Shown piece after piece: positions 1-64,000 of a stretch of DNA of 64,000 nt (its first letter is position 1; each line of letters starts with the position of its first letter). A program made the position numbers and the translations under genes. The stretch is from Actinacidiphila bryophytorum (lineage in GTDB: Bacteria > Actinomycetota > Actinomycetes > Streptomycetales > Streptomycetaceae). Location of the stretch: positions 186,001-250,000 of the forward strand of contig NZ_JAFFIX010000006.1 of NCBI RefSeq assembly GCF_016916835.1. Direction: 5' to 3'. The notes under the pieces were generated by a model, which was not told the origin of the DNA, searched no databases, and worked only from the letters and a program-made list of their open reading frames with translations.

Positions 1-101
1 TCGGCCGCAGGGCCGCCGCCCAGCACCAGCCGCCAGCGCCGCAGCCGCTCCTCGGCCGGCCCGGCAGCCGCCAGGCCCCCCTTCCGGCCCTCGTCAGTCA
101 T
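1..101 (-). CDS. VWA-domain protein of the MoxR/DUF5682 operon (5' end only)
   Basis: Only the first 33 codons lie in the window. The gene reads leftward off the edge. Its ATG overlaps the end of the DUF5682 gene by 8 bp, so it is the third gene of the moxR operon and probably translationally coupled. The visible N-terminus (MTDEGRKGGLAAAG, then EERLRRWRLVLGG) is a short leader before the domain. The VWA assignment is an inference: MoxR AAA ATPases are typically encoded with a VWA protein, and this start resembles VWA proteins of such operons. The VWA fold and its MIDAS motif would lie outside the window and were not seen. Confidence 0.6.
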   Translation of the reverse strand, partial: MTDEGRKGGLAAAGPAEERLRRWRLVLGGGPAA

Positions 102-2622
102 CGCCGGCCTCCCCATCCCCCTGTGTGCCCAGGTCGGTTGTCGTGGTCGTGCCCAGCAGCAGCCGTACGGTGTGGGCCGCCGCGTCCGCCCGGTGCCGGT
201 CGAGGGCCGCGGCGAAACCGGGCAGGCCGGGCTCGGCCGCCGCACCGCCCGGCTGCCGGTCCGCGGACGGGCCGCGCCGCACCAGCTCGCCGACCGTCCG
301 CCGCACCCCCGGCTCGAACTCGGCGAAGGTCCGCCGCAGCAGCGGCAGCACATCGTCGAACGCCGCCGCGGGCACCCCCGCCAGCCACCCGTCGACCAGC
401 GCGAGCAGCTTCTCGTCGTGCACCAGCAGCATCCCGCCGCCGGCCAGGAAGCCCTCGATCCAGCCCGCCGACTCGGCGGGACCCGTCCCCGCCGACAGGG
501 CGAGCCCCATCAGCCGCGCGGCCTCGTCCGCCGCCAGCCGCCCGTCGTCCCGCAGCAGCCGGGCCGCGGCGCCGCGCAGCAGCCCCGGTATCCCGCCGTC
601 CCGCTCGGCCACACTGCGCAGCGCCGCCGCCCAGCGGTCCCGCAGCGCTGGGTCCGGCAGCAGCGCGACCGCCCGGTGCACCTCGTCCACATGCGCCCGC
701 ATGGCCGCGGCGCCGTCCGCGTCCAGACCCGCACAGGCCGGCGGCAGGCCCACGCAGATCCGCTGCGCCAGCCCCGCCGCGACCTCACCGAGCGCCGCCG
801 AGTCCGTGCCGCGCACGTCGCCGTACCGCACCGCCCGCACCAGTGCGGGCAGCGCCGCCGCCAGATGCGCCACGTCGGTGTCCAGCGCCGCCCGGTCCGC
901 CAGCACCTGCATCACCACCGGCAGCGCGTCCCGCAGACCGGCCAGCAGGCACGCCTCGGCGGTCGCCGTGACCTCCGCGAGCGTGCCCGCGTGCACGGCC
1001 GCGTCCGACGCCCTGGCCCCGGCCGCCGCGGCCACCGTCGTCCCCCATATCCCGGCCTCGGCGATCCGCACCGCCAACTCCGGCTCCCAGCGCAGCCGCC
1101 AGGTCTCCCGGAAGGTGCCCTTGCTGTCCCGGCCCCTGGCCGGCTCGCCCCAGCCGATGCCCAGCAGCGCCAGCCGGTGAAGCAGCCGGCTGCGGGCCGC
1201 GTCCGTGTCCTTGCGCAGGTCGAGGTCGAGCTGCCGCTCCAGCGCCTCGGGCTTGAGCCGCAGGGTGCGCTGCTGCCGGGCCAGGTCGCGGGCCAGTGGC
1301 ACCGCCGGCGCGTCCGGCGGGACCTCGCCGAGCACGTCCCCGACCACCAGCCGGTCCCTTATCAGCGCCAGCGGCACGTCGGAGCCGTCGCACATGACCG
1401 CCCTGATCGCGTCGGTGGTCTCGCCGAGCCCCGCCAGCGGGCGGCCGCGCATCGCCGCGAGCGTGTCGGCGAGCCGCACCGCCTCGATGACATGCGCGGA
1501 AGAGACCGGCAGGTCCTCCTCCCGCAGCAACCCCGCCACCTTGGTCATCCACCGGGTGACCGGGCGGTCGGCGGAGGTGAACAGATGGCGGTACCAGCCC
1601 GGCGAGGCGATACCCGCGCCGTACCCGCTGGCGCGGGCCAGCCTGCGGTGCGTCCACGGCACCCACGTCGTCTCGACCCTCGCCTTCGGCAGCCCCTTGA
1701 GCAGCTGCCGGTCCGCTGCCACCGCCGAACGCCCGGCGAGCGCGGGCACATGCCAGGCCCCGCACACCACCGCCGTCCGCTCGTACGCCCGCCGCGCCTC
1801 ACGCAGCCGCAGCCGCATGTGCGCCTCCCGCACCGGGTCCTGGGAGTGCCCGCCGTCGCCGTGGATGGCCCGGATCGCCCCCATCGCCTCGGCCAGCGCG
1901 GCGAACGGCGCCAGCGGGTCGGCGTCGCCGTCGGCACCGCCGCCGCGGTGCTCCACCGCGTCCTCCCACCACCGCTCCGGGTCGTCGTAGCCCGCCGTCC
2001 CGGCCAGCACCGCCAGCGGGTCGACCCGCACGTCCGCCCCGGCCTCCGACTCCCCGTCCACCGGCCCCGGCTCGTCCGCGTCCTCGCCGGTCGCCGGGCG
2101 CAGGGCCAGGCTGTGCGCGGCCGGGAGGTCGATGAAGCGGACCTCGGCGCCGGACTCGGCCGCCCACCGCAGGGCGACCCACTCGGGCGAGAACTCGGCG
2201 AACGGCCAGAAAGCGGCCCGCGCCGGGTCGTCCACCACATGCGCGAGCAGCGCCACGGGCGGGCGCATCGCCGGGTCCCCCGCCAGCCCGACCAGTGCGT
2301 CCGCCTCCGGCGGCCCCTCGATCAGCACCGCCTGCGGCCGGTAGGCCTCCAGCGCCGCCAGCACCGCACGCGCCGACCCCGGGCCGTGGTGCCGCACCCC
2401 CAGCAGCACCACGTCCTCGGCGGCGCCGACCGCCCGGGCCACCTCGCCGGCCGCCGCGCGGTCCGCGCGGAGCCCCCCGGCTCCGGCGGACCCCGCACCG
2501 TCCACGGCGGAGTGCAGCCCGGCCCCCGCAAGGGCCGCACCTCGCCGGCCGGCGCCCGCTCCCACGGGCATTGCGGCCGCCCCCTCCGCGGTCGCACCGC
2601 CCCTGCGGGTCGCCGGGGTCAT
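94..2622 (-). CDS. DUF5682 family protein, TraB/TIKI-like signature
   Basis: 842 residues. The ATG overlaps the stop of the moxR gene as ATGA, which fixes this start although residues 1-60 are low-complexity Ala/Gly. The conserved part begins near residue 70 with VVLLGVRHHGPGSA, followed by LIEGPPEAD at 100-108 and VVCGAWHVPAL at 286-296. This order (a His-rich GxRHxxxxS element, an EGP element, then GxxHxP) recalls the TraB/TIKI/EreA group of putative metal-dependent hydrolases. That link is my inference from motif layout. The rest is mainly Ala/Leu-rich helix. There is no signal peptide or membrane segment. The neighbours are a MoxR ATPase and a presumed VWA protein, so it may be the effector or the client handled by that pair. 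The biochemical role is unknown. Confidence 0.85.
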   Translation of the reverse strand: MTPATRRGGATAEGAAAMPVGAGAGRRGAALAGAGLHSAVDGAGSAGAGGLRADRAAAGEVARAVGAAEDVVLLGVRHHGPGSARAVLAALEAYRPQAVLIEGPPEADALVGLAGDPAMRPPVALLAHVVDDPARAAFWPFAEFSPEWVALRWAAESGAEVRFIDLPAAHSLALRPATGEDADEPGPVDGESEAGADVRVDPLAVLAGTAGYDDPERWWEDAVEHRGGGADGDADPLAPFAALAEAMGAIRAIHGDGGHSQDPVREAHMRLRLREARRAYERTAVVCGAWHVPALAGRSAVAADRQLLKGLPKARVETTWVPWTHRRLARASGYGAGIASPGWYRHLFTSADRPVTRWMTKVAGLLREEDLPVSSAHVIEAVRLADTLAAMRGRPLAGLGETTDAIRAVMCDGSDVPLALIRDRLVVGDVLGEVPPDAPAVPLARDLARQQRTLRLKPEALERQLDLDLRKDTDAARSRLLHRLALLGIGWGEPARGRDSKGTFRETWRLRWEPELAVRIAEAGIWGTTVAAAAGARASDAAVHAGTLAEVTATAEACLLAGLRDALPVVMQVLADRAALDTDVAHLAAALPALVRAVRYGDVRGTDSAALGEVAAGLAQRICVGLPPACAGLDADGAAAMRAHVDEVHRAVALLPDPALRDRWAAALRSVAERDGGIPGLLRGAAARLLRDDGRLAADEAARLMGLALSAGTGPAESAGWIEGFLAGGGMLLVHDEKLLALVDGWLAGVPAAAFDDVLPLLRRTFAEFEPGVRRTVGELVRRGPSADRQPGGAAAEPGLPGFAAALDRHRADAAAHTVRLLLGTTTTTDLGTQGDGEAGDD

Positions 2623-3731
2623 GACGTCACCTCGCGGCAGGCGCGGTAGAAGTCCTTCCAGCCGTCGCGCTCCCGCACGACGGTCTCCAGATACTCCTGC
2701 CAGATCAGCCGGTCGGCGGCCGGGTCGCGGACGACGGCGCCGAGGATGCCGGCCGCGATGTCGCCGGCGCGCAGCACACCGTCGCCGAAGTGGGCGGCCA
2801 GCGCCAGGCCGTAGGTGACCACCGAGATCGCCTCGGCCGTGGACAGGGTCCCCGAGGGGGACTTGACCTTCGTACGGCCGTCCTCGGTGACACCGCCGCG
2901 CAGTTCGCGGAAGACGGTGACGACCCGGCGGATCTCGTCGGCCCCGCGCGGGGCCGCCGGGAGGTCCAGGCCCGCGCCGATCTGGCCGACCCGGCGGGAG
3001 ACGATCTCCACCTCGTCCTCCGCGCTGGCCGGCAGCGGCAGCACCACCGTGTTGAACCGGCGGCGCAGCGCGCTCGACAGGTCGTTGACCCCCCGGTCCC
3101 GGTCGTTGGCCGTCGCGATCAGGTTGAAGCCGCGCACCGCCTGCGTCTCCGTGCCCAGCTCCGGTATCGGCAGCGTCTTCTCCGACAGGATCGTGATCAG
3201 CGAGTCCTGCACGTCCGCCGGGATGCGGGTCAGCTCCTCCACCCGCGCGATGCGGCCCTCGGCCATCGCCCGCATCACCGGGCTGTGCACCAGCGCCGCG
3301 CGGCTCGGGCCGTGCGTGAGCAGCTGCGCGTAGTTCCACCCGTAGCGGATCGCCTCCTCCGGAGTGCCCGCCGTGCCCTGCACCAGCAGCGTCGAGTCGC
3401 CGCTGATCGCGGCGGCCAGATGCTCCGACACCCAGGTCTTCGCGGTGCCCGGCACCCCCAGCAGCAGCAGCGCCCGGTCGGTCGCGAGAGTCGTGACGGC
3501 CACCTCCACGATCCGTCGCGGCCCCACGTACTTGGGTGTGACGACGGTGCCGTCCTGCAGCGTCCCCCCGAGCAGATAGGTCGCGACCGCCCACGGGGAC
3601 AGCTTCCAGCGCGCCGGACGCGGGCGGTCGTCGACAGCGGCGAGCGCGCCCAGCTCGGCCGCGAAGGCCTCCTCGGCGTGCGGCCGCAGGGCCTGCTCGG
3701 CGCCGGCCGCGGCGCTCGTCGTAGCGGTCAT
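2619..3731 (-). CDS. MoxR-family AAA+ ATPase
   Basis: 370 residues. MoxR ATPases act with VWA proteins as chelatase-like or chaperone-like machines. Walker A is GVPGTAKT at 92-99. The Walker B region is IARVEELTRIP at 161-171. Sensor 1 is IATAND at 205-210. The arginine-finger stretch is SALRRRF at 220-226. I chose the ATG with GGGGGAGAG just upstream. A longer reading frame extends past it, but that would place the promoter inside the gene. It is first in a leftward operon with the DUF5682 gene (ATGA overlap) and the partial VWA gene. A RecA-NDp/PafBC-like promoter lies about 45 nt upstream, so damage-inducible expression is predicted. Confidence 0.93.
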   Translation of the reverse strand: MTATTSAAAGAEQALRPHAEEAFAAELGALAAVDDRPRPARWKLSPWAVATYLLGGTLQDGTVVTPKYVGPRRIVEVAVTTLATDRALLLLGVPGTAKTWVSEHLAAAISGDSTLLVQGTAGTPEEAIRYGWNYAQLLTHGPSRAALVHSPVMRAMAEGRIARVEELTRIPADVQDSLITILSEKTLPIPELGTETQAVRGFNLIATANDRDRGVNDLSSALRRRFNTVVLPLPASAEDEVEIVSRRVGQIGAGLDLPAAPRGADEIRRVVTVFRELRGGVTEDGRTKVKSPSGTLSTAEAISVVTYGLALAAHFGDGVLRAGDIAAGILGAVVRDPAADRLIWQEYLETVVRERDGWKDFYRACREVTS

Positions 3732-3781
3732 GGCTCTCCCCCACATCATCGGAACGGACCCGCTCGATCCGTACTGCCCCC

Positions 3782-3804
3782 ACCTTGCACCCCACCACTG
3801 ACAA
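3782..3804 (-). promoter_or_regulatory. RecA-NDp/PafBC-type promoter of the moxR operon
   Basis: On the minus strand the sequence reads TTGTCAGTG (3804-3796), eight bases, then CAAGGT (3787-3782). This matches the LexA-independent actinobacterial DNA-damage promoter tTGTCRgtg-N8-TAnnnT, except that the -10 begins CA rather than TA. The expected start is near 3775, giving a leader of about 44 nt that contains the moxR ribosome site. Confidence 0.65.
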
Positions 3805-3850
3805 TCCGTCACCGTCCGCGATCCGCGCAGGTCAGGGCGATTGTCAGTGG
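3795..3850. repeat. 12-bp inverted repeat linking the two divergent promoters
   Basis: CCACTGACAATC at 3795-3806 and GATTGTCAGTGG at 3839-3850 are perfect inverted copies separated by 32 bp. Each arm contains the upstream recognition element of one of the two divergent promoters. The symmetry therefore means one activator site facing each way, not a single dimer operator. Confidence 0.9.
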
Positions 3851-3863
3851 TCGGTCCTAGCGT
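3841..3863 (+). promoter_or_regulatory. RecA-NDp/PafBC-type promoter of the SWIM gene, leaderless
   Basis: TTGTCAGTG (3841-3849), eight bases, then TAGCGT (3858-3863) is an exact match to tTGTCRgtg-N8-TAnnnT, the motif of recA P1-type promoters activated by PafBC. A start 6-8 nt after the -10 falls at or beside the ATG at 3871, so the transcript should be leaderless. That agrees with the lack of a Shine-Dalgarno site. Confidence 0.8.
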
Positions 3864-3870
3864 GGTCTGC

Positions 3871-5241
3871 ATGGAGGACACGGAAGCTCGGTGGACAGCG
3901 GACCAGGTGCTCGCGCTCGCGCCTGACGCGGCGTCACGCACCGCGGGCACGCGGCTCGCGGCGCCCGCGCCGTGGTCCGGCACGGGCGCGGCGGGGGCCG
4001 CGGTGTGGGGGCTGTGCGCGGGCAGCGGCAGCAGGCCGTATCAGACGGTGGTCGACCTGAGCGGACCGGCTTTCGCCTGCTCGTGCCCGAGCCGGAAGTT
4101 CCCGTGCAAGCACGCGCTGGGGCTGCTCCTGCTCTGGGCAGAAGGGGACGGCGGCCCGGTCGCCGCGGGGGCGGCGGCACCGGAGTGGGCCGAGCAGTGG
4201 ACGGCGGCCCGCAGGAAGAAAGCGGAGGCCGCCGCTGCGGCCGCCGGCTCCGACGCCGAGCCGGAACCGGACGCCGCCGCGGCCGGCCTCGACGCGGCGA
4301 GAAAAAGAGCCGAGCGGCGGGCCATCCGCGTGGAGGGCGGTGCGGCCGAGCTGGAACAGCGTCTCACCGACCTGCTGCGCAGCGGCCTCGCCGGCTCCGA
4401 CCGCGCCGGATACCAGCAGTGGGACGAGATCGCGGCCCGCATGGTCGACGCGCAGGCCCCCGGACTCGCCACCCGGGTGAGGCAGTTGGGCACGGCCGCC
4501 GGGGCGGGGGGCGACTGGCCGTCCCGCATGCTGGAGGAAGCGGGCCTGCTGCACCTGCTGGCCCGCGGCTTCCTCGGCCGCCAGGGCCTGCCGGGGCCGC
4601 TGGCCGAGACGGTGCGCACGCGGATCGGCTTCACCGTCGACGCGGCGGACGTGCTCGCCGGACCGCTGGTCAGGGCGCAGTGGCTGGTCCTCGCGCAGTA
4701 CGACACGGCCGACGAGCGGCTGACGACCCGTCGCATATGGCTCTACGACGCGGTCGGCGGGCAGTTCGCGCTCCTCCTCTCCTTCGGCGCGGCCGGCCGG
4801 GCGCCCGAGCTGACCCTGCCGGTCGGCACGGTCCTCGACGCCGACCTCGCCTTCCGCCCCGCCGCGGTGCCGCTCCGCGCGGTCCTCGGCACGCGGTACG
4901 GCACGAGCGTGCCCGAGGACGTGCCCCCGGGCACGACGGTCGGAGCCGCGCTCGACTCCTACGGTGCGGCGCTCTCCCAGGACCCCTGGCTCGACGCCTG
5001 GCCCGTCCTCCTCACCGACGTCGTGCCCCTCCCGGGGCAGGACCGCTGGCGGGTGGCCGATGCCGCGCATGACGCCGCGGTGCCATTGCTCGGCGCCGAC
5101 CATTGGCGCCTCGCGTCCATTTCGGGAGGGCGTCCCGTCACCCTCTTCGCCGAGGCCGGCGCCACGGGCTTCCGCCCGCTCGCAGGCTGGACCCGCGCCT
5201 CCCCGCGCCCCATCCCCCTCCCCACCCCCCGCGCTCCCTGA
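3871..5241 (+). CDS. SWIM zinc-finger domain protein
   Basis: 456 residues. The SWIM signature CxCx(n)CxH is present as CSCPSRKFPCKH, with Cys70, Cys72, Cys79 and His81. SWIM fingers bind DNA or protein. Just after it comes an Ala/Glu/Lys-rich linker (about 110-165), then a long domain without a recognised fold. There is no export signal. The ATG at 3871 begins the family-typical MEDTEARWTADQVLALAPD. An in-frame ATG ten codons upstream lies inside the promoter and was rejected. It is divergent from the moxR operon and shares its inverted repeat. The next gene rightward is DUF5691, the usual companion in this module. Expected to respond to DNA damage. Confidence 0.9.
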   Translation: MEDTEARWTADQVLALAPDAASRTAGTRLAAPAPWSGTGAAGAAVWGLCAGSGSRPYQTVVDLSGPAFACSCPSRKFPCKHALGLLLLWAEGDGGPVAAGAAAPEWAEQWTAARRKKAEAAAAAAGSDAEPEPDAAAAGLDAARKRAERRAIRVEGGAAELEQRLTDLLRSGLAGSDRAGYQQWDEIAARMVDAQAPGLATRVRQLGTAAGAGGDWPSRMLEEAGLLHLLARGFLGRQGLPGPLAETVRTRIGFTVDAADVLAGPLVRAQWLVLAQYDTADERLTTRRIWLYDAVGGQFALLLSFGAAGRAPELTLPVGTVLDADLAFRPAAVPLRAVLGTRYGTSVPEDVPPGTTVGAALDSYGAALSQDPWLDAWPVLLTDVVPLPGQDRWRVADAAHDAAVPLLGADHWRLASISGGRPVTLFAEAGATGFRPLAGWTRASPRPIPLPTPRAP

Positions 5242-5258
5242 GATGACCTTGCACCCTC

Positions 5259-5690
5259 CGGTGCGTGGTGGCAGTTCCCCGAACCCCGGGGGGTGCCCCT
5301 TGCGGTGGGCGGCCGCCTCCCGGCCGGCGGGTGATTGGGCGCGCAGTTCCCCGCGCCCCCGGGGGGCGCCACTTGCTGTGAGCTCGCACCTTTCGGTGCA
5401 TGGGGGCTGGGCGCGGGATTCCCCGCGCCCCTAGGCCGTGTTTTGGAAGCAGCGCCGTCCGCCCACAGGGCGGGCCCCGCGGCGTCCGGTGCGTGCGATC
5501 GCAAGGCGGAGGGTCGTCCTCGTAGTGGGCCTACCCGGACGACTCCGACAACGCAGCGAGCGTGCGTGCCAGGCGTCGCGGGGCAGGCGGGACTTCCAAA
5601 ACACGGCCTAGGGGGGTGCCGTCTGGGGGGGGGAGGGTGAGCGTTTTTTGAGGGGCGCGGGGAACTGCGCGCCCAGCCCGGACGGGCGGG
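5259..5690. repeat. Interspersed hairpin repeat, copy 1, interrupted by a MITE
   Basis: Most of the 575-bp gap between the SWIM and DUF5691 genes is this repeat. It has GC-rich arms of the type GCGCAGTTCCCCGCGCCCC (5340-5360, variant 5409-5432) and the inverse AGGGGCGCGGGGAACTGCGC (5651-5670). A small GCACC-TTTC-GGTGC hairpin lies at 5386-5399, preceded by CCACTTGCTGTG. The same order of parts recurs at 45.3 kb, and the arms recur at 56.7 kb. No gene is visible here. The arms can pair across the loop and may act as a transcript end. Confidence 0.85.
5431..5611. mobile_element. 181-bp MITE-like element with 19-bp perfect terminal inverted repeats
   Basis: CTAGGCCGTGTTTTGGAAG at 5431-5449 is matched exactly in inverse by CTTCCAAAACACGGCCTAG at 5593-5611. 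The 181 bp are too short for a transposase and contain no credible ORF. Both ends read CTAG, compatible with a TA or CTAG target duplication as used by IS630- and some IS5-type elements. It sits between GCGCCCC and GGGGGTGCC, in the loop of the surrounding repeat. An internal GTCGTCC/GGACGAC pair could form a hairpin. It is probably mobilised in trans by a full-length IS elsewhere in the genome. Confidence 0.8.
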
Positions 5691-5816
5691 AAGAAAGCAA
5701 CGCCACAGCAAGTGGCAATCACCTTGGGCACCCCCCCGCCGGGGAAAGGCGAGAGCGTGCCGCAGGACGGGGACGGGTCGTGGGTCCGCCGGTGGGCGGG
5801 GAAAGGGGAGGTCGGG

Positions 5817-7397
5817 ATGGGTGGCGGGTGGGATGACCTGGTCGGGAGCGCCTTGCTCGGGACGGAGCGGCGCCGTCCCGGCGGCATGGTGGGGGACGCG
5901 GAGGAAGCCGCCGCGGGACTTCTCGACGCGGCAGCGACCGGCGTGGTCCGCCGCAGAGCCGGCATCCGCCCCGGCCCGGCGGGCGAGCGGCCGCCGGTCG
6001 CGGCGGAGGACCGCCGCCCTGACCTGCCGGACGCGGCCCGCCGCCGGCTGGGCATGCTGCTGGCGGACCGCACCGCAGGTTCCGGCGGGAATCGGCGCGG
6101 CTCGGCGCCGAATCTGGCGGAGTTGCTGCCGCAGTGGCTGGCGGCGGCCCGCCGGGAGGGCTATGCGGCGCCGCCGGAGTTGCTGCCGGCGCTGCTGGAC
6201 GCGGCGCGGGCGCGTACGGACCTGCGGTCCGACGCGTTGGCTTTCGCGGGCCCGCGCGGGCGCTGGCTCGCGGGCCTGAACCCGGACTGGAAGTACGCGC
6301 TGCGAGCGGGGGCGGGGGCGGGCGCGGCGGACGGGCCGGGTCCTGAGGAGCCGGGGCAGGCGGAGCGGCTGTGGGAGGAGGGCCTGTTCGCCGAGCGCAT
6401 CGCGCTGCTGAGCAGGTTGCGGGTGTCGGCCCCCGACACCGCGTTGGCTCTGCTGGCCGCGACGTGGAAGAGCGAGCGGGCCGAGGACCGGCTGATGTTC
6501 CTGGACTCGTTGCGGACGGGGTTGTCCAGGGCGGACGAGCCGTTCCTCGAGCAGGCGCTCACGGACCGGAGCCGGAATGTGCGGGCGACGGCGGCGGAGT
6601 TGCTGTCGGCGCTGCCGGGGTCGGCGCTGGCCGGGCGGATGGCGGCGCGGGCGCGCAGTTGTGTGTCGCTGGGTCCTGACGGGATCGCGGTGGAGGCGCC
6701 GTACGAGTGCGACGCGGCGATGGAGCGGGACGGGGTGGCGCCGCGCCCGCCGAACGGGCGGGGGGAGCGGGCGTGGTGGCTGGGCCAGTTGGTGGACGCG
6801 GCACCGCTGGCGACGTGGCCTGCGCGGTTCGGGGGGCGTACCCCCGAGGAGATCATCGCGCTGCCGGTGCTGGACGACTGGCAGCCGGATCTGCATGCGT
6901 CGTGGTGCCGGGCCGCGGTCCGGCAGCGGGACGAGGGATGGGCGCGGGCGCTGCTGGGGCCGCCGCCCGCGGCGGCGGCCCCACTGGCGGCGGTGGGTGA
7001 TCCTGCGAAGCTGCTGTCGATCCTGCCGGCGGCGGAGCGGGCGGAGTGGGTCGCGGCTTTCATCGCGGCGCACGGGTTGTCCGAGGCGTTCCAGATGCTG
7101 GGGGTGTGTGCGGTGCCGTGGGCGGCGCCGCTGGGGCGGGCGGTGGTGGACGCGCTGGACATCGCGCGGGATGCGGGGAGTTACCCGTGGAGTTTCAGCG
7201 GGGTGATGGGCCTGGCGGAGCGCTGCCTGGACCCGGCGGGTGCCGAACAGGTCGCGGCGCTGGCGGGCGGCGGGGACGGGGTGCCGGACGCGGCACCGGG
7301 CGCGGCGGCGTACTGGGGCGAGGCCTTCCAACGCCTGGGCAGCACCTTGCGCCTGCGCGCCCAGATGCTCTCCGAACTCCGCCCGGCCCACCCGTGA
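5817..7397 (+). CDS. DUF5691 family protein with HEAT-like repeats
   Basis: 526 residues, starting MGGGWDDLVGSALLGTERRRP. The ATG at 5817 follows GAAAGGGGAGG. A 35-codon in-frame extension was rejected because it reads through the repeat region. The first 100 residues hold the family's conserved ALLGTERRRP segment. The middle (about 215-300) contains paired amphipathic helices of HEAT type, for example LTDRSRNVRATAAELLSALPG. No catalytic motif, signal peptide or membrane span is visible. HEAT-like scaffolds bind proteins, so a structural role in the MoxR/SWIM module is possible but unproven. It is separated from the SWIM gene by the MITE-bearing repeat, so co-transcription is uncertain. Confidence 0.85.
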   Translation: MGGGWDDLVGSALLGTERRRPGGMVGDAEEAAAGLLDAAATGVVRRRAGIRPGPAGERPPVAAEDRRPDLPDAARRRLGMLLADRTAGSGGNRRGSAPNLAELLPQWLAAARREGYAAPPELLPALLDAARARTDLRSDALAFAGPRGRWLAGLNPDWKYALRAGAGAGAADGPGPEEPGQAERLWEEGLFAERIALLSRLRVSAPDTALALLAATWKSERAEDRLMFLDSLRTGLSRADEPFLEQALTDRSRNVRATAAELLSALPGSALAGRMAARARSCVSLGPDGIAVEAPYECDAAMERDGVAPRPPNGRGERAWWLGQLVDAAPLATWPARFGGRTPEEIIALPVLDDWQPDLHASWCRAAVRQRDEGWARALLGPPPAAAAPLAAVGDPAKLLSILPAAERAEWVAAFIAAHGLSEAFQMLGVCAVPWAAPLGRAVVDALDIARDAGSYPWSFSGVMGLAERCLDPAGAEQVAALAGGGDGVPDAAPGAAAYWGEAFQRLGSTLRLRAQMLSELRPAHP

Positions 7398-7450
7398 GCC
7401 CGGCCGGTTCAGCCCGGCCGACCCGGCGTGGCCAGGCTCAGCCCCGCCCG

Positions 7451-7537
7451 GCCCCGGCTGCCGCCGTCAGACCGCCACTGTCAGGACCGTGACCGCCCCA
7501 CTCATCTCGGCCCCGGCTGCCGCCGTCAGACCGCCAC
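7451..7537. repeat. 28-bp direct repeat, two copies 59 bp apart
   Basis: Positions 7451-7478 and 7510-7537 are identical (GCCCCGGCTGCCG to CAGACCGCCAC). They lie in the 210-bp gap between the convergent DUF5691 gene and the small-ORF operon. There are only two copies, so this is not a CRISPR. It may be a small tandem duplication or a remnant of a repeat. Confidence 0.8.
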
Positions 7538-7607
7538 CGACCGGGCCGGGACCGCCCCGGGCACCGCCGTGGGACCGCCGCAGCGCCGCACCCGTCGGCG
7601 GGCGGTC

Positions 7608-8120
7608 TCAGGGTTTGCCGCCGGTCAGGCCCTGCCAGGTCCAGCCGCGGGTGAGGACGGCCTGTTGGAGGGCGTGTTTGAGGTCGTCGGTGTCGAAGCG
7701 GTACGTCTCGCGGCGTTCGCGGGTGCCGTCGGGGGCGTGGGCGAACTCGTAGCCGACGAACTTCTTGTGGATCTGGCCGCGGCTGCTGGTCTGCGTGCGG
7801 CGGCGGGGCGGGTCCTCGCCGGTGAGGGTGAACTCGGAGTGGTGGTCAAGGGCGCGGACCTCGCCGGTCTCGGCGGCCAGGCGCATGCGGATCTGGTACT
7901 CCTCGCAGTCCTGGACCCGGCCGAAGACGCCTTTCCTGGCGAGCTTCACGAGCTGGAACTCGGCGACCAGGTCGACGCCTTCCGGGGCGCCGTCGCGTAC
8001 CGCGTACCGCACGTCGGGGCGGTTGAGGGCGAGCAGGGCCGCGCGGACCTCGGCCGCGGGGCGCGGCGCAAGTCCCGGCTGGGGCGTAAGGGTGACGTTG
8101 CGCCGGGAGAAGAGGCTCAC
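7608..8120 (-). CDS. Hypothetical protein, last gene of the WXG-type operon
   Basis: 170 residues, starting at GTG nine bases after the upstream gene stops, so probably coupled. The sequence begins MSLFSRRNVTLTPQPG and has mixed alpha/beta character with charged stretches. There is no signal peptide, membrane span or known catalytic motif. I do not recognise a family. By position it belongs to a leftward operon with a Mog1/DUF1795-like protein, a WXG-like glycine-rich protein and a proline-rich protein. A chaperone or immunity role for that set is possible, but nothing in the sequence shows it. Confidence 0.8.
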   Translation of the reverse strand: MSLFSRRNVTLTPQPGLAPRPAAEVRAALLALNRPDVRYAVRDGAPEGVDLVAEFQLVKLARKGVFGRVQDCEEYQIRMRLAAETGEVRALDHHSEFTLTGEDPPRRRTQTSSRGQIHKKFVGYEFAHAPDGTRERRETYRFDTDDLKHALQQAVLTRGWTWQGLTGGKP

Positions 8121-8129
8121 GGCGTCAGC

Positions 8130-8624
8130 CTACTCAGCACCGGTGTCGGGGCCGACGCTGCGCACGAACTCCTGGAAGTCGCCGAGGACGTCGTCGTGCT
8201 GGCCCGCGGTGGCGGTCAGGGCCAGCCGGATCACGGCCCGCTGGTGCGGGTCGTTCTCGTCGAGCATGGACAGGTAGACCTGGGTCTGGAGCAGTGCGGT
8301 GCGCTCGCCGCGCAGGACCGCGGTGAAGGACAGCTGCTGGGTGAGGGCGGGCGCGTCCTCGGTGCCGACCTCCTGGCGCCCGGTCAGCACCACGGAGCCG
8401 GCGATCGACCGCATGCGCTCGACGGACTCGTCGGCGATGTCGGCCAGCGGGCTGTCGTCGGGCCGGTAGTCGCCGTCGATGGTGATGTTGGCGGTGAAGT
8501 GGCCGTCCGGCTTGGGGTGGAGCGCGACGAAGGCGACGTCGGGGGCTCCGACCTCGTCCGGCGGGGCCGGGCGCCAGCCGTCCGGCAGCCGGAACTCGAT
8601 CGGCACCGGAAGCGTCGTGGACAT
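8130..8624 (-). CDS. Small Mog1/PsbP-fold (DUF1795/LpqN-like) protein
   Basis: 164 residues. The start has GGGAG about six bases upstream. MSTTLPVPIEFRLPDGWRPAPPDE opens with the F-x-LPDGW-x-x-x-x pattern of DUF1795/LpqN-type Mog1/PsbP folds. Further on, strands such as GHFTANITIDGDY and LTQQLSFTAVLRG fit that fold. There is no signal peptide, so it appears cytoplasmic, unlike LpqN lipoproteins. It lies between the WXG-like gene and the 170-aa gene. DUF1795-like proteins are common beside WXG100/type VII clusters, so a chaperone or adaptor role for the neighbouring large protein is plausible. The same fold seems to recur in the kinase ectodomains at 43.7-51.2 kb. Confidence 0.75.
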   Translation of the reverse strand: MSTTLPVPIEFRLPDGWRPAPPDEVGAPDVAFVALHPKPDGHFTANITIDGDYRPDDSPLADIADESVERMRSIAGSVVLTGRQEVGTEDAPALTQQLSFTAVLRGERTALLQTQVYLSMLDENDPHQRAVIRLALTATAGQHDDVLGDFQEFVRSVGPDTGAE

Positions 8625-8691
8625 TTCGAACTCCCTTACCCAGCTCCGCGGCGGAGCTGCATGTCGGAACAGGCGGCTCGGAACAGCCGGC

Positions 8692-10077
8692 TCAGAACAG
8701 GCTGCCGATGCCGTGGCCGATGGACTTGGCCACGCCGCCGGCCTTGCCTGCCACCTTTCCGACATCATGCGCGATATTCCCGGCCGCGTCGGCGGCGTCG
8801 TGGGCCGCGTCGGAGACCTTGTGCGGGTCGACGGTGAATTCGAAGCCGACCTCGCCGCCGAGGCCGAGGGCCGCGCCCACCTTGCCGCCGAAGTGGTATT
8901 TGCCGTCGTCGCCCTTGCCGAACTCGACCTTCGCGTCGGCGCCGACACCCGCCCAGCCCTCGGCGGTGGTGCCCGCGCCGATCCCGCCGGCCTCGACGCC
9001 GCCGGTGACCGAGCCCTTGGCGCCGGCGAAGGCCTTCGCCCCCGCGCTGACCCCCTGGAGCCCGGCCTTGGCGCTGGCCGACGCCTCGGCGCCGCCGAAT
9101 CCGGTGGCGCGTCCGTAGACGCCGACGTCGCCGGCCTCGACGCGGCCCTCGGTCAGTGCGCGGGCGCCGGCGGAGACCTCGGCGGTGCCGCCGATGCCCT
9201 TGTTGCTGAAGCCCCAGTTGGCGGAGGCCCTGGCCCCGACGTTGGCGTCGGCGATGCCGGACAGGGTCAGCGAACCGTTGGTCAGGGTGCCTTTGGCGGT
9301 GACGTGGCCGAGGTCGGCGTAGGCCTTGACGGAGCCCTGCTTGCCGTAGGCGGTGCCGCCGTGGGAGGTGCCGGCGTTGGGGCCGAGGACCGTGGTGGAG
9401 CCGTCGGCGTGCCAGCCGTCGGTCTTGGTCTTGCCGCCGTCCTTGCCCGCGTCCTTGCCGTGCGGTGTGGTCTGCGGCAGGCCGCCCTCGGCGTGCGCGT
9501 TGAAGCCGCCGATGCCGCCGCCGTCGAGCGAGGTGTCGCCGGCGGCGCGGGTCAGGGCGAGTTTGACGTTCTGGTCGGCGTCGTCGACGGCGTGCACGGC
9601 CTTGGCTATCTCGGCGGTCCACTCCTGGGCGGCCTGGCTGTACTTGGCCACCAGGGAGCTGTACTCCGGGTCGTGCCGGTAGTCGAACCGCTCCTTCTCG
9701 GTGAGCTTGTCGAAGCCGACGTAGGTGACGATGCCGTCGGCGTCGACCTTGTAGTCCTTGGCCTCGGCCTCGGTGACCAGGTCCTTGACGGCCTTCTGCC
9801 GCCAGGTCAGCTCGGTGTGCGCCTCCTTGAGGATGCTGGCGACGGCCAGCGCCTCGGTCTTGGCTGCCCCGTACTCGAAGGAGGTTCCGGCCGAGCCGCC
9901 CTGCTGGGCGCCGAAGGCGAAGCCCTGCCAGTTGCCGTTGGCCAGGGCGCCTTTGACGTTCTTCTCGTAGTCGGTCTGGAGTGCGCCGAAGCGCTCGCCC
10001 ATCTTCTGCCAGGTGTCGGACACGTCCGACAGCGGTGACAGGTCGGCGGTCATCACGTCGTGGTAGGTCAGCGGCAC
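8692..10077 (-). CDS. WXG-like N-terminal domain protein with Ala/Gly-rich repeat body
   Basis: 461 residues. The N-terminus (about 1-110) is helical and holds a W-x-G turn (GNWQGFAFGAQQGG near residue 48), as in WXG100/ESX substrates. It continues with long helices to about 175. The rest, from about 180, is Ala/Gly-rich with repeated SAGAKAFAGAKG-, VEAGGIGAGT- and KVGAALGLGGEV-like units, ending in amphipathic DAAHDAADAAGN and a GKAGGVAKSIGHG tail. There is no signal peptide, fitting type VII-style export. This layout is common in actinobacterial secreted proteins but has no assigned activity; a membrane-active C-terminus is a guess. The start is GTG 10077; ATG 10053 is an alternative. It is 13 bp after the preceding gene. 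Confidence 0.8.
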   Translation of the reverse strand: MPLTYHDVMTADLSPLSDVSDTWQKMGERFGALQTDYEKNVKGALANGNWQGFAFGAQQGGSAGTSFEYGAAKTEALAVASILKEAHTELTWRQKAVKDLVTEAEAKDYKVDADGIVTYVGFDKLTEKERFDYRHDPEYSSLVAKYSQAAQEWTAEIAKAVHAVDDADQNVKLALTRAAGDTSLDGGGIGGFNAHAEGGLPQTTPHGKDAGKDGGKTKTDGWHADGSTTVLGPNAGTSHGGTAYGKQGSVKAYADLGHVTAKGTLTNGSLTLSGIADANVGARASANWGFSNKGIGGTAEVSAGARALTEGRVEAGDVGVYGRATGFGGAEASASAKAGLQGVSAGAKAFAGAKGSVTGGVEAGGIGAGTTAEGWAGVGADAKVEFGKGDDGKYHFGGKVGAALGLGGEVGFEFTVDPHKVSDAAHDAADAAGNIAHDVGKVAGKAGGVAKSIGHGIGSLF

Positions 10078-10090
10078 GGTGGGTCCCCGG

Positions 10091-10717
10091 TCACATCTGG
10101 TCGAGGCTGGTGGGCAGCGGCCGGTGGATCGGGTTCGTCCCGACCACGGGGGGCTGCGTACCGCCGAGCGGGTTGCTGCCGAACGCGGGGTTGGTGCTGA
10201 CCGGCGGCGGCGTCGTGGTGAGCAGCGGGTCGGTGCCGAACGCGGGGTTCGTGCCGATCAGCGGGTCGGTGGTCGCCGGCGCGTTCGGGAAGAGCGGGTT
10301 GGTGACCAGTGGGCTGCCCGCGGTGAGGTCGGTGCCGATGCCCGTGTCCTGGTTCAGGAAGAGGGTCTTGGTGCCGCGCAGGGCGCTCAGCTCGTTCTGC
10401 AGCCGGCCCATCAGGCGGTCGGCCTGGCCCCGCCAGACGGTCATCGCGGCGGACAGGCCGCTGTCGGCGGCCCAGCCGGAGAGCCCGGTCAGGCCGGTGT
10501 CGGGCTTGGCGTCGTTGAAGATCGGCGGCGGTGCCGGTGCGGTCATCGGCGGGTGGACGACGCCGCCGCCCTCGCCCATGGCGCCCGCCGACCTGGTGTC
10601 GGGCAGCAGGTTCTGCTCCATGTACGTGACGGCCCGCTGCTTGTCGCTCGCCGAGCTGGCCAGCGCCGGCCCCTGCCGGCCCTGCGGATGCTGTCCTTCG
10701 GTGCCCCCGGAACCCAC
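10091..10717 (-). CDS. Proline-rich hypothetical protein heading the WXG-type operon
   Basis: 208 residues, GTG start with GAGGGGGAG upstream. The N-terminal half has a helical region (about 85-125, GWAADSGLSAAMTVWRGQAD) that could pair with a WXG-type helix bundle. The C-terminal third is a run of short repeats, TNPLFPNAP, TNPAFGTDPL and TNPAFGSNPLGG, rich in Pro/Asn/Thr and likely disordered. There is no signal peptide or membrane span. It is first of four leftward genes. The size and order (a small helical partner before the large WXG-like protein) resemble ESX partner pairs, but this is inferred from position only. Confidence 0.75.
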   Translation of the reverse strand: MGSGGTEGQHPQGRQGPALASSASDKQRAVTYMEQNLLPDTRSAGAMGEGGGVVHPPMTAPAPPPIFNDAKPDTGLTGLSGWAADSGLSAAMTVWRGQADRLMGRLQNELSALRGTKTLFLNQDTGIGTDLTAGSPLVTNPLFPNAPATTDPLIGTNPAFGTDPLLTTTPPPVSTNPAFGSNPLGGTQPPVVGTNPIHRPLPTSLDQM

Positions 10718-10845
10718 GGGTCTCCCCCTCGCGCATGCGGCGCCCCCACCTGCCGGCGCCGGTGCGGCACGTGCAGATGCTTCGGCAGCACCTTAGGGGT
10801 GTCCGTGGTGCGGAAGACAACCTTCCAGTGACCGGGGGTACAACT

Positions 10846-10879
10846 CTGGCCCGGAATCCGCGGCGGATTTCCGGGCCAG
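10846..10879 (-). terminator. icmB: Hairpin terminator after icmB
   Basis: CTGGCCCGGAA-TCCGC and GCGGATTTCCGGGCCAG form a near-perfect 16-bp stem with one bulged base and a two-base loop, 40 bp downstream of the icmB stop. There is no long T tract, as is usual in this high-GC group. The region from here to 10717 must also hold the promoter of the WXG-type operon. Confidence 0.75.
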
Positions 10880-10919
10880 GGTCAGTGCCGGGGTCAGCGG
10901 GAGGGGTGCGGCGGGAGCC

Positions 10920-11327
10920 TCAGGCCGCGGACTGGACGTTCTCGTTCACCCAGGCCACGACGTCGCCCGTCGGGGTGCCCGGGGTGAAGATCGCGGCGAC
11001 CCCGAGCTCCTTGAGCGGGGCGATGTCGGCCTCGGGGATGATGCCGCCGCCGAAGACCTTGATGTCCTCGGCGTCGCGGTCCTTGAGCAGCTCGATGACC
11101 TTCGCGAAGAGCGTCATGTGGGCGCCGGACAGGATGGACAGGCCGATGGCGTCGGCGTCCTCCTGGATGGCGGTGTCGACGACCTGCTCGGGGGTCTGGT
11201 GGAGGCCGGTGTAGATGACCTCCATACCGGCGTCCCTGAGCGCACGGGCGATGACCTTGGCCCCGCGGTCGTGACCGTCGAGTCCAGGTTTGGCGACCAC
11301 TACGCGGATCGGACCGGACACACCCAT
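10920..11327 (-). CDS. icmB: Isobutyryl-CoA mutase small subunit, B12-binding
   Basis: 135 residues, the usual length for a stand-alone cobalamin-binding subunit. The B12 motif DxHxxG is at 17-22 (DGHDRG), SxL at 63-65 and GGGIIPE follows, as in the C-terminal domain of methylmalonyl-CoA mutase. IcmB pairs with a large IcmA subunit to interconvert isobutyryl-CoA and n-butyryl-CoA, linking valine breakdown to butyrate precursors. The large subunit is not in this window. Start 11327 has GGAGG five bases upstream; six extra codons to 11345 were rejected. It is transcribed singly, leftward, and ends in a strong hairpin. The substrate is inferred from family and synteny. A partner for another CoA mutase is possible. 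Confidence 0.88.
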
Positions 11328-11715
11328 CTCTGCCTCCATGCGCATGGTTCGCGTGCCGTGGAATGTCGCTGCTCACGGCGGTGCGGATCGCACTGCGTGA
11401 GCGTGTGTGAACGAACGTTATCGTCCGCGTCGGGCACCCGTCAGTTTTACGGATGGCACCGAGGGGGAAATCACACAGTGGGACACATTCCCCACAGGTC
11501 GGGCCGACGGCAGCCCGCCAGGGCGTAGGGACACGCCCGGGCCGTCCGGCGACCCGTCGGGTTTTACGAGGAGCCGCTGCCAGGACGCCGCATTGCCCGC
11601 CCGCTAGCCGCAGGGCGCGGCGATGCGGCATCCGCGGACCCGTCCGCGGGCGCCGGCTTCTCCGACCACGGCGCCCGGGTCACCGTTGATCCGGCACCGT
11701 GACGGGAGGTGGGCC
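11328..11715. other. Divergent intergenic region icmB/lipase (388 bp)
   Basis: No gene is seen. The region should hold the promoters of icmB and of the lipase gene, but I could not assign -35/-10 boxes with confidence. A CCGCGGA-CCCG-TCCGCGG inverted repeat lies near 11633-11650, within the last 90 bp before the lipase start. Confidence 0.6.
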
Positions 11716-12621
11716 ATGGCCGGCCGTTCGTCGGGGGCGGGACAGGGCGCGGGGCAGAGCGCCGGAGGCAGTTCCCACAGCAGTCACGGCGGGAGCGCGG
11801 GAGAGGGCGCACAGGACGGCGCCGGGCCGGAGGACCCGGCGGCGGAGGCCGCGGGCGGCACGGGGAGCCGCCTGTGGCACAGCGTGGGCCTGGCCAAGGC
11901 GACCGCCGTGGACCTGGCGGTCCTGGCGGGCCACCTGGTGCTGTACCCGACGGGCATGCTGCCTGAGCGCGACCAGGCCCGCGAGGCGGTCAGGGCGCAT
12001 CCCCCGGTGCTGCTGCTGCACGGCTTCGTCGACAACCGCTCGGCCTTCGCCGTGCTGCGCCGCTCGCTGCACCAGCACGGCTGGCCGCAGGTGCAGGCGC
12101 TGAACTACTCGCCGCTCATCGGTGACATCCGCACCGCGGCCGAGCTGCTGGGGCGCCATGTGGAGGAGGTCTGCGCCCAGACGGGCCGGCGCAGGGTGGA
12201 CGTCGTCGGGCACAGCCTGGGCGGCCTGATCGCCCGCTACTACGTGCAGCGGCTCGGCGGCGATCTGCGGATCCGTACGCTGGTCACGCTGGGTACACCG
12301 CATTCGGGCACCCGGGCGGTACCGGCGCTCGCGCCGCACCCGATCATCCGGCAGATGCGGCCCGGCTCCGAGGTGCTGGCCGAGCTTGCGGAAGCCGCTC
12401 CCGGGTGCCGTACGCGCTTCGTCGCCTTCTGGAGCGACCTGGACCAGCTGATGATCCCCGTGGAGGCCGCGCGCCTGCTCCACCCCGACCTTCCGGCGGA
12501 GAACGTCAAGGTCAGCGGGGTGGGGCACCTCGCGCTCCCGGTGCACGGCACGGTCGTGACCGAGATCCGCCGGGCCTTGTCGGGGGCGGGTCCGCTGCGG
12601 CCGGCGATCGAGGCGGCATAA
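11716..12621 (+). CDS. Alpha/beta-hydrolase lipase
   Basis: 301 residues with GGGAGG before the ATG. The oxyanion segment is LLHGFVDN (100-107). The nucleophile elbow is VVGHSLGG with Ser167. The likely acid is in FWSDLDQ (Asp241 or 243) and the base is His271 in GVGHLAL. The order and spacing match triacylglycerol lipase/acyltransferase-type alpha/beta hydrolases. The first 50 residues are Gly/Ser-rich without a clear signal peptide. A hydrophobic stretch at 65-80 (VDLAVLAGHLVLYPTG) may anchor it to the membrane. It is divergent from icmB and lies ahead of the M23 peptidase gene. Substrate unknown. Confidence 0.88.
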   Translation: MAGRSSGAGQGAGQSAGGSSHSSHGGSAGEGAQDGAGPEDPAAEAAGGTGSRLWHSVGLAKATAVDLAVLAGHLVLYPTGMLPERDQAREAVRAHPPVLLLHGFVDNRSAFAVLRRSLHQHGWPQVQALNYSPLIGDIRTAAELLGRHVEEVCAQTGRRRVDVVGHSLGGLIARYYVQRLGGDLRIRTLVTLGTPHSGTRAVPALAPHPIIRQMRPGSEVLAELAEAAPGCRTRFVAFWSDLDQLMIPVEAARLLHPDLPAENVKVSGVGHLALPVHGTVVTEIRRALSGAGPLRPAIEAA

Positions 12622-12760
12622 CGGACACATAACGGTCGGATACCGACCGAACGCCGGGCAAGCCGGACGTCAGGTTACGGGCAGAGATTGTCGCCGTCCC
12701 CTACAGCGGGCTACAGTCACCGCTAATTCTCCTGCTGCCGAGGCGAAAGAGAAGCTGGCG

Positions 12761-14287
12761 GTGAACGAACGTCACCCGTCGGGATACTCCCCCGACTACG
12801 ACGCCTACGCGTACGACGCCTGTTCCACGGGCTCCTACCAGGCTGTCGGCACCCTCTTCGCTGACGACACGACGACCGGGACGTACGGGTACATCCCGCA
12901 GCAGACCCCGCCGCCGTACGGCTACGACCAGCCGGCCCCGCAGCAGGCACAGACGCAGGACTACACGTACGGCACGGGCTACGGCTTCGACTACGGCCAG
13001 GCCCAGCAGCAGCACCAGCCCGAGCAGCAGAGCTACGACCCCTACGGCTACCCGTCCGGCGCCACGTACTACGACACCGGAACCTACGACGCCCAGCAGT
13101 TCGCGTCGTACCAGCAGCCGTACGAGCAGCCGCAGCCGCAGGCGTACGACCAGTCCTACGGCCAGCCGTACGAGCAGGCCTACCCGCAGCAGCCGCAGGT
13201 GCCCCAGCAGTCCTTCGTCCCCCAGCAGGACTGGGACTCAGGCGCCTACCCGACGTACGGCTACGGCTACGACGCGGGCGGCGACACCGGCATCTACGAG
13301 CAGTTCCCGCCGCAGCAGCCGTACGAGCAGCAGCACCAGCCGCAGCACGACTACGCGTACGAGTACCGCGAACCCGAGGCGGAACCCCAGCCCCAGGCCC
13401 AGCCCGAGCCCGCGACCGCGCTGCTCACCGACGAGGTCCGCGCCGACGACGGCCTCACCGACGGCGGGGACGAGCCGGAGGCCGCCGCCGAGCGGCACGA
13501 CTTCGCCGCCGACGACGCCGACCGCGCCTACGAGCCCGGCGTCCCGGTCGCCCGCAGCCGGCGCCGCAAGCCCGCCAAGCGCTCGGCGCTGCTCACCGTC
13601 GCGGTGCCGTCGGTCGCCGTGATGGGTGTCGCGGCGGTCGGTGCGGCCGCCGTGACGGGTGTGGGCATGGCGCAGGACTCGGGCGGGTCGCACGCCGACA
13701 CGCAGGCGGCGGGCAGCACGGGCAAGGCCCCGACGACCCAGCTCGACCGGCAGCTCGCCGGGGTGAGCCAGGACGCCAACGACTTCGCGGACCGCGCCAG
13801 CCGCACGCAGGAGCGGATCGACCTCAAGGACCGGCAGGCGGCGGCCAAGCGCGCGGCGGACGCCGCGGCGGCCCGCAAGGAGGCGCTGCGGCCGAAGTTC
13901 GTGCTGCCGGTCAAGCAGAAGGGGCTGAGCGCCTACTTCGGCCAGGCCGGCGTCAACTGGATGGCCCTGCACACCGGCATCGACTTCCCGGTGATGGTCG
14001 GCACCCCGGTGATGGCGGTCACCGACGGCACGGTGCGCACCCAGTGGAACAGCTCCTACGGCAACATGGCGATCGTGACCGCCCCCGACGGCACCGAGAC
14101 CTGGTACTGCCACCTGAGCAGTACGAAGATCCGCAGCGGCTCGGTCAAGGCCGGTACGGTCATCGCCTATTCGGGCAACACGGGCAACACCACGGGGCCG
14201 CACCTCCATCTGGAGGTACGGCCGGGCGGCGGCTCACCGATCGACCCGCTGCCGTGGCTGCTCAAGCACGGCCTCGACCCGCGCTGA
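12761..14287 (+). CDS. Membrane-anchored M23 (LytM) peptidase with Tyr/Gln-rich N-terminus
   Basis: 508 residues, GTG start. Residues 1-215 are low-complexity, rich in Tyr, Gln and Pro (repeats such as QPYEQ and YGQPYEQ), and presumably cytoplasmic and disordered. A basic stretch RSRRRKPAKR precedes one membrane helix at 275-302. Next comes a coiled-coil-like linker (325-375), then the LytM domain at 385-500. Zinc ligands are His404 and Asp408 (HTGID) and His483 (HLHLE), with His451 catalytic. All are intact, so endopeptidase activity on peptidoglycan cross-bridges is expected at the outer membrane face. It is followed 40 bp later by pcrA on the other strand. Only a weak ribosome site precedes the GTG. 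Confidence 0.9.
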   Translation: MNERHPSGYSPDYDAYAYDACSTGSYQAVGTLFADDTTTGTYGYIPQQTPPPYGYDQPAPQQAQTQDYTYGTGYGFDYGQAQQQHQPEQQSYDPYGYPSGATYYDTGTYDAQQFASYQQPYEQPQPQAYDQSYGQPYEQAYPQQPQVPQQSFVPQQDWDSGAYPTYGYGYDAGGDTGIYEQFPPQQPYEQQHQPQHDYAYEYREPEAEPQPQAQPEPATALLTDEVRADDGLTDGGDEPEAAAERHDFAADDADRAYEPGVPVARSRRRKPAKRSALLTVAVPSVAVMGVAAVGAAAVTGVGMAQDSGGSHADTQAAGSTGKAPTTQLDRQLAGVSQDANDFADRASRTQERIDLKDRQAAAKRAADAAAARKEALRPKFVLPVKQKGLSAYFGQAGVNWMALHTGIDFPVMVGTPVMAVTDGTVRTQWNSSYGNMAIVTAPDGTETWYCHLSSTKIRSGSVKAGTVIAYSGNTGNTTGPHLHLEVRPGGGSPIDPLPWLLKHGLDPR

Positions 14288-14327
14288 GGACCGGCGCCGA
14301 ACCCGCGAGGACCCGCCCAGCGGGCAC

Positions 14328-16796
14328 CTACAGCTTCTCCACCGGCGCATAGCGCAGCAGCAGCATCTTCGGGCGCTCGTCGCCGAAGTCGATCGTCGCC
14401 TTCTCGTCGCCCGGCTGCCCCGTGACGGCCACGACCGTGCCCAGGCCGAACTGGTCGTGCGTGACCCGGTCGCCCACCGACAGCGAGATGACCGGCCGGT
14501 CGCCTGCCGACCGCCGGGTCGCGAAGCCGCCGGACGCACCGCCCCGCCGCCCGAAGCCGCCGCCCGCGCCCACGGTGCTGGACAGTGACGCGGCGGCCTT
14601 GGACACGGGGCTGCCGGACGCCGAGGGGGCCGCGCCGGTGCGCTTCCACTCGATGAGCGCCTCGGGGATCTCCTCGAGGAAGCGCGACGGCGGGTTGTAC
14701 GAGGGCTGGCCCCAGGCGCTGCGCATCATCGAGCGGGTCAGGTAGAGGCGTTCGCGGGCGCGTGTGATGCCGACGTAGGCCAGCCGCCGCTCCTCCTCCA
14801 GCTCCTTGACCTGTCCGAGCGCGCGCATGTGCGGGAAGACGCCGTCCTCCATGCCGGTCAGGAAGACGACGGGGAACTCCAGGCCCTTGGCGGTGTGCAG
14901 GGTCATCAGGGTGATGACGCCGCCGGCCTCCGCGTCGTCGTCGGGGATCTGGTCGGAGTCGGCGACCAGGGCGACGCGCTCCAGGAAGTCGGCCAGGGTG
15001 CCGGGCTCGTCCTCGGCGCGCTCCTGCTCGAACTCCAGAGCCACCGCCGCCAGTTCCTGCAGGTTCTCCACCCGGGTCTCGTCCTGCGGGTCGGTGGAGG
15101 CCTGCAGCTCGGCGAGATACCCCGTGCGTTCGAGCACCGCCTCCAGGACGACGGCGGGACCCGCGCCGGACTCGACGATGGTGCGCAGCTCGTCCATCAG
15201 GGTGTTGAAGCGCCGCACCGCGTTGGCCGAGCGCGCGGCCATGCCGTACGCCTCGTCCACCCGGCGCAGGGCCGCGGCGAAGGAGACCTTCTCGCGCAGC
15301 GCGAGGGCGTCGATCATCGCCTCCGCCCGGTCGCCGATGCCGCGCTTGGGCACGTTGAGGATGCGCCGCAGCGGTACGCCGTCCTCGGGGTTGGCCAGCA
15401 CCCGCAGGTACGCGAGGACGTCGCGGACCTCGCGCCGCTCGTAGAAGCGGACGCCGCCGACGACCTTGTAGGGCAGGCCGACCCGGATGAAGACCTCTTC
15501 GAAGACCCGGGACTGGGCGTTGGTGCGGTAGAAGACGGCGACGTCGCCGGGGCGGGCGTCGCCGGCGTCGGTGAGGCGGTCTATCTCGTCGGCGACGAAC
15601 TGCGCCTCGTCGTGCTCCTGGTCGGCCACGTAGCCGACGATGACCGGGCCGTCGCCGGACTCGGTCCACAGGTTCTTCGCGCGCCGCCCCGCGTTGCGCT
15701 CGATGACGGCGTTCGCGGCGGACAAAATGGTCTGCGTGGAGCGGTAGTTCTGCTCCAGCAGGATGGTGCGGGCGTCCGGGTAGTCCTCCTCGAACTGGAG
15801 GATGTTGCGGATGGTGGCGCCGCGGAAGGCGTAGATGGACTGGTCGGCGTCGCCGACGACGCACAGCTCCGCCGCCTCGTCGCCCTCCCCCACCAGCTCG
15901 CGCACCAGTGTGTACTGGGCGATGTTGGTGTCCTGGTACTCGTCCACCAGGACGTGCCGGAAGCGCCGCCGGTAGTGCTCGGCGACGTCGGGGAAGGCCT
16001 GCAGCAGGTTGACGGTGGTCATGATGATGTCGTCGAAGTCCAGCGCGTTGGCCTCGCGCAGCCGGGCCTGGTAGAGCGCGTAGGCCTCGGCGAGCTTCTT
16101 CTCGAAGGGTCCCCCAGAGCCTCCGGCATGGGAGGTGCCCCCATCCGCCTGCCCGGCGAAGGTCTCCTCGTCGATCAGCTCGTTCTTGAGGTTGGAGATC
16201 TTGGCGCTGAAGGACTTCGGCGGGTACTGCTTGGGGTCCAGGTCGAGGTCCCGGCAGACCAGGGCCATCAGGCGCTTGGAGTCGGCGGCGTCGTAGATCG
16301 AGAACGACGAGGTGAAGCCGAGCACCTTGGACTCGCGGCGCAGGATGCGCACGCACGCGCTGTGGAAGGTGGAGACCCACATCACCTTCGCGCGCGGCCC
16401 GACGAGCTGCTCGACCCGCTCCTTCATCTCGCCCGCGGCCTTGTTGGTGAAGGTGATCGCGAGGATCGAGCCGGGGTGGACGTGGCGGGCGGCGAGCAGG
16501 TGGGCGATGCGGTGGGTCAGCACCCTTGTCTTGCCCGAGCCGGCGCCCGCGACGATGAGCAGCGGCCCGCCGGAGTGCTCGACCGCGGCGGCCTGCTGCT
16601 CGTTGAGGCCTTCGAGCAGCTGCGCGGGGTCGGTGGCCGGGCGCGGGGCGCCGTTGCGGTAGTACGCGTCGCGCCCGCCGTCGCCGTGCCCGCCGCCCGC
16701 GCCCAGGTCTTCCGGGGGCGGCGGCGCGTCGGGGTCGGCAGGTTCCGGTGCCACATGCAGACCGGGCAGGAAGTCGTCGTCAAAGAGGCTGCTCAT
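14328..16796 (-). CDS. pcrA: UvrD/PcrA-type ATP-dependent DNA helicase
   Basis: 822 residues, full length for SF1A 3'-5' helicases. Walker A is AGAGSGKT at 83-90, motif Ia is TFTNKAAGEM, motif II is DEYQDTN at 285-291, motif III is GDADQSIYAFRGA and motif VI is YVGITRARERL. A Tudor-like C-terminal domain (VGDRVTHDQFGLGTVVAV) follows a Ser/Gly linker, as in PcrA. It unwinds DNA in repair and clears stalled transcription and replication complexes. Oddity: residues about 217-230 (ADGGTSHAGGSGGP) are encoded by a palindromic repeat inserted in frame. A PafBC-type promoter overlaps the region just upstream of the ATG, so it is probably damage-inducible. Confidence 0.97.
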   Translation of the reverse strand: MSSLFDDDFLPGLHVAPEPADPDAPPPPEDLGAGGGHGDGGRDAYYRNGAPRPATDPAQLLEGLNEQQAAAVEHSGGPLLIVAGAGSGKTRVLTHRIAHLLAARHVHPGSILAITFTNKAAGEMKERVEQLVGPRAKVMWVSTFHSACVRILRRESKVLGFTSSFSIYDAADSKRLMALVCRDLDLDPKQYPPKSFSAKISNLKNELIDEETFAGQADGGTSHAGGSGGPFEKKLAEAYALYQARLREANALDFDDIIMTTVNLLQAFPDVAEHYRRRFRHVLVDEYQDTNIAQYTLVRELVGEGDEAAELCVVGDADQSIYAFRGATIRNILQFEEDYPDARTILLEQNYRSTQTILSAANAVIERNAGRRAKNLWTESGDGPVIVGYVADQEHDEAQFVADEIDRLTDAGDARPGDVAVFYRTNAQSRVFEEVFIRVGLPYKVVGGVRFYERREVRDVLAYLRVLANPEDGVPLRRILNVPKRGIGDRAEAMIDALALREKVSFAAALRRVDEAYGMAARSANAVRRFNTLMDELRTIVESGAGPAVVLEAVLERTGYLAELQASTDPQDETRVENLQELAAVALEFEQERAEDEPGTLADFLERVALVADSDQIPDDDAEAGGVITLMTLHTAKGLEFPVVFLTGMEDGVFPHMRALGQVKELEEERRLAYVGITRARERLYLTRSMMRSAWGQPSYNPPSRFLEEIPEALIEWKRTGAAPSASGSPVSKAAASLSSTVGAGGGFGRRGGASGGFATRRSAGDRPVISLSVGDRVTHDQFGLGTVVAVTGQPGDEKATIDFGDERPKMLLLRYAPVEKL
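16107..16142. repeat. Palindromic interspersed repeat inside pcrA
   Basis: The sequence GGGTCCCCCAGAGCCTCC, then GGCATGGGAGGTGCCCCC, is of the short palindromic type common in Streptomyces intergenic DNA. The inner part pairs as CTCC/GGAG with C-rich and G-rich flanks. Here it lies in the coding sequence with a length that keeps the frame. It adds a Gly/Ser-rich loop between two helicase segments. Confidence 0.75.
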
Positions 16797-16805
16797 CGCC
16801 TCCCG

Positions 16806-16828
16806 AGTCTAGGCGCCCGCACCGACAC
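16806..16828 (-). promoter_or_regulatory. pcrA: RecA-NDp/PafBC-type promoter of pcrA
   Basis: On the minus strand GTGTCGGTG (16828-16820), eight bases, then TAGACT (16811-16806) matches tTGTCRgtg-N8-TAnnnT at all but the weakly conserved first base. Transcription would start only a few bases before the ATG at 16796, giving a leaderless or nearly leaderless mRNA. Confidence 0.75.
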
Positions 16829-16987
16829 CGATGCCCTCTTGTGGCGGGTAGCCCCTTTACCACTCTCGGTGATATTCGGACTTGATTACGAAAAGGTATC
16901 GGGCCTATCGGACACCGCCCTTCCCAGCGGTACTGCCGCACGGCTACGGTGCCGCACCAGGCAGCGTCCGAAAGGAGTCCGCCCGGC

Positions 16988-18130
16988 ATGGCGACGCACC
17001 GTAAGTCCCGTACCGCGATACTCACCGCCCCACGCACTGCCGTGGGACTCACAACGGCCGCCCTGGCCACCGTCACCCTCTTCTCCGAGACCGCGGGCGC
17101 CGCGCCCGCCGCCCCGGCGCCCCAGCCGTCGATCGCCGAGGTCAAGGCGAAGGTCGACGCGCTGATGCACCAGGCGGAGGTCGCCACCGAGACCTACAAC
17201 GGCGCCAAGGAGAAGACGACGGCGCAGAACGCGACCGTCAACCGGATGCTGGCGCAGGCCGCCCAGAAGACGCAGGCGCTGAACGACTCGCGCCGGGTGC
17301 TCGGGCAGTACGCGGCCGCGCAGTACCGCACCGGCGGCGACGACTCGACCGGCCGCTTCCTGATGGCGTCCGACCCGCAGGACCTGATGGACCAGACGCA
17401 CATGGCCGACGTGCTCGGCAAGCGGCAGAAGTCGGCCGTCGAGTCCTACCGGGTGCAGCAGGCCGCGGCCACGCAGCAGCGCATCGAGGCGGCCAAGAGC
17501 CTGGCGACGCTGACCGCGCAGCAGGCGCAACTGCGGGCCGCCAAGGCAGATGTGCAGACCAAGCTGGGCGCGGCCCAGAAGCTGCTGAACAGCCTCACCG
17601 CGCAGGAGAAGGCGCGGCTGGCGGCGCTGCAGGCCAAGCAGGAGGAGGAGGCCAGGAAGAAGGCCGCCGCCATCGCGGCCCAGGAGCAGGCCAGGGCGGC
17701 GGCAGCGGCAGCAGCGGCGAAGAAGGCCGCGGCGTCCTCGTCGACCTCCACTCCCCCGGCGAGCACCACGCCGGCGAACGCGTCGGTGGCCGACAAGGCC
17801 ATCGCCTTCGCGCGCGCCCAGCTGGGCGACCCTTACGTGTGGGGCGCGACGGGTCCGAACTCGTGGGACTGCTCGGGCCTGACCCAGGCGGCGTACAAGG
17901 CGGCCGGTGTGACGCTGCCGCGCACCACCGGCGACCAGGTCAACGTCGGCACCCGCGTGTCGGAGTCGGACATGCAGCCCGGCGACCTGATCTTCTTCTA
18001 CAGCGACCACAGCCACGTCGGCATCTACATCGGCGGCGGCGAGATGATCCACGCTCCGCACACGGGCACGGTCGTGAAGATCGCGCCCATCACCGAAATG
18101 CCGCTCTATGGGGTAGTTCGCCCCTACTGA
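16988..18130 (+). CDS. Secreted NlpC/P60 peptidoglycan endopeptidase with coiled coil
   Basis: 380 residues. The N-terminus (basic start, hydrophobic TAVGLTTAALATVTLF, then SETAGAAPAA) is a Sec signal peptide. Residues 48-245 form a long coiled coil rich in Ala/Gln/Lys, with an Ala-rich run at 228-250. The NlpC/P60 domain at 265-380 has Cys295 (DCSG), His343 (HVGIY) and a second His in HAPH at 355-358, so the catalytic set is complete. It probably cleaves stem peptides, like RipA-type hydrolases. It is divergent from pcrA, with GGAG before the ATG at 16988. It is the first of three paralogues in this block. No riboswitch consensus was found in its short leader. Confidence 0.93.
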   Translation: MATHRKSRTAILTAPRTAVGLTTAALATVTLFSETAGAAPAAPAPQPSIAEVKAKVDALMHQAEVATETYNGAKEKTTAQNATVNRMLAQAAQKTQALNDSRRVLGQYAAAQYRTGGDDSTGRFLMASDPQDLMDQTHMADVLGKRQKSAVESYRVQQAAATQQRIEAAKSLATLTAQQAQLRAAKADVQTKLGAAQKLLNSLTAQEKARLAALQAKQEEEARKKAAAIAAQEQARAAAAAAAAKKAAASSSTSTPPASTTPANASVADKAIAFARAQLGDPYVWGATGPNSWDCSGLTQAAYKAAGVTLPRTTGDQVNVGTRVSESDMQPGDLIFFYSDHSHVGIYIGGGEMIHAPHTGTVVKIAPITEMPLYGVVRPY

Positions 18131-18261
18131 CCTGCTCACCAACCGTAAGATCACAAAGCGATTTCGGTCACGTTGCGATCCAAACTTCCCACGATCCGGA
18201 GAAGTTGAGTACGGTAACCCGCTAGGCGACGCGTTCACCGCCGGTGCAAGTGCCGGCAGCG

Positions 18262-18402
18262 CGCCGCCTCCGCTCAATCCGGCCAGTCCGGAACCGGGGA
18301 CCCACCACGCAGAATTGGGGTGAATCGGGACAGGCACCGCGAGGTGTCCGACCCGTAGGGCTACCTTCCCAGCCCGAACCCGACAGCTAACCCGGTCGGC
18401 GG
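18262..18402 (+). ncRNA. c-di-AMP riboswitch (ydaO/yuaA type)
   Basis: The leader contains the conserved ydaO blocks in order: ACCGGGGACCCA (18294-18305), TTGGGGTGAATCGG (18315-18328), GTAGGGCTACCTTCC (18355-18369) and GAACCCGACAGCTAACC (18376-18392). An outer stem can form between CCGCC (18264-18268) and GGCGG (18398-18402). The ribosome site GGAAGGAG follows at 18408-18415, nine bases before the GTG. High c-di-AMP is known to turn off such genes, so this hydrolase should be repressed by the second messenger. Confidence 0.95.
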
Positions 18403-18423
18403 TTCACGGAAGGAGTCGCCTTC

Positions 18424-19458
18424 GTGGCGTCGCACCGCAAGCCGCGTCCGCGGATACTCGCCTCGACCGCCCCCCGGGCCGCGGTCGGCGTCACCGCCGC
18501 GGCCATCGCCTCGGTCACCCTGCTCAGCGAGAGCGCGAACGCGGCGCCCGCCAAGCCCTCCATCTCCGAGGTCAAGGCGCAGATCGACACCCTGAACCAG
18601 CAGGCCGAGGTTGCGACGGAGAACTACAACCAGGCCAAGGAGCGGGTGGACACGCAGCGCGCGAAGACGAACCAGCTGCTCACCCAGGTCGCCCAGAAGA
18701 CCCAGCAGCTCAACGAATCGCGCCGGGTCCTGGGGCAGTTCGCCAGCGAGCAGTACCGCGACGGCGGCGTCGACCAGACCGTGCAGCTGCTGCTCGCGCC
18801 CGACCCGCAGCAGTTCCTCAACCAGACGCACATGGTCAACCAGCTGTCGGCCACCCAGACCGAGGCGCTGAAGAACTTCCAGGTCCAGCAGGAGCAGGCC
18901 TCCATCCAGCGGTCGCAGGCCACCGCGAGCCTGGCCCAGCTCACCTCGGCGCAGCAGCAGCTGGCCGGCCAGAAGAAGACGGTGCAGACCAAGCTGGCCG
19001 CCGCGCAGAAGCTGCTCAACAGCCTCAACGCCGAACAGCGCGCCAAGATCGCGAAGATGGACAAGGGCTCGTCCTCCAGCGCGAGCTACACCTACAGCGG
19101 TCCCGCGACCGGCCGCGCCGCCGCCGCCATCAACTTCGCGCTCGCCCAGCGCGGCAAGCCCTACGTGTGGGGCGCCACGGGACCCGGCTCGTACGACTGC
19201 TCGGGCCTGACCCAGGCCGCCTACCGGGCGGCGGGCGTCACCATCGGCAGGACCACCTCGGACCAGGCGACCAAGGGCATCGCCGTCTCGAAGGCCGACC
19301 TGCGGCCCGGCGACCTGGTCTTCTTCTACTCGGGTCTGTCCCACGTGGGCATCTACCTGGGCAACGGGCAGATCGTGCACGCCCCGCACACCGGTGCGGT
19401 CGTCGAGGTCGCCCCGCTGAGCTGGATGCCCTTCGCCACCGCACGCCGGGTGGCGTGA
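18424..19458 (+). CDS. Secreted NlpC/P60 endopeptidase under riboswitch control
   Basis: 344 residues, GTG start after GGAAGGAG. A Sec signal peptide (MASHRKPRPR, then VGVTAAAIASVTLL, ending SESANAAPA) is followed by a coiled coil (46-215) and an NlpC/P60 domain (230-340). The catalytic Cys is at 259 (DCSG), His at 307 (HVGIY) and His at 319. It is about the same design as the gene before it, without the long Ala-rich linker. The c-di-AMP riboswitch in its leader ties expression to cell-wall and osmotic signalling, as for other actinobacterial wall hydrolases. A strong hairpin terminator follows, so it is a monocistronic unit. Confidence 0.95.
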   Translation: MASHRKPRPRILASTAPRAAVGVTAAAIASVTLLSESANAAPAKPSISEVKAQIDTLNQQAEVATENYNQAKERVDTQRAKTNQLLTQVAQKTQQLNESRRVLGQFASEQYRDGGVDQTVQLLLAPDPQQFLNQTHMVNQLSATQTEALKNFQVQQEQASIQRSQATASLAQLTSAQQQLAGQKKTVQTKLAAAQKLLNSLNAEQRAKIAKMDKGSSSSASYTYSGPATGRAAAAINFALAQRGKPYVWGATGPGSYDCSGLTQAAYRAAGVTIGRTTSDQATKGIAVSKADLRPGDLVFFYSGLSHVGIYLGNGQIVHAPHTGAVVEVAPLSWMPFATARRVA

Positions 19459-19490
19459 CCGCCGCCGTCGAGATCCGGTCCACGTCCCTT

Positions 19491-19524
19491 CACCGGTCCC
19501 GCGGTTCGTGCCGCGGGACCGGTG
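19491..19524 (+). terminator. Intrinsic terminator after the riboswitch-controlled hydrolase gene
   Basis: CACCGGTCCCGCGG-TTCGTG-CCGCGGGACCGGTG is a perfect 14-bp stem with a 6-base loop followed by GTTTTC. It lies 33 bp after the stop. Confidence 0.9.
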
Positions 19525-19588
19525 GTTTTCCGCTCCGTGCGGTGTCTGTACTCACGTAAGGCACGAGCAGCAGGAGAGGTGGGCCCTC

Positions 19589-20008
19589 ATGACCAGCAGC
19601 CCGGCGGCACCGGCCGCCACCGACCACGACAGCGCCGTCCGTGAGGTGTTCCGCGAGGTGTCACGGGCCTGGGCGGCCGGCGACGCGACCGCCTTCACCG
19701 CCTGGTACGCGCCCGACGCGTCGGTGGTGCTGCCCGGCTACCACCTCGCGGGCGAGGAGCAGATCAGGTCCGCGATGGCCGGCGCCTTCGCGGGCCCGCT
19801 GCACGGCACCCGGCGGGTGCACGACATCGAGCGGATCCGGCTGGTGACACCGGACGTCGCGCTCGTGCACACCAGCAGCGCCACCGTCCAGGACGGGCAG
19901 TACGCCCCCGCGGCCGAGGAGCGCGAGGCGGTCACCTGGGTGCTGGCCCGCCACGCGGGGCGCTGGCTGATCGAGGCCTACCACAGCAGCCCGGCGGGCG
20001 CCGTGTGA
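19589..20008 (+). CDS. SnoaL-like/DUF4440 small protein
   Basis: 139 residues. AGGAGAGG lies upstream of ATG 19589. The sequence has the cone-shaped SnoaL/NTF2-like pattern: an amphipathic helix (VREVFREVSRAWAAGDATAF), then WYAPDASVVLPGYHLAGEEQI, and C-terminal strands ending RHAGRWLIEAYHSSPA. SgcJ/EcaC-type proteins look like this. Members are ligand-binding or isomerase-like proteins, and no specific substrate can be read here. It is cytoplasmic. It sits between two NlpC/P60 genes but is separated from the first by a terminator, so a functional link to wall hydrolysis is not shown. Confidence 0.85.
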   Translation: MTSSPAAPAATDHDSAVREVFREVSRAWAAGDATAFTAWYAPDASVVLPGYHLAGEEQIRSAMAGAFAGPLHGTRRVHDIERIRLVTPDVALVHTSSATVQDGQYAPAAEEREAVTWVLARHAGRWLIEAYHSSPAGAV

Positions 20009-20320
20009 CGAGGGAGCGCTGCCGGCGCCCGGCGCGGTGAGCGGTGCGGCGGCCCCTCGGTCAGCCTGGGTCCGTTTGCGTCCCGCTCACCCGTCGAACG
20101 GCGGTCGTTTCCTTGCAGGGGGTGACCGATACGGGGCAGTCCCGGTCACTGCGGCCCGGTGCGGCCCTGAGGAGGTTTAGCGTCGCTCCTCAGGTGGCCG
20201 ACACCCCACTGCCGTCCGGACACGGACGGCACCGGTCACCCCCGCCGAAGGCCCGGCGGTGTCCTGCTCCCCCGTGCAGGCGCCGCCGGGCCGTCCCCTC
20301 GGAAGGAGTGACGGCCCGCG
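20009..20320. other. Leader region of the third NlpC/P60 gene (312 bp)
   Basis: No gene is seen. A perfect inverted repeat CCTGAGGAG-N11-CTCCTCAGG lies at 20166-20194. It could be an operator or a leader hairpin. The ydaO core blocks (GACAGCTAACC, GGGTGAATC) are absent, so this paralogue is not controlled by a c-di-AMP riboswitch of the known type. CGGAAGGAG at about 20299 is the ribosome site. Confidence 0.65.
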
Positions 20321-21445
20321 ATGGCCTCACACAGTCCCACCCGCACGCTCCGCAGGAAACGCCCCGCCTCAACCGGCAGCGGCACCCGCACGACCCGCAC
20401 CACCCCGCGTACCACCCGCACGACCGCCAGGATCGGTGTCACCCTCGCGCTGGCGTCCGCCGCCTCCGTCTCGCTGTTCGGCGAGACCGGGCACGCGGCA
20501 CCCGAACTCACCCCGGACCAGGTCAAGGCGAAGGTGGCCGCGCTCTACGAGCAGGCGGAGCAGGCCACGGAGGACTACAACGGCGCCAAGGAGCAGGCCG
20601 ACACCGCGAGTTCCGCGGTCTCCGCCCTCCAGGACGAACTGGCCCGCAAGACCGACCAGTTGAACGCCACCAGGGACGCGCTGGGCACCATCGCCGCGGC
20701 GCAGTACCGCACCGGCGGCGTCGACCCGCTGCTGCAGCTGGCGCTCAGCTCCACCCCCGACACGTATCTGGCCAGGGCCTCCTACCTCGACCAGGCGGGC
20801 GGCCGGCAGAGCCAGGCGCTGGCCCGGCTGGCCGCCCAGCAGCAGGACATCGCGGTCACCCGCGCGCAGGCCGCGGGCAAGCTGGCCGCGCTGCGGGACG
20901 CGCAGGCCGCGGTCGCCGACCACAAGCGCACGGTGAACGCGAAACTGGCCGCGGCCCAGGCGCTGCTGGCGCAGTTGACCGCCGCCCAGCGCGCGGCCGT
21001 CGCGGCCTCGGACGGCCCCGCCCCGGCCTCCGGCACCCCGGCGTCCGCGACCCGGGACACCGCCCGGGTGCCGCTGGCCCCGGTCACGGCACCCTCCTCG
21101 CGCGCCGCCCGTGCGGTGGCCTTCGCCTACCGCGCCATCGGCCTGCCCTACGTGTGGGGAGCCACGGGGCCCGGCTCCTACGACTGCTCGGGCCTGACCC
21201 AGGCGGCCTGGCGGGCGGCCGGGGTCTCGCTCCCCCGCACCACCTACACCCAGATCAACGCCGGCACCCGGGTGTCGCGCTCCCAACTCCAGCCGGGCGA
21301 CCTGGTGTTCTTCTACTCCGGGGTGAGCCATGTCGGCCTCTACGTCGGCGGCGGCCAGATGATCCACGCACCGCACCCCGGCTCGACGGTCCGTATCGCC
21401 CCGATCAGCGAGATGCCTTTCGCCGGGGCGGTACGTCCCGGCTGA
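20321..21445 (+). CDS. Secreted NlpC/P60 endopeptidase, third paralogue
   Basis: 374 residues. The N-region is long and unusually rich in Thr/Arg (TRTTRTTPRTTRTTAR) before the hydrophobic core IGVTLALASAASVSLF and a likely cleavage after GHAA. Next come a coiled coil (62-230), a Pro/Ala linker, and the NlpC/P60 domain (260-374). The catalytic Cys is 289 (DCSG), with His in SHVGLY and HAPHPG. All catalytic residues are kept. The long N-region with a possible twin-arginine-free basic stretch suggests Sec export. It differs from the other two paralogues in its leader, so the three hydrolases may be used under different conditions. It faces the RHS-associated membrane protein gene convergently. 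Confidence 0.93.
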   Translation: MASHSPTRTLRRKRPASTGSGTRTTRTTPRTTRTTARIGVTLALASAASVSLFGETGHAAPELTPDQVKAKVAALYEQAEQATEDYNGAKEQADTASSAVSALQDELARKTDQLNATRDALGTIAAAQYRTGGVDPLLQLALSSTPDTYLARASYLDQAGGRQSQALARLAAQQQDIAVTRAQAAGKLAALRDAQAAVADHKRTVNAKLAAAQALLAQLTAAQRAAVAASDGPAPASGTPASATRDTARVPLAPVTAPSSRAARAVAFAYRAIGLPYVWGATGPGSYDCSGLTQAAWRAAGVSLPRTTYTQINAGTRVSRSQLQPGDLVFFYSGVSHVGLYVGGGQMIHAPHPGSTVRIAPISEMPFAGAVRPG

Positions 21446-21464
21446 GCCGGGGTGCGGGGGCGGT

Positions 21465-21480
21465 CCTCACAGCCGTGAGG
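21465..21480. terminator. Small hairpin between convergent genes
   Basis: CCTCAC-AGCC-GTGAGG forms a 6-bp stem in the 54-bp gap between the NlpC/P60 gene and the convergent membrane protein gene. It is short and lacks a T run, so its efficiency is doubtful. Confidence 0.4.
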
Positions 21481-21499
21481 CACCGGCGGTCCTACGGCC

Positions 21500-22072
21500 T
21501 CACCGCTGCGGCCCCACCTCCGCCGGCGTGGCGTAGTGCGGCGACCTGCCGTACGCGCCGGGGCCGACCCGGGTGAGTGCGGGCTTCCACAGCACCACGC
21601 CGTGCGCCCGCTCCCACCGGACGGTCTGCCGCGACTGGACGACGCCGAGCAGCATCATCAGCGGGAAGGCGGCGCCGGCCAGCGGCAGGTGGCCCAGCTG
21701 CGTGCACACCAGTGCCCAGGCCGCCGCGACCAGGCCCATCACCACACCGCCGTGCCGCAGGTCGCTGCTGCGGGCGGCGGTGTCCTGCCACAGGGTGCCG
21801 GGGGCCGGCAGCGCCGCCGCGTACTCGCCGGCCGTCCGGACCCGGGAGCGCCGGCCGAACTGCTGGTAGGCCCAGAGCAGCACCACCGCAGCGGTCACGG
21901 CCAGTTGCCCGGCCAGGCTGCTCCCCCGCAGGTCACCGGGGTCCGCGGTCGGCAGCAGCACGGCGAGCGCGAGCGCGCCGCCCACCGCCGCCCCGGCACC
22001 TGAGTACCTGGCCTGGGAGGCCAGGGGCACCAGGTGCGGTGCCCTCGCGGTCTCGATGTCAGCCATCGTCAT
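21500..22072 (-). CDS. Small polytopic membrane protein, candidate immunity protein for the RHS toxin
   Basis: 190 residues. ATG 22072 is preceded by GAGGTGGTGACC and starts 10 bp after the rhs stop, so it is co-transcribed and probably coupled. Hydrophobic segments at about 27-45, 58-78 and a long one at 110-150 (GLVAAAWALVCTQLG, then GAAFPLMMLLGVV) predict four membrane spans. I know no family for it. Position directly after a polymorphic-toxin-type RHS gene whose C-terminal tail is hydrophobic suggests an immunity protein. Immunity proteins of pore-forming colicins are likewise small three- or four-span membrane proteins. This is an inference from context only. Confidence 0.75.
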   Translation of the reverse strand: MTMADIETARAPHLVPLASQARYSGAGAAVGGALALAVLLPTADPGDLRGSSLAGQLAVTAAVVLLWAYQQFGRRSRVRTAGEYAAALPAPGTLWQDTAARSSDLRHGGVVMGLVAAAWALVCTQLGHLPLAGAAFPLMMLLGVVQSRQTVRWERAHGVVLWKPALTRVGPGAYGRSPHYATPAEVGPQR

Positions 22073-22082
22073 GGTCACCACC

Positions 22083-25000
22083 TCACCAGAACTTCAGTTT
22101 CTTCACGCCGCCGACGACGGCCTTGCCGGCGTCGATGACCTTGTGTGTGCCGACCTTGTCCCCGACCCACTTGGCCGCCTTGGCCACCGGTGTACCCGCG
22201 AACTTCGAGGCGTATCCGATGCCGACGAAGACAAAGACCGTCTGGAGCGACGACTTCAGGCACGAGCTGCCGAAGCCGTTTCTGCAGTTGTAGTACGCCT
22301 GGTAGGCGTTGGCCGCCACCTGGAGCACCGTGTACGTGGTCAGGGCAGCGGCACCGCAGACTCCCACACCGGGACCGGTCGTCGCCGCGCAGGCCAGCAT
22401 CATGGCGGCGGAGCCGATCATGACGTCGTTGGACAGCGAGTTCAGCTTGTCCGCCGTGGTACGTCCGTGCGGGAGCTTGACGGCCCCCTTGCACTGCTCC
22501 GCGGAACTGCCGCTCTGCAGGCACTTGTCGAATTCTCTGATCGCCGACGAGAACTTCCCGTCGGCCGAGTCGAGCCAGTTGCGGAAGGTCTTGTCGTCCA
22601 GGTTCGCCCCGCCGTTGTAGCCGAGGTTCTTCCGCAGCCAGTTCTGCGTCTTGGAGTCGACGTGCTTGCCGCCGCTGTTGGTGGACGACGCATGCGTGGT
22701 GGTGTTGCCCTTGCCCGACTTACGGGCGTCGTCCCGCTTCTCTTTCTCGGTGCGGTGGTCGCCGCCGTCGCCCTTGCCCTTGCTGGGGGTGTGCGGGCAG
22801 GCGGGCCAGTCGCCGAAACCGCAGGCCAGGCCGTCGCCGGTCGGGTCGGAGAAGGTCACCGGGTTGTCGGCCGCGTAGCCGTAGCCGTTGAGTGTCTGCG
22901 GTTTGTCGGTCTCCAACTGCGGGTCGATGCTGAGGAAGCGGCCGGTGAGCGGGTCGTACTCCCGGTCGCCGACGTGGGTCAGGCCGCTGTCGGGGTCGGC
23001 CGGGGCGCCCAGGAAGCCCTTGTCATCGGGCCACGCGGCCGGGCTGCTGCCGCGGCTGGTCCCGAAGGGCGTGGTGTAGCGGGTGGTGACCGCCTGGGTG
23101 GTGCCGTCGAGCGAGATGCCCGCGGTGCCGTGGCTGTCGGACGCGATCCAGCTCAGCGCGGACACGCCGGGCTCCGTGGTGCGCTCGGCGACGACCTGTC
23201 CGCCGTCGCCGTCGGTGTACTCGCGCACGCCCCACGTGGTGACCTTGCCGTCCGCTCCCTTCTTCGAGTGCAGTTCGGTGCCGTCGAGGTAGAGCACGCT
23301 CTCGCCGTCGCCGCCGGTGGCGTGCCGGATGAGCAGGTCGTCGTCGGCGTCGTAGAGGTAGCCGGCCGAGTCCGCGCCCTCGGTGGTGCCGGTGAGGTCG
23401 CCCTCGGCGTTCCAGGTCAGGGTCTGGCCGGAGGTGCCGGCGACCGGCCGGGCGGTGGTGTTGCCCGCCTTGTCGTAGACGTAGGTGTCGGCCGCCCCTG
23501 TGCAGGTGCCCGTGGTGACGGTGCTGGTCAGGGTGTGCGGCTGGCCGGGCTTGCCGTAGCAGTAGGTGGTCGTGGCGGTGGCGCCTGCCGCGGTGCGCTC
23601 GGTGTCGCCGGTCCGCAGCCCGCCCGCGGTGTACGTGTAGGTGCTGCTGTACGGCGCCGGGCCGCCCAGTGCCGCGGTCGCGGCCGTACCCGTGGTGCAG
23701 TCGTCGCCGGCCGGTGTCCAGGCGGTGGTCAGCCGCTGGTAGCCGTCGTAGCCGAAGCACTGGGTGTCGGAGGTCGTGGTGCCGCCCAGCGTCGCCGGGT
23801 TGCTGATCTTGGTGACGTCGCCCGCGTCGTCGTAGGTGTAGTGCAGGTCCTGCGGCATCCAGGCGTGGGTGTCGTCGGTGACGAAGCTGCGCAGCAGCCT
23901 GCCGGTGCCCTCCTCGTACTCGTTGTCCAGGTACGCCTGCTTGACCGTCGGCGAGGGCGAGACGCCCAGGGTGAGCTGCTCGGGCTGGGCGGTCGCCGAA
24001 TAGGCGGTGTCCAGCACGTAGTTGGAGGTGCCCACCACGGTCCTGACGTTGCCGGTCGCGGTGTAGCCGTAGCTGATGTTCTCCGCGGGGAGCCCGGCGA
24101 CGGCGGGCTGGCCGCTGTAGGCCAGGGTGCCGTCGGTGTTGTACTTCGCGGTGAAGCTGTAGTCCTGCTGCGCCGCGCCGGAGGCGACCAGCGGGTCCGC
24201 CGCGTCGAGGTGGGTGGTGCTCGCGGTGACGTTGTAGAGGTTGTCGTAGGCGGTCACGGTGTCGGTGTACTGCTTGCCTGCGTCGTAGCGGGTCGAGGAG
24301 GCCGGCTGGCCCTTGGCGACCGTGTCGTAGGTCCAGCTCGCGACCTTGTTCGCGTCGCTGCGGGAGCCCTGCCACAGGGTGGTCTTGCGGCCGAGGTCGT
24401 CGTAGCCGAAGACCTCCCTGCGGCCCTCGGCGTCGGTGTTGGTGTCGACCTGGTCCAGCACCGTGTAGGCGGTGGTGGAGGTGCCCGCGTCGGGGTCGGT
24501 CGCCGAGGTCTGCCGGCCGAAGAGGTCGTAGCCCCAGCTCCACTTGGCCCCGTCGGGGCCGGTCACGGTGAGCTTCTTGTCGTCGCCCGTGTAGGTGTAC
24601 GCGGTCGTGGTGTGCGCGGGCACCGGGGCGGTGGCCCCGAAGTCGGTGTCGGCGTAGGACGGTCCCGCGTACTCGCGCAGCTCGGTGGTGCGGCCCAGCG
24701 CGTCGGTGACCGTGCGGGTCGCGGAGCCGCCTGCGGGGGCGCTGGTCGCGGTGGAGTCACCCGTGTAGGACGTGCTGACCGTCCACTTGGGCACCCCGTA
24801 GACCAGCAACTGGTCGGCGGTGGTGCGTCCGGCGCCGTCGAAGGTGAACTGGTGCTGGGTGGGCGTGCCGCCGTACTCGCCGCGGTCGTAGGTGCCGCCC
24901 GGCGCGTGGGCGCTGTCGAAGGTGTCGGCGTAGGTCGCGGTGGCCAGGCCCCGCGAGTCGTAGCGGGTGTCGGTCAGCAGCCGGCCGCCGATCGGGGTCG

Positions 25001-28000
25001 GCGTCTGCTGCTGGACGGGCCGCAGCAGGGCGTCGTAGATCTGGTAGCTGGTGCTGCGGGCGTTGTTGACGCCGAGTGTGGAGGTGGCCACGTACGACTG
25101 GGTCGCGTTGTCGACGTGGTAGGCGTAGGTGGTGTTGGCGCTCTCGCCGCCGCCCTTGCTGCGGTTGGGCAGCCACACCCCGGTGAGCCGGCCGAGGCCG
25201 TCGTAGGTCGCCTCGGTGAGCTTGTTGTTGGCGTCGTAGATCTGGGCGCGCCGGCCGCGCAGCCGCTCGTAGAAGGTGACCTCGGTCTGGCCCTCCGCGT
25301 TGGTCTCGACGGTCCTGGTCAGCGGGCCTGCGCCGGCCGGGGTGTAGGCGGTGGTGTCGGGGTTGCCCGCCGCGTCCTTGCTGACCAGGGTGCGGCCCAG
25401 GGCGTCGAAGGTCTGGGTGCCGGTGGTCTGCCAGGCGGTGGGCTTGCGCTCACCGCCGGAGTCGGCGGTTGCCGGGTAGGCCGCGGCCCGGCCGGTCCAG
25501 GAGCCGTCGCCCTTGGTCGGGGTCTGGGCCGAGGTCCAGGTGGTGGCCGACGGGCTGTCGTAGACGGTGCCGGTGTCGGAGAGCACGTCGCCGGCGGTGC
25601 TGCTGCCCGCGGGCAGTGACAGTGCGCTGTCCGCGGTGCCGCAGGGCCTGGCGACCTTGCGGGTCCTGGAGACCAGCGACGTCAGGCCGGTGCCGGTGTT
25701 GCGGGCGTACCAGGTGCGGGTGCAGGTCTCGTCGCCGGACGCGGCGGTGTCGCCCGCGTCGTCCTCGGAGACGGGCATGCCGTAGGAGTCGTAGGTGGTG
25801 GCCTTGGAGGTGGCGCGCCACTTCGACTGCGCGGTCAGCCAGGTGTAGGCGTAGGTCTTGCCGAGCCGTACGTAGTAGGCCTCGGTGTCGGCGTACGACT
25901 TGTGCTGGGTGGCGGTCCTGGCCGACCAGGGGTCGTCGAGGGTCGCCGAGATCGCGGTGGCGCCGTTGTAGGTGACGCTCTCACGGGTGAAGCCGGCGTA
26001 CTGGTCGGCGTCGGTGACGGCGGGCACCGCCAGCCCCGGCACGTCAAGACCGGCGACGCTCGCGGAACGGGCGGGCCCCGACTTCTTCTTGTCGCCGTTC
26101 ATGCCCTGCATGTACGTGGTGACGGTCTTCTCGCGGCTGCCGCCGGTCCCGGTGTACTGCGTGACGGTGCCGTAGCCGCGCCAGATCGACCACGTGCGCT
26201 CGTCCTGCGGAGTCAGCGGGCTGTCGTTGTAGTGCCAGGCGGGGCCTGCGTAGTCGTAGGAGTGCACCTCGGGCTCGTTGTTGCCCGTCGGGTCGGCCGT
26301 ACTGACCGACAGCACGCGGTATTTGTGGAACCAGTCGAGGCCCGCGTCGGTGGCACCGTTGATGTGCCAGTAGACCGGGTAGCAGTTCATCGTGTCGTCG
26401 TCCTCGGCCGCGGGCATCTTCAAGCCGCGTACGCAGTCGTCGGCCGTCGACATCGTGACGGTGGTGACGGCGCCGGTCTCGGTGGTGACGCCCTCGATCC
26501 TGGGCCGCGAAAGCGGCAGGATGTTGTCGGTGGCGTCGACCCGGTTGGCGAGCATCTGGTAGGTGAACGACACCGGCTTGAGCGCCACGCTGCCCGCGCT
26601 GCTGCCGGTGCGGGTGATCGAGTCCAGCACCAGCGACTGGTCGGAGCTGTCGCCGATGTCACCGGGGTCGAGGTACTTCTGCGTCAGCGCCCAGGTGTCG
26701 ACCGGGGTGTAGGTCGTGCCGCTGCCCGACCACACCGAGGTCTGCACCTGCGTGAGGCGCTTGCGGGAGAAGAAGGACGGCGAGACCGCCTTGCAGTCGG
26801 TGTCCGAGGCGTTGGCCGCGCATATCTGGTCGAAGGGCACGTCGGGCCAGCTCTGCGCGGTCTTCTCGGTCAGGCTGGAGCAGTCCGCGGCCAGGCAGCG
26901 CTCCTGGTAGCCGAAGTGCACCTGGTAGCCGGCGGTTGCGGTGAAGAGGGTGTCGGACCGCTGCCCGTAGAGGATGTGGTCCAGGTAACCGCCGCGGGTG
27001 TAGGTCGCGTTGGCGGTGGTCGCCTTGTTCTTCTTGTAGGAGTTGGTCTCCGCGGTGTACCAGAACGACTCGGCATTGCCGTGGGTGTCCACGACGTAGT
27101 CGAGGTTCCACCGCCAGGCCTGGTTGTACCAGCGGTCCGCGAAGGCGCTGCCCTTGGCGTAGCCGGGCTCGCCGGAGTCGTCGCCGAAGACGGGCACGGT
27201 CCACACCGAGTTGGTGCGCTGGGTGGTCGCGCCGGGCAGCTTGTTCTGGCCGAAGACGTACTTGGTGCCGTCGCCGGTGGTGACGGTCCAGTACTCGCCC
27301 GAGCCGTCGGCGCTGTCGCCCTGGTCGCCGTTGTCTGCGCCGGTGGAGTGTACGACGGTCGAGGCGTCGTCGTCGGCGAGCCGCCACGTGCCGGTGGTGT
27401 CGTCCTTGACCAGCTCGGTGGACTTGCCGCCCAGCACCAGCGAGGCGTTGTCGTACTTCCAGCACAGGTCGTAGACCTTGGACTGGCCGTCATCGTCGCA
27501 GGAGCCGTAATCGCGGCCGATGTAGGACTCGGCGGTGTCGGTGAAGCCCGAACCCACCTGCGTGCCCTGGTTGTTGGTGGTCGCGGTCAGCCCGTCGACG
27601 CTGCCCGAGTCGTAGGCGAGCCCCACCGAGGGGGCGGGGCCGGCCGCCGCCGACGGCACATCCATGCCGTAGGACCAGGTGAAGGAGCCCGAGGAGTCAC
27701 CGGCGGTCCAACTCGCCGACGGGGAAAGGGCGGTGGCGGTGAAGTCGCCCGCGCCGTCGGTGGCCTCGCCCTCCGCGCCCGCGGTCAGCGCGAGCACCAT
27801 GGGCTGGGCCGCGGCCGACTGCGGCAGGGCCGCAGAAACGGTCTGCGTGGCCGCGTCGTTGCTGCTCGCCACCGGTGTCCCGGTGCGGCACGCGGCCTCC
27901 TCCGGTGTGGTCAGCGCACACGCGGGCAGCCGTTCGAGGCCCAGCCGGCCCGACCAGTTGCCGCCGTAGACCGAGGCGAAGCCGGCGTATCCGAGGCGGA

Positions 28001-28490
28001 TGCCGGCCGCCGGCGCCCCGGCCTGCCCGGTCACCGCGACCAGCACCCCGCGTACGCCGGCCGCCTCGGTGGCGGCCCGGTCGGCGACGGTCACCTGGGC
28101 TCCCGCGGCGCCCCCGGTGAGGGTGACCGGCAGGCCCCCGGCCGACACGGCGGACGTCGCGCCCGCCGCGACCTTCGCGGTGCCGCCCTTCGGCCAGGCC
28201 GCATGCTGCTGGCCGAGCGCGCGGGCCGCCCGCTCGCCGTCCGCCGCCTTCTGCGCGGCGAAGGCGTCGCGCTGCTTCTTCGCACCCAGCGCCACGGTGT
28301 GCGTCGTGGTGCTGCGCGGCTTCTGCACGCCGGTGCGGCCGAGCGCGCCCGGCCCGTCCGCCGCCGCCGCGGGACCGACGCTCAGCCCCAGCATCGGCAC
28401 GACGACCGCTGCCGCCAGCGCCGCGCCGATCGTTCTGCCCCGCCACCACGCCGACCGGCGCGGCAGGCGGAAGCCTGACTGTGGACTCAC
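22083..28490 (-). CDS. Secreted RHS-repeat protein with variable C-terminal toxin-like tail
   Basis: 2135 residues. GTG 28490 has GGGAGGGG upstream. A 13-codon extension lacks a ribosome site. A signal peptide (RTIGAALAAAVVVPMLGLS, then VGPAAAADG) is followed by an N-terminal beta-rich region and many RHS/YD repeats (YDGLGRLTGVW, GYDDLGRKT, TYDDAGDV). The RHS core ends with the conserved GDREYDPLTGRFLSIDP and NPVTFSDPTG. After it comes a 250-residue tail with its own composition: a Lys/Asp-rich linker, a TQNWLRKNLGYNGG segment, then hydrophobic stretches at about 2021-2067 and 2079-2099 and a basic GGVKKLKFW end. RHS shells encapsulate C-terminal toxins. The tail matches no nuclease motif I know and looks membrane-active. 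Confidence 0.93.
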   Translation of the reverse strand: MSPQSGFRLPRRSAWWRGRTIGAALAAAVVVPMLGLSVGPAAAADGPGALGRTGVQKPRSTTTHTVALGAKKQRDAFAAQKAADGERAARALGQQHAAWPKGGTAKVAAGATSAVSAGGLPVTLTGGAAGAQVTVADRAATEAAGVRGVLVAVTGQAGAPAAGIRLGYAGFASVYGGNWSGRLGLERLPACALTTPEEAACRTGTPVASSNDAATQTVSAALPQSAAAQPMVLALTAGAEGEATDGAGDFTATALSPSASWTAGDSSGSFTWSYGMDVPSAAAGPAPSVGLAYDSGSVDGLTATTNNQGTQVGSGFTDTAESYIGRDYGSCDDDGQSKVYDLCWKYDNASLVLGGKSTELVKDDTTGTWRLADDDASTVVHSTGADNGDQGDSADGSGEYWTVTTGDGTKYVFGQNKLPGATTQRTNSVWTVPVFGDDSGEPGYAKGSAFADRWYNQAWRWNLDYVVDTHGNAESFWYTAETNSYKKNKATTANATYTRGGYLDHILYGQRSDTLFTATAGYQVHFGYQERCLAADCSSLTEKTAQSWPDVPFDQICAANASDTDCKAVSPSFFSRKRLTQVQTSVWSGSGTTYTPVDTWALTQKYLDPGDIGDSSDQSLVLDSITRTGSSAGSVALKPVSFTYQMLANRVDATDNILPLSRPRIEGVTTETGAVTTVTMSTADDCVRGLKMPAAEDDDTMNCYPVYWHINGATDAGLDWFHKYRVLSVSTADPTGNNEPEVHSYDYAGPAWHYNDSPLTPQDERTWSIWRGYGTVTQYTGTGGSREKTVTTYMQGMNGDKKKSGPARSASVAGLDVPGLAVPAVTDADQYAGFTRESVTYNGATAISATLDDPWSARTATQHKSYADTEAYYVRLGKTYAYTWLTAQSKWRATSKATTYDSYGMPVSEDDAGDTAASGDETCTRTWYARNTGTGLTSLVSRTRKVARPCGTADSALSLPAGSSTAGDVLSDTGTVYDSPSATTWTSAQTPTKGDGSWTGRAAAYPATADSGGERKPTAWQTTGTQTFDALGRTLVSKDAAGNPDTTAYTPAGAGPLTRTVETNAEGQTEVTFYERLRGRRAQIYDANNKLTEATYDGLGRLTGVWLPNRSKGGGESANTTYAYHVDNATQSYVATSTLGVNNARSTSYQIYDALLRPVQQQTPTPIGGRLLTDTRYDSRGLATATYADTFDSAHAPGGTYDRGEYGGTPTQHQFTFDGAGRTTADQLLVYGVPKWTVSTSYTGDSTATSAPAGGSATRTVTDALGRTTELREYAGPSYADTDFGATAPVPAHTTTAYTYTGDDKKLTVTGPDGAKWSWGYDLFGRQTSATDPDAGTSTTAYTVLDQVDTNTDAEGRREVFGYDDLGRKTTLWQGSRSDANKVASWTYDTVAKGQPASSTRYDAGKQYTDTVTAYDNLYNVTASTTHLDAADPLVASGAAQQDYSFTAKYNTDGTLAYSGQPAVAGLPAENISYGYTATGNVRTVVGTSNYVLDTAYSATAQPEQLTLGVSPSPTVKQAYLDNEYEEGTGRLLRSFVTDDTHAWMPQDLHYTYDDAGDVTKISNPATLGGTTTSDTQCFGYDGYQRLTTAWTPAGDDCTTGTAATAALGGPAPYSSTYTYTAGGLRTGDTERTAAGATATTTYCYGKPGQPHTLTSTVTTGTCTGAADTYVYDKAGNTTARPVAGTSGQTLTWNAEGDLTGTTEGADSAGYLYDADDDLLIRHATGGDGESVLYLDGTELHSKKGADGKVTTWGVREYTDGDGGQVVAERTTEPGVSALSWIASDSHGTAGISLDGTTQAVTTRYTTPFGTSRGSSPAAWPDDKGFLGAPADPDSGLTHVGDREYDPLTGRFLSIDPQLETDKPQTLNGYGYAADNPVTFSDPTGDGLACGFGDWPACPHTPSKGKGDGGDHRTEKEKRDDARKSGKGNTTTHASSTNSGGKHVDSKTQNWLRKNLGYNGGANLDDKTFRNWLDSADGKFSSAIREFDKCLQSGSSAEQCKGAVKLPHGRTTADKLNSLSNDVMIGSAAMMLACAATTGPGVGVCGAAALTTYTVLQVAANAYQAYYNCRNGFGSSCLKSSLQTVFVFVGIGYASKFAGTPVAKAAKWVGDKVGTHKVIDAGKAVVGGVKKLKFW

Positions 28491-28541
28491 AGCTGAACCC
28501 CTCCCTGGAACAACCCGCGTGGAAGGCACGCGGACCTGACT

Positions 28542-28574
28542 GCGGCCGGCACCAGTGGAGTTGGTGCCGGCCGC
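28542..28574 (-). terminator. Strong hairpin between the LamG and RHS genes
   Basis: GCGGCCGGCACCA at 28542-28554 and TGGTGCCGGCCGC at 28562-28574 are perfect 13-bp inverted arms with a 7-base loop. The hairpin lies 31 bp after the LamG stop and 52 bp before the RHS start. No T run follows. It could terminate, attenuate, or protect one part of a bicistronic mRNA, so RHS levels may differ from LamG levels. Confidence 0.75.
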
Positions 28575-28605
28575 GGGATCGGTGGTGCCGGTGGTGGTCC
28601 TTCTT

Positions 28606-31600
28606 TCAGTCGCCGATGACCTGGCCCAGCTGGTCCGGGTCGCTCATCGCGCCCGACCAGACCCTGAGGTCCTGCACGCGGGCGGGCAGGTAGTGGCTCC
28701 AGGCACCGGCCACGAAGGCGTCGCCGACCGAGAAGCGGTCGGCGCCGACGACCGCGGTGTACGGCTGGGTGTCCTCGGGGGCGACGCCCATGTAGAGCGA
28801 GGCGGTGCCGTCCTGCGCGTCGAAGACGCCGGTGACGCGGACCGCGCCCTCGCCGTTGGAGCCGTCGCCGGTGTCGGCGCCGACCTGGACCTCGGAGGCG
28901 GCGCCGCTGAAGGTGCCGTCCGCGTTGAGCCGGCCGAACAGCCAGCGGCTGGTCGGTACGGTCACCTGGTTCAGGTCGTCGTCGAGGATCGTGGTGCGGC
29001 CGGTGATCTGGTACCACAGCCCCCAGGCGGAGCCGTCGGCCGAGCGCTGCCCCGCGACCTGCCCGGCGTACCCGTCGGGCTTGGCCAGGATGGCGTCCTG
29101 GTCGATCTGCACCTGGCTGGTGACGGTGAAGGACCCGGTCTCGTCCACCATCGGTCCCGGTGTCGCCGCCGCGTCGTTGGCGCCGTCCAGCACGATGGCG
29201 CCGCCGGCGAGCGTGGCGCCGTTGGAGAAAGTCAGCGTGTGGGCGTAGCCGCTGCCGGTGTCGTCCAGGCCGGTGGTGCTGACCGCGGCGGGGTCCGGCT
29301 GCCACCGGGCGACGTTCTCGACGGCGGGCTTGCCGTCGGCGTCCAGCAGCTGGGCGTCCAGCGCGATCTCGTCCGGGGTCAGGGCGCGCTGCCAGACCTC
29401 GGCCTCGTCGATCCGGCCCTTCCAGTACTCGGTGTACGCCGCCTTGTTGGGGTCGTTGTAGCGGCCGATCTGCAGCGGCCCGTCGCTCGCGGTCGCCTTC
29501 GCGGCGGTCGGCAGTGCGACCGGGGCGCCCTGCTGCACACCGTTGACGAAGAGGGTGACGGCGTTGGCGGGCTTGTCGTAGGTGGCCGCGACATGCGTCC
29601 ACACGTCGGGCACCACGTCGGTGGTGCCGTTGGCGCCCAGCCAGCTCACCGCGCCGGACTGCGGCCAGGTCCACAGGAAGACCCAGCGGTGGATGCCCGG
29701 CGAGTAGCGCAGCGTGAAGCCGCTCTTGTCGCTGCTGGTCTGCGACAGGACCGTGTGGTAGGCGGTGGTGTCGGCGAGCCGGACCCAGGAGGCGACGGTG
29801 AAGGAGTCCTGGGTGTTGACGACGGGGCCTGCGGTGTCGGCGTAACCGGTCTGCTGGTCGGCCGCCGTGCTGTCGTTGAGCCACAGCGAGTTGTCGCCCG
29901 CGCCGCGCCGGCCCAGGCTGGACCAGCCGGCGCCCGCGTTGTGCAGCGTGGCCGGGTGCCGGGAGCCGGCCTCGGTCGCGCTGTCGGCCGCCGAGGTGCC
30001 GCCGCTGCCGGGGGCGGAGTCGGTGAAGTGCCAGCGGCTGACGGCGTCGGCGCCCTCGGCGACCTTGAAGGTCACGATGGTCTTGGCGCCCCAGCGCCCG
30101 CTGCCTACGTCGTCCTTGGCCCGCACCTGGAGCTGCTGGGTGCCGGTCAGCTGCGGGGTGATCTTCACGGTGACAGGACCCGCGCCGCTGATGGTGGACG
30201 ACCAGGCGCCGCTGGCCAGCTTGTACTGGAAGCCGGCGACCTTGTCACCGCTCGCCGCGGCGAAGGTGAAGGTGCCCGCCTGCCCGGGGCCGCCGGCCGC
30301 CTGGCAGTCGTTGGTGGTGCACGAGGTGTAGGGGCCGCCGAAGGTCACGCTGGGCGCCTTCGGCGCGGTGGTGTCGACCTTGAAGTAGCACCAGCCGTGC
30401 GTGGTCACGGTGCTGTGCGAGTTGATGTGGGTGCTCTGGTTGTCCTCGTACGACCAGGTGGACGCCGCGAGCCGGTAGAGCGGGCCTTCGCTGAGGGTGA
30501 TCGGTGTCGGTGTCGACACCGTGGAGTTGGCCCCCGCGAAGTCCGGCGACATCGGTCTGATCGGCTCGGTCACCACCGACCAGGTGCCGGACGAGGACTG
30601 CTGCTGCATCTGGAAGTCCACCCGCGTCCTGGCCGGCGCGCCTGCCGAGGTGCCGCCCGCGGCGATCTGCGGGCGTGCGGTCAGCTGCGGGTGCGGGTCG
30701 GCGACGACGTCCGGGTCGCTCGCGCTGGGCTCGCAGGAGATGCCGCTGCCCTCCTGGATGCCCGCGTAGGTGGGCGGCACGGGAAGGCCGACGTAGTTCA
30801 CCGTCAGCGTCGCGTCGTTCTTGAATCGCTTCCAGGCCGAGGTGTCGCCCTCGTCGTGGGCGCGCAGCTCAAGGGTGAGCTTGGCGAACTTGCCCGCCGC
30901 GAAGTCCCGCACGGTCGGGGTGAGGTTCTCGTCGCTCTCGGACGGGTTGTCCTTGAACTCGATGGGCGCGTCGGGCGAGTCGGGGTCGCAGGACGAGCCG
31001 CGGCCGGCCGAGAAGGACTCGTCCACCATCCAGTCCAGCTCCTTGGGCCGCGACGCCCAGGTGGTGGCCGAGGAGATGTTGTTCGTACGGACCAGGTCCG
31101 TCTGCCGGGCCGAGCACTGGAAGGCCCAGGGGGACGTCACCCGGAAGGTGGCGGAAAGGACCTGCTTGCCCTTGAGATTTCCCGGGGTGAACTGGAAGTA
31201 CAGTTTCTGGACGTATCCGGGGCCGCAGTAATATCCGTTCCACGTCCCGCATTTCCCGTCGCCCTCGCCATTTGTCCCGTTGGCCCAGGCGTAATCCGAA
31301 TACCCGTCGCTGCGCAGCAGGGTGCGCTCGGGGGCGCCGGAGCTGAGTGCGATGTTCGGGTCGATGTAGAGCGGGTAGGCCGCGGTGTCGGTCTGCTTCA
31401 GCAGCGAAGCGCCGGGGGCCAGCGAGAGCGCGTCACCCGCGACGGTGACCGGTACGGCCGCGGCGCCCGCGCCGGGCGCGGGTCCGTCCACGGCGGAGGC
31501 GGGCGGTGCGGTGGCGGCCTGGTCGGGGGCGGCCTGCGCGCCGGCCCTGGGCCGAACCCCTGACCCGGACTGGGCCTTGGCCTGCGCCTGGGCCGCGGGG

Positions 31601-32343
31601 CCCGTGCCCCGGGAGTCCCACATCTGGGCGGGCGGTGCGGTGAAGATCTGCTTGCCGTCGGCGTCCACGCCGGACAGGCCGCCGCCGGACAGCCTGCCGA
31701 CCCGCAGGCCGCTCGCGTGCACACCGAAGGTGATCTTCTTCAGCGCCGGGTCGGCCGCGGCGGCCGGGGTCTTCACCACCAGCAGTTCGCGGTAGCCCTG
31801 CACCGACGCGGTCAGCCGCAGGTCGACGCCGGGCATGACGTCCGGGTAGAGGGCGCTGTCCCCGTCGAGCACGGGCTTGGGCAGCGTGCCCGGCCAGGTC
31901 AGGGCGACGGTCCTGCCCGCGCTGCCGAGGCTGACCATGGGGGCGGATCCGCCGCCGGAGAAGGCCAGGTCGACCATCGCCGCCTTCGGGCCGACGGTGC
32001 CGTCGGCCCGCACCTGGAGTGTCGCGTCCGGTGCGGTCCAGCCGCCGGCCCTGGTGCGCACCCGCACCGGCACGGAGGACTGCTCCTGCGTGTACGTGTA
32101 GCCGTCGGGGTTCGCGTACGTGGTCGCGAACTCCGTGCGGTCCCCGGTGACCTCGACCCGCTGCCCGCTGGCCGCCGCCCGCGCCGAGGCCGTCAGGTCG
32201 CCGCTCTTGGCGGCGCCCTTCTGCCCCGCGTCGGCCGTCGCGGCGGCCCCGCCGAGCGTCGGCAGCACCGACAGCAGCCCCGCCGCGGCGGCGACCGCGA
32301 CGACGGGTCTGAGCCGCCCGCGCACCCGGGCGCGACGACGCAT
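28606..32343 (-). CDS. Large secreted LamG/jelly-roll protein paired with the RHS gene
   Basis: 1245 residues. ATG 32343 has GCGGAG upstream; a 22-codon extension is not supported. A signal peptide (MRRRARVRGRLRP, VVAVAAAAGLLSVLPTLGG) is followed by an N-terminal region seen in RHS-associated actinobacterial exoproteins. Then come a DNRLRE-like segment (YVQKLYFQFTPGNLKGK), Ig-like stretches and, in the last third, a LamG-like jelly roll (SFTVASWVRLADTTAYHTVLSQ, WTHVAATYD, ALTPDEIALDAQL). A second jelly-roll-like copy ends the protein (SFTVTSQVQIDQD, LQDLRVWSG-type end). It probably binds sugars or surfaces outside the cell. Such proteins are often encoded directly before RHS genes and may help deliver or anchor them. 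Confidence 0.88.
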   Translation of the reverse strand: MRRRARVRGRLRPVVAVAAAAGLLSVLPTLGGAAATADAGQKGAAKSGDLTASARAAASGQRVEVTGDRTEFATTYANPDGYTYTQEQSSVPVRVRTRAGGWTAPDATLQVRADGTVGPKAAMVDLAFSGGGSAPMVSLGSAGRTVALTWPGTLPKPVLDGDSALYPDVMPGVDLRLTASVQGYRELLVVKTPAAAADPALKKITFGVHASGLRVGRLSGGGLSGVDADGKQIFTAPPAQMWDSRGTGPAAQAQAKAQSGSGVRPRAGAQAAPDQAATAPPASAVDGPAPGAGAAAVPVTVAGDALSLAPGASLLKQTDTAAYPLYIDPNIALSSGAPERTLLRSDGYSDYAWANGTNGEGDGKCGTWNGYYCGPGYVQKLYFQFTPGNLKGKQVLSATFRVTSPWAFQCSARQTDLVRTNNISSATTWASRPKELDWMVDESFSAGRGSSCDPDSPDAPIEFKDNPSESDENLTPTVRDFAAGKFAKLTLELRAHDEGDTSAWKRFKNDATLTVNYVGLPVPPTYAGIQEGSGISCEPSASDPDVVADPHPQLTARPQIAAGGTSAGAPARTRVDFQMQQQSSSGTWSVVTEPIRPMSPDFAGANSTVSTPTPITLSEGPLYRLAASTWSYEDNQSTHINSHSTVTTHGWCYFKVDTTAPKAPSVTFGGPYTSCTTNDCQAAGGPGQAGTFTFAAASGDKVAGFQYKLASGAWSSTISGAGPVTVKITPQLTGTQQLQVRAKDDVGSGRWGAKTIVTFKVAEGADAVSRWHFTDSAPGSGGTSAADSATEAGSRHPATLHNAGAGWSSLGRRGAGDNSLWLNDSTAADQQTGYADTAGPVVNTQDSFTVASWVRLADTTAYHTVLSQTSSDKSGFTLRYSPGIHRWVFLWTWPQSGAVSWLGANGTTDVVPDVWTHVAATYDKPANAVTLFVNGVQQGAPVALPTAAKATASDGPLQIGRYNDPNKAAYTEYWKGRIDEAEVWQRALTPDEIALDAQLLDADGKPAVENVARWQPDPAAVSTTGLDDTGSGYAHTLTFSNGATLAGGAIVLDGANDAAATPGPMVDETGSFTVTSQVQIDQDAILAKPDGYAGQVAGQRSADGSAWGLWYQITGRTTILDDDLNQVTVPTSRWLFGRLNADGTFSGAASEVQVGADTGDGSNGEGAVRVTGVFDAQDGTASLYMGVAPEDTQPYTAVVGADRFSVGDAFVAGAWSHYLPARVQDLRVWSGAMSDPDQLGQVIGD

Positions 32344-32504
32344 TCCACTCCGCTTCAAAATACCCACCCCAAGAGCGTTGCGAAAATACAAACGAGCCAA
32401 GGGAAGCATTGCGGAAGGGGAGCGTCAATAGCGAGATTCCAGGTTCGTATCGCCCCGGCGCCAATTCCCCCGGTAGGGTGAATTCCGAATTAACGGAGCA
32501 TGCT

Positions 32505-32521
32505 GGAACGATGTTTGTTCC
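32505..32521. promoter_or_regulatory. Inverted repeat upstream of the LamG/RHS unit
   Basis: GGAAC-GATGTTT-GTTCC is a 5-bp dyad about 160 bp upstream of the LamG start, in a 227-bp gap that is visibly richer in A/T than its surroundings (GTAAAAAAGGG, AATTCCGAATTAACGG). It is a candidate operator for the island. The half sites recall LexA (GAAC/GTTC), but the 7-base spacing is wrong for it. Confidence 0.35.
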
Positions 32522-32570
32522 GGTAAAAAAGGGACCAAAGGGAGGGCTGGGACGCGAGAGGCGTCCGGGC

Positions 32571-33482
32571 TCAGCGCAGGGTGACCTGGGACGGGCCGCG
32601 CAGGGGGGCGAGCGAGAGCACCGTGGGCGGGGTGCGCAGGCCGTCGTTGCCGGTGAACAGCCGCCGCACGGCCGCGAAGTCCGGATCCGGCCCCGCGGTC
32701 GCAGCGGCGGCCTCGTCGTAGAGCGCCCGGATTTCGTCGGTCATGCCGTCCTCGCTGCCAGCGCCGGTGCCCCAGATGTCCCACAGCAGGGTCTCGACCT
32801 TGTTCAGCGCGGCCAGGTCCAGCCGGATGTTGCCTGCGACGAACCAGGAGCCGACCTTCGGGTCCACCTCCAGGGCCAGGCCGAAGCCGTCCGGGTCGGC
32901 CTCGCCCGCGCGGATGCGCTGCCAGGCGTCGCCCGCGACCAGGAAGCGGTCCCTGGGGACGTCCATCGGGTCGAAGTCGACGCGGTAGCGCTCCGGGTCG
33001 GCGATCTGCGGGTCGGCCAGCAGCCAACCGCGCGTGTCGTCCCAGTACTCGGTGACGACGTGGTCCCAGTGGAAGCCGCTGTCGGAGAAGTAGTCGGCGA
33101 AGCCGGAGCGAAGCCGCGCCGGTATCCCCTGGTGCCGCAGCAGGGACACGTGCAGCAGCGTGAAGTCCCGGCAGATGCCGATGAAGCGGTCGGCCCACTC
33201 CCTGCGGCACGACAGCGCGCGCCCGTCGCGCTCCGAGATCAGCCCGAGGATGTCGTCCACGTACCGCGTCTCCGCGTCGTCCCGCATCCGGTCCTCGGCG
33301 ATCGGCACCCCGAACTGCCCGCCTTCCGCGCGGTGCAGCATCACCCCGCGCACCACCCGCGCGAGCTCCCCCACGTCCCGCGGCAGCCCCGCGTACAGCC
33401 CCGCGTGCACCCCCGGATCGGAGGTCCCGCTCTGCGCGCTGTAATAGGCGGCGGCTTCCGGTGCGAGACGGGGTACGGGCAT
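32571..33482 (-). CDS. Transglutaminase-like (protease-fold) protein
   Basis: 303 residues. The catalytic triad of the transglutaminase-like superfamily is visible as Cys104 in ICRDFTLL, His141 in DHVVTEYW and Asp157 in LLADPQI, with GIPARLRSGF between Cys and His as expected. The C-terminal 140 residues are not part of the core fold and have no known motif. There is no signal peptide, so it is cytoplasmic. Bacterial members act as peptidases or amidases more often than as cross-linkers. The substrate is unknown. It stands alone between the LamG/RHS island and the two-component genes. Confidence 0.85.
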   Translation of the reverse strand: MPVPRLAPEAAAYYSAQSGTSDPGVHAGLYAGLPRDVGELARVVRGVMLHRAEGGQFGVPIAEDRMRDDAETRYVDDILGLISERDGRALSCRREWADRFIGICRDFTLLHVSLLRHQGIPARLRSGFADYFSDSGFHWDHVVTEYWDDTRGWLLADPQIADPERYRVDFDPMDVPRDRFLVAGDAWQRIRAGEADPDGFGLALEVDPKVGSWFVAGNIRLDLAALNKVETLLWDIWGTGAGSEDGMTDEIRALYDEAAAATAGPDPDFAAVRRLFTGNDGLRTPPTVLSLAPLRGPSQVTLR

Positions 33483-33595
33483 ACGTGGCCTCCGGCGGAT
33501 TCGGCCACGTATTCGATTGTCCGGGCCGCTGCGGTCCACCGTGTCAAAATTCCGCCGCGGATGTCCAGGGAATTGCCCGGCCCCGGAGAGCGGCG

Positions 33596-34291
33596 TCAGA
33601 CCAGGCGGCGGGCCGTCGCCCAGCGGGTGAGTTCGTGGCGGTTGGAGAGCTGGAGTTTGCGCAGGACCGCCGAGACGTGGGATTCGACGGTCTTCACCGA
33701 GATGAAGAGCTGCTTGGCGATCTCCTTGTACGCGTATCCGCGCGCGATAAGCCGCAGCACCTGCCGCTCGCGCTGGGTCAGCCGGTCGAGGTCCTCGTCG
33801 ACGGGCGGGGCGTCGGTGGAGGCGAAGGCGTCGAGGACGAAGCCGGCCAGCCGGGGGGAGAAGACGGCGTCGCCGTCGCGGACCCGGAAGATCGAGTTGA
33901 TCAGGTCGGGCCCGGTGATCGTCTTGGTGACGTAGCCGCGGGCGCCGCCGCGGATGACGCCGATGACGTCCTCGGCGGCGTCGGAGACCGACAGCGCGAG
34001 GAAGCGCACCGGCTGGTCGGGGTCTGCGGCCAGCGCGGCGCACCGGCGCAGCACCTCGACACCGCCGCCGCCGGGGAGGTGGACGTCGAGCAGCACGACC
34101 TCGGGGCGGGTGGCGGTGACGACGGTCACCGCCTGGTCGACGTCCGCGGCCTCGCCGACGACCTCGACGCCGGTCTCCGCGGTGGCGCCGATCTCGGCCT
34201 GCACGCCGGTGCGGAACATCCGGTGGTCGTCCACCAGGACCACCCTGACGTGCCGCTCGCCCTGCGGGTCAGCCGATTCCGTGTCGGTCAT
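33596..34291 (-). CDS. NarL/LuxR-type response regulator of the PspC-kinase system
   Basis: 231 residues. The receiver has the acidic pair DD at 21-22, phospho-acceptor Asp69 (LLDVHLPG), and the conserved Ser/Lys positions (LALSVSD, YVTKTI). The C-terminal LuxR HTH is complete (LTQRERQVLRLIARGYAYKEIAKQ in outline, recognition helix ISVKTVESHVSAVLRKL). It activates or represses unknown targets. The ATG overlaps the kinase stop as ATGA, so the pair is translationally coupled and forms a cognate system. A longer reading frame through the kinase region is a shadow. Confidence 0.95.
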   Translation of the reverse strand: MTDTESADPQGERHVRVVLVDDHRMFRTGVQAEIGATAETGVEVVGEAADVDQAVTVVTATRPEVVLLDVHLPGGGGVEVLRRCAALAADPDQPVRFLALSVSDAAEDVIGVIRGGARGYVTKTITGPDLINSIFRVRDGDAVFSPRLAGFVLDAFASTDAPPVDEDLDRLTQRERQVLRLIARGYAYKEIAKQLFISVKTVESHVSAVLRKLQLSNRHELTRWATARRLV

Positions 34292-35667
34292 GCCGTCACC
34301 CTCTCCATCTCCAGTTCGACTTCCGTGCCGCCGCCCGGTGCCGGGCGCAGCCGCGCCTCGCCGCCGTTGCGCCGCATCCTGCCGATGATCGATTCCCTGA
34401 CGCCCATCCGGTCGTCGGGGACCGCGTCGAGGTCGAAGCCCGGGCCGTGGTCGCGTACCGACACGAAGACCTGGGTGTCCTCGACCTCGGCGTAGACCTG
34501 GACCGCCGCCCCGCCACCGTACTTGGCGCCGTTCACCATGGCTTCCCGCGCGGCCTGCATCGTCGCGACGAGGCGGTCGTCCAGCGGGCAGTCGCCGACG
34601 CAGACGACCTCGACCGGCACCCCGTGCGCGTCCTCGACCTCGGCGGCGGCGGCCCGCACCGCGTCGGCAAGCGTCGTCGGCTCGTCGTCGCGGCCCGTGC
34701 CCTCGGGGCGGTAGAGCCAGGCGCGCAGCTCCCGCTCCTGCGCCCTGGCCAGCCGGGAGACCTCGCGCGGGTCGTCGGCGTTGCGCTGGATCAGGGTCAG
34801 GGTGTGCAGCACCGAGTCGTGCACGTGCGCGGCGACCTCGGCCCGCTCCTGTGCGCGGATGCGCATCAGCCGCTCCGCGGACAGGTCCTGCGTCATCCGC
34901 ACCAGGTAGGGGCCTGCGATCAGCGCGACGCCGACCAGCACGGCCAGTGCGGCCTGCAGGATGCCGCCGAGGTGGCTGCCGGTGCCGCGGACCACGATGA
35001 AGCCGGTGACGCCTGCGACGACCAGCGCGACACCGCCCGCGGCCCGCACCAGCGGCCAGAACCGCTTGCCGTGGCTCATCTCGACCCAGCGGGCCTTGCG
35101 CGCGTTGTCGGCCTGCCGCCACACCAGGGCCACGCCGAGCCCGACGATCAGCAGCGGCCACACGGCGCGGTTGGCGGCGCCGAGGTTGAGGTTGTCGATC
35201 AGGATGCCGGTGCCGATGGCCAGTGCGACGAGCGCCATGACCTGGCCCTTGTCGGGGCGTCTGCCGGCCAGCCAGGAGCGGGCGTCGCGCGGCTCCTTCG
35301 CCTCGGCGACACCGCCGACGCCCAGCGGCACGAAGAACCAGAAGACGGCGTAGAGGAGCACGCCGATGCCGTTGAAGGCGGCGAGCACCAGGAAGAGCAC
35401 CCGCACCCACAGCACGGGCAGCCCGAGGTGCCCGGCGAGGCCCCGGGCGACGCCGCCGACCATGCGGCCCTCGGAGCTGCGGTAGAGCTTGCGCATGCCG
35501 GGGTCGCCGGGCTCCGGCGGGTTGAGGAAGGACGCGCCGGTCCGCCCGCCGCCGGGCACACCCGTGCGCGAGGCGCCCGGCGCACCGGTGCGCCCGCCGG
35601 CCGCGCCCGGTGGCGCGCCGCCCGGCGGTCCCGTGTGCGCCCCCGACGGGGCGCTGCTCGCTGACAT
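34288..35667 (-). CDS. Sensor histidine kinase with N-terminal PspC domain
   Basis: 459 residues. A Pro/Gly-rich leader (1-57) precedes a PspC domain (58-120: RKLYRSSEGRMVGGVARGLAGHLG), followed by further membrane spans (about 143-160, 170-184, 210-228, 236-255). The HisKA_3 helix reads ERAEVAAHVHDSVLHTL with phospho-His283. The HATPase domain has the N box AREAMVNGAKYGG and the G box DHGPGFDLD. It senses envelope stress by analogy with LiaS/PspC kinases. It is coupled to the response regulator (ATGA) and divergent from the PspC/LiaF-like gene at 35.8 kb. Start 35667 was chosen; GTG 35682 is possible. Confidence 0.93.
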   Translation of the reverse strand: MSASSAPSGAHTGPPGGAPPGAAGGRTGAPGASRTGVPGGGRTGASFLNPPEPGDPGMRKLYRSSEGRMVGGVARGLAGHLGLPVLWVRVLFLVLAAFNGIGVLLYAVFWFFVPLGVGGVAEAKEPRDARSWLAGRRPDKGQVMALVALAIGTGILIDNLNLGAANRAVWPLLIVGLGVALVWRQADNARKARWVEMSHGKRFWPLVRAAGGVALVVAGVTGFIVVRGTGSHLGGILQAALAVLVGVALIAGPYLVRMTQDLSAERLMRIRAQERAEVAAHVHDSVLHTLTLIQRNADDPREVSRLARAQERELRAWLYRPEGTGRDDEPTTLADAVRAAAAEVEDAHGVPVEVVCVGDCPLDDRLVATMQAAREAMVNGAKYGGGAAVQVYAEVEDTQVFVSVRDHGPGFDLDAVPDDRMGVRESIIGRMRRNGGEARLRPAPGGGTEVELEMERVTA

Positions 35668-35815
35668 ACCCCCGATCGTCACACGTCCGGCCCCCTTCGG
35701 GCATCAGGGTCGGTCCCCCAAGGGTTGCCCCGGGTGGCGGACCAGGGTCGGATCAGGGTCCTTCCAGGGTCGGGGCGGGTGCCGGGCGCCGTCCGGAGCG
35801 GCCAGGATGGTGGGT

Positions 35816-37111
35816 ATGACGCACGAGCCGCACGACGAGGCAGCACCGGCCGGTGCCACCCGCGCCCCCGCGGAGGAGGAGACCGCGCAGGGCGAGCGCC
35901 GCCCGCGGATCACCCGGGGCCGCGACCACAAGGTGCTGGCCGGGGTGTGCGACGGCGCGGGCCGCTACTTCGGTGTGGACCCGGTCATCTTCCGCGTGGT
36001 CCTGGCCGTGCTGTCACTGACCGGCGGCATCGGTCTGATCATCTACGGCATGGGGTGGCTGGTCATCCCGCAGGAGGGCGAGGAGCAGAGCGAGGCGCAC
36101 CGGCTGATGTCCGGCCGCATCGAGGGGGCGCCGCTGACCGCGGTGCTGATGACGCTGGTCGGCTGCGGTCTGTACGCCTCGATGCTCGGCAACGGCACCA
36201 ACCAGGCCTTCTCCCTGATCCTGCTGTTCGCCACCGCGGGCGCCGTCTACTGGTCGCACCAGCGCAGGCAGGCGCCCGGCGAGCCGGCCTCGCCCGCGAC
36301 GGCGGCGGCCGTGGTGGACGCGCCGCCCGCGGTCCAGGCGCCGCCGGAGCCCGGCGGGTCGCCCTCGTGGTGGCGCGACCCGCTGTCGAAGGAGGAGCCG
36401 GCCTACCTGTGGGGTCCCGACGACGGCCCCTACGGCGACACCGACCGGCAGGCGTGGCGGGACCGCAAGAAGGCGGTCAGGGCGGCCCGCGAGCGCAGCT
36501 GGCCGTTCTCGCTGGCGGTGCTGCTGCTGACGGTGACCGCGCTGGCGGTCGGCACGGGGGTGTCCTGGCCCTACCAGCCTTTGCGGGTCAGTGCGGAGAT
36601 CGGCCTCGCGGCGGCGCTCGGCGTGCTCGGCACGGCCTTCGTGGTCGCGTCCTTCGCCGGGCGGGCCAGGGGCGGCACCGCTTTCTTCTCGGTGCTGCTG
36701 CTGGGCGCGCTGGTCGGCACGACCGCACTGCCCAGGACCGGGCACGGCGTCGGCACCACCACCTGGCGCCCGCTGTCGGAGGCGGGCGTGCACCAGCTGT
36801 ACGAACGCGGCACCGGGCGCGGCCTGCTGGACCTCACCGCCCTGCCGCTGGACGGCGGTACCGTGCACACCCGGCTGAAGGTGGGTGCGGGGCAGGCGGA
36901 GGTGCTGCTGCCGCCGGATGCCACCGTGACGCTCGAATACGACCTCGGCATCGGTGAGACGGTGCTGCCGGGAAAGGTGAACGACGGCGTGGACGTCAAG
37001 ACGGGACAGCACGGCAGGGTGACGCTGCGGCCGCCGGCCGGAACCGCGTCGGCCGGCACGATCGACCTGCGGGTCGACGTCGGCGTCGGCCAGGTCAAGG
37101 TGGTCCGGTGA
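35816..37111 (+). CDS. PspC-domain membrane protein with LiaF-like C-terminus
   Basis: 431 residues. A charged N-terminus is followed by PspC (about 33-88: RDHKVLAGVCDGAGRYFGVDP, VLSLTGGIGLIIYGMGWLVIP). More membrane spans lie at about 105-140 and 225-310. The C-terminal 100 residues (LDLTALPLDGGTVHTRLKVGAG, ATVTLEYDLGIGETVLPG) are the beta-rich LiaF/DUF2154-type domain. It is head-to-head with the PspC kinase operon, matching the LiaF-LiaS-LiaR logic in which LiaF holds the kinase off. It is translationally coupled to the next small gene (GTGA overlap). ATG 35816 was chosen; an ATG three codons upstream cannot be excluded. Confidence 0.9.
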   Translation: MTHEPHDEAAPAGATRAPAEEETAQGERRPRITRGRDHKVLAGVCDGAGRYFGVDPVIFRVVLAVLSLTGGIGLIIYGMGWLVIPQEGEEQSEAHRLMSGRIEGAPLTAVLMTLVGCGLYASMLGNGTNQAFSLILLFATAGAVYWSHQRRQAPGEPASPATAAAVVDAPPAVQAPPEPGGSPSWWRDPLSKEEPAYLWGPDDGPYGDTDRQAWRDRKKAVRAARERSWPFSLAVLLLTVTALAVGTGVSWPYQPLRVSAEIGLAAALGVLGTAFVVASFAGRARGGTAFFSVLLLGALVGTTALPRTGHGVGTTTWRPLSEAGVHQLYERGTGRGLLDLTALPLDGGTVHTRLKVGAGQAEVLLPPDATVTLEYDLGIGETVLPGKVNDGVDVKTGQHGRVTLRPPAGTASAGTIDLRVDVGVGQVKVVR

Positions 37112-37326
37112 GACGGCACCGCTTCGAGCCCGCCGCCCTGGTCATGGGCCTGGTCCTGATCACCCTGACCGTCTTCTTCCTGCTGGACGCGGGCGGGGTG
37201 TGGCATCTGCGCCCGTCCACCGCGGGCCCGCTGGCCGCCGGCGGCCTGGTCCTGGCCGCCGCCGCCGGCATCGTCACGCAGGCGGCGCGGACCGTACGCG
37301 CCCGCCGGACGCGGCGGCGCCCGTAG
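37108..37326 (+). CDS. Two-span small membrane protein coupled to the PspC/LiaF-like gene
   Basis: 72 residues, GTG start overlapping the previous stop (GTGA). Two hydrophobic helices (ALVMGLVLITLTVFFLLDAGG and AAGGLVLAAAAGIVTQAA) are followed by a basic tail RARRTRRRP, so both ends are probably cytoplasmic. Its position suggests a subunit of the PspC envelope-stress system. The 3' end overlaps the convergent doxX gene by 53 bp. Confidence 0.85.
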   Translation: MRRHRFEPAALVMGLVLITLTVFFLLDAGGVWHLRPSTAGPLAAGGLVLAAAAGIVTQAARTVRARRTRRRP

Positions 37327-37831
37327 CGGCCGCGGTGCGCGCCGGGGGCACCTCGGCGCCACCGCGGCGGGCGCGCAGCCACCAGTCGACCGAGAAGGAG
37401 GGCGCCCCGGCCAGCACCAGCGGCAGCCAGGCCATCAGGTAGGCGAGGTCGTTGCCGTAGTAGTACGGCGTCGTGGACCAGCTCACGGTCAGCCACAGGC
37501 TGAGCGAGATGGCCGCGCCGCCGGCCGCCGCCACCCGTCCCAGCAGCCCGAACAGGGTGCCGAGCCCCACCGCCAGCTCGCCGAGCGCTATCGCGTACCC
37601 GAAGGGGTGCGGCGCCTTGAGTGCGAGGTCGATCAGGCCGGGGATCGCCGCCGAGTCGTGCGAGCCGTGCAGGATCTGCACCAGCGAGCCGTTGGCACTG
37701 TCGGTGAAGAAGCTGTCGCTGGTCAGCTTGTCGAGGCCGGCGTAGACGAAGGTCACACCGAGGAAGATCCGCAGGGGCAGCAGGGCATGGCGCCGGGCGG
37801 TGTTCCGCCAGAGGTCGATCCTGTCGCGCAT
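37274..37831 (-). CDS. DoxX family membrane protein
   Basis: 185 residues, start with GGCGGAG upstream. Four membrane spans with the family pattern: LRIFLGVTFVYAGLDKLTSDSFF, then PHPFGYAIALGELAVGLGTLFGLLGR, AISLSLWLTVSWS and AYLMAWLPLVLAGA. DoxX-type proteins belong to redox or detoxification complexes in actinobacteria (for example with SodA/SseA in mycobacteria), but this lone gene has no such neighbours. The Ala/Pro-rich tail is cytoplasmic. The 3' end overlaps the convergent small membrane protein gene. Confidence 0.92.
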   Translation of the reverse strand: MRDRIDLWRNTARRHALLPLRIFLGVTFVYAGLDKLTSDSFFTDSANGSLVQILHGSHDSAAIPGLIDLALKAPHPFGYAIALGELAVGLGTLFGLLGRVAAAGGAAISLSLWLTVSWSTTPYYYGNDLAYLMAWLPLVLAGAPSFSVDWWLRARRGGAEVPPARTAAATGAAASGGRVRSAPPA

Positions 37832-37950
37832 CGTCTCCGCCTCTCCCGCCGCGCGCGTGTGGTCGGACGGAAGCGGTCTTCCGTGCGCGGGCGTCCGACA
37901 GTCATACGTACACCAGCGCGCTGTGACTCAACACGGGCGGCGCGAAACGT

Positions 37951-37968
37951 GCGCCGCGCCGGCGGCGC
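37951..37968 (-). terminator. guaA: Hairpin downstream of guaA
   Basis: GCGCCGC-GCCG-GCGGCGC can form a 7-bp stem 66 bp after the guaA stop, in the gap before the doxX promoter. Its GC content is extreme and there is no T run, so this is a tentative call. Confidence 0.4.
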
Positions 37969-38034
37969 GTACCCGTGCGGGCCGCGCCACCGGTCAGCTC
38001 GGCGGAAGGACCGCCGGGGAGACAGCTCGGGAGG

Positions 38035-39639
38035 TCACTCCCACTCGATCGTGCCCGGCGGCTTGCTCGTGACGTCGAGGACGACCCGGTTGACGTCCCT
38101 GACCTCGTTGGTGATGCGGGTGGAGATACGGGCCAGCGTCTCGTACGGCAGCCGCGACCAGTCGGCGGTCATCGCGTCCTCGGAGGAGACCGGGCGCAGC
38201 ACGACCGGGTGGCCGTAGGTGCGGCCGTCGCCCTGGACGCCGACCGAGCGGACGTCGGCGAGCAGCACGACCGGGCACTGCCAGATCTCCCGGTCGAGGC
38301 CCGCCGCGGTCAGCTCCTCGCGGGCGATGGCGTCGGCCTCGCGCAGCAGGTCCAGGCGGTCGCGGGTGACCTCGCCGACGATCCTGATGCCCAGGCCGGG
38401 GCCGGGGAAGGGCTGCCGCTGGACGATCTCCTCGGGCAGGCCCAGCTCCTGGCCGACCATGCGGACCTCGTCCTTGAACAGCTTGCGCAGCGGCTCGACG
38501 AGCTGGAACTCCAGGTCCTCAGGGAGGCCGCCGACGTTGTGGTGCGACTTGATGTTGGCGGTGCCGGTGCCGCCGCCGGACTCGACCACGTCCGGGTAGA
38601 GGGTGCCCTGCACCAGGAACTCCACCGGGTGGTCGCCCGGGGCCTCGGCGACGATCTCGGCCTGCGCCTGCTCGAAGACCCGGATGAACTCCCGGCCGAT
38701 GATCTTGCGCTTCTGCTCGGGGTCGGAGACCCCGGCGAGCGCGGACAGGAAGCGCTCGGAGGCGTCCACGACCTTCAGCTGCACGCCGGTCGCGGCCACG
38801 AAGTCCTTCTCGACCTGCTCGGTCTCGCCCTTGCGCATCAGCCCGTGGTCGACGTAGACGCAGGTCAGCTGGCTGCCGATGGCCTTCTGCACCAGGGCGG
38901 CGGCGACCGCGGAGTCCACGCCGCCGGACAGCCCGCAGATCGCCCGGCTGCTGCCGACCTGGGCGCGGATCAGCGCGACCTGCTCGTCGACCACGTTGGT
39001 GGTCGTCCAGGTCGGGGCCAGGCCCGCGCCGCGGTAGAGGAAGTGCTCCAGGATCTGCTGGCCGTGCGTGGTGTGCAGCACCTCGGGGTGGTACTGCACG
39101 CCGTACAGCCGCTTCTCGTCGTTCTCGAACGCGGCGACCGGCACCACGTCGGTGGACGCGGTCACGGTGAAGCCCTCGGGCGCCGCCGAGCACGCGTCGC
39201 CGTGCGACATCCACACCGACTGCTCGGCGGGGGTGCCCTCGAAGAGCGTCGAGGACGGCCGGGACACGCTCAGCTCGGTGCGGCCGTACTCGCGCGCCCC
39301 GGTGTTGTCGACCGTGCCGCCGAGGGCCGTCGCCATCAGCTGGAAGCCGTAGCACATGCCGAAGACCGGCACCCCGGCCTCGAAGAGCGCCGCGTCCAGC
39401 GTCGGCGCGCCCGGCTCGTACACCGACGAGGGGCCGCCGGACAGGATGACCGCCTTGGGACCCTTGGCCAGCATCTCCGCGACCGGCATGGTCGACGGCA
39501 CGATCTCGCTGTAGACCCGCGCCTCACGCACCCGGCGGGCGATGAGCTGGGCGTACTGCGCCCCGAAGTCGACGACGAGGACGGTGTCCGCCGCGGTCTC
39601 GGTGCGGGGGTCGGGGGCGGCGGGAGTCGCTGGTGCCAC
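38035..39639 (-). CDS. guaA: GMP synthase (glutamine-hydrolysing)
   Basis: 534 residues. It converts XMP to GMP with ATP and glutamine. The GATase domain has the nucleophile in GMCYGFQ (Cys) and the His-Glu pair in YHPEV. The PP-loop ATP pyrophosphatase has SGGVDS after ICGL. The C-terminal dimer domain ([18 protein letters not shown], ending [13 protein letters not shown]) is complete. The GTG start (39639) follows GGAAGG, giving a normal length. The in-frame frame open further upstream is unsupported. It stands apart from guaB, about 17 kb away. No riboswitch is evident in its 429-bp upstream gap. Confidence 0.98.
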
Positions 39640-40068
39640 GGGCTGCCTTCCGGCGGTTGCTGCGATGGGGTGGACTTCCGATTCTACCGTCGCCGCGCCC
39701 GCCGCCATGACGCTGCACCCCGGCCCCGGCGGCCGGGCAGGGGGCCGACCCTTTCGGGGGGGATCACCCAAACGGCACGTGACCGGCCCGCGGCCACTTC
39801 GTTGGAGGTGGTGTCCGTGCCAGCCAGGGGCGGTAACCCAACACCACGCGTGGAAATGGACACCGCCCAGACGCAGCTGGGCGGGGTGTGACCGGTGCGA
39901 TGAGGCGGCCGCAGCAATGCGCCGCCGTGGGACCTCGCACCGGTACAAGTGGCCGGACGGCAGGGGACAGCAGCCCGGTCACGACTCTAAAGAGGCGGTC
40001 GGTACCGGGGACGCCCGGAACCGGCCGCTCTGCGAAGAGAGCACCGCGAAGCACACATTACAGCTTGT
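39640..40068. other. Intergenic region upstream of guaA (429 bp)
   Basis: No coding region is supported. It holds a CCACGCGTGG palindrome near 39845-39855, flanked by TGTCC and GGACA. At 40060-40078 an ACAGCT-N7-AGCTGT hairpin overlaps the stop codon of the GMC oxidoreductase gene and may end that operon. The guaA promoter should lie in its left part, but no clear -35/-10 pair was seen. Confidence 0.55.
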
Positions 40069-41895
40069 TCAGAGCTGTTTGTCAGGAACGGTCTGCGCCG
40101 GCGGCACCGCGGGAACCGGCAGCAGCGGCAGCCGCAGACCGCCGAAGGCGTCCTCCGGCACCACCGGGGCGGCCGGCCTGACCGCGGCGATCCTGCGGTA
40201 GGCCTCGCCCTGGGCGGGCCGCGGGTCCGCCTCGCCCTTGTTGGGCCACAACGACATCGCGCGCTCGGCCTGCGCGGTGATGGTCAGCGACGGGTTGACG
40301 CCGAGGTTCGCCGACACGGCGGCGCCGTCCACCACATGGATGCCGGGGTGCCCGTAGAGCCGGTGGTAGGGGTCGATGACCCCGTGCTCCGCGTCCTCGC
40401 CGATGGGGCAGCCGCCCAGGAAGTGCGCGGTCATCGGGCGCTGGGTGGCCTCGCCGACGTTGCTGCCGGGGAAGCCGTTGATCTGCTCGGCGATCAGCCG
40501 GGCGGCCTGCGCGCCCTCGGGGATGTGCACCGGGTTGGGCTCGCCGTGGCCCTGCCGGGCGGTCAGCAGCCCCTTGCCCAGGCCCCTGGGCTTGCGGTAC
40601 GTCGCCAGCGAGTTGTCGCTGGTCTGCATGACCAGGCCGATGATGGTGCGCTCCGACCAGCGGTAGTTGGACAGCGAACGCAGGGCCACCACGGGGTGCC
40701 TGAGGTTGTTGCCGAGGAACTCCAGCCAGCGCGGCACCCGGCCGCGGTAGGGCGCGGCCAGCAGCGACAGCGAGCCCATCGAGTTGGATCCGCGGCCGTA
40801 GCGGACCGGTTCGATGTGGGTGTGGTCGTTGGGATGCACCGACGAGGTGATGGCCACGCCCCGGGTGAAGTCCAGCTCCTTGCCCGGGTACTTCTTGCGG
40901 TAGCGGCCCGGCGTGGTCTGGGCGCCCACCAGCGCCTCGGAGTTGGTCCTGGTCAGCTCGCCGAGCCGGGCCGAGATCCCGGGCAGCCGGCCCGCGTCGC
41001 GCATCGTGTGCAGCAGCGTCTGCGTCCCGTACGTGCCCGCCGCGACGACCACCTGCCGGGCGCGCAGCACCTGCCGGTCGCCCTTCTTGCGCCGGTCGGT
41101 GGGCACCGAGGTGACGGTGTAGCCGCCCCCGGGGTCCTCGGCCAGGTCGACGACGGTGGTCATCGGGTGGACGACCGCACCGGCCTGCTGGGCCAGGTGC
41201 AGGTAGTTCTCGTTGAGGGTGTTCTTCGCGCCGTGCCGGCACCCGGTCATGCACTCGCCGCACTCGGTGCAGGCCCGGCGGGACGGCCCGGCCCCGCCGA
41301 AGTAGGGGTCGGGGACCTCCTCGCCGGGCGCCGCCGTGCGGGCGGTGCCGCCCTCGGCGTCCTGGCCGTCGCCGAAGAAGACGCCGACCGGGGCCAGGTG
41401 GAAGCTGTCGCCCACCCCCATCTGCTCGGCCGCCGCCTTCAGATGGACGTCGGAGGGGGTGACGGTGGGGTTGAGCCGCACGCCGAGCATGCGCTGCGCC
41501 TGGTCGTAGTACGGCGCCAACTCCTGCTGCCAGTCGGTGATGTGGCCCCACTGCCGGTCCTGGAAGAAGGCGGCGGGCGGCACGTAGAGGGTGTTGGCGT
41601 AGTTCAGCGAGCCGCCGCCCACCCCGGCGCCGGCCAGCACCAGGACATTGCCGAGGACGTGGATGCGCTGGATGCCGTAGAGGCCGAGTGCGGGCGCCCA
41701 CAGGTAGTTCCTGACGTCCCAGGAGTTCCTGGGCAGTTCGTCGCGGGCGAAGCGGCGGCCCGCCTCCAGCACCCCGACCCGGTAGCCCTTCTCGGTCAGC
41801 CGCAGCGCCGAGACGGCGCCGCCGAAACCGGAGCCGACGACGATGACGTCGTAGTCGTAGCCTTCTTCCTGTGCCACTGGTGCCACTGGTGCCAC
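40069..41895 (-). CDS. GMC (cholesterol-oxidase-like) FAD oxidoreductase
   Basis: 608 residues. The FAD motif is VIVVGSGFGG at about 17-26, then LEAGRR. LAGAGVGGGSLNYANTLYVPP is typical of the cholesterol-oxidase branch of GMC enzymes. A Cys-rich CTECGECMTGC stretch at about 215 resembles a partial 4Fe-4S site. The C-terminus has the GMC His-Asn pattern (HFLGGCPIG, then GAAVSANLGVNPSLTITAQAE). There is no signal peptide. It oxidises an alcohol, probably a sterol-like or hydrophobic one; the exact substrate is unknown. GTG 41895 follows GAGGAGG. It is 10 bp after the dehydrogenase gene, so the alcohol-to-aldehyde-to-acid order suggests a joint pathway. Confidence 0.9.
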   Translation of the reverse strand: MAPVAPVAQEEGYDYDVIVVGSGFGGAVSALRLTEKGYRVGVLEAGRRFARDELPRNSWDVRNYLWAPALGLYGIQRIHVLGNVLVLAGAGVGGGSLNYANTLYVPPAAFFQDRQWGHITDWQQELAPYYDQAQRMLGVRLNPTVTPSDVHLKAAAEQMGVGDSFHLAPVGVFFGDGQDAEGGTARTAAPGEEVPDPYFGGAGPSRRACTECGECMTGCRHGAKNTLNENYLHLAQQAGAVVHPMTTVVDLAEDPGGGYTVTSVPTDRRKKGDRQVLRARQVVVAAGTYGTQTLLHTMRDAGRLPGISARLGELTRTNSEALVGAQTTPGRYRKKYPGKELDFTRGVAITSSVHPNDHTHIEPVRYGRGSNSMGSLSLLAAPYRGRVPRWLEFLGNNLRHPVVALRSLSNYRWSERTIIGLVMQTSDNSLATYRKPRGLGKGLLTARQGHGEPNPVHIPEGAQAARLIAEQINGFPGSNVGEATQRPMTAHFLGGCPIGEDAEHGVIDPYHRLYGHPGIHVVDGAAVSANLGVNPSLTITAQAERAMSLWPNKGEADPRPAQGEAYRRIAAVRPAAPVVPEDAFGGLRLPLLPVPAVPPAQTVPDKQL

Positions 41896-41902
41896 TGGTG
41901 CC
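41872..41902. repeat. 9-bp tandem repeat across the GMC start codon
   Basis: TGCCACTGG is repeated three times (41872-41898) plus a partial copy. On the coding strand each unit reads as Val-Ala-Pro and carries another in-frame GTG. Unit-number changes would keep the frame and only alter the N-terminus (MAPVAPVAQEEG) or the distance to the ribosome site. Confidence 0.85.
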
Positions 41903-41905
41903 TCC

Positions 41906-43525
41906 TCAGCGCATCCGGAGCGTCTTCATCAGCCGCAGCGAACGGCTCAGGAAGGCGGCGTACTTCTCGTCGTCCATGCCGAGCGAGGGCGCCATCGGCA
42001 GCAGCCGCTGGGTGGCCACCGTCTGCGCCTCGGTGAACTTCAGGATGCCCTCGGAGCCGTGCCGGCGGCCGAGCCCGGAGTCCTTCATGCCGCCCATCGG
42101 CGCGCGCACACTGCCGTACGCCGCCGCGTAGGCCTCGTTGACGTTGACCGTGCCGGACCGCAGCCGGGCCGCGATCCGGGCGCCGCGCCGGGTGTCCCTG
42201 GTCCAGACGCTGGAATTGAGGCCGTAGTCGGTGGAGTTGGCGCGCTCGACGGCCTCCTCCTCGTCGCGGAAGCGGTAGACCGAGACGACCGGGCCGAAGG
42301 TCTCCTCCGTGCACACCGCCATCGGGGCCTCGACGCCGTCCAGGATGGTCGGCTCGTAGACGTACGGGCCGATGTCGGGGCGCGCCCGGCCGCCGGCCAG
42401 CACCGTGGCGCCCTTCTCCCTGGCCTCGTCCACATGCCGGGTGACCACGTCCAGCTGCCGCCTGCCGACCAGCGATCCCATGCCCGCGCCGTACGCCAGC
42501 GCGGTGCCGAGCCGCAGCGTCCGCGTCTTGGCCGCGAACTTCTCCAGGAAGGCGTCGGCCACCGACTCGTCCACGAACAACCGCTCGATGGAGATGCACA
42601 GTTGGCCCGCGGAGGCGAAGCAGGCGCGGACCGCGCCGTCCGCGGCCTTGTCCAGGTCGGCGTCCCGCAGCACCAGCAGGGCGTTCTTGCCGCCCAGTTC
42701 CAGGCTCGCCCCGACCAGCCGGGCCGCGGCGCGCTGGGCGACCTCGCGCCCCGTGCGGGTCGAGCCGGTGAAGGACACGTAGTCGGCGTGGTCCACCACG
42801 GCCGGGCCGACGACCGGCCCGTCGCCGATCACGATCTGCCACACGCCCTCGGGCAGCCCCGCCTCGACCATCTGCTCGCGCGCCCACAGCGCGGTCAGCG
42901 CGGTCTCGGTGTCCGGCTTCATCACCACGGCGTTGCCCGCCGCCAGCGCCGGCAGGGCGTCGCCCACCGACAGCTCGAAGGGGTAGTTCCAGGGCGCGAT
43001 CTGCCCCACGACCCCGCGCGGCTGGCGCAGCTCGACGGTACGGGTCAGGGTCGGGATCGCGCCCTGGTGGCGCTTCGGCCCCAGATAGGCCGGCGCCTTG
43101 CGCCCGTAGTGGCGGGCCGCCATCGCGACGACCTGCACCTCCTCGTGCGCGTGCAGGCGGGCCTTGCCGGTCTCGACCTGGATCAGGTCGAGGACCTCCG
43201 CCTGCCGGTCCAGGACCAGGTCGTGGAAGCGCAGCAGCACCGCGGCCCGGCGGCGGGCGGGGGTCGCGGCCCAGGCCCGCTGGGCGGCGCGGGCCTTGCC
43301 GAAGGCCTCGGCGACGTCCTCGGGCGAGGCCTCGGGGAACTCGGCGAGCTGCTCGCCGGTGAGCGGGGTGTGGCTGACCGTCCTGGTCTCTCCCGGCAGC
43401 CCGCGCGTCAGCCGTGCGACCAGGTCCGGTGTGACCACGTCCTGTGGGCCGCGCGCACCGGCCGGCAGCGCCGGGTTCCCCTCCGGGGGTGCGGTCGGCT
43501 CTGCAAGCTCCCGAGATTCCTTCAT
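41906..43525 (-). CDS. gabD: Succinate-semialdehyde dehydrogenase, NADP-type
   Basis: 539 residues of the aldehyde dehydrogenase superfamily. The catalytic Cys is C310 in SAGQLCISIE, the general base is Glu276 in LELGGKN, and the oxyanion Asn is N180 in PWNYPFELS. The SAGQLCISIERLFV context is that of actinobacterial GabD2-type enzymes. They oxidise succinate semialdehyde to succinate, feeding GABA or polyamine carbon into the TCA cycle. It is the first gene of a leftward pair with the GMC oxidoreductase (10-bp gap), so the true substrate may be the aldehyde made by that enzyme. A near-palindrome 34 bp upstream is a candidate operator. Confidence 0.88.
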   Translation of the reverse strand: MKESRELAEPTAPPEGNPALPAGARGPQDVVTPDLVARLTRGLPGETRTVSHTPLTGEQLAEFPEASPEDVAEAFGKARAAQRAWAATPARRRAAVLLRFHDLVLDRQAEVLDLIQVETGKARLHAHEEVQVVAMAARHYGRKAPAYLGPKRHQGAIPTLTRTVELRQPRGVVGQIAPWNYPFELSVGDALPALAAGNAVVMKPDTETALTALWAREQMVEAGLPEGVWQIVIGDGPVVGPAVVDHADYVSFTGSTRTGREVAQRAAARLVGASLELGGKNALLVLRDADLDKAADGAVRACFASAGQLCISIERLFVDESVADAFLEKFAAKTRTLRLGTALAYGAGMGSLVGRRQLDVVTRHVDEAREKGATVLAGGRARPDIGPYVYEPTILDGVEAPMAVCTEETFGPVVSVYRFRDEEEAVERANSTDYGLNSSVWTRDTRRGARIAARLRSGTVNVNEAYAAAYGSVRAPMGGMKDSGLGRRHGSEGILKFTEAQTVATQRLLPMAPSLGMDDEKYAAFLSRSLRLMKTLRMR

Positions 43526-43558
43526 GCGGGTGAGGCTACGACTCCGGGCAGCGCGTGA

Positions 43559-43572
43559 CTACCCATGAGTAG
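43559..43572. promoter_or_regulatory. gabD: Palindromic candidate operator before gabD
   Basis: CTACCCATGAGTAG is a 14-bp near-perfect palindrome (one mismatched pair) 34 bp upstream of the gabD start, where a repressor would block transcription. The regulator is not identified. Confidence 0.45.
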
Positions 43573-43683
43573 CCGGTTTCTGCCGCACCCGCACAATTCC
43601 GCCACCACTCGCTGGCATATTCGCTCCTCCCCAGGCCACACCCGGGGTAACCCTCGGTAGCAGTCCCGGAGGCGGCGCGGCCC

Positions 43684-45234
43684 TCAGGGGACGAACGTGG
43701 CCCGTACGGTGTCGAAGATCGCCCGGGTCCGCTCCACCTGCGTCACCGGGCCCGACACCCACACGTCGTACATCCGGCCGTCCTGCGTCCAGCACAGGTC
43801 GAACGTGCGGCGGGCACCGCTGCCGTCCGCGAAACCGTCGTAGGTGAACTCCCACAGCGCGGCCACCTCGCCGTGCTGCGAGGTCGTGGTGATCACCCCG
43901 TCCCTGTACCCCTTGTAGGGGCCGCCCGGGCGGCGGGCCGCCACGTCCTGCGCGTGCATCACCGCGTACGGGCCGCCCGGGTCGGGGTCCTGCACCCGCT
44001 CGCCGAAACGGAAACTGCGGTCCGGCGACCAGTAGTAGACCCGCGGCTTCGTCTCCTCCCGCACATAGCCCGCCGGGAGCGCCACGGAAAAGCCGCGCTT
44101 GTCGGTGACGGTACGGAAGCCCGCCGGCAGGGCCGGGGCGGTCGGCGTCCGACCGGGGCTCGGGCTCCGGCTCTGCGTCGGCGGCGAGGACGCCGGCGTC
44201 GTCGGCGCCTGTGTCGTCGGCGGGGGCGGCGCCGCGCTGCCGCTCCCGCCGCCGCTCCTGCTCACCACCAAAGCCGCCGTGCCGCCCGCGACCACCGCGA
44301 TCAGGACCGCCACCGCCAGCCCCGCCAGCACCCGGCGCCCGCGGCCCCGCGGCCGGACGACGGTCGGCGCCTCGTCCACCACCAGCTCCGGCGTCGGCGC
44401 GTCAGGTGTCGGCGGCTCGATACCCGTCTCCGCATACGCCACCAGGACCGTCTGCACCTCCGCCGCGGCCATCCGCCGCGCCGGATCCCGCTCCAGCAGC
44501 CCCCGCACCACCGGCAGCAGCGGCCCCACCGCCGGCGGCGGCGTGATGTCCGCGAACGCCACCGCGTGCACGATCTCGCCCAGCGACTCCCGGTGGAAGG
44601 GCGAATGCCCGTCCACCGCCGCGCACAGCAGCGCGCCCAGGGACCACAGGTCCGACTCGGGACCCGCGCCGCCGCCCGACATCCGCTCCGGCGCGGTGTA
44701 CTCCGGCGAGCCCACAAAGGCGCCCGTCTCGCTGATCGTGGCGCTGCCCGGGACACGGGCGATCCCGAAGTCCGTCAGGACGACCCGGCCCGTCGCTCGG
44801 TCGATCAGGACGTTCGCCGGCTTCACGTCCCGGTGCTGGATCCCGTGCGCGTGCGCCGCCAGCAGCGCGCCCGCCACCGCCGCGCAGATCCGCGCCGCCT
44901 CGCGCGGGGCCAGCGGGCCGTCCTCACGCAGCACGTCCGCCAAGGAGCGGCCGTCCACCAGCTCCATCACGATCCACGGGCGGTCGTCCTCCTCCACGAC
45001 GTCGTACACGACGACCACGTGGGGGTGCCGGATCCGGGCGACGCTGCGCGCCTCGCGCAGCGCGCGGTCGTGCTGGCGGCCGCTGTCGGGGTGCAACTCC
45101 TTGACGGCCACCTGGCGGTGGAGCAACTCGTCTGTCGCGGCCCATACGGTGCCCATGCCGCCGCGTCCTACGCGGCTCGTGAGGCGGTACCGTCCCGCCA
45201 ACACCCCCCGGGCTGCCGCCCCGTCACCCGCCAT
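43684..45234 (-). CDS. PknB-type Ser/Thr protein kinase with single membrane span
   Basis: 516 residues. The kinase domain (about 14-270) is intact: GRGGMG P-loop, Lys45 in VAVKEL, HRDVKPANV (134-142) and DFG (155-157), with APE-like APERM. One membrane helix at about 303-326 is followed by a Pro/Thr/Ser linker and a 130-residue exterior domain. That domain begins RGFSVALPAGYVREE, a Mog1/PsbP-like pattern, not PASTA. It is the most downstream of four tandem kinases. By family it phosphorylates cell-envelope or regulatory proteins in response to an external ligand. The start is ambiguous (ATG 45234 or GTG 45252); both have poor spacing. Confidence 0.93.
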   Translation of the reverse strand: MAGDGAAARGVLAGRYRLTSRVGRGGMGTVWAATDELLHRQVAVKELHPDSGRQHDRALREARSVARIRHPHVVVVYDVVEEDDRPWIVMELVDGRSLADVLREDGPLAPREAARICAAVAGALLAAHAHGIQHRDVKPANVLIDRATGRVVLTDFGIARVPGSATISETGAFVGSPEYTAPERMSGGGAGPESDLWSLGALLCAAVDGHSPFHRESLGEIVHAVAFADITPPPAVGPLLPVVRGLLERDPARRMAAAEVQTVLVAYAETGIEPPTPDAPTPELVVDEAPTVVRPRGRGRRVLAGLAVAVLIAVVAGGTAALVVSRSGGGSGSAAPPPPTTQAPTTPASSPPTQSRSPSPGRTPTAPALPAGFRTVTDKRGFSVALPAGYVREETKPRVYYWSPDRSFRFGERVQDPDPGGPYAVMHAQDVAARRPGGPYKGYRDGVITTTSQHGEVAALWEFTYDGFADGSGARRTFDLCWTQDGRMYDVWVSGPVTQVERTRAIFDTVRATFVP

Positions 45235-45269
45235 CCCCCCATCATGCCGCACCCTCCGCGCGACCCGCG

Positions 45270-45420
45270 CCGTTCCCCGCGCCCCTGGGTGGCTGCCACT
45301 TGCTGTGGGCTTGCACCTTTCGGTGCGTCGTGATTGGGCGCGCAGTTCCCCGCGCCCCTCGTGGATGCCCTCTTCCGCAGAGGGTGAGCGTTTTTCAGGG
45401 GCGCGGGGAACTGCGCCACC
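45270..45420. repeat. Interspersed hairpin repeat, copy 2
   Basis: The arms GCGCAGTTCCCCGCGCCCCT (45340-45359) and AGGGGCGCGGGGAACTGCGC (45397-45416) are perfect 20-bp inverted copies. They enclose a second hairpin CCCTCT-TCCGC-AGAGGG (45368-45384). Before them lie TGCCACTTGCTGTG and GCACC-TTTC-GGTGC as in copy 1. It fills most of the gap between the pseudokinase stop and the next kinase start, so it may terminate or insulate transcription inside the kinase cluster. Confidence 0.85.
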
Positions 45421-45448
45421 AGCCCACCGCCGGGGGAAAGTCGCGTGG

Positions 45449-47464
45449 TTACCGCGAGGTGACCGTGTAGGTCGAGAGGACCTTGTCGAAGGCGCGTTGG
45501 ACGGCGGCGCGCTGCGCGTCGGGGCCGGCGATGAGGATCACGTGGTATCGGCCGGCGATCTGGATCGCGAGGTTGCGGGCGTAGACAGAGGAACCGTTGG
45601 CGTCCCGCCAGGTGTATTCGCCCTCGGCGGCAGGGTGGCCCTGCACGGTGATGACCGTGAGACCGGCCGCCGAGGACCAGGACGAGGCCCGGAAGTCCGC
45701 GAGTTCCGGTTCGACCAGCTGGTACGCCAGCGGGTCGTCCGCGTCGCCCGTCGCCTTGTCCCGCCCGGGCACGACGGTCATCGTGAGGTCGCTGCCGGTG
45801 TACCGCACCTGGCCCTTGGAGTTCTTCGCGGCCCGCTGCCATCCCGTGTGGACGGCGACGGTGAAGCCCTCGGGGTCGGTGCGCAGGTCGAAGTCCGGCC
45901 CGAGGTCCGGGGGCGGAGCGGCCGGCTGGGTGGCCGGCGCCTTGGTGGGGGCCTTCGTCGGCGCGGCCGAAGAAGGCGCGGCCGACGACGAGGGCGGCGC
46001 CGACGTCGGCTTCTTCTTGGCTCCCCCGGAGCCGGATCCGATGTCCGCCGGCACCGTACGGTCCCCGTTGCCGTTGTCCGCGGTGTCGCCGCGGTGCGGC
46101 AGCAGCAGGACGGCGAAGACGACGAGCGCGACGAGGACGGCGAGGACGAGCACGAGGAGGCGGGCGCCGAGCCGGCGCGGGGCGGCGGCGGTGCCGTCGG
46201 CGGCGGGCCGCCGTGAGGAGACCACCTGCTCCTGGTGGAAGTGCTCCTGGCGCACCTCGCTGCGCCTGGCCTTCTCCCGCTTGGCCTTGGTGACCTTGGC
46301 CTGCTTGCCGCGGGCGTGCCTGCGGTGCTGGAGCCCGCCGGGGTCGGCGGCTTCGCGGCGCCGCCGGCGTACGAGTTCGCCCTTGCGGCGCTTGACGGGG
46401 AGGCGTGCGGGGTCGGTGGGGACCTGGACGGTGTTCGCGCCGATCTCGGGTTCCGGCGCCGAGCGGATGAGGGAGCGGAGCCAGCCGCCCAACTCCTCGG
46501 CCTCGGGCCGCTCTTCGGGGTCGGGGCGGAGCAGCGACTCGACGACGGGCCGCAGCGGGCCGCACTCCTCGGCGAAGGCGGGCGGCTCGGCGCACACCAT
46601 CTGCACCAGCTCGGCCGCGTTCTCCTCGGGGTAGGGCGGGTGGCCCTGGACGCTGCGGAAGAGCAGCGAGCCGAGTGCCCACAGGTCGGCGGGCGGGCCG
46701 ACGGGCGGTGACAACTGCCAGTTCTCGTGCACCGGGTGGGCCTGCTCGGGCGCCCAGCGCTCGGTGACGGCGCCGACGACGGTGATGCGGTTCTGCCTGG
46801 CCCGCTCCTGTTCGAGGGCGGAGCGCGGGCCGTGCCAGGAGGCCGGGCCTGCCTGCGGGCCGCCATCGCTGTCGCCGTCCCCGGCACCGTCGGCGGTGCT
46901 CATCGCGGGGACCTGTTCGGGCAGCGGGTCGTAGCCGCAGAGGGCTTCCTGTGCGGCGCCGGCGGCGAGGCCGCCGAGCATGGCGCGGCCGTCGTCGCAG
47001 ACGAGGACCGTGCCGGCGGTGACGTTGCGGTGGGTCCAGCCGTGGGCGTGCAGGGCGCGCAGCGCGGTGAGGACGTCGGAGGCGACCTCGGCGGCGCGGT
47101 AGGCGTCGATGGGCCTTTCGGCGAGTAAGGCGGCCAGTGGCCGACCGGACACCAGTTCGCTCGCGATCCACAGGCTGCCGCCCTCGACGAAGATGTCGAA
47201 GACCTGCACCAGGCGCGGGTGGTCGGGTATCGCGGCGGCGGCGCGGGCGGCCTCCAGAGCGCGCCGTGCGCTGTCGTCGAGGCCGTCGGGGTCGCCGTCG
47301 TCGTACTCGGCGGTGACGACCTCGGGCAGCAGCACCTGGCGGACCAGGACTTCCTGGCCGCTGTAGGTGTCGAAGGCGCGGGTCTCGACCAGTTCGTACT
47401 CGTCGGCGGGCGGCCTGGGCAGCCGGTAGCGGTCGGCGAGCACCCGTCCTGCGTACTCGTCCAC
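45449..47464 (-). CDS. Membrane-anchored pseudokinase of the STPK cluster
   Basis: 671 residues. GTG 47464 follows GGGAGGGGG; an upstream 29-codon extension was rejected. The N-terminal half aligns with the neighbouring kinases, but every catalytic motif is broken. There is no glycine-rich loop (VETRAFDTYSGQEV). The VAVK Lys is Arg42 (VLVRQV). HRD is HRN with the loop HRNVTAGTV (145-153). DFG is replaced by GLA (165-167, in GGLAAG). A basic linker (380-440), a membrane helix (RLLVLVLAVLVALVVFAVLLL), a Pro/Ala/Ser stretch and an exterior domain beginning GFTVAVHTGWQRA follow. It probably scaffolds or regulates the active kinases beside it. Confidence 0.9.
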   Translation of the reverse strand: MDEYAGRVLADRYRLPRPPADEYELVETRAFDTYSGQEVLVRQVLLPEVVTAEYDDGDPDGLDDSARRALEAARAAAAIPDHPRLVQVFDIFVEGGSLWIASELVSGRPLAALLAERPIDAYRAAEVASDVLTALRALHAHGWTHRNVTAGTVLVCDDGRAMLGGLAAGAAQEALCGYDPLPEQVPAMSTADGAGDGDSDGGPQAGPASWHGPRSALEQERARQNRITVVGAVTERWAPEQAHPVHENWQLSPPVGPPADLWALGSLLFRSVQGHPPYPEENAAELVQMVCAEPPAFAEECGPLRPVVESLLRPDPEERPEAEELGGWLRSLIRSAPEPEIGANTVQVPTDPARLPVKRRKGELVRRRRREAADPGGLQHRRHARGKQAKVTKAKREKARRSEVRQEHFHQEQVVSSRRPAADGTAAAPRRLGARLLVLVLAVLVALVVFAVLLLPHRGDTADNGNGDRTVPADIGSGSGGAKKKPTSAPPSSSAAPSSAAPTKAPTKAPATQPAAPPPDLGPDFDLRTDPEGFTVAVHTGWQRAAKNSKGQVRYTGSDLTMTVVPGRDKATGDADDPLAYQLVEPELADFRASSWSSAAGLTVITVQGHPAAEGEYTWRDANGSSVYARNLAIQIAGRYHVILIAGPDAQRAAVQRAFDKVLSTYTVTSR

Positions 47465-47570
47465 GGCGCCCCCTCCCTGACCGGCTCTGCGTGCGGTGCG
47501 GCCCGTTCGGCTCCGGGCGGTTCCCGATGCGTACAGTCCGCGCTCCTTCACGATACGTGCTGCGCCAGGC

Positions 47571-49421
47571 TCACTCGGCCGGTTTGAACGTGCCGGTGAC
47601 GACGTCGCGGATGCGCCGGTTGTCCTCGCTGTTCCATGCGTCGGCGGGGAAGGTGATCAGCAGCGCGTAGCCGTGGTGGGCGTCCGTCACCATGCCGCGG
47701 TTCTGGACACGCATTTGAGTACCCGAAACCGTCCGCTTGTACTCCCAGTCGGCGGTGTCGTATCCGCGGTAGTCGACCGCCTTGACCCCGATCAGGTGGT
47801 AGCCCGGCATGGTGGGGCCGACCGTCTGCGAGTCGTGCTGCCATTTGGCCAGTGCGCTGGGCCCGGGTGTCGGCGTGAAGTCGACGAGCAGTTCGGCCCC
47901 GCCGGGGCCGCGGAAGAGCGTGCCGGAGTGGTAGTGGTTCTGGCCCGCGGGGACGGCCTTCCAGGCGGCCGGGATGGCGACGCTCGCCTTCCCCGCGCCC
48001 TGGACCAGGGTGTATCCGGCGGGTGCGACGCCCGGCGTCAGGGCGTCGTCCTTGCCCTTGCCACCGCCCTTGCCGTTGTCGCCGCCCTTGCCCTTGTCGC
48101 CGGCGTCGTCGTCGCCCTGCTCGCCGCCGCTGCCTGCCGCGGTCGTCGTCGAGGGCGAGGCCGACGAGGGGGTACTGCCGGTCTTCTTGGTGCCGCTGCT
48201 CGGCGTCGTACCGCTGGGTTTTCCGTCGCCATTGCCGCCCCCGGAGTTGGCGAGGGCGACGCCTATCACGGTGCCGAGCAGGGCCAGGACGACCGCGGCC
48301 ACGACGAGGACGAGGGTGCGGCGCGGCAGGACGTCGGTGATCGAGGAGCGGGCGGGCGGCGGTGCGTCGGGCGCGACGCCCGGCTCGGGGGCGGGCGCCG
48401 TCCGGGTCTTGGCGGCGGCCTTGCGCACGGACCGCAGCGCCTCGCGCACCCTGACCTGCTCGGCGGCGGGCGGCGCGTCGGCCGGGGCGGCGGGCTCGGC
48501 GGTCACCGGGCCGGCGGGCGGCTGGGGGTCGACGGGGAGCACGGCGGTGCGGGTTTCGCCGCTGGGCGCGGGCGGCAGCGCCGGCTGCTCGGGGGCGTTG
48601 GCGACGGCGGTGAGCAGGGCGCGTGCCGCGGCCTCGCCGATGCGCTGCTCGGGGTCCTTGGCCAGCAGCCCGGTGATGGTGGCGGCGAGCGGGCCCGCGT
48701 GCGGCATCGGTCCGACGGGCTCGGTCATCACCGCGGTCAGGGTGGCGATCGCCGACCCCTTGTCGTAGGGCGGGCGGCCCTCGACGGCGGCGAAGAGCAG
48801 GGCGCCCAGCGACCACAGGTCGGCGGGCGGCCCGGGCTTCTGGCCGCGGGCGCGCTCGGGCGAGATGTACGAGGGCGCACCGACGAGCATGCCGGTGGAG
48901 GTGACGGAGGGGTCGCCGTCGATCTGGGCGATGCCGAAGTCACCGAGCACGACCCGCGAGTCGTCGGCGATCAGCACGTTGGAGGGTTTGACGTCGCGGT
49001 GCAGGATGCCCTCGCGGTGCGCGGCGGACAGCACTTGCAGGACGACGAGGCCGACTTCCGCGGCCCGCCTGGGAGTCAGCGGGCCGTCCTCGCGGATCGC
49101 CTCGGCCAGCGACCTGCCCTCGATCAGCTCCATCACGATCCACGGCCGGTCGTCCTCCTCGACGACGTCGTAGACGGTGATGGCACCGGTGTTGCGGATC
49201 CTGGCGGTCGCCTTGGCCTCGCGCAGGGTGCGCGTGATCATGCGGCGCTTCTCGTCCTCGTCCACGTTGCCGTTGAAGCGCAGTTCCTTGACGGCGACGG
49301 TACGGCCCAGGGTCTCGTCGACCGCGCGCCAGACCGTACCCATACCGCCCTTGCCCAGTACGCCGTCGAGGCGGTACCGGCCGGCGAGCACGCGTCCGTC
49401 GGTACCTTCGTCCTCGCTCAT
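47571..49421 (-). CDS. PknB-type Ser/Thr protein kinase with single membrane span
   Basis: 616 residues, ATG 49421 with AGAGGG upstream. The kinase core is intact: GKGGMG, Lys45 in VAVKEL, HRDVKPSNV (141-149), DFG (161-163) and SPERA. A long Pro/Ala/Glu juxtamembrane region precedes one helix (LVLVVAAVVLALLGTVIGVAL, about 380-400). A Gly/Lys/Asp-rich spacer (KGKGGDNGKGGGKGK) follows, then an exterior domain from PAGYTLVQGAGKASVAIPAAW. It is second in the transcription order of the cluster, 120 bp after the 51.2-kb kinase gene and 106 bp before the pseudokinase. It is likely to respond to an extracellular or wall signal. Targets are unknown. Confidence 0.93.
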   Translation of the reverse strand: MSEDEGTDGRVLAGRYRLDGVLGKGGMGTVWRAVDETLGRTVAVKELRFNGNVDEDEKRRMITRTLREAKATARIRNTGAITVYDVVEEDDRPWIVMELIEGRSLAEAIREDGPLTPRRAAEVGLVVLQVLSAAHREGILHRDVKPSNVLIADDSRVVLGDFGIAQIDGDPSVTSTGMLVGAPSYISPERARGQKPGPPADLWSLGALLFAAVEGRPPYDKGSAIATLTAVMTEPVGPMPHAGPLAATITGLLAKDPEQRIGEAAARALLTAVANAPEQPALPPAPSGETRTAVLPVDPQPPAGPVTAEPAAPADAPPAAEQVRVREALRSVRKAAAKTRTAPAPEPGVAPDAPPPARSSITDVLPRRTLVLVVAAVVLALLGTVIGVALANSGGGNGDGKPSGTTPSSGTKKTGSTPSSASPSTTTAAGSGGEQGDDDAGDKGKGGDNGKGGGKGKDDALTPGVAPAGYTLVQGAGKASVAIPAAWKAVPAGQNHYHSGTLFRGPGGAELLVDFTPTPGPSALAKWQHDSQTVGPTMPGYHLIGVKAVDYRGYDTADWEYKRTVSGTQMRVQNRGMVTDAHHGYALLITFPADAWNSEDNRRIRDVVTGTFKPAE

Positions 49422-49541
49422 GGGTTCCCTCTGCTGTCCTGCGGTGTGAGACCCCATCATCCCCGAACGGGGCACGGGGACGCGAATGCGGTGATCCTGC
49501 GGTGAACCGCCGGTGTACGCCGGTCCGTTGCCGGTCCGTCG

Positions 49542-51239
49542 TCAGTCCGTCTGCCGGAAGCCGGCGACGGCGGTGTCGAACACCGGCCGGTAGGTGGCCC
49601 ATTGGGACTTCGGCGCGGACAGGTACACCGCGTACTCGCGCCCGCCCTCCTTGCCGAAGCCGAGGTCGAGGGCGCGGAAGGTGACGCTGGTGCCCTTGAA
49701 CGTGAACTGCCACAGGGCGGCGTCCTGGCCCGAGGCGGTCTTGGTGGGGTCCAGCCGCTCGCGGTGGTAGCCCTTGACCTGGCTGCGGGTCTGCGGCTCC
49801 AGGTCGAGGAAGTGCTGGTAGGGGTCCGGGCTGCCGAAGTCCAGGGCGCTGATCTTCAGGCCCACCTTCTGCGTCGGGTCCACGTAGCTGATCTGGTCGC
49901 CGTCCTCGGTGACCTTCTTCGTCCAGCCGTCGGGGACGGGGACGCTGTAGCCGTGGTCGGCCCGGTGCTCCAGGTGGTAGCCGTCGGGCACCGGCGGCGG
50001 CTCGTACGTGGTCGGGGCCGTGGTCGGGGCGGTGGGGGTCGGCTCCGTGGTGTGCGGGGTGGTCGGCGGCGCGGTGTGCGTCAGGGTCGCGGTGGGGCCG
50101 CCCGAGGTGCCCCCGCTGCTGCTCCCTGCCGCGTCGGAGCGGTTCGCCCGGTCCACGGCGACGGCGACGCCCGCGGCCACCACGGCGACGGCCACGGCGG
50201 CCGCGGCCCAGCGGCCGGGGCGGCGCCGGGACGGCTCGGGCCGGGCGGGTTCGTACCCGGCGGGCGGGCCGTGCTGCGGCTCGTGCGGGTGGGTGACCTG
50301 CGGGTACGCGGTCGGCGGGTAGGGGGTGCCGGCGGAGTGCTGGGCGGGCTGCGGCTCGGACGCGGGGAGCCGCTGGGTGAAGCCGACCTGCTCGACCAGT
50401 GCGGTGTCCTGCTCCCCCGCCGGTATCCGCAGCATCTGCTCGGCCTCTTCCGCCGACAGCCGCTGCGCGGGCTCCTTGGCGAGCAGCCCGGCGATCACCC
50501 GGGTCAGCGCCCCGGCGTTCGGCGCGGGCACGACGGGTTCCTCGGCGATGGCGTACGCGGTCTCGATCGCGGTGGGGCGGCGGAAGGGCGAGGTGCCCTC
50601 GACGGCCTGGTAGAGCGTGGCGCCCAGCGCCCACAGGTCGGCCTCGGGACCCGGCATGGCGCCGCGGATGCGCTCGGGCGACAGGAAGTCGATGGAGCCG
50701 ATCAGCTCACCGGTGCGGGTCAGCGTCGAGGTGCCGGAGGCCTGGGCGATGCCGAAGTCGGTCAGGACGACCCTGCCGCCCTCGCCGAGCAGCACGTTGC
50801 CGGGTTTGACGTCGCGGTGCAGCACCCCGGCGCGGTGCGCGGCCCGCAGGGCGGCGATCATGCCGCGGCCGATCCTGGCGGCCTCGGCGGGCGGCAGGGC
50901 GCCGCGCTCCTTGAGGAGTTCGCCGAGGGTGACCGAGGGGACGTACTCCATGACGATGGAGGGCAGCCCCGCGTCGTCCACGACGTCGTGCACGACGATG
51001 ACGTTGGGGTGGCTGATCCGGGCGGCGGCGCGGGCCTCGCGGCGGGTCCGCTCGAAGAGCGTGGCCAGTTCCTCGTCGGGCATGTGGGGCTGCGGCGGGT
51101 GCAGTTTCTTCACCGCCACCTGGCGGTCGAGGAGTTCGTCCTCGGCCCGCCACACCGTGCCCATTCCGCCGCGGCCGATCCGCTCCATCAGCCGGTACCG
51201 GCCCGCGATCAACCGCCCTTCTTCGGCGGGTCCCACCAT
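49542..51239 (-). CDS. PknB-type Ser/Thr protein kinase with single membrane span
   Basis: 565 residues. Intact motifs: GRGGMG, Lys44 in VAVKKL, HRDVKPGNV (141-149), DFG (161-163) and SPERI. After the kinase domain comes a Pro/Gln/Tyr-rich linker, a membrane helix (RWAAAAVAVAVVAAGVAVAV), a Ser/Gly/Thr/Pro spacer and an exterior domain (HRADHGYSVPVPDGWTKKV) of the same Mog1/PsbP-like type as in its neighbours. It is first of four kinase genes read leftward and has an ATG directly after a weak purine-rich site. In S. coelicolor an equivalent multi-kinase cluster has been linked to spore-wall synthesis (recalled, not checked here). Confidence 0.93.
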   Translation of the reverse strand: MVGPAEEGRLIAGRYRLMERIGRGGMGTVWRAEDELLDRQVAVKKLHPPQPHMPDEELATLFERTRREARAAARISHPNVIVVHDVVDDAGLPSIVMEYVPSVTLGELLKERGALPPAEAARIGRGMIAALRAAHRAGVLHRDVKPGNVLLGEGGRVVLTDFGIAQASGTSTLTRTGELIGSIDFLSPERIRGAMPGPEADLWALGATLYQAVEGTSPFRRPTAIETAYAIAEEPVVPAPNAGALTRVIAGLLAKEPAQRLSAEEAEQMLRIPAGEQDTALVEQVGFTQRLPASEPQPAQHSAGTPYPPTAYPQVTHPHEPQHGPPAGYEPARPEPSRRRPGRWAAAAVAVAVVAAGVAVAVDRANRSDAAGSSSGGTSGGPTATLTHTAPPTTPHTTEPTPTAPTTAPTTYEPPPVPDGYHLEHRADHGYSVPVPDGWTKKVTEDGDQISYVDPTQKVGLKISALDFGSPDPYQHFLDLEPQTRSQVKGYHRERLDPTKTASGQDAALWQFTFKGTSVTFRALDLGFGKEGGREYAVYLSAPKSQWATYRPVFDTAVAGFRQTD

Positions 51240-51259
51240 GTCGCGCTCCTCCGTCTGTC

Positions 51260-51279
51260 CCCCGAGCCCGCGTTCGGGG
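51260..51279 (-). terminator. glpD: Hairpin downstream of glpD
   Basis: CCCCGA-GCCCGCGT-TCGGGG forms a 6-bp stem in the 83-bp gap between the glpD stop and the first kinase start. It may end glpD transcription or lie in the kinase leader. Confidence 0.4.
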
Positions 51280-51322
51280 AGAGCCGCCAGGCACCCTCCG
51301 TCCGCGTCCAGACGCCGTGCGC

Positions 51323-53029
51323 CTAGAGAGGCACGATATCGGGCGCCCCCAGCCTGGCGGCATCCGCGGTCAGATCATCGGGCTGGAGCTGCGATTCGCG
51401 TTCGGCCTCGACCCGCTTCTCGTAGTACTCGACCTCCTTGTCGATCTGGTGGGCGTCCCAGCCGAGCACCGGCGCCATCAACTCGGCGGCCTCGCGGGCG
51501 CTGCGGGTGCCGCGGTCGAAGGTCTCGATGGAGATGCGCGTCCTGCGGGCCAGCACGTCGTCCAGGTGGCGGGCGCCCTCGTACGCCGCCGCGTAGACGA
51601 CCTCCGCCCGCAGGTAGTCGTCGGCCCCGGCCAGCGGTGCGGCCAGCGACGGGTCGTCGGCGATCAGGTCGAGCACCTCGCGGGTCAACGTGCCGTAGCG
51701 CTGCAGCAGGTGCTCGATGCGGGCGACGTGCACCCCGGTGCGGGCGGCGGTCCTGGCCCGGGCGTTCCACTCGGCCTGGTAGCCCTCGGCCCCGGCCAGC
51801 GGCACCTCCTCGGTGCAGCACGGGGCGACCCGGTGGTCAAGGCCGTGCACCGCCTCGTCCACGGCGTCCTTGGCCATCACCCGGTAGGTCGTGTACTTGC
51901 CGCCCGCGACGACCACCAGGCCCGGCACCGGGTGGGCCACGGTGTGCTCGCGGGACAGCTTGCTCGTCGCGTCGGACTCGCCGGCCAGCAGCGGGCGCAG
52001 CCCGGCGTAGACACCCTGGACGTCGTCCCTGGTCAGCGGGGTGGCCAGCACCGAGTTGACGTGGTCGAGCACGTAGTCGATGTCGGCGCTGGAGGCCGCC
52101 GGGTGCGCCTTGTCCAGGTCCCAGTCGGTGTCGGTGGTGCCGACGATCCAGTGCCTGCCCCACGGGATGACGAACAGCACGCTCTTCTCGGTGCGCAGGA
52201 TCAGGCCGGTCGTGGAGTGGATGCGGTCCTTGGGCACCACCAGGTGGATGCCCTTGGAGGCGCGGACGTGGAACTGCCCGCGCTCGGCTATCAGCGCCTG
52301 CGTGTCGTCGGTCCACACCCCGGTGGCGTTGACGACCTGCTTGGCGCGGATGTCGTACTCGCCGCCCGCCTCGCCGTCGTGCACCCGCGCGCCGACGACC
52401 CGCTCGCCCTCGCGCAGGAACCCGGTCACCCGCACCTGGTTGGCGACCTGGGCGCCGTAGGAGGCGGCGGTACGCACCAGGGTCGCGACGAAGCGCGCGT
52501 CGTCCACGCCCGCGTCGTAGTACTGCAGCGCGCCGACCAGGGCGTCCTTGCGCAGTGCGGGGGCCACCCGCAGGGCGTGCTTACGGGTGAGGTGGCGGTG
52601 CAGGGGCAGTCCGCGGCCGTGCCCGGAGGAGACCGACATCGCGTCGTAGAGGGCCACGCCGGAGCCCGCGTACAGCCGCTCCCAGCCCTTGTGCTGCAGC
52701 GGGTAGAGGAAGGGCACCGGGTGCACCAGGTGCGGGGCCAGCCGCCCCAGCAGCAGCCCGCGCTCCTTGAGCGCCTCGCGGACCAGCGCGAAGTCCAGCA
52801 TCTCCAGGTAACGCAGCCCGCCGTGGATGAGCTTGCTTGACCTGCTCGACGTGCCCGCGGCCCAGTCGCGGGCCTCGACCAGCCCGGTGGACAGCCCGCG
52901 GGTGGCGGCGTCCAGGGCGGTGCCCGCGCCGACGACGCCGGCGCCCACCACCAGGATGTCCAGCTCCTGCTCCGCCATCCGGGTGAGGGCCGCCGCCCGC
53001 TGGGCCGGTCCGAGTGTCGTCGTACGCAT
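51323..53029 (-). CDS. glpD: Aerobic glycerol-3-phosphate dehydrogenase
   Basis: 568 residues. A membrane-peripheral FAD enzyme that oxidises sn-glycerol-3-phosphate to dihydroxyacetone phosphate, passing electrons to quinone. The FAD fold is LVVGAGVVGAGTALDAA (about 26-42). GTSSRSSKLIHGGLRYLE is the GlpD signature. GTTDTDWDLD and GGKYTTYRVMA follow, and the C-terminal domain is complete, with normal length. The start follows a purine-rich stretch (CGGAGG). It is transcribed alone, divergent from the nucleotide-sugar dehydrogenase homologue. No glycerol kinase or facilitator gene is adjacent, so it belongs to lipid/glycerol catabolism at large. Confidence 0.97.
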   Translation of the reverse strand: MRTTTLGPAQRAAALTRMAEQELDILVVGAGVVGAGTALDAATRGLSTGLVEARDWAAGTSSRSSKLIHGGLRYLEMLDFALVREALKERGLLLGRLAPHLVHPVPFLYPLQHKGWERLYAGSGVALYDAMSVSSGHGRGLPLHRHLTRKHALRVAPALRKDALVGALQYYDAGVDDARFVATLVRTAASYGAQVANQVRVTGFLREGERVVGARVHDGEAGGEYDIRAKQVVNATGVWTDDTQALIAERGQFHVRASKGIHLVVPKDRIHSTTGLILRTEKSVLFVIPWGRHWIVGTTDTDWDLDKAHPAASSADIDYVLDHVNSVLATPLTRDDVQGVYAGLRPLLAGESDATSKLSREHTVAHPVPGLVVVAGGKYTTYRVMAKDAVDEAVHGLDHRVAPCCTEEVPLAGAEGYQAEWNARARTAARTGVHVARIEHLLQRYGTLTREVLDLIADDPSLAAPLAGADDYLRAEVVYAAAYEGARHLDDVLARRTRISIETFDRGTRSAREAAELMAPVLGWDAHQIDKEVEYYEKRVEAERESQLQPDDLTADAARLGAPDIVPL

Positions 53030-53277
53030 CCGTACCTCCGTCGCCTGCCTCTGCCGATCGGGCTCTGGGTCGGTTGTGCCGGTGCTCCGCCGGGTTCCTG
53101 CCCGGGTCCGGCCGGAGTGGTCCTCCTTCGATAGTGACCGGCGCGGCGGCGCGCTGCCAGGGCAGTCGTACCGCCCTGCACGGCGCGGCGTGCGGTCATA
53201 TCAGTCATTTGTCTGGTTAGCCTGTTTTGAAGCCATGCGTGAGCCCATTCGTGGTGGTCGCCAGGGAGGACAACCCC

Positions 53278-54549
53278 ATGCCCGCAGACCTCGCCGTACT
53301 CGGACTCGGCAGCACAGGACTCCCCCTCGCCCAGGCGGCGACCGCCGCGGGCGTCGGCGTCATCGGATACGACCCCGACCCCGCCACCGCCGCCGACATC
53401 AACGCAGGACGCGTCCCCCCCGGCACCCTGGCAGCGGCCGAGCTGCGCAGGATGCTGGCCTGCGGTTTCCGCGCCACCGCCGACCCCGCCGTGCTCGGCC
53501 GGGTGCGCACCGCGGTGATCTGCGCACCCACCCCGCCCGGCGAGGACCACGCCCTCGACCTGTCCGCGGTCGCCGCCGCCGCCCGCGCGCTGGCCGCGCA
53601 CCTGCGGCCGCACACCACCGTCGTCCTGGAGTCCGCGGTCTACCCCGGCACCACCGAGGGCTACCTGCGGCCGCTGCTGGAGTCGCACGGCCTGCGGGCC
53701 GGCCGCGACTTCCACCTCGCCTACTCCCCCGGCCGCCTCGACCCCGGCAACCGCGACTTCCAGCTCGCCAACATCCCCAAGGTCGTCGGCGGCTGCACCC
53801 CCGCGTGCACCGAGGCCGCCGCCGCCTTCTACGGCCGCTTCACCGAGCGCATCGTGCGCGCCCGCGGCACCCGCGAGGCCGAGGCCGTCAAGCTGCTGGA
53901 GACCAACTACCGGCACGTCAACATCGCCTTCGCCAACGAGATGGCGGTCTTCTGCCACGACCTGGGCGTCGACCTGTGGGACGTCATCAGGTGCGCGGAG
54001 ACCAAGCCCTTCGGCTTCCAGGCCTTCCGCCCCGGACCCGGCGTCGGCGGCCCCGCCGCACCCCTGGACCCCAACGCGGCACCGCACTTCACCCCGCCCG
54101 CACACCCCCGGCTGCCCGGCCACCCCCTGCGGATGGTCGAACTGGCCGCCGAAGTCAACTCCCGCATGCCGCGCTACGTCGTCCAGCGGGCCGCGGCACT
54201 GCTCAACGAGCACGGCAAGTCGCTGCGCGGCGCCCGCGTGCTGCTGCTCGGCGTGACCTACAAGGCCGACCTCGCGGACCAGCAGGGCTCGCCCGCCCGG
54301 GAGATCGGCAGCCGGCTGCTCGACCTGGGCGCCCAGCTCTGCTACCACGACCCCTACGTACCCCAGTGGCGGGTGACGGACCGTCCGGTGCCGCGCGCCG
54401 ACTCGCTGTGGGAGGCCGCCGCGGAGGCGGACCTGACGCTGCTGCTGCAGCACCACCGCACGTACGACCTCCAGGGCCTGGCGGTCAAGGCCCAACTCCT
54501 GCTGGACACCCGGGGTGCCACACCCGCGGGAGCCGCCGCGCGACTGTGA
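53278..54549 (+). CDS. Nucleotide-sugar dehydrogenase homologue lacking the catalytic Cys
   Basis: 423 residues. ATG 53278 has AGGGAGG upstream; 17 extra codons to 53227 were rejected. The N-terminal Rossmann domain has LGLGSTGLPLAQAA. The mid-domain keeps SPGRLDPGN and Lys205 in EAVKLLETNYRHVNIAFANE-type context. The C-terminal domain has LLGVTYKADLAD and HDPYV. In UDP-glucose/UDP-ManNAc dehydrogenases the loop GPGVGGHCIPVD carries the catalytic Cys. Here it reads GPGVGGPAAPLD (253-264) with Ala260 at the Cys position. NAD-linked two-step oxidation to a uronate is therefore doubtful. It may be a one-step enzyme, a binding protein or a dead paralogue. Confidence 0.88.
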   Translation: MPADLAVLGLGSTGLPLAQAATAAGVGVIGYDPDPATAADINAGRVPPGTLAAAELRRMLACGFRATADPAVLGRVRTAVICAPTPPGEDHALDLSAVAAAARALAAHLRPHTTVVLESAVYPGTTEGYLRPLLESHGLRAGRDFHLAYSPGRLDPGNRDFQLANIPKVVGGCTPACTEAAAAFYGRFTERIVRARGTREAEAVKLLETNYRHVNIAFANEMAVFCHDLGVDLWDVIRCAETKPFGFQAFRPGPGVGGPAAPLDPNAAPHFTPPAHPRLPGHPLRMVELAAEVNSRMPRYVVQRAAALLNEHGKSLRGARVLLLGVTYKADLADQQGSPAREIGSRLLDLGAQLCYHDPYVPQWRVTDRPVPRADSLWEAAAEADLTLLLQHHRTYDLQGLAVKAQLLLDTRGATPAGAAARL

Positions 54550-54740
54550 CCGGAGGGCCACAATCGTCCCCGTTGGGCGGAGGACGTGCGGGTCCTGTAA
54601 CGACCGGATCAATCTTCTTGTCCGATTGTCACTCCCCCCTGCTAGATTTCGGCGTCACCGTTCGCACCGGGGCATGCATGGCTCGTCGTGCACCGCCCGT
54701 CAAGCGAACCCCACAGCGCTTCCGTCCCCGGGGGATCCTC

Positions 54741-55382
54741 ATGAGCAGTTCCAACTACCCGCCGCAGCAGCCCGGCGGCCAGAACCCGTACGCGCAGCAG
54801 CCGCCGCAGCCCGCGGCCCCGCAGCAGCCGTACGCGCCGTCCCCGTACGTGACCCCGCAGCAGGGCGCCCCCGCTCCCGCCCCCGGCGGCTTCAACGCCG
54901 GCGCGTACGCCCCGCCGGCCCCGGTCGGAATGACGCAGCAGCAGAAGAACCCCGGTGTCGCCGTGCTCGTCGGCATCGTCGCCATGGTGGTCGGCGCCCT
55001 CGTCTACGCCGGCATCATGCGCGCCCTGGCCAAGGACGACGGCCACTATGTCCAGGTGGGGTACGTCGCGCTGGCCATCGGCCTGCTGGTGGGCGTTGCC
55101 GTCGGAAAGCTCGGCGGCCGCAACGACGCGCTTCCCGTCGTTGCCGGTGTGCTCTCGGTCGTCGGCGTCTTCCTCGGCCAGTTCATGGGCTTCGCCATGT
55201 GCATCTCGCACTGGGAGTCGGTCGCCACCCACGGCGGCGGTGACTCGTGGACCCACATCCTCTTCTCCCAGACCGGCGACCTGTGGAAGTACTACAAGGA
55301 CGAGTTCCACTTCATGACCTTCGTCTTCCTGGCCATCGCCGGCGTCGAAGGCTTCGTCATCACCCGCCGCGTCACCAGCTGA
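54741..55382 (+). CDS. Pro/Gln-rich N-terminus, four-span membrane protein
   Basis: 213 residues. Residues 1-68 are Pro/Gln/Tyr-rich (NPYAQQPPQP, QQPYAPSPY) and disordered. Then come four predicted helices: GVAVLVGIVAMVVGALVYAGIM, VALAIGLLVGVAVGKLGG, VVAGVLSVVGVFLGQFMGFAM and FHFMTFVFLAIAGVEGFVIT. I do not recognise a family with a known function. Such proteins are widespread in streptomycetes. The gene is monocistronic, has a TAGATT -10-like box about 95 bp upstream (54643-54648), and ends in a strong bidirectional terminator facing guaB3. Confidence 0.85.
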   Translation: MSSSNYPPQQPGGQNPYAQQPPQPAAPQQPYAPSPYVTPQQGAPAPAPGGFNAGAYAPPAPVGMTQQQKNPGVAVLVGIVAMVVGALVYAGIMRALAKDDGHYVQVGYVALAIGLLVGVAVGKLGGRNDALPVVAGVLSVVGVFLGQFMGFAMCISHWESVATHGGGDSWTHILFSQTGDLWKYYKDEFHFMTFVFLAIAGVEGFVITRRVTS

Positions 55383-55398
55383 CCGCCCGCGGAACGAC

Positions 55399-55436
55399 CA
55401 GGAGGGGCGGCCCCGTGCCCGGGGCCGCCCCTCCTG
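55399..55436. terminator. Strong bidirectional terminator
   Basis: Arms from 55399 to 55414 and 55421 to 55436 are perfect 16-bp inverted copies (CAGGAGGGGCGGCCCC and its inverse) with a 6-base loop. It lies between the convergent membrane protein and guaB3 genes and can serve both strands. Confidence 0.92.
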
Positions 55437-55446
55437 TCTGCCGTGA

Positions 55447-56568
55447 TCAGCGGTGGTGCGTCGGGGAGACCGTGACCTCGACCCGCTGGAACTCCTTCAG
55501 GTCGGAGTAGCCGGTCGTGGCCATCGAACGGCGCAGCGCACCGAAGAAGTTCATCGACCCGTCAGGGGCGTGCGAGGGTCCGAGCAGGATCTCCTCGGTC
55601 GTGCCCGCCGTCCCCAGGTTCATCCGCTTGCCGCGCGGCAGTTCGGGGTTGACCGCCTCCATGCCCCAGTGGAAACCGCGGCCCGGCGCGTCGGTCGCCC
55701 GCGCCAGCGGCGAGCCCATCATCACCGCGTCGGCGCCGCACGCGACGGCCTTGGGCAGGTCGCCGCTCGCACCGAAGCCGCCGTCCGCGATGACGTGCAC
55801 ATACCGGCCGCCGGACTCGTCCATGTAGTCCCTGCGGGCCGCCGCCACGTCGGCCACCGCGGTGGCCATCGGCACCTGGATGCCCAGCACGTTGCGGGTG
55901 GTGTGCGCGGCCCCGCCGCCGAAGCCGACCAGCACACCCGCCGCACCCGTACGCATCAGGTGCAGCGCCGCGGTGTACGTGGCGCAGCCGCCGACGATGA
56001 CCGGCACGTCAAGCTCGTAGATGAACTGCTTGAGGTTCAGCGGCTCGTGCGACCCGCTCACGTGTTCGGCCGACACGGTGGTGCCGCGGATCACGAACAG
56101 GTCCACGCCCGCGTCCACCACGGCCTTGGAGAACTGGGCGGTGCGCTGCGGCGACAGCGCGGCGGCCGTCACGACCCCGGCGTCCCGCACCTCCTTGATC
56201 CGCTGCCCGATCAGCTCCTCGCGGATCGGCGCCTTGTAGATCTCCTGCAGCCGGGCGGTCGCCCGTACGTCGTCCAGCTCGGCGATCTCCGCGAGCAGCG
56301 ACTCCGGGTCGTCGTACCGCGTCCACAGGCCTTCGAGGTTCAGCACCCCGAGCCCGCCGAGGTTGCCGATCCGGATCGCCGTCTCCGGCGACACGACCGA
56401 GTCCATCGGTGCGGCCAGGAAGGGCAGCTCGAAACGGTAGGCGTCGATCTGCCAGGCGATCGAGACTTCTTTCGGGTCCCGGGTGCGGCGGCTCGGCACC
56501 ACGGCGATGTCGTCGAACGAGTACGCCCTGCGGCCTCGCTTGCCCCGACCGATCTCGATCTCTGTCAC
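55447..56568 (-). CDS. guaB3: GuaB3-type IMP dehydrogenase-related protein
   Basis: 373 residues, without CBS domains. It is a TIM barrel of the IMPDH/GMPR superfamily: FDDIAVVP, LPFLAAPMDSVVSPETA, VPVIVGGCATYTAA, VIADGGFGASGDLPKAVACGADAVMMGSPLA. The catalytic loop [10 protein letters not shown] of IMPDH aligns with GFGGGAAHTTR (215-225). The Cys is replaced by His222, as expected for the GuaB3 branch. Its reaction in actinobacteria is unsettled: a purine-nucleotide oxidoreductase or a regulator of GuaB. It lies downstream of guaB on the same strand, separated by an interspersed repeat. Confidence 0.93.
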   Translation of the reverse strand: MTEIEIGRGKRGRRAYSFDDIAVVPSRRTRDPKEVSIAWQIDAYRFELPFLAAPMDSVVSPETAIRIGNLGGLGVLNLEGLWTRYDDPESLLAEIAELDDVRATARLQEIYKAPIREELIGQRIKEVRDAGVVTAAALSPQRTAQFSKAVVDAGVDLFVIRGTTVSAEHVSGSHEPLNLKQFIYELDVPVIVGGCATYTAALHLMRTGAAGVLVGFGGGAAHTTRNVLGIQVPMATAVADVAAARRDYMDESGGRYVHVIADGGFGASGDLPKAVACGADAVMMGSPLARATDAPGRGFHWGMEAVNPELPRGKRMNLGTAGTTEEILLGPSHAPDGSMNFFGALRRSMATTGYSDLKEFQRVEVTVSPTHHR

Positions 56569-56679
56569 GTCCGTGCCTCTCTCTCTGGCCTGCGGCCCCA
56601 GTATCCCGCACGCAACCTTCCCCCTTGCGCAGGGCGGCGCCCCCGCTGGCCGCGGTGGCTCAGGCGGCGCCCTTGCTCA

Positions 56680-56830
56680 GGGCGGTGAGCGTTTTCAGGG
56701 GCGCGGGGAACTGCGCGCGCAACCCACCACCGGCCGGTGGTCCGGCACGGACCGAACACCCCCTTTGGGACGGTGACGACCCGCGCGTGGGAGGGGGCTG
56801 GGCGCGCAGTTCCCCGCGCCCCTGAAAAGC
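56680..56830. repeat. Interspersed hairpin repeat, copy 3, with 27-bp perfect arms
   Basis: The stretch 56692-56718 (TTTTCAGGGGCGCGGGG, ending AACTGCGCGC) is an exact inverse of 56802-56828. The 83-bp loop contains the palindrome CCACCGGCCGGTGG. It occupies the guaB-guaB3 gap (334 bp, otherwise without a visible gene). As RNA it would be a stable stem of at least 27 pairs flanked by T/A runs on both strands, so it may terminate guaB or separate it from guaB3. Confidence 0.88.
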
Positions 56831-56902
56831 ACCCCCTGCGCAAGGGGAACCCGCCGACCACCGCTGCCGGGGGAAGCGAACCCCCTGAACGCAGCGGCAG
56901 CG

Positions 56903-59274
<2,372 letters not shown>

Positions 59275-59357
59275 GTGAAGCCCCCGCCGATCCCCGAGGA
59301 AGTCCATACGTCAAGCATGCGTCCTCCCCCGGGAAACCGAGGACTCGTGGGGGACTT

Positions 59358-59376
59358 CGCCGTACGACGTACGGCG
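59358..59376 (-). terminator. bldM: Hairpin just after bldM
   Basis: CGCCGTAC-GAC-GTACGGCG is a perfect 8-bp stem with a 3-base loop, nine bases after the bldM stop. It probably terminates bldM before shbA. Confidence 0.75.
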
Positions 59377-59384
59377 TATCCGGG

Positions 59385-59996
59385 TCAGCGCACCAGGCCC
59401 CAGCGGAAGCCGAGAGCCACCGCGTGCGCCCGGTCGGAGGCGCCGAGCTTCTTGAAAAGGCGCCGCGCGTGGGTCTTGACGGTGTCCTCCGAGAGGAAGA
59501 GTTCACGGCCGATCTCGGCGTTGGACCGTCCGTGGCTCATCCCTTCGAGGACCTGGATCTCCCGGGCGGTCAGGGTGGGCGCGGCGCCCATCTCCGCGGA
59601 CCGCAGCCGGCGCGGGGCGAGCCGCCAGGTCGGGTCGGCGAGCGCCTGGGTGACGGTGGCCCGCAGTTCGGCGCGCGAGGCGTCCTTGTGCAGGTAGCCG
59701 CGGGCGCCGGCGGCGACCGCGAGGGCGACGCCGTCGAGGTCCTCGGCGACGGTGAGCATGATGATGCGGGCGCCGGGGTCGGCGGACAGCAGCCGCCGTA
59801 CCGTCTCGACGCCGCCGAGGCCGGGCATCCTGACGTCCATCAGGATCAGGTCGGACCGGTCGGCTCCCCAGCGGCGGAGGACTTCCTCGCCGTTGGCCGC
59901 GGTGGTTACGCGCTCGACGCCGGGCACGGTCGCCACCGCGCGGCGCAGGGCCTCTCGGGCGAGCGGGGAGTCGTCGCAGACGAGGACGGATGTCAT
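59385..59996 (-). CDS. bldM: Developmental response regulator BldM
   Basis: 203 residues, ATG 59996 with GGAGGG upstream. The receiver starts MTSVLVCDDSPLAREALRRA, with Asp54 in ILMDVRMPG. BldM receivers are atypical and act without phosphorylation. The HTH is of the NarL/LuxR type (LTAREIQVLEGMSHGRSNAEI, LSEDTVKTHARRLFKKLG). It controls aerial growth and sporulation genes, as homodimer or with WhiI. It is divergent from whiD over 474 bp and transcribed from a sigma-BldN-type promoter at 60132-60159. A terminator follows at once. Confidence 0.98.
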   Translation of the reverse strand: MTSVLVCDDSPLAREALRRAVATVPGVERVTTAANGEEVLRRWGADRSDLILMDVRMPGLGGVETVRRLLSADPGARIIMLTVAEDLDGVALAVAAGARGYLHKDASRAELRATVTQALADPTWRLAPRRLRSAEMGAAPTLTAREIQVLEGMSHGRSNAEIGRELFLSEDTVKTHARRLFKKLGASDRAHAVALGFRWGLVR

Positions 59997-60131
59997 GACC
60001 GCCCTCCGCAGCTGAACCGCGTCACGTTGTGCCTCCAGGCTGTACGAAGTCTTCACCGTTGGGGCTGACGGCATCGGGCACCTGCCCGAATCCTGTGGGA
60101 CCGCTCGGGCCGCCAACCGCTTCCGCCACAC

Positions 60132-60159
60132 TCAACGACCCTCACCCGAAAGAGTTACG
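60132..60159 (-). promoter_or_regulatory. bldM: Sigma-BldN-type promoter of bldM
   Basis: On the minus strand CGTAAC (60159-60154), 16 bases, then CGTTGA (60137-60132) is an exact match to the published BldN consensus CGTAAC-N16-CGTTGA. Transcription would start near 60125, giving a leader of about 130 nt. The rest of the 474-bp bldM-whiD gap holds no gene. Confidence 0.88.
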
Positions 60160-60389
60160 AAGTTTGGTCGCCGCCATCGGCACTCTACGTGATCATGCGC
60201 GTACGAATCAGTCACGCCGCAGGTCAGAACGGGTGAGCCGGCATATTTCCGCGGCCCCTTGCAGGGCTCCGCGGAGGGGGGCGGCCCGGCAGATGCTGCT
60301 GAACGGGTGTTATGCCGGACTTTGCACCCTTTGGCCGCTCTTTTCTGATGCGTGGGCTAATCGTCGCTAGATTGGCGATGAGTCATATT

Positions 60390-60414
60390 TACATCTACTA
60401 CGACAGTAGATGTA
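60390..60414. promoter_or_regulatory. whiD: Perfect inverted repeat upstream of whiD
   Basis: TACATCTACT-ACGAC-AGTAGATGTA is a perfect 10-bp dyad with 5-base spacing, 56 bp before the whiD ATG. It lies in an A/T-rich stretch where the promoter is expected. It is probably an operator for a developmental or redox regulator; I cannot name the protein. Confidence 0.7.
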
Positions 60415-60470
60415 CGGTCGGAGACACCGAGGTCGTCACGGCCGTCACGCACCCGTCGAGGGGATGAGCA

Positions 60471-60773
60471 ATGGCAGACTTCTCCCGCCTTCCCGGCCCG
60501 AACGCCGATCTCTGGGACTGGCAGCTGGTGGCCGCCTGCCGAGGCGTCGACAGCTCGCTGTTCTTCCACCCCGAGGGCGAACGCGGCGCGGCCCGCAGCG
60601 CACGGGAGGCCGCGGCCAAGGAGGTGTGCATGCGCTGCCCCGTCAGGGCCGAGTGCGCCACCCACGCCCTGGCCGTACGCGAGCCGTACGGCGTGTGGGG
60701 CGGGCTCACCGAGGACGAACGCGAGGAGATGATGGGCCGCTCCCGGCACCGGATGCCGGTCGAGTCCGCCTGA
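60471..60773 (+). CDS. whiD: WhiB-like [4Fe-4S] sporulation protein WhiD
   Basis: 100 residues, ATG with GAGGGG upstream. Four cluster ligands are present: Cys23, Cys53, Cys56 and Cys62 (CMRCPVRAEC). The G[VI]WGG turn is at 74-78 and a basic C-terminus (GRSRHRM) follows. It starts MADFSRLPGPNADLWDWQL as WhiD does. Wbl proteins bind the principal sigma factor and respond to O2/NO. WhiD is needed for spore maturation. The tail is slightly shorter than in S. coelicolor WhiD. It is divergent from bldM, with an inverted repeat in its promoter. Confidence 0.96.
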   Translation: MADFSRLPGPNADLWDWQLVAACRGVDSSLFFHPEGERGAARSAREAAAKEVCMRCPVRAECATHALAVREPYGVWGGLTEDEREEMMGRSRHRMPVESA

Positions 60774-60805
60774 GCATCCGAAGAATCGATTCTGCAGGCC
60801 GGGCG

Positions 60806-61717
60806 TCACGCCCGGCCCAGGGCCGCCCGCGTCAGCCTGGCCAGCATCATGTCCACCGCGGGGACCTGTGCGAGGTCGGGCAGCGTCAGCGCCACGACCT
60901 CGCGGTGCACCGCGGGCCGCAGCTCCACCACCGCGACCCCGCGACTTCGCACCGACTCCAGCGCGAGCCGCGGCAGCACCGCCACACCCAGACCCGCCGC
61001 GACCAGGCCCGTCACCGCCGGGTAGTCGTCGGTCGCGAAGTCGATCCTGGGCGTGAAGCCCACCCGCTCGCACATCTCCACCAGATGCCCGCGGCAGCGC
61101 GGGCAGCCCGCGATCCACCGCTCCCCCGCCAGCGCCGCCAGGTCCACCGGAGCGCCGCCGCCCGCCAGGGCATGGCCCCGCGGCACCACACCCACCAGCC
61201 GGTCGGCCAGCAGCGGGCGCACCACCAGGTCGTCCCAGGACTCCTCGGCGGGCGTCGGCAGGTCCGGGTAGCGGAAGGCCAGCGTGATGTCGCAGTCCCC
61301 GGCCCGCAGCAGGTCGACCGACGCCGGCGGCTCCGCCTCGACCAGCGACACCTCCGTACCCGGGTGCCGCTCGCGCATCTCCGCGACCGCCCCCGGCACC
61401 AGCGTCGGCGTGCCCGAGGGGAACGACGCCAGCCGCACCCGCCCGGCCCGCAGGCCCGCGATCGCGGCGACCTCCTCCTCGGCAGCCGCGAGCCCGGCCA
61501 GGATCCCGTCGGCGTGCCGCACCAGCGCCTCGCCCGCCTGCGTCAGCCGCATCTCGCGCGGCCCGCGCACCAGCAGCGGGGTGCCCGCGGCCGCCTCCAG
61601 GGCCTTCATCTGCTGGCTGACCGCCGGCTGCGTGCAGCCCAGAGCGCGGGCCGCCGCAGAGAACGAACCGCCCCGCGCCACCGCCCGCAGCACCCGCAGA
61701 TGCCGTGCCTCGATCAC
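60806..61717 (-). CDS. LysR-family transcriptional regulator
   Basis: 303 residues, GTG 61717 with GGAGGG upstream. The winged HTH is RHLRVLRAVARGGSFSAAARALGCTQPAVSQQM in outline (about 4-37), followed by an intact effector domain with ASFPSGTPTLVPGAVAEMRERHPG and AAGLGVAVLPRLAL. It is divergent from the aminotransferase gene 82 bp away, the classic layout of a LysR regulator and its target. A T-N11-A dyad lies between them. Ligand unknown. Confidence 0.93.
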   Translation of the reverse strand: MIEARHLRVLRAVARGGSFSAAARALGCTQPAVSQQMKALEAAAGTPLLVRGPREMRLTQAGEALVRHADGILAGLAAAEEEVAAIAGLRAGRVRLASFPSGTPTLVPGAVAEMRERHPGTEVSLVEAEPPASVDLLRAGDCDITLAFRYPDLPTPAEESWDDLVVRPLLADRLVGVVPRGHALAGGGAPVDLAALAGERWIAGCPRCRGHLVEMCERVGFTPRIDFATDDYPAVTGLVAAGLGVAVLPRLALESVRSRGVAVVELRPAVHREVVALTLPDLAQVPAVDMMLARLTRAALGRA

Positions 61718-61727
61718 CCCTCCACCA

Positions 61728-61740
61728 TAAGCATTACTTA
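61728..61740. promoter_or_regulatory. LysR-type T-N11-A operator
   Basis: TAAG-CATTA-CTTA is a T-N11-A dyad between the divergent LysR and aminotransferase genes, 11 bp from the LysR start. A further AAGC/GCTT overlap surrounds it (61729-61745). Confidence 0.65.
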
Positions 61741-61799
61741 GGCTTGCCCCCCACAAATCGGCAATAGACTTTGCCCCCACCCGGGTCCAGGCTGAATCC

Positions 61800-62885
61800 A
61801 TGAGCGCCCAAGCATCCCCAGACGTCGCCGCCTTCCCCGGCCTGCGGGAGGCCGAATACCCCGACCTGCCGCCAGGACAGCTCAACGCCGCCACCCACGG
61901 CCTCGCCCCCGCCCGCACGATCGCGGCCCTGCGCCGCGCACTCGACGCCTGGGCCGCCGGGCGCCCCGACACCGCGGGCTACGAGGACAGCGTCGCCGCC
62001 GCCCGCGCCTCCTTCGCCCGCATCACCGGAACGCCGCTCTCCCAGGTCGCCCTGGCCGGCACCGTCGCCGGTGCCGTCGGCCTCGTGGCCGCCGCACTGC
62101 CCGCCGGCGCGGAGGTCGTCACCTTCCAGGACGACTTCAGCTCCCTGGTGCACCCCTTCGCCGCCCGCACCGACCTGCGGCTGCGCCTCGTCCGGCTCCA
62201 GGACGTCGCCGACGCGGTGCGCCCCGGCACCGCGCTCGTCGCCGTCAGCGCCGCGCAGTCCGCCGACGGGCGGGTCGCCGACCTCCCCGCGATCCGCGCC
62301 GCCGCCGAGGCGCACGGGGCGCGCGTCCTGCTCGACGCCACCCAGTCCGTCGGGTGGCTGCCGATCGACGCCATGTCGTACGACTACGTGGTCTGCCACG
62401 GCTACAAGTGGCTGGTCTCACCGCACGGCGCATGCTTCCTGACCGTGCGGCCAGGTGCCGAACCCACCCTCTCGCCGGTCTTCACCGGCTGGTACGGCGC
62501 CGACGACCCGTGGGACGCCTGCTACGGCCCCGTCCCCCACCTCGCCCCCGGTGCCCGGCGCTTCGACGCGCGGCCCGCCTACCTCGCCTACGTCGGCGCC
62601 GCCGCGTCCCTCGCCCTCGTCGAGGAACTCGGCGTCCAGGCCATCCACGACCACGACGTCGCTCTCGCGGACCGCCTGCGCGACGGCTTCACCAGCCTCG
62701 GGTTCTCGCCCGTGCCAGGCCCTTCCGCGATCGTCGCGGTCCCCGGCGTGCCCGCCGCCCTCACCGACCGCCTCCAGGCAGCCGGTGCCGCCTTCTCCTC
62801 CCGCGCCGGGAATCTGCGCCTGGCGCCGCACTTCTACAACACCCCCTCCGACGTCGACCACGTCCTGAACGCCGCCGCGTCCTGA
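61800..62885 (+). CDS. Class V aminotransferase/kynureninase-like PLP protein
   Basis: 361 residues. The Schiff-base Lys is K203 in CHGYKWLVSPHG. The PLP-binding Asp is D179 in VLLDATQSVGWLPID. The cofactor-phosphate region is TVAGAVGLVAAAL. It ends with a Cys/Arg-type C-terminal domain (APHFYNTPSDVDHVLNAA). The fold is that of class V enzymes (NifS, kynureninase, isopenicillin epimerase-like). The substrate cannot be read from the sequence. It is likely to be controlled by the adjacent LysR regulator. It is monocistronic and ends in a clear intrinsic terminator. Confidence 0.92.
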   Translation: MSAQASPDVAAFPGLREAEYPDLPPGQLNAATHGLAPARTIAALRRALDAWAAGRPDTAGYEDSVAAARASFARITGTPLSQVALAGTVAGAVGLVAAALPAGAEVVTFQDDFSSLVHPFAARTDLRLRLVRLQDVADAVRPGTALVAVSAAQSADGRVADLPAIRAAAEAHGARVLLDATQSVGWLPIDAMSYDYVVCHGYKWLVSPHGACFLTVRPGAEPTLSPVFTGWYGADDPWDACYGPVPHLAPGARRFDARPAYLAYVGAAASLALVEELGVQAIHDHDVALADRLRDGFTSLGFSPVPGPSAIVAVPGVPAALTDRLQAAGAAFSSRAGNLRLAPHFYNTPSDVDHVLNAAAS

Positions 62886-62889
62886 CCCC

Positions 62890-62917
62890 CCGCGCCTGAC
62901 GGCGCGGGTTTCGTTTC
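62890..62917 (+). terminator. Intrinsic terminator after the aminotransferase gene
   Basis: CCCGCGCC-TGAC-GGCGCGGG is a perfect 8-bp stem with a 4-base loop followed by TTTCGTTT, five bases after the stop. Confidence 0.93.
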
Positions 62918-62925
62918 CCACCCTC

Positions 62926-63389
62926 CCCCCACAGCTCCGCGTGGGGGGTGCCCCCAGACCCGTGCGAGTAGTGGATGAAGTGACAGGTCTCCCAGTGGCC
63001 GCACCCCACCGTCGGCGACTGCGAGCCCGTGCGCACCGGCGAACCGCAGGTAGCTGTCGCAGCCGCGGACGTAGCTCGCCGAGGAGAACCGCAAACCGCA
63101 AGCCGCCCGGCGTGCCCACCGGCGAACCGCCGGCGGCCGACGTGGCCGAGACGTAGCAAAGGCCACCCCGCAGACGACAACCGCAAGCCGCCAACGCAGC
63201 GGAGGGGACGGTTCGGGGGTGTCCCCGCAGGCATGCGCGCAACTCCCGCCGCCTCGTTCGGGAAGGGCAGAGGCGCGCAGGCCGAGGAGATACCCCCGAA
63301 GCGGCACCGACCCCGACCGCACACAGCACGCGCACCCCCGGGGGACAAAATCGGTTGGGGCACGGGCACGCGGGTGGTCGAATGCTCGG
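62926..63389. other. Repeat-rich non-coding stretch before the GNAT gene
   Basis: No gene is supported in this ~465-bp gap. At 62926-62957, CCCCCCAC-N8-GTGGGGGG and TGGGGG-GTG-CCCCCA overlap, related to the palindromic repeat found in pcrA. Between about 63035 and 63205 the motifs AACCGCAAGCCGCC, GGCGAACCGC and GACGTAGC recur two or three times each. Open frames exist on the minus strand but have poor codon usage and no ribosome site. It looks like decayed or repeated DNA rather than a gene. Confidence 0.6.
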
Positions 63390-64000
63390 ATGGATCAGAC
63401 TGAAGCACTGCGGCTCTTCGACGCCCAGCTGCGGCGGGACGCGCCGCCCGAGACGCCGACGACCAGGATCGACGCCGGGGGCGGGGTCGTACGGCAGGTG
63501 GGGGGCGGGAGCCACGAGTGGACCGGGGTCCTGTGGTCCGACCTCGACGAGGCGACCGCCGACGCCGCGATCGCCGCCCAGGTGCAGTGGCTGCACACCC
63601 CGGAAGCCGCCGGCCGCGAGTTCGAGTGGAAGACGTACTCCCACGACCGCCCCGCCGACCTGCGCGACCGCCTGCTGGCGGCCGGCTTCCAGCCGGAGGA
63701 GCCGGAGACCCTGATGGTCGCCGAGGTCTCCGAGGTGGCCGAGCTGACGAGGGGAGCGGAGCTTCCCGACGGCGTACGGCTCGTGAGGGTGACCGACGCC
63801 CCCGGCGTCGACCTGGTCGCAGCCGTGCACGAGCAGGCGTTCGGCACGAACTCCGACCGCCTGCGGATGCGCATGCTGGACCAGGTCGCCACCCGCGCGG
63901 ACACCGTGAGCATCGTGCTGGCGATGGCCGGCGACGAGCCGGTGTGCGCGGCCCGCATGGAGTTCTACCCGGGCACGGACTTCGCGGGCCTGTGGGGCGG
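63390..64000 (+). CDS. GNAT-family acetyltransferase (3' end outside the window)
   Basis: The first 203 codons are present and open to the window edge. The N-terminal part (MDQTEALRLFDAQLRRDAPPE, GGGSHEWTGVLWSDLDEA) is an inactive GNAT-like half. From residue about 130 a second GNAT module begins (LPDGVRLVRVTDAPGVDLVAAVHEQAFG, IVLAMAGDEPVCAARMEFYPG). The acetyl-CoA loop Q/RxxGxG/A should follow beyond the edge. Substrate unknown. ATG 63390 has a weak upstream site. Confidence 0.82.
   Translation, partial: MDQTEALRLFDAQLRRDAPPETPTTRIDAGGGVVRQVGGGSHEWTGVLWSDLDEATADAAIAAQVQWLHTPEAAGREFEWKTYSHDRPADLRDRLLAAGFQPEEPETLMVAEVSEVAELTRGAELPDGVRLVRVTDAPGVDLVAAVHEQAFGTNSDRLRMRMLDQVATRADTVSIVLAMAGDEPVCAARMEFYPGTDFAGLWG

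What the first reader, a model, noticed from the sequence alone, without database searches (positions are those of the whole stretch)
21500..22835. Candidate membrane-targeting RHS toxin tail with a four-span immunity protein
The RHS core ends at a canonical DPTG. The following 250-residue tail has no known enzyme motif but two hydrophobic stretches and a basic end. Ten bases later a small four-span membrane protein begins. This mirrors the pore-forming colicin/immunity arrangement and may be an undescribed toxin family.
Basis: inference. Interest (0 to 1): 0.7.

Follow-up and report, generated by a model that had tools for sequence, protein, structure and literature searches.

The report
Membrane-attacking bacterial toxin with immunity gene
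A soil actinobacterium carries a probably secreted modular toxin whose interchangeable tip looks built to insert into a rival's membrane, followed directly by a small membrane protein that probably protects the producer; the arrangement is known elsewhere, but this toxin and immunity family appear undescribed.

Summary
An RHS gene (22083-28529, minus strand) ends in DPTG plus a 250-aa tail; 10 nt later a 190-aa protein with four hydrophobic segments begins. Neither matches a known family or solved structure.

Tail and membrane protein recur side by side in 4 of 394 Streptomycetaceae genomes, once in another genus behind an RHS core only 32% identical. At the window's chromosomal site two relatives carry a homologous core (69% and 64%) with unrelated tails and no membrane protein there. 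The tail is modular: an entry-like segment and a hydrophobic, cysteine-containing C-terminal domain diverge independently, and membrane-protein identity follows the C-terminal domain.

Best reading: a polymorphic RHS toxin whose tip inserts into and depolarises membranes, with its immunity protein. The pairing is well supported (about 0.85); pore formation is inferred (about 0.6). The kind is known (Tse5/Tsi5, CDI ionophores); the sequence families look new. Against: the window's tail is only moderately hydrophobic, five membrane-protein relatives are orphans, structure models were poor, toxicity is untested.

The parts
22083..28529 (-). RHS polymorphic-toxin protein, 2148 aa, signal-peptide-like N-terminus, RHS core ending DPTG
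   Evidence: ORF; TIGR03696 Rhs_assc_core E=1.9e-15 and Pfam RHS_repeat E=2.5e-5; N-terminus read, no signal-peptide program run
22083..22835 (-). 250-residue C-terminal tail after DPTG: linker, entry-like segment, hydrophobic cysteine-containing domain (stop codon included)
   Evidence: homologues in G020, G026, G331 and G236
22674..22835 (-). linker of the tail
   Evidence: residues 6-59 of P0001; 65% and 76% identity to G020 and G026, 21% to G331, 19% to G236
22488..22673 (-). entry-like helical segment (KTxxWLxKxLGYxG ... C...C), the part shared most widely
   Evidence: residues 60-121: 69/72/36/37% identity to G020/G026/G331/G236; AF2 helices here have block pLDDT 54-70
22083..22487 (-). 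C-terminal hydrophobic domain, proposed membrane-inserting toxin
   Evidence: residues 122-255: 89/37/19/19% identity to G020/G026/G331/G236; 47 uncharged residues; five helices in a low-confidence AF2 model
22284..22424 (-). 47-residue stretch without D/E/K/R, including Cys154, Cys165 and Cys189
   Evidence: cysteine columns
21500..22072 (-). proposed immunity protein, 190 aa, four predicted membrane spans, C-terminal W-x-R-x(5)-L-W motif
   Evidence: W153, R155 and W162 invariant in the 13 aligned relatives, L161 nearly so; homologues
28606..32409 (-). LamG-domain protein (1267 aa), 76 nt upstream of the RHS gene; homologues beside the RHS genes of G020 and of both G026 loci
   Evidence: Pfam Laminin_G_3 E=2.1e-28; 81.7% in L010, 76% in L011, 70% in L052
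20321..21445 (+). third of three tandem NlpC/P60-type genes (family name recalled, not searched), left anchor of the cargo site; convergent with the immunity gene
   Evidence: matches in 35 of 35 genus genomes, paralogues included; site comparison

Best explanation
This is a polymorphic toxin-immunity module of the RHS type. The RHS protein is probably exported through Sec (signal-peptide-like N-terminus) and carries its C-terminal tail inside or at the end of the RHS shell. On reaching a competing cell the tail's helical entry-like segment positions the C-terminal hydrophobic domain, whose helices, probably held by disulfides between three conserved cysteine pairs, insert into the cytoplasmic membrane from outside and dissipate the membrane potential as a pore or ionophore. 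The four-span protein encoded ten bases downstream sits in the producer's own membrane, binds the inserted or inserting domain and blocks it. Shown here: the gene arrangement, its recurrence, tail swapping at one site, separate divergence of the two tail segments, and absence of the membrane gene where the tail differs. Inferred: export route, disulfides, insertion, depolarisation, binding, toxicity.
For: Tail and membrane protein, found by separate profile searches, lie next to each other in G000, G020, G026 and, in another genus, G331; the G331 core is 32% identical to the window's, while the G331 and G236 cores are 54% identical but their tails 20%. Same site, homologous core: G026:C35 and G018 carry unrelated tails and no membrane-protein homologue beside them. 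Mosaic divergence: window v. G020 entry 69%, C-terminal 89%, membrane protein 68%; window v. G026 entry 72%, C-terminal 37%, membrane protein 36%. Cysteines 110, 120, 154, 165, 189 and 197 align in the four tails that have this membrane protein, and the 11 columns invariant among those four in the C-terminal domain are only Cys, Gly, Ala, Val, Ser and Thr. In G236, which keeps the entry segment but lacks the last three cysteines, a different, two-span protein follows. Hydrophobic RHS tails in the genus go with multi-span neighbours, p = 0.002. CDI ionophores have a comparable layout: entry domain, helical C-terminal bundle, hydrophobic immunity proteins of about 30% identity within a group (PMC11630599, abstract and one section); an RHS-borne pore-forming tip with a membrane immunity protein is established for Tse5/Tsi5 (PMC10684867, abstract and passages; PMC9637101, passages).
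Against: No toxicity data. The window's own tail is below the usual hydropathy cut-off (1.48 v. 1.6), and runs as long as its 47 uncharged residues occur in 6 of 89 background tails. By plain identity the G331 C-terminal domain (19%) is no closer to the window's than that of G236 (19%); counting G331 as the same type rests on its cysteines, the profile match and the adjacent membrane protein, which is partly circular. AF2 models are poor (mean pLDDT 48 and 53, two sequences each). No perfect glycine zipper in the hydrophobic part of the window, G020 or G026 tails. Five of nine clear membrane-protein homologues have no RHS gene in the 13-18 kb examined. The scan finds only two spans in the G020 membrane protein and three in G331's. 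Another RHS protein of the window's own genome has a hydrophobic tail ending in KKLKFW, yet its neighbour has only one hydrophobic segment (L150). Profile links to further tails (L084, L118) are weak, with large bias corrections.
Confidence: 0.62

Rival explanations
1. Toxin-immunity pair, but the C-terminal domain is an unrecognised enzyme or inhibitor acting on a membrane or envelope target (lipid, lipid II, a transporter), and the membrane protein shields or replaces the target.
For: No structure is known; conserved cysteines and moderate hydrophobicity also suit a small disulfide-rich envelope-active domain.
Against: Of 11 columns invariant in the C-terminal domain of the four tails, none is charged, His, Asn or Gln (S, C, G, V, C, C, C, T, G, S, A), although Cys, Ser or Thr could still be catalytic; hydrophobic character is kept while sequence diverges.
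Confidence: 0.15
2. The hydrophobic segment is a translocation or anchoring device rather than the toxic activity; the tail is displayed on the producer's surface or serves another function such as adhesion.
For: The RHS protein and its LamG neighbour look like secreted surface proteins (N-termini by eye; LamG domain); the tail's hydrophobicity is moderate.
Against: A surface anchor would not need a co-varying membrane protein that is absent where the tail is swapped.
Confidence: 0.12
3. The membrane protein is a resident of this NlpC/P60 neighbourhood, unrelated to the RHS tail.
For: In G015 an orphan homologue sits at the same site, and in another genus (G370) an orphan is convergent with an NlpC/P60-type gene 34% identical to the window's.
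Against: The pair occurs away from that site in G026 (contig C14), and no NlpC3 homologue was found in the 13 kb around the pair in G331; the membrane protein is missing at the site in 20 of 23 loci examined, two of them with RHS genes of other tails.
Confidence: 0.07
4. A decayed or inactive module kept by chance.
For: Patchy distribution: tail in 5 of 394 family genomes, and only the own genome of 374 class genomes.
Against: Open frames of more than 2180 codons in all five RHS genes, no stop inside, and dN/dS of 0.30 (core) and 0.39 (tail) between G000 and G020.
Confidence: 0.04

Closest known systems
Tse5/Tsi5 of Pseudomonas aeruginosa, an RHS pore-forming toxin with a membrane immunity protein (PMC10684867 abstract and passages; PMC9637101 passages)
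   Same: RHS shell, C-terminal membrane-inserting toxin, immunity protein of the cytoplasmic membrane, encoded as a pair
   Different: Tse5 is a T6SS effector with a PAAR-like N-terminal domain and Tsi5 has two predicted spans; here a signal-peptide-like N-terminus, a LamG neighbour, a four-span protein and conserved cysteine pairs. No PDB chain matches the tail profile by sequence
CDI ionophore toxins CdiA-CT/CdiI of E. coli (PMC11630599 abstract and section 6)
   Same: Variable entry domain plus helical C-terminal membrane domain; small hydrophobic, highly polymorphic immunity proteins (about 30% identity within a group)
   Different: CdiA rather than RHS carrier, Gram-negative, CdiI are 72-100 aa two-helix hairpins; the shared glycine zipper is not perfect in the window tail
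BiTLP, Teneurin-like RHS/YD protein of Bacillus inaquosorum (PMC13018210, section 8 and passages)
   Same: Gram-positive RHS/YD shell with a hydrophobic C-terminal fragment that permeabilises E. coli when given a signal peptide
   Different: Teneurin-like superfold; relationship of the tails not tested here
EsxX, TelE and TspA, T7SS membrane-depolarising toxins (PMC12744356 passages; TspA/TsaI also in the listing)
   Same: Membrane-depolarising toxins of Gram-positive bacteria, polytopic membrane immunity proteins, orphan immunity islands
   Different: T7SS delivery, glycine zipper, no RHS core
Tox-WTIP, the pore-forming class in the polymorphic-toxin survey (PMC3482391 passages)
   Same: Predicted pore-forming tail on RHS-type proteins
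   Different: Defined by RxxR and Wx[ST]IP motifs over two helices; listed for proteobacteria

Membership tests
RHS polymorphic toxin | RHS repeats and Rhs-associated core ending near DPxG, followed by a variable tail | tested here: met
   TIGR03696 57.1 bits over a 32.5 cut-off, RHS_repeat 25 bits over 22; tail starts at DPTG
RHS polymorphic toxin | homologous core with exchangeable tails | tested here: met
   At one site cores 69% and 64% identical carry unrelated tails
RHS polymorphic toxin | cognate immunity gene directly downstream that co-varies with the tail | tested here: met
   4 of 5 tail homologues are followed by it, the fifth (G236) by a different two-span protein; 2 of 2 same-site cores with other tails lack it. 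Protection itself untested
RHS polymorphic toxin | auto-cleavage by paired aspartates before the tail | tested here: inconclusive
   An Asp-Pro (SIDPQLE) and DPTG lie 26 residues apart, against D1141/D1164 in Tse5; the GL of the usual DPxGL (recalled) is missing
Pore-forming or ionophore toxin | membrane-spanning hydrophobic helices in the toxic domain | tested here: inconclusive
   Window tail maximum 1.48, relatives 1.62-2.05; 47-residue uncharged run
Pore-forming or ionophore toxin | depolarisation or permeabilisation of membranes | not testable with these tools
   needs an experiment
CDI ionophore (CdiA-CT) | CdiA carrier protein | tested here: not met
   The carrier is an RHS protein ending in DPTG
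CDI ionophore (CdiA-CT) | entry domain plus five-helix membrane bundle | tested here: inconclusive
   Two segments with separate divergence; AF2 gives four plus five helices but at mean pLDDT 48
CDI ionophore (CdiA-CT) | glycine zipper GxxxGxxxG | tested here: not met
   None in the hydrophobic part of the window, G020 or G026 tails; present in G331 and G236
Tox-WTIP | RxxR and Wx[ST]IP motifs | tested here: not met
   No Wx[ST]IP in the printed tail, read by eye; motif definition
Colicin-type pore-former | colicin pore-forming domain | tested here: not met
   No such Pfam or NCBIfam match for the tail at E up to 1

The most novel reading that the evidence does not exclude
Actinobacterial RHS proteins carry a diverse, undescribed superfamily of cysteine-stapled, membrane-inserting ionophore tails. 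A shared entry segment and RHS shell are reused while the C-terminal membrane domain and its immunity protein change together, so that one toxin strategy is met by several unrelated membrane immunity families: the four-span W-x-R-x(5)-L-W family here, two-span proteins (G236, L077), and a two-span protein with a long C-terminal soluble region (L118).
Probability: 0.35. Interest if true: 0.65.

Novelty: new member of a known kind. Interest (0 to 1): 0.45.

Why it matters
The membrane-depolarising polymorphic toxins I met in the papers listed are from Gram-negative bacteria and Bacillota. If this reading holds, the multi-copy RHS genes of Actinacidiphila (2 to 19 core matches per genome, fragments included, in 35 of 35 genomes) include a recurrent membrane-attacking class with matching membrane immunity proteins, giving a defined toxin-immunity pair for asking how filamentous Gram-positive soil bacteria compete and recognise kin. 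The natural tail swaps at one chromosomal site and the separately diverging entry and toxin segments make tests of immunity specificity straightforward.

Tried and rejected
Database identity: Pfam, NCBIfam, PHROGs, PADLOC and PDB sequence searches gave nothing significant for tail or membrane protein; scanning the 13 rows of the membrane-protein alignment against NCBIfam and Pfam gave only weak hits to single members. Plasmid collection: no match for either. Public genome-contig scans: the membrane protein alone found nothing, the tail alignment found one locus, A. epipremni, which is genome G026. Class-wide sampling: tail only in the own genome (1 of 374), membrane protein in the own genome plus one weak match (2 of 374).

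A perfect glycine zipper as a unifying mark was rejected. A four-cysteine spacing pattern as a family signature was rejected: it also matches 11 background tails. A genus search with the two L084/L118-type tails found them in 3 of 35 genomes, not followed further.

Considered and rejected: that the membrane protein belongs to the NlpC/P60 site; that the more distant proteins in G011, G013, G017 and G342 are immunity proteins (no RHS homologue in the 8-11.5 kb fetched). The G006, G169, G436 and G526 matches of the membrane-protein searches are short, weak and lie in much longer frames, so they were treated as chance.

Faults of my own scripts: the G026 core lines are out of frame and were discarded. 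In one search the query called TGase was cut out of frame (its first 35 residues are the end of the neighbouring regulator, by eye); it served only as a position mark. Rows dropped from the background of 90 RHS ends: L096 (no stop in the stretch) and L086 (10-aa tail). The neighbour rule was tightened between (71 of 88 tails with a next ORF, 5 of them with two or more spans; 68 tails, 6 with two or more).

Papers: no report of membrane-acting RHS tails in Streptomyces or Actinacidiphila appeared in the listings (20 of 41 shown; 20 of 21 shown); open-licence library only.
Full report
What is there. The window lies in contig C56 of an 8.05 Mb genome. The genus is taken to be Actinacidiphila, because the contig of same-genus genome G026 has the length and the match place of A. 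epipremni PRB2-1 NZ_JAATEJ010000002.1. On the minus strand a three-gene run reads LamG-domain protein (28606-32409), 76 nt, RHS protein (22083-28529), 10 nt, 190-aa membrane protein (21500-22072). The RHS core is recognised by TIGR03696 and RHS_repeat. The tail after DPTG is 250 aa, with no significant family match and no PDB match. The RHS N-terminus looks like a Sec signal peptide (basic start, hydrophobic stretch, AAAA end); no predictor was run.

Hydrophobicity. The membrane protein has four segments at a cut-off of 1.4, three at 1.6; relatives show 2 (G020), 4 (G026), 4 (G015), 4 (G025) and 3 (G331). Net charge is +3 in the middle loop and +5 in the C-terminal part, 0 in the N-terminal part, and -1 and 0 in the two short hairpin loops, which suggests N-in and C-in. 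The tail is less clear-cut: its best 19-residue mean is 1.48, below the common 1.6 threshold, while the tails of G020, G026, G331 and G236 reach 1.62, 1.94, 2.05 and 1.93. It does contain 47 residues without a charge, not reached in 2000 shuffles (mean 18.4, maximum 46), although 6 of the 89 background tails listed there have runs of 47 or more.

Recurrence. Single-protein searches of 150 relatives found the tail in 3 genomes and the membrane protein in 6, one of which (G006) I judge chance. Profile searches of 394 Streptomycetaceae genomes found the tail in 5 (G000, G020, G026, G331, G236) and the membrane protein in 15, of which 9 have E below 1e-9. In four genomes (G000, G020, G026, G331) the two are adjacent in the same order. 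In G236 the entry-like segment is shared and the next gene is a 96-aa two-span protein. A caution: in the C-terminal domain G331 and G236 are equally far from the window (19%); what sets G331 apart is the full set of six cysteines, the stronger profile match (3.5e-17 against 3.5e-9) and the homologous membrane protein. The five other clear membrane-protein homologues (G015, G025, G318, G370, G330) have no RHS homologue in the 13-18 kb examined. They are best read as orphan immunity genes, a recognised feature of such systems (EsxX paper, passages), but this is the main result against a strict pairing. Beyond the family, 374 genomes sampled across the class gave only the own genome for the tail, and own plus one weak match for the membrane protein.

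Tail swapping at one place. The third NlpC/P60-type gene beside the module has matches in 35 of 35 genus genomes, paralogues included. I examined the site in 23 genomes of the 35: window, L010 (G020), L012 (G015) and 20 more; 12 were not fetched. RHS core at the site: 4 of 23 (window, G020, G026:C35, G018). Membrane-protein homologue: 3 of 23 (window, G020, and G015 without RHS). The G026:C35 and G018 cores are 69% and 64% identical to the window's, have wholly different tails, and no membrane-protein homologue beside them; G026 has one elsewhere, with its matching tail on contig C14. In the other 18 loci neither was found; some are joined almost directly, others carry unrelated cargo. L053 and L062 are short (9 kb), and L062 ends at a contig end inside the RHS gene.

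Two-part tail. Against the window, the entry-like segment (residues 60-121) is 69% identical in G020 and 72% in G026, but the C-terminal domain (122-255) is 89% and 37%. The membrane protein is 68% and 36% identical in the same two genomes, so it follows the C-terminal domain, not the entry segment or the core (84% and 79%). Between window and G020, dN/dS is 0.30 (core), 0.34 (LamG), 0.39 (tail) and 0.74 (membrane protein): maintained, with the membrane protein changing fastest. Cysteines 110, 120, 154, 165, 189 and 197 align in all four tails that have the membrane protein; in G236 the last three are missing. The 11 columns invariant among the four in the C-terminal domain hold only Cys, Gly, Ala, Val, Ser and Thr. 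Disulfides are an inference.

How unusual is it in this genus? RHS cores number 2 to 19 matches per genome. From that list I took 90 RHS 3' ends: 30 loci returned by the tool (one per genome, high-scoring) and 60 picked down the list, not a random sample. Of 88 usable tails of 60 aa or more, 13 have at least one segment at 1.6 or above and 5 have two. Among the 68 with a coding-like next ORF, a neighbour with two or more spans follows 4 of 9 hydrophobic tails and 2 of 59 others (Fisher p = 0.002); collapsed to tail families, 4 of 9 and 2 of 29 (p = 0.02). By the same cut-off the window's own tail would count as non-hydrophobic. A profile of the four C-terminal domains picked up two further tails, L084 (E = 1.8e-5) and L118 (E = 1.6e-4), with bias corrections of 10 bits or more; a two-span protein follows L118, and no coding-like ORF was found after L084. 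A contrary case is L150 in the window's own genome: hydrophobic, ending KKLKFW, followed by a protein with only one hydrophobic segment.

Mechanism. The layout resembles studied systems: Tse5, an RHS protein whose encapsulated C-terminal fragment is delivered to the membrane and forms pores, neutralised by Tsi5 with two predicted spans (PMC10684867 abstract and passages, PMC9637101 passages); CDI ionophores with an entry domain, a five-helix membrane domain and polymorphic hydrophobic immunity proteins (PMC11630599, abstract and section 6); BiTLP, a Bacillus RHS/YD protein whose hydrophobic tail permeabilises E. coli when exported (PMC13018210, section 8); and T7SS toxins neutralised by membrane proteins (PMC12744356, passages). 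AF2 gave four helices in the entry segment (block pLDDT 54-70) and five in the C-terminal domain, but at mean pLDDT 48, which is not usable as proof. I hold the toxin-immunity reading at about 0.85, membrane action at about 0.65 and the full statement at 0.62.

Novelty. The kind (RHS toxin with a membrane-active tip and membrane immunity protein) is known; the tail and immunity families matched nothing in the libraries searched, and the listings of my literature searches showed no report in Streptomyces or Actinacidiphila (open-licence papers only).

Noticed in passing
L052:14501-15328 (G026:C35): At the same site a homologous RHS core carries a tail with a long glycine-rich linker and a domain with a sub-threshold ETX_MTX2 match (E=0.25), possibly an aerolysin-like beta pore-former; no coding-like small gene was seen between it and the NlpC/P60 gene.
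   Followed up: partly
L062:5461-6315 (G018:C4): Third, unrelated tail on a 64%-identical RHS core at the same site, also without an obvious immunity gene next to it.
   Followed up: partly
window 21446-33595 and L048-L067: The stretch between the third NlpC/P60-type gene and a LuxR-type regulator and sensor kinase (named by eye) is a variable cargo site across the genus, from almost directly joined to about 15 kb of inserts.
   Followed up: partly
L150 (G000:C18:35200-38047): Another RHS protein of the window's genome has a hydrophobic Cys-containing tail that also ends in KKLKFW but is followed by a 188-aa protein with only one hydrophobic segment.
   Followed up: partly
L036:2132-4064 (G318): Orphan homologue of the membrane protein flanked by two other membrane-type proteins (81 and 299 aa, by eye), looking like an orphan immunity cluster.
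   Followed up: no
L035:9047-10420 (G331): A transposase-like gene (by eye) lies right after the tail/membrane-protein pair.
   Followed up: no
L077, L091, L115, L118, L153, L156: Other RHS tails of the genus are followed within about 110 nt by different proteins with two or three hydrophobic spans, candidates for further membrane toxin-immunity pairs; the L091 and L115 tails themselves score below the hydropathy cut-off.
   Followed up: partly
window 28606-32409: The LamG-domain protein upstream has homologues beside RHS genes with either kind of tail (L010, L011, L052), suggesting a delivery or adhesion partner of the RHS shell.
   Followed up: no
L037:1135-2876 (G370): An orphan of the membrane-protein family in another genus is convergent with and close to the end of an NlpC/P60-type gene, as in the window.
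   Followed up: partly
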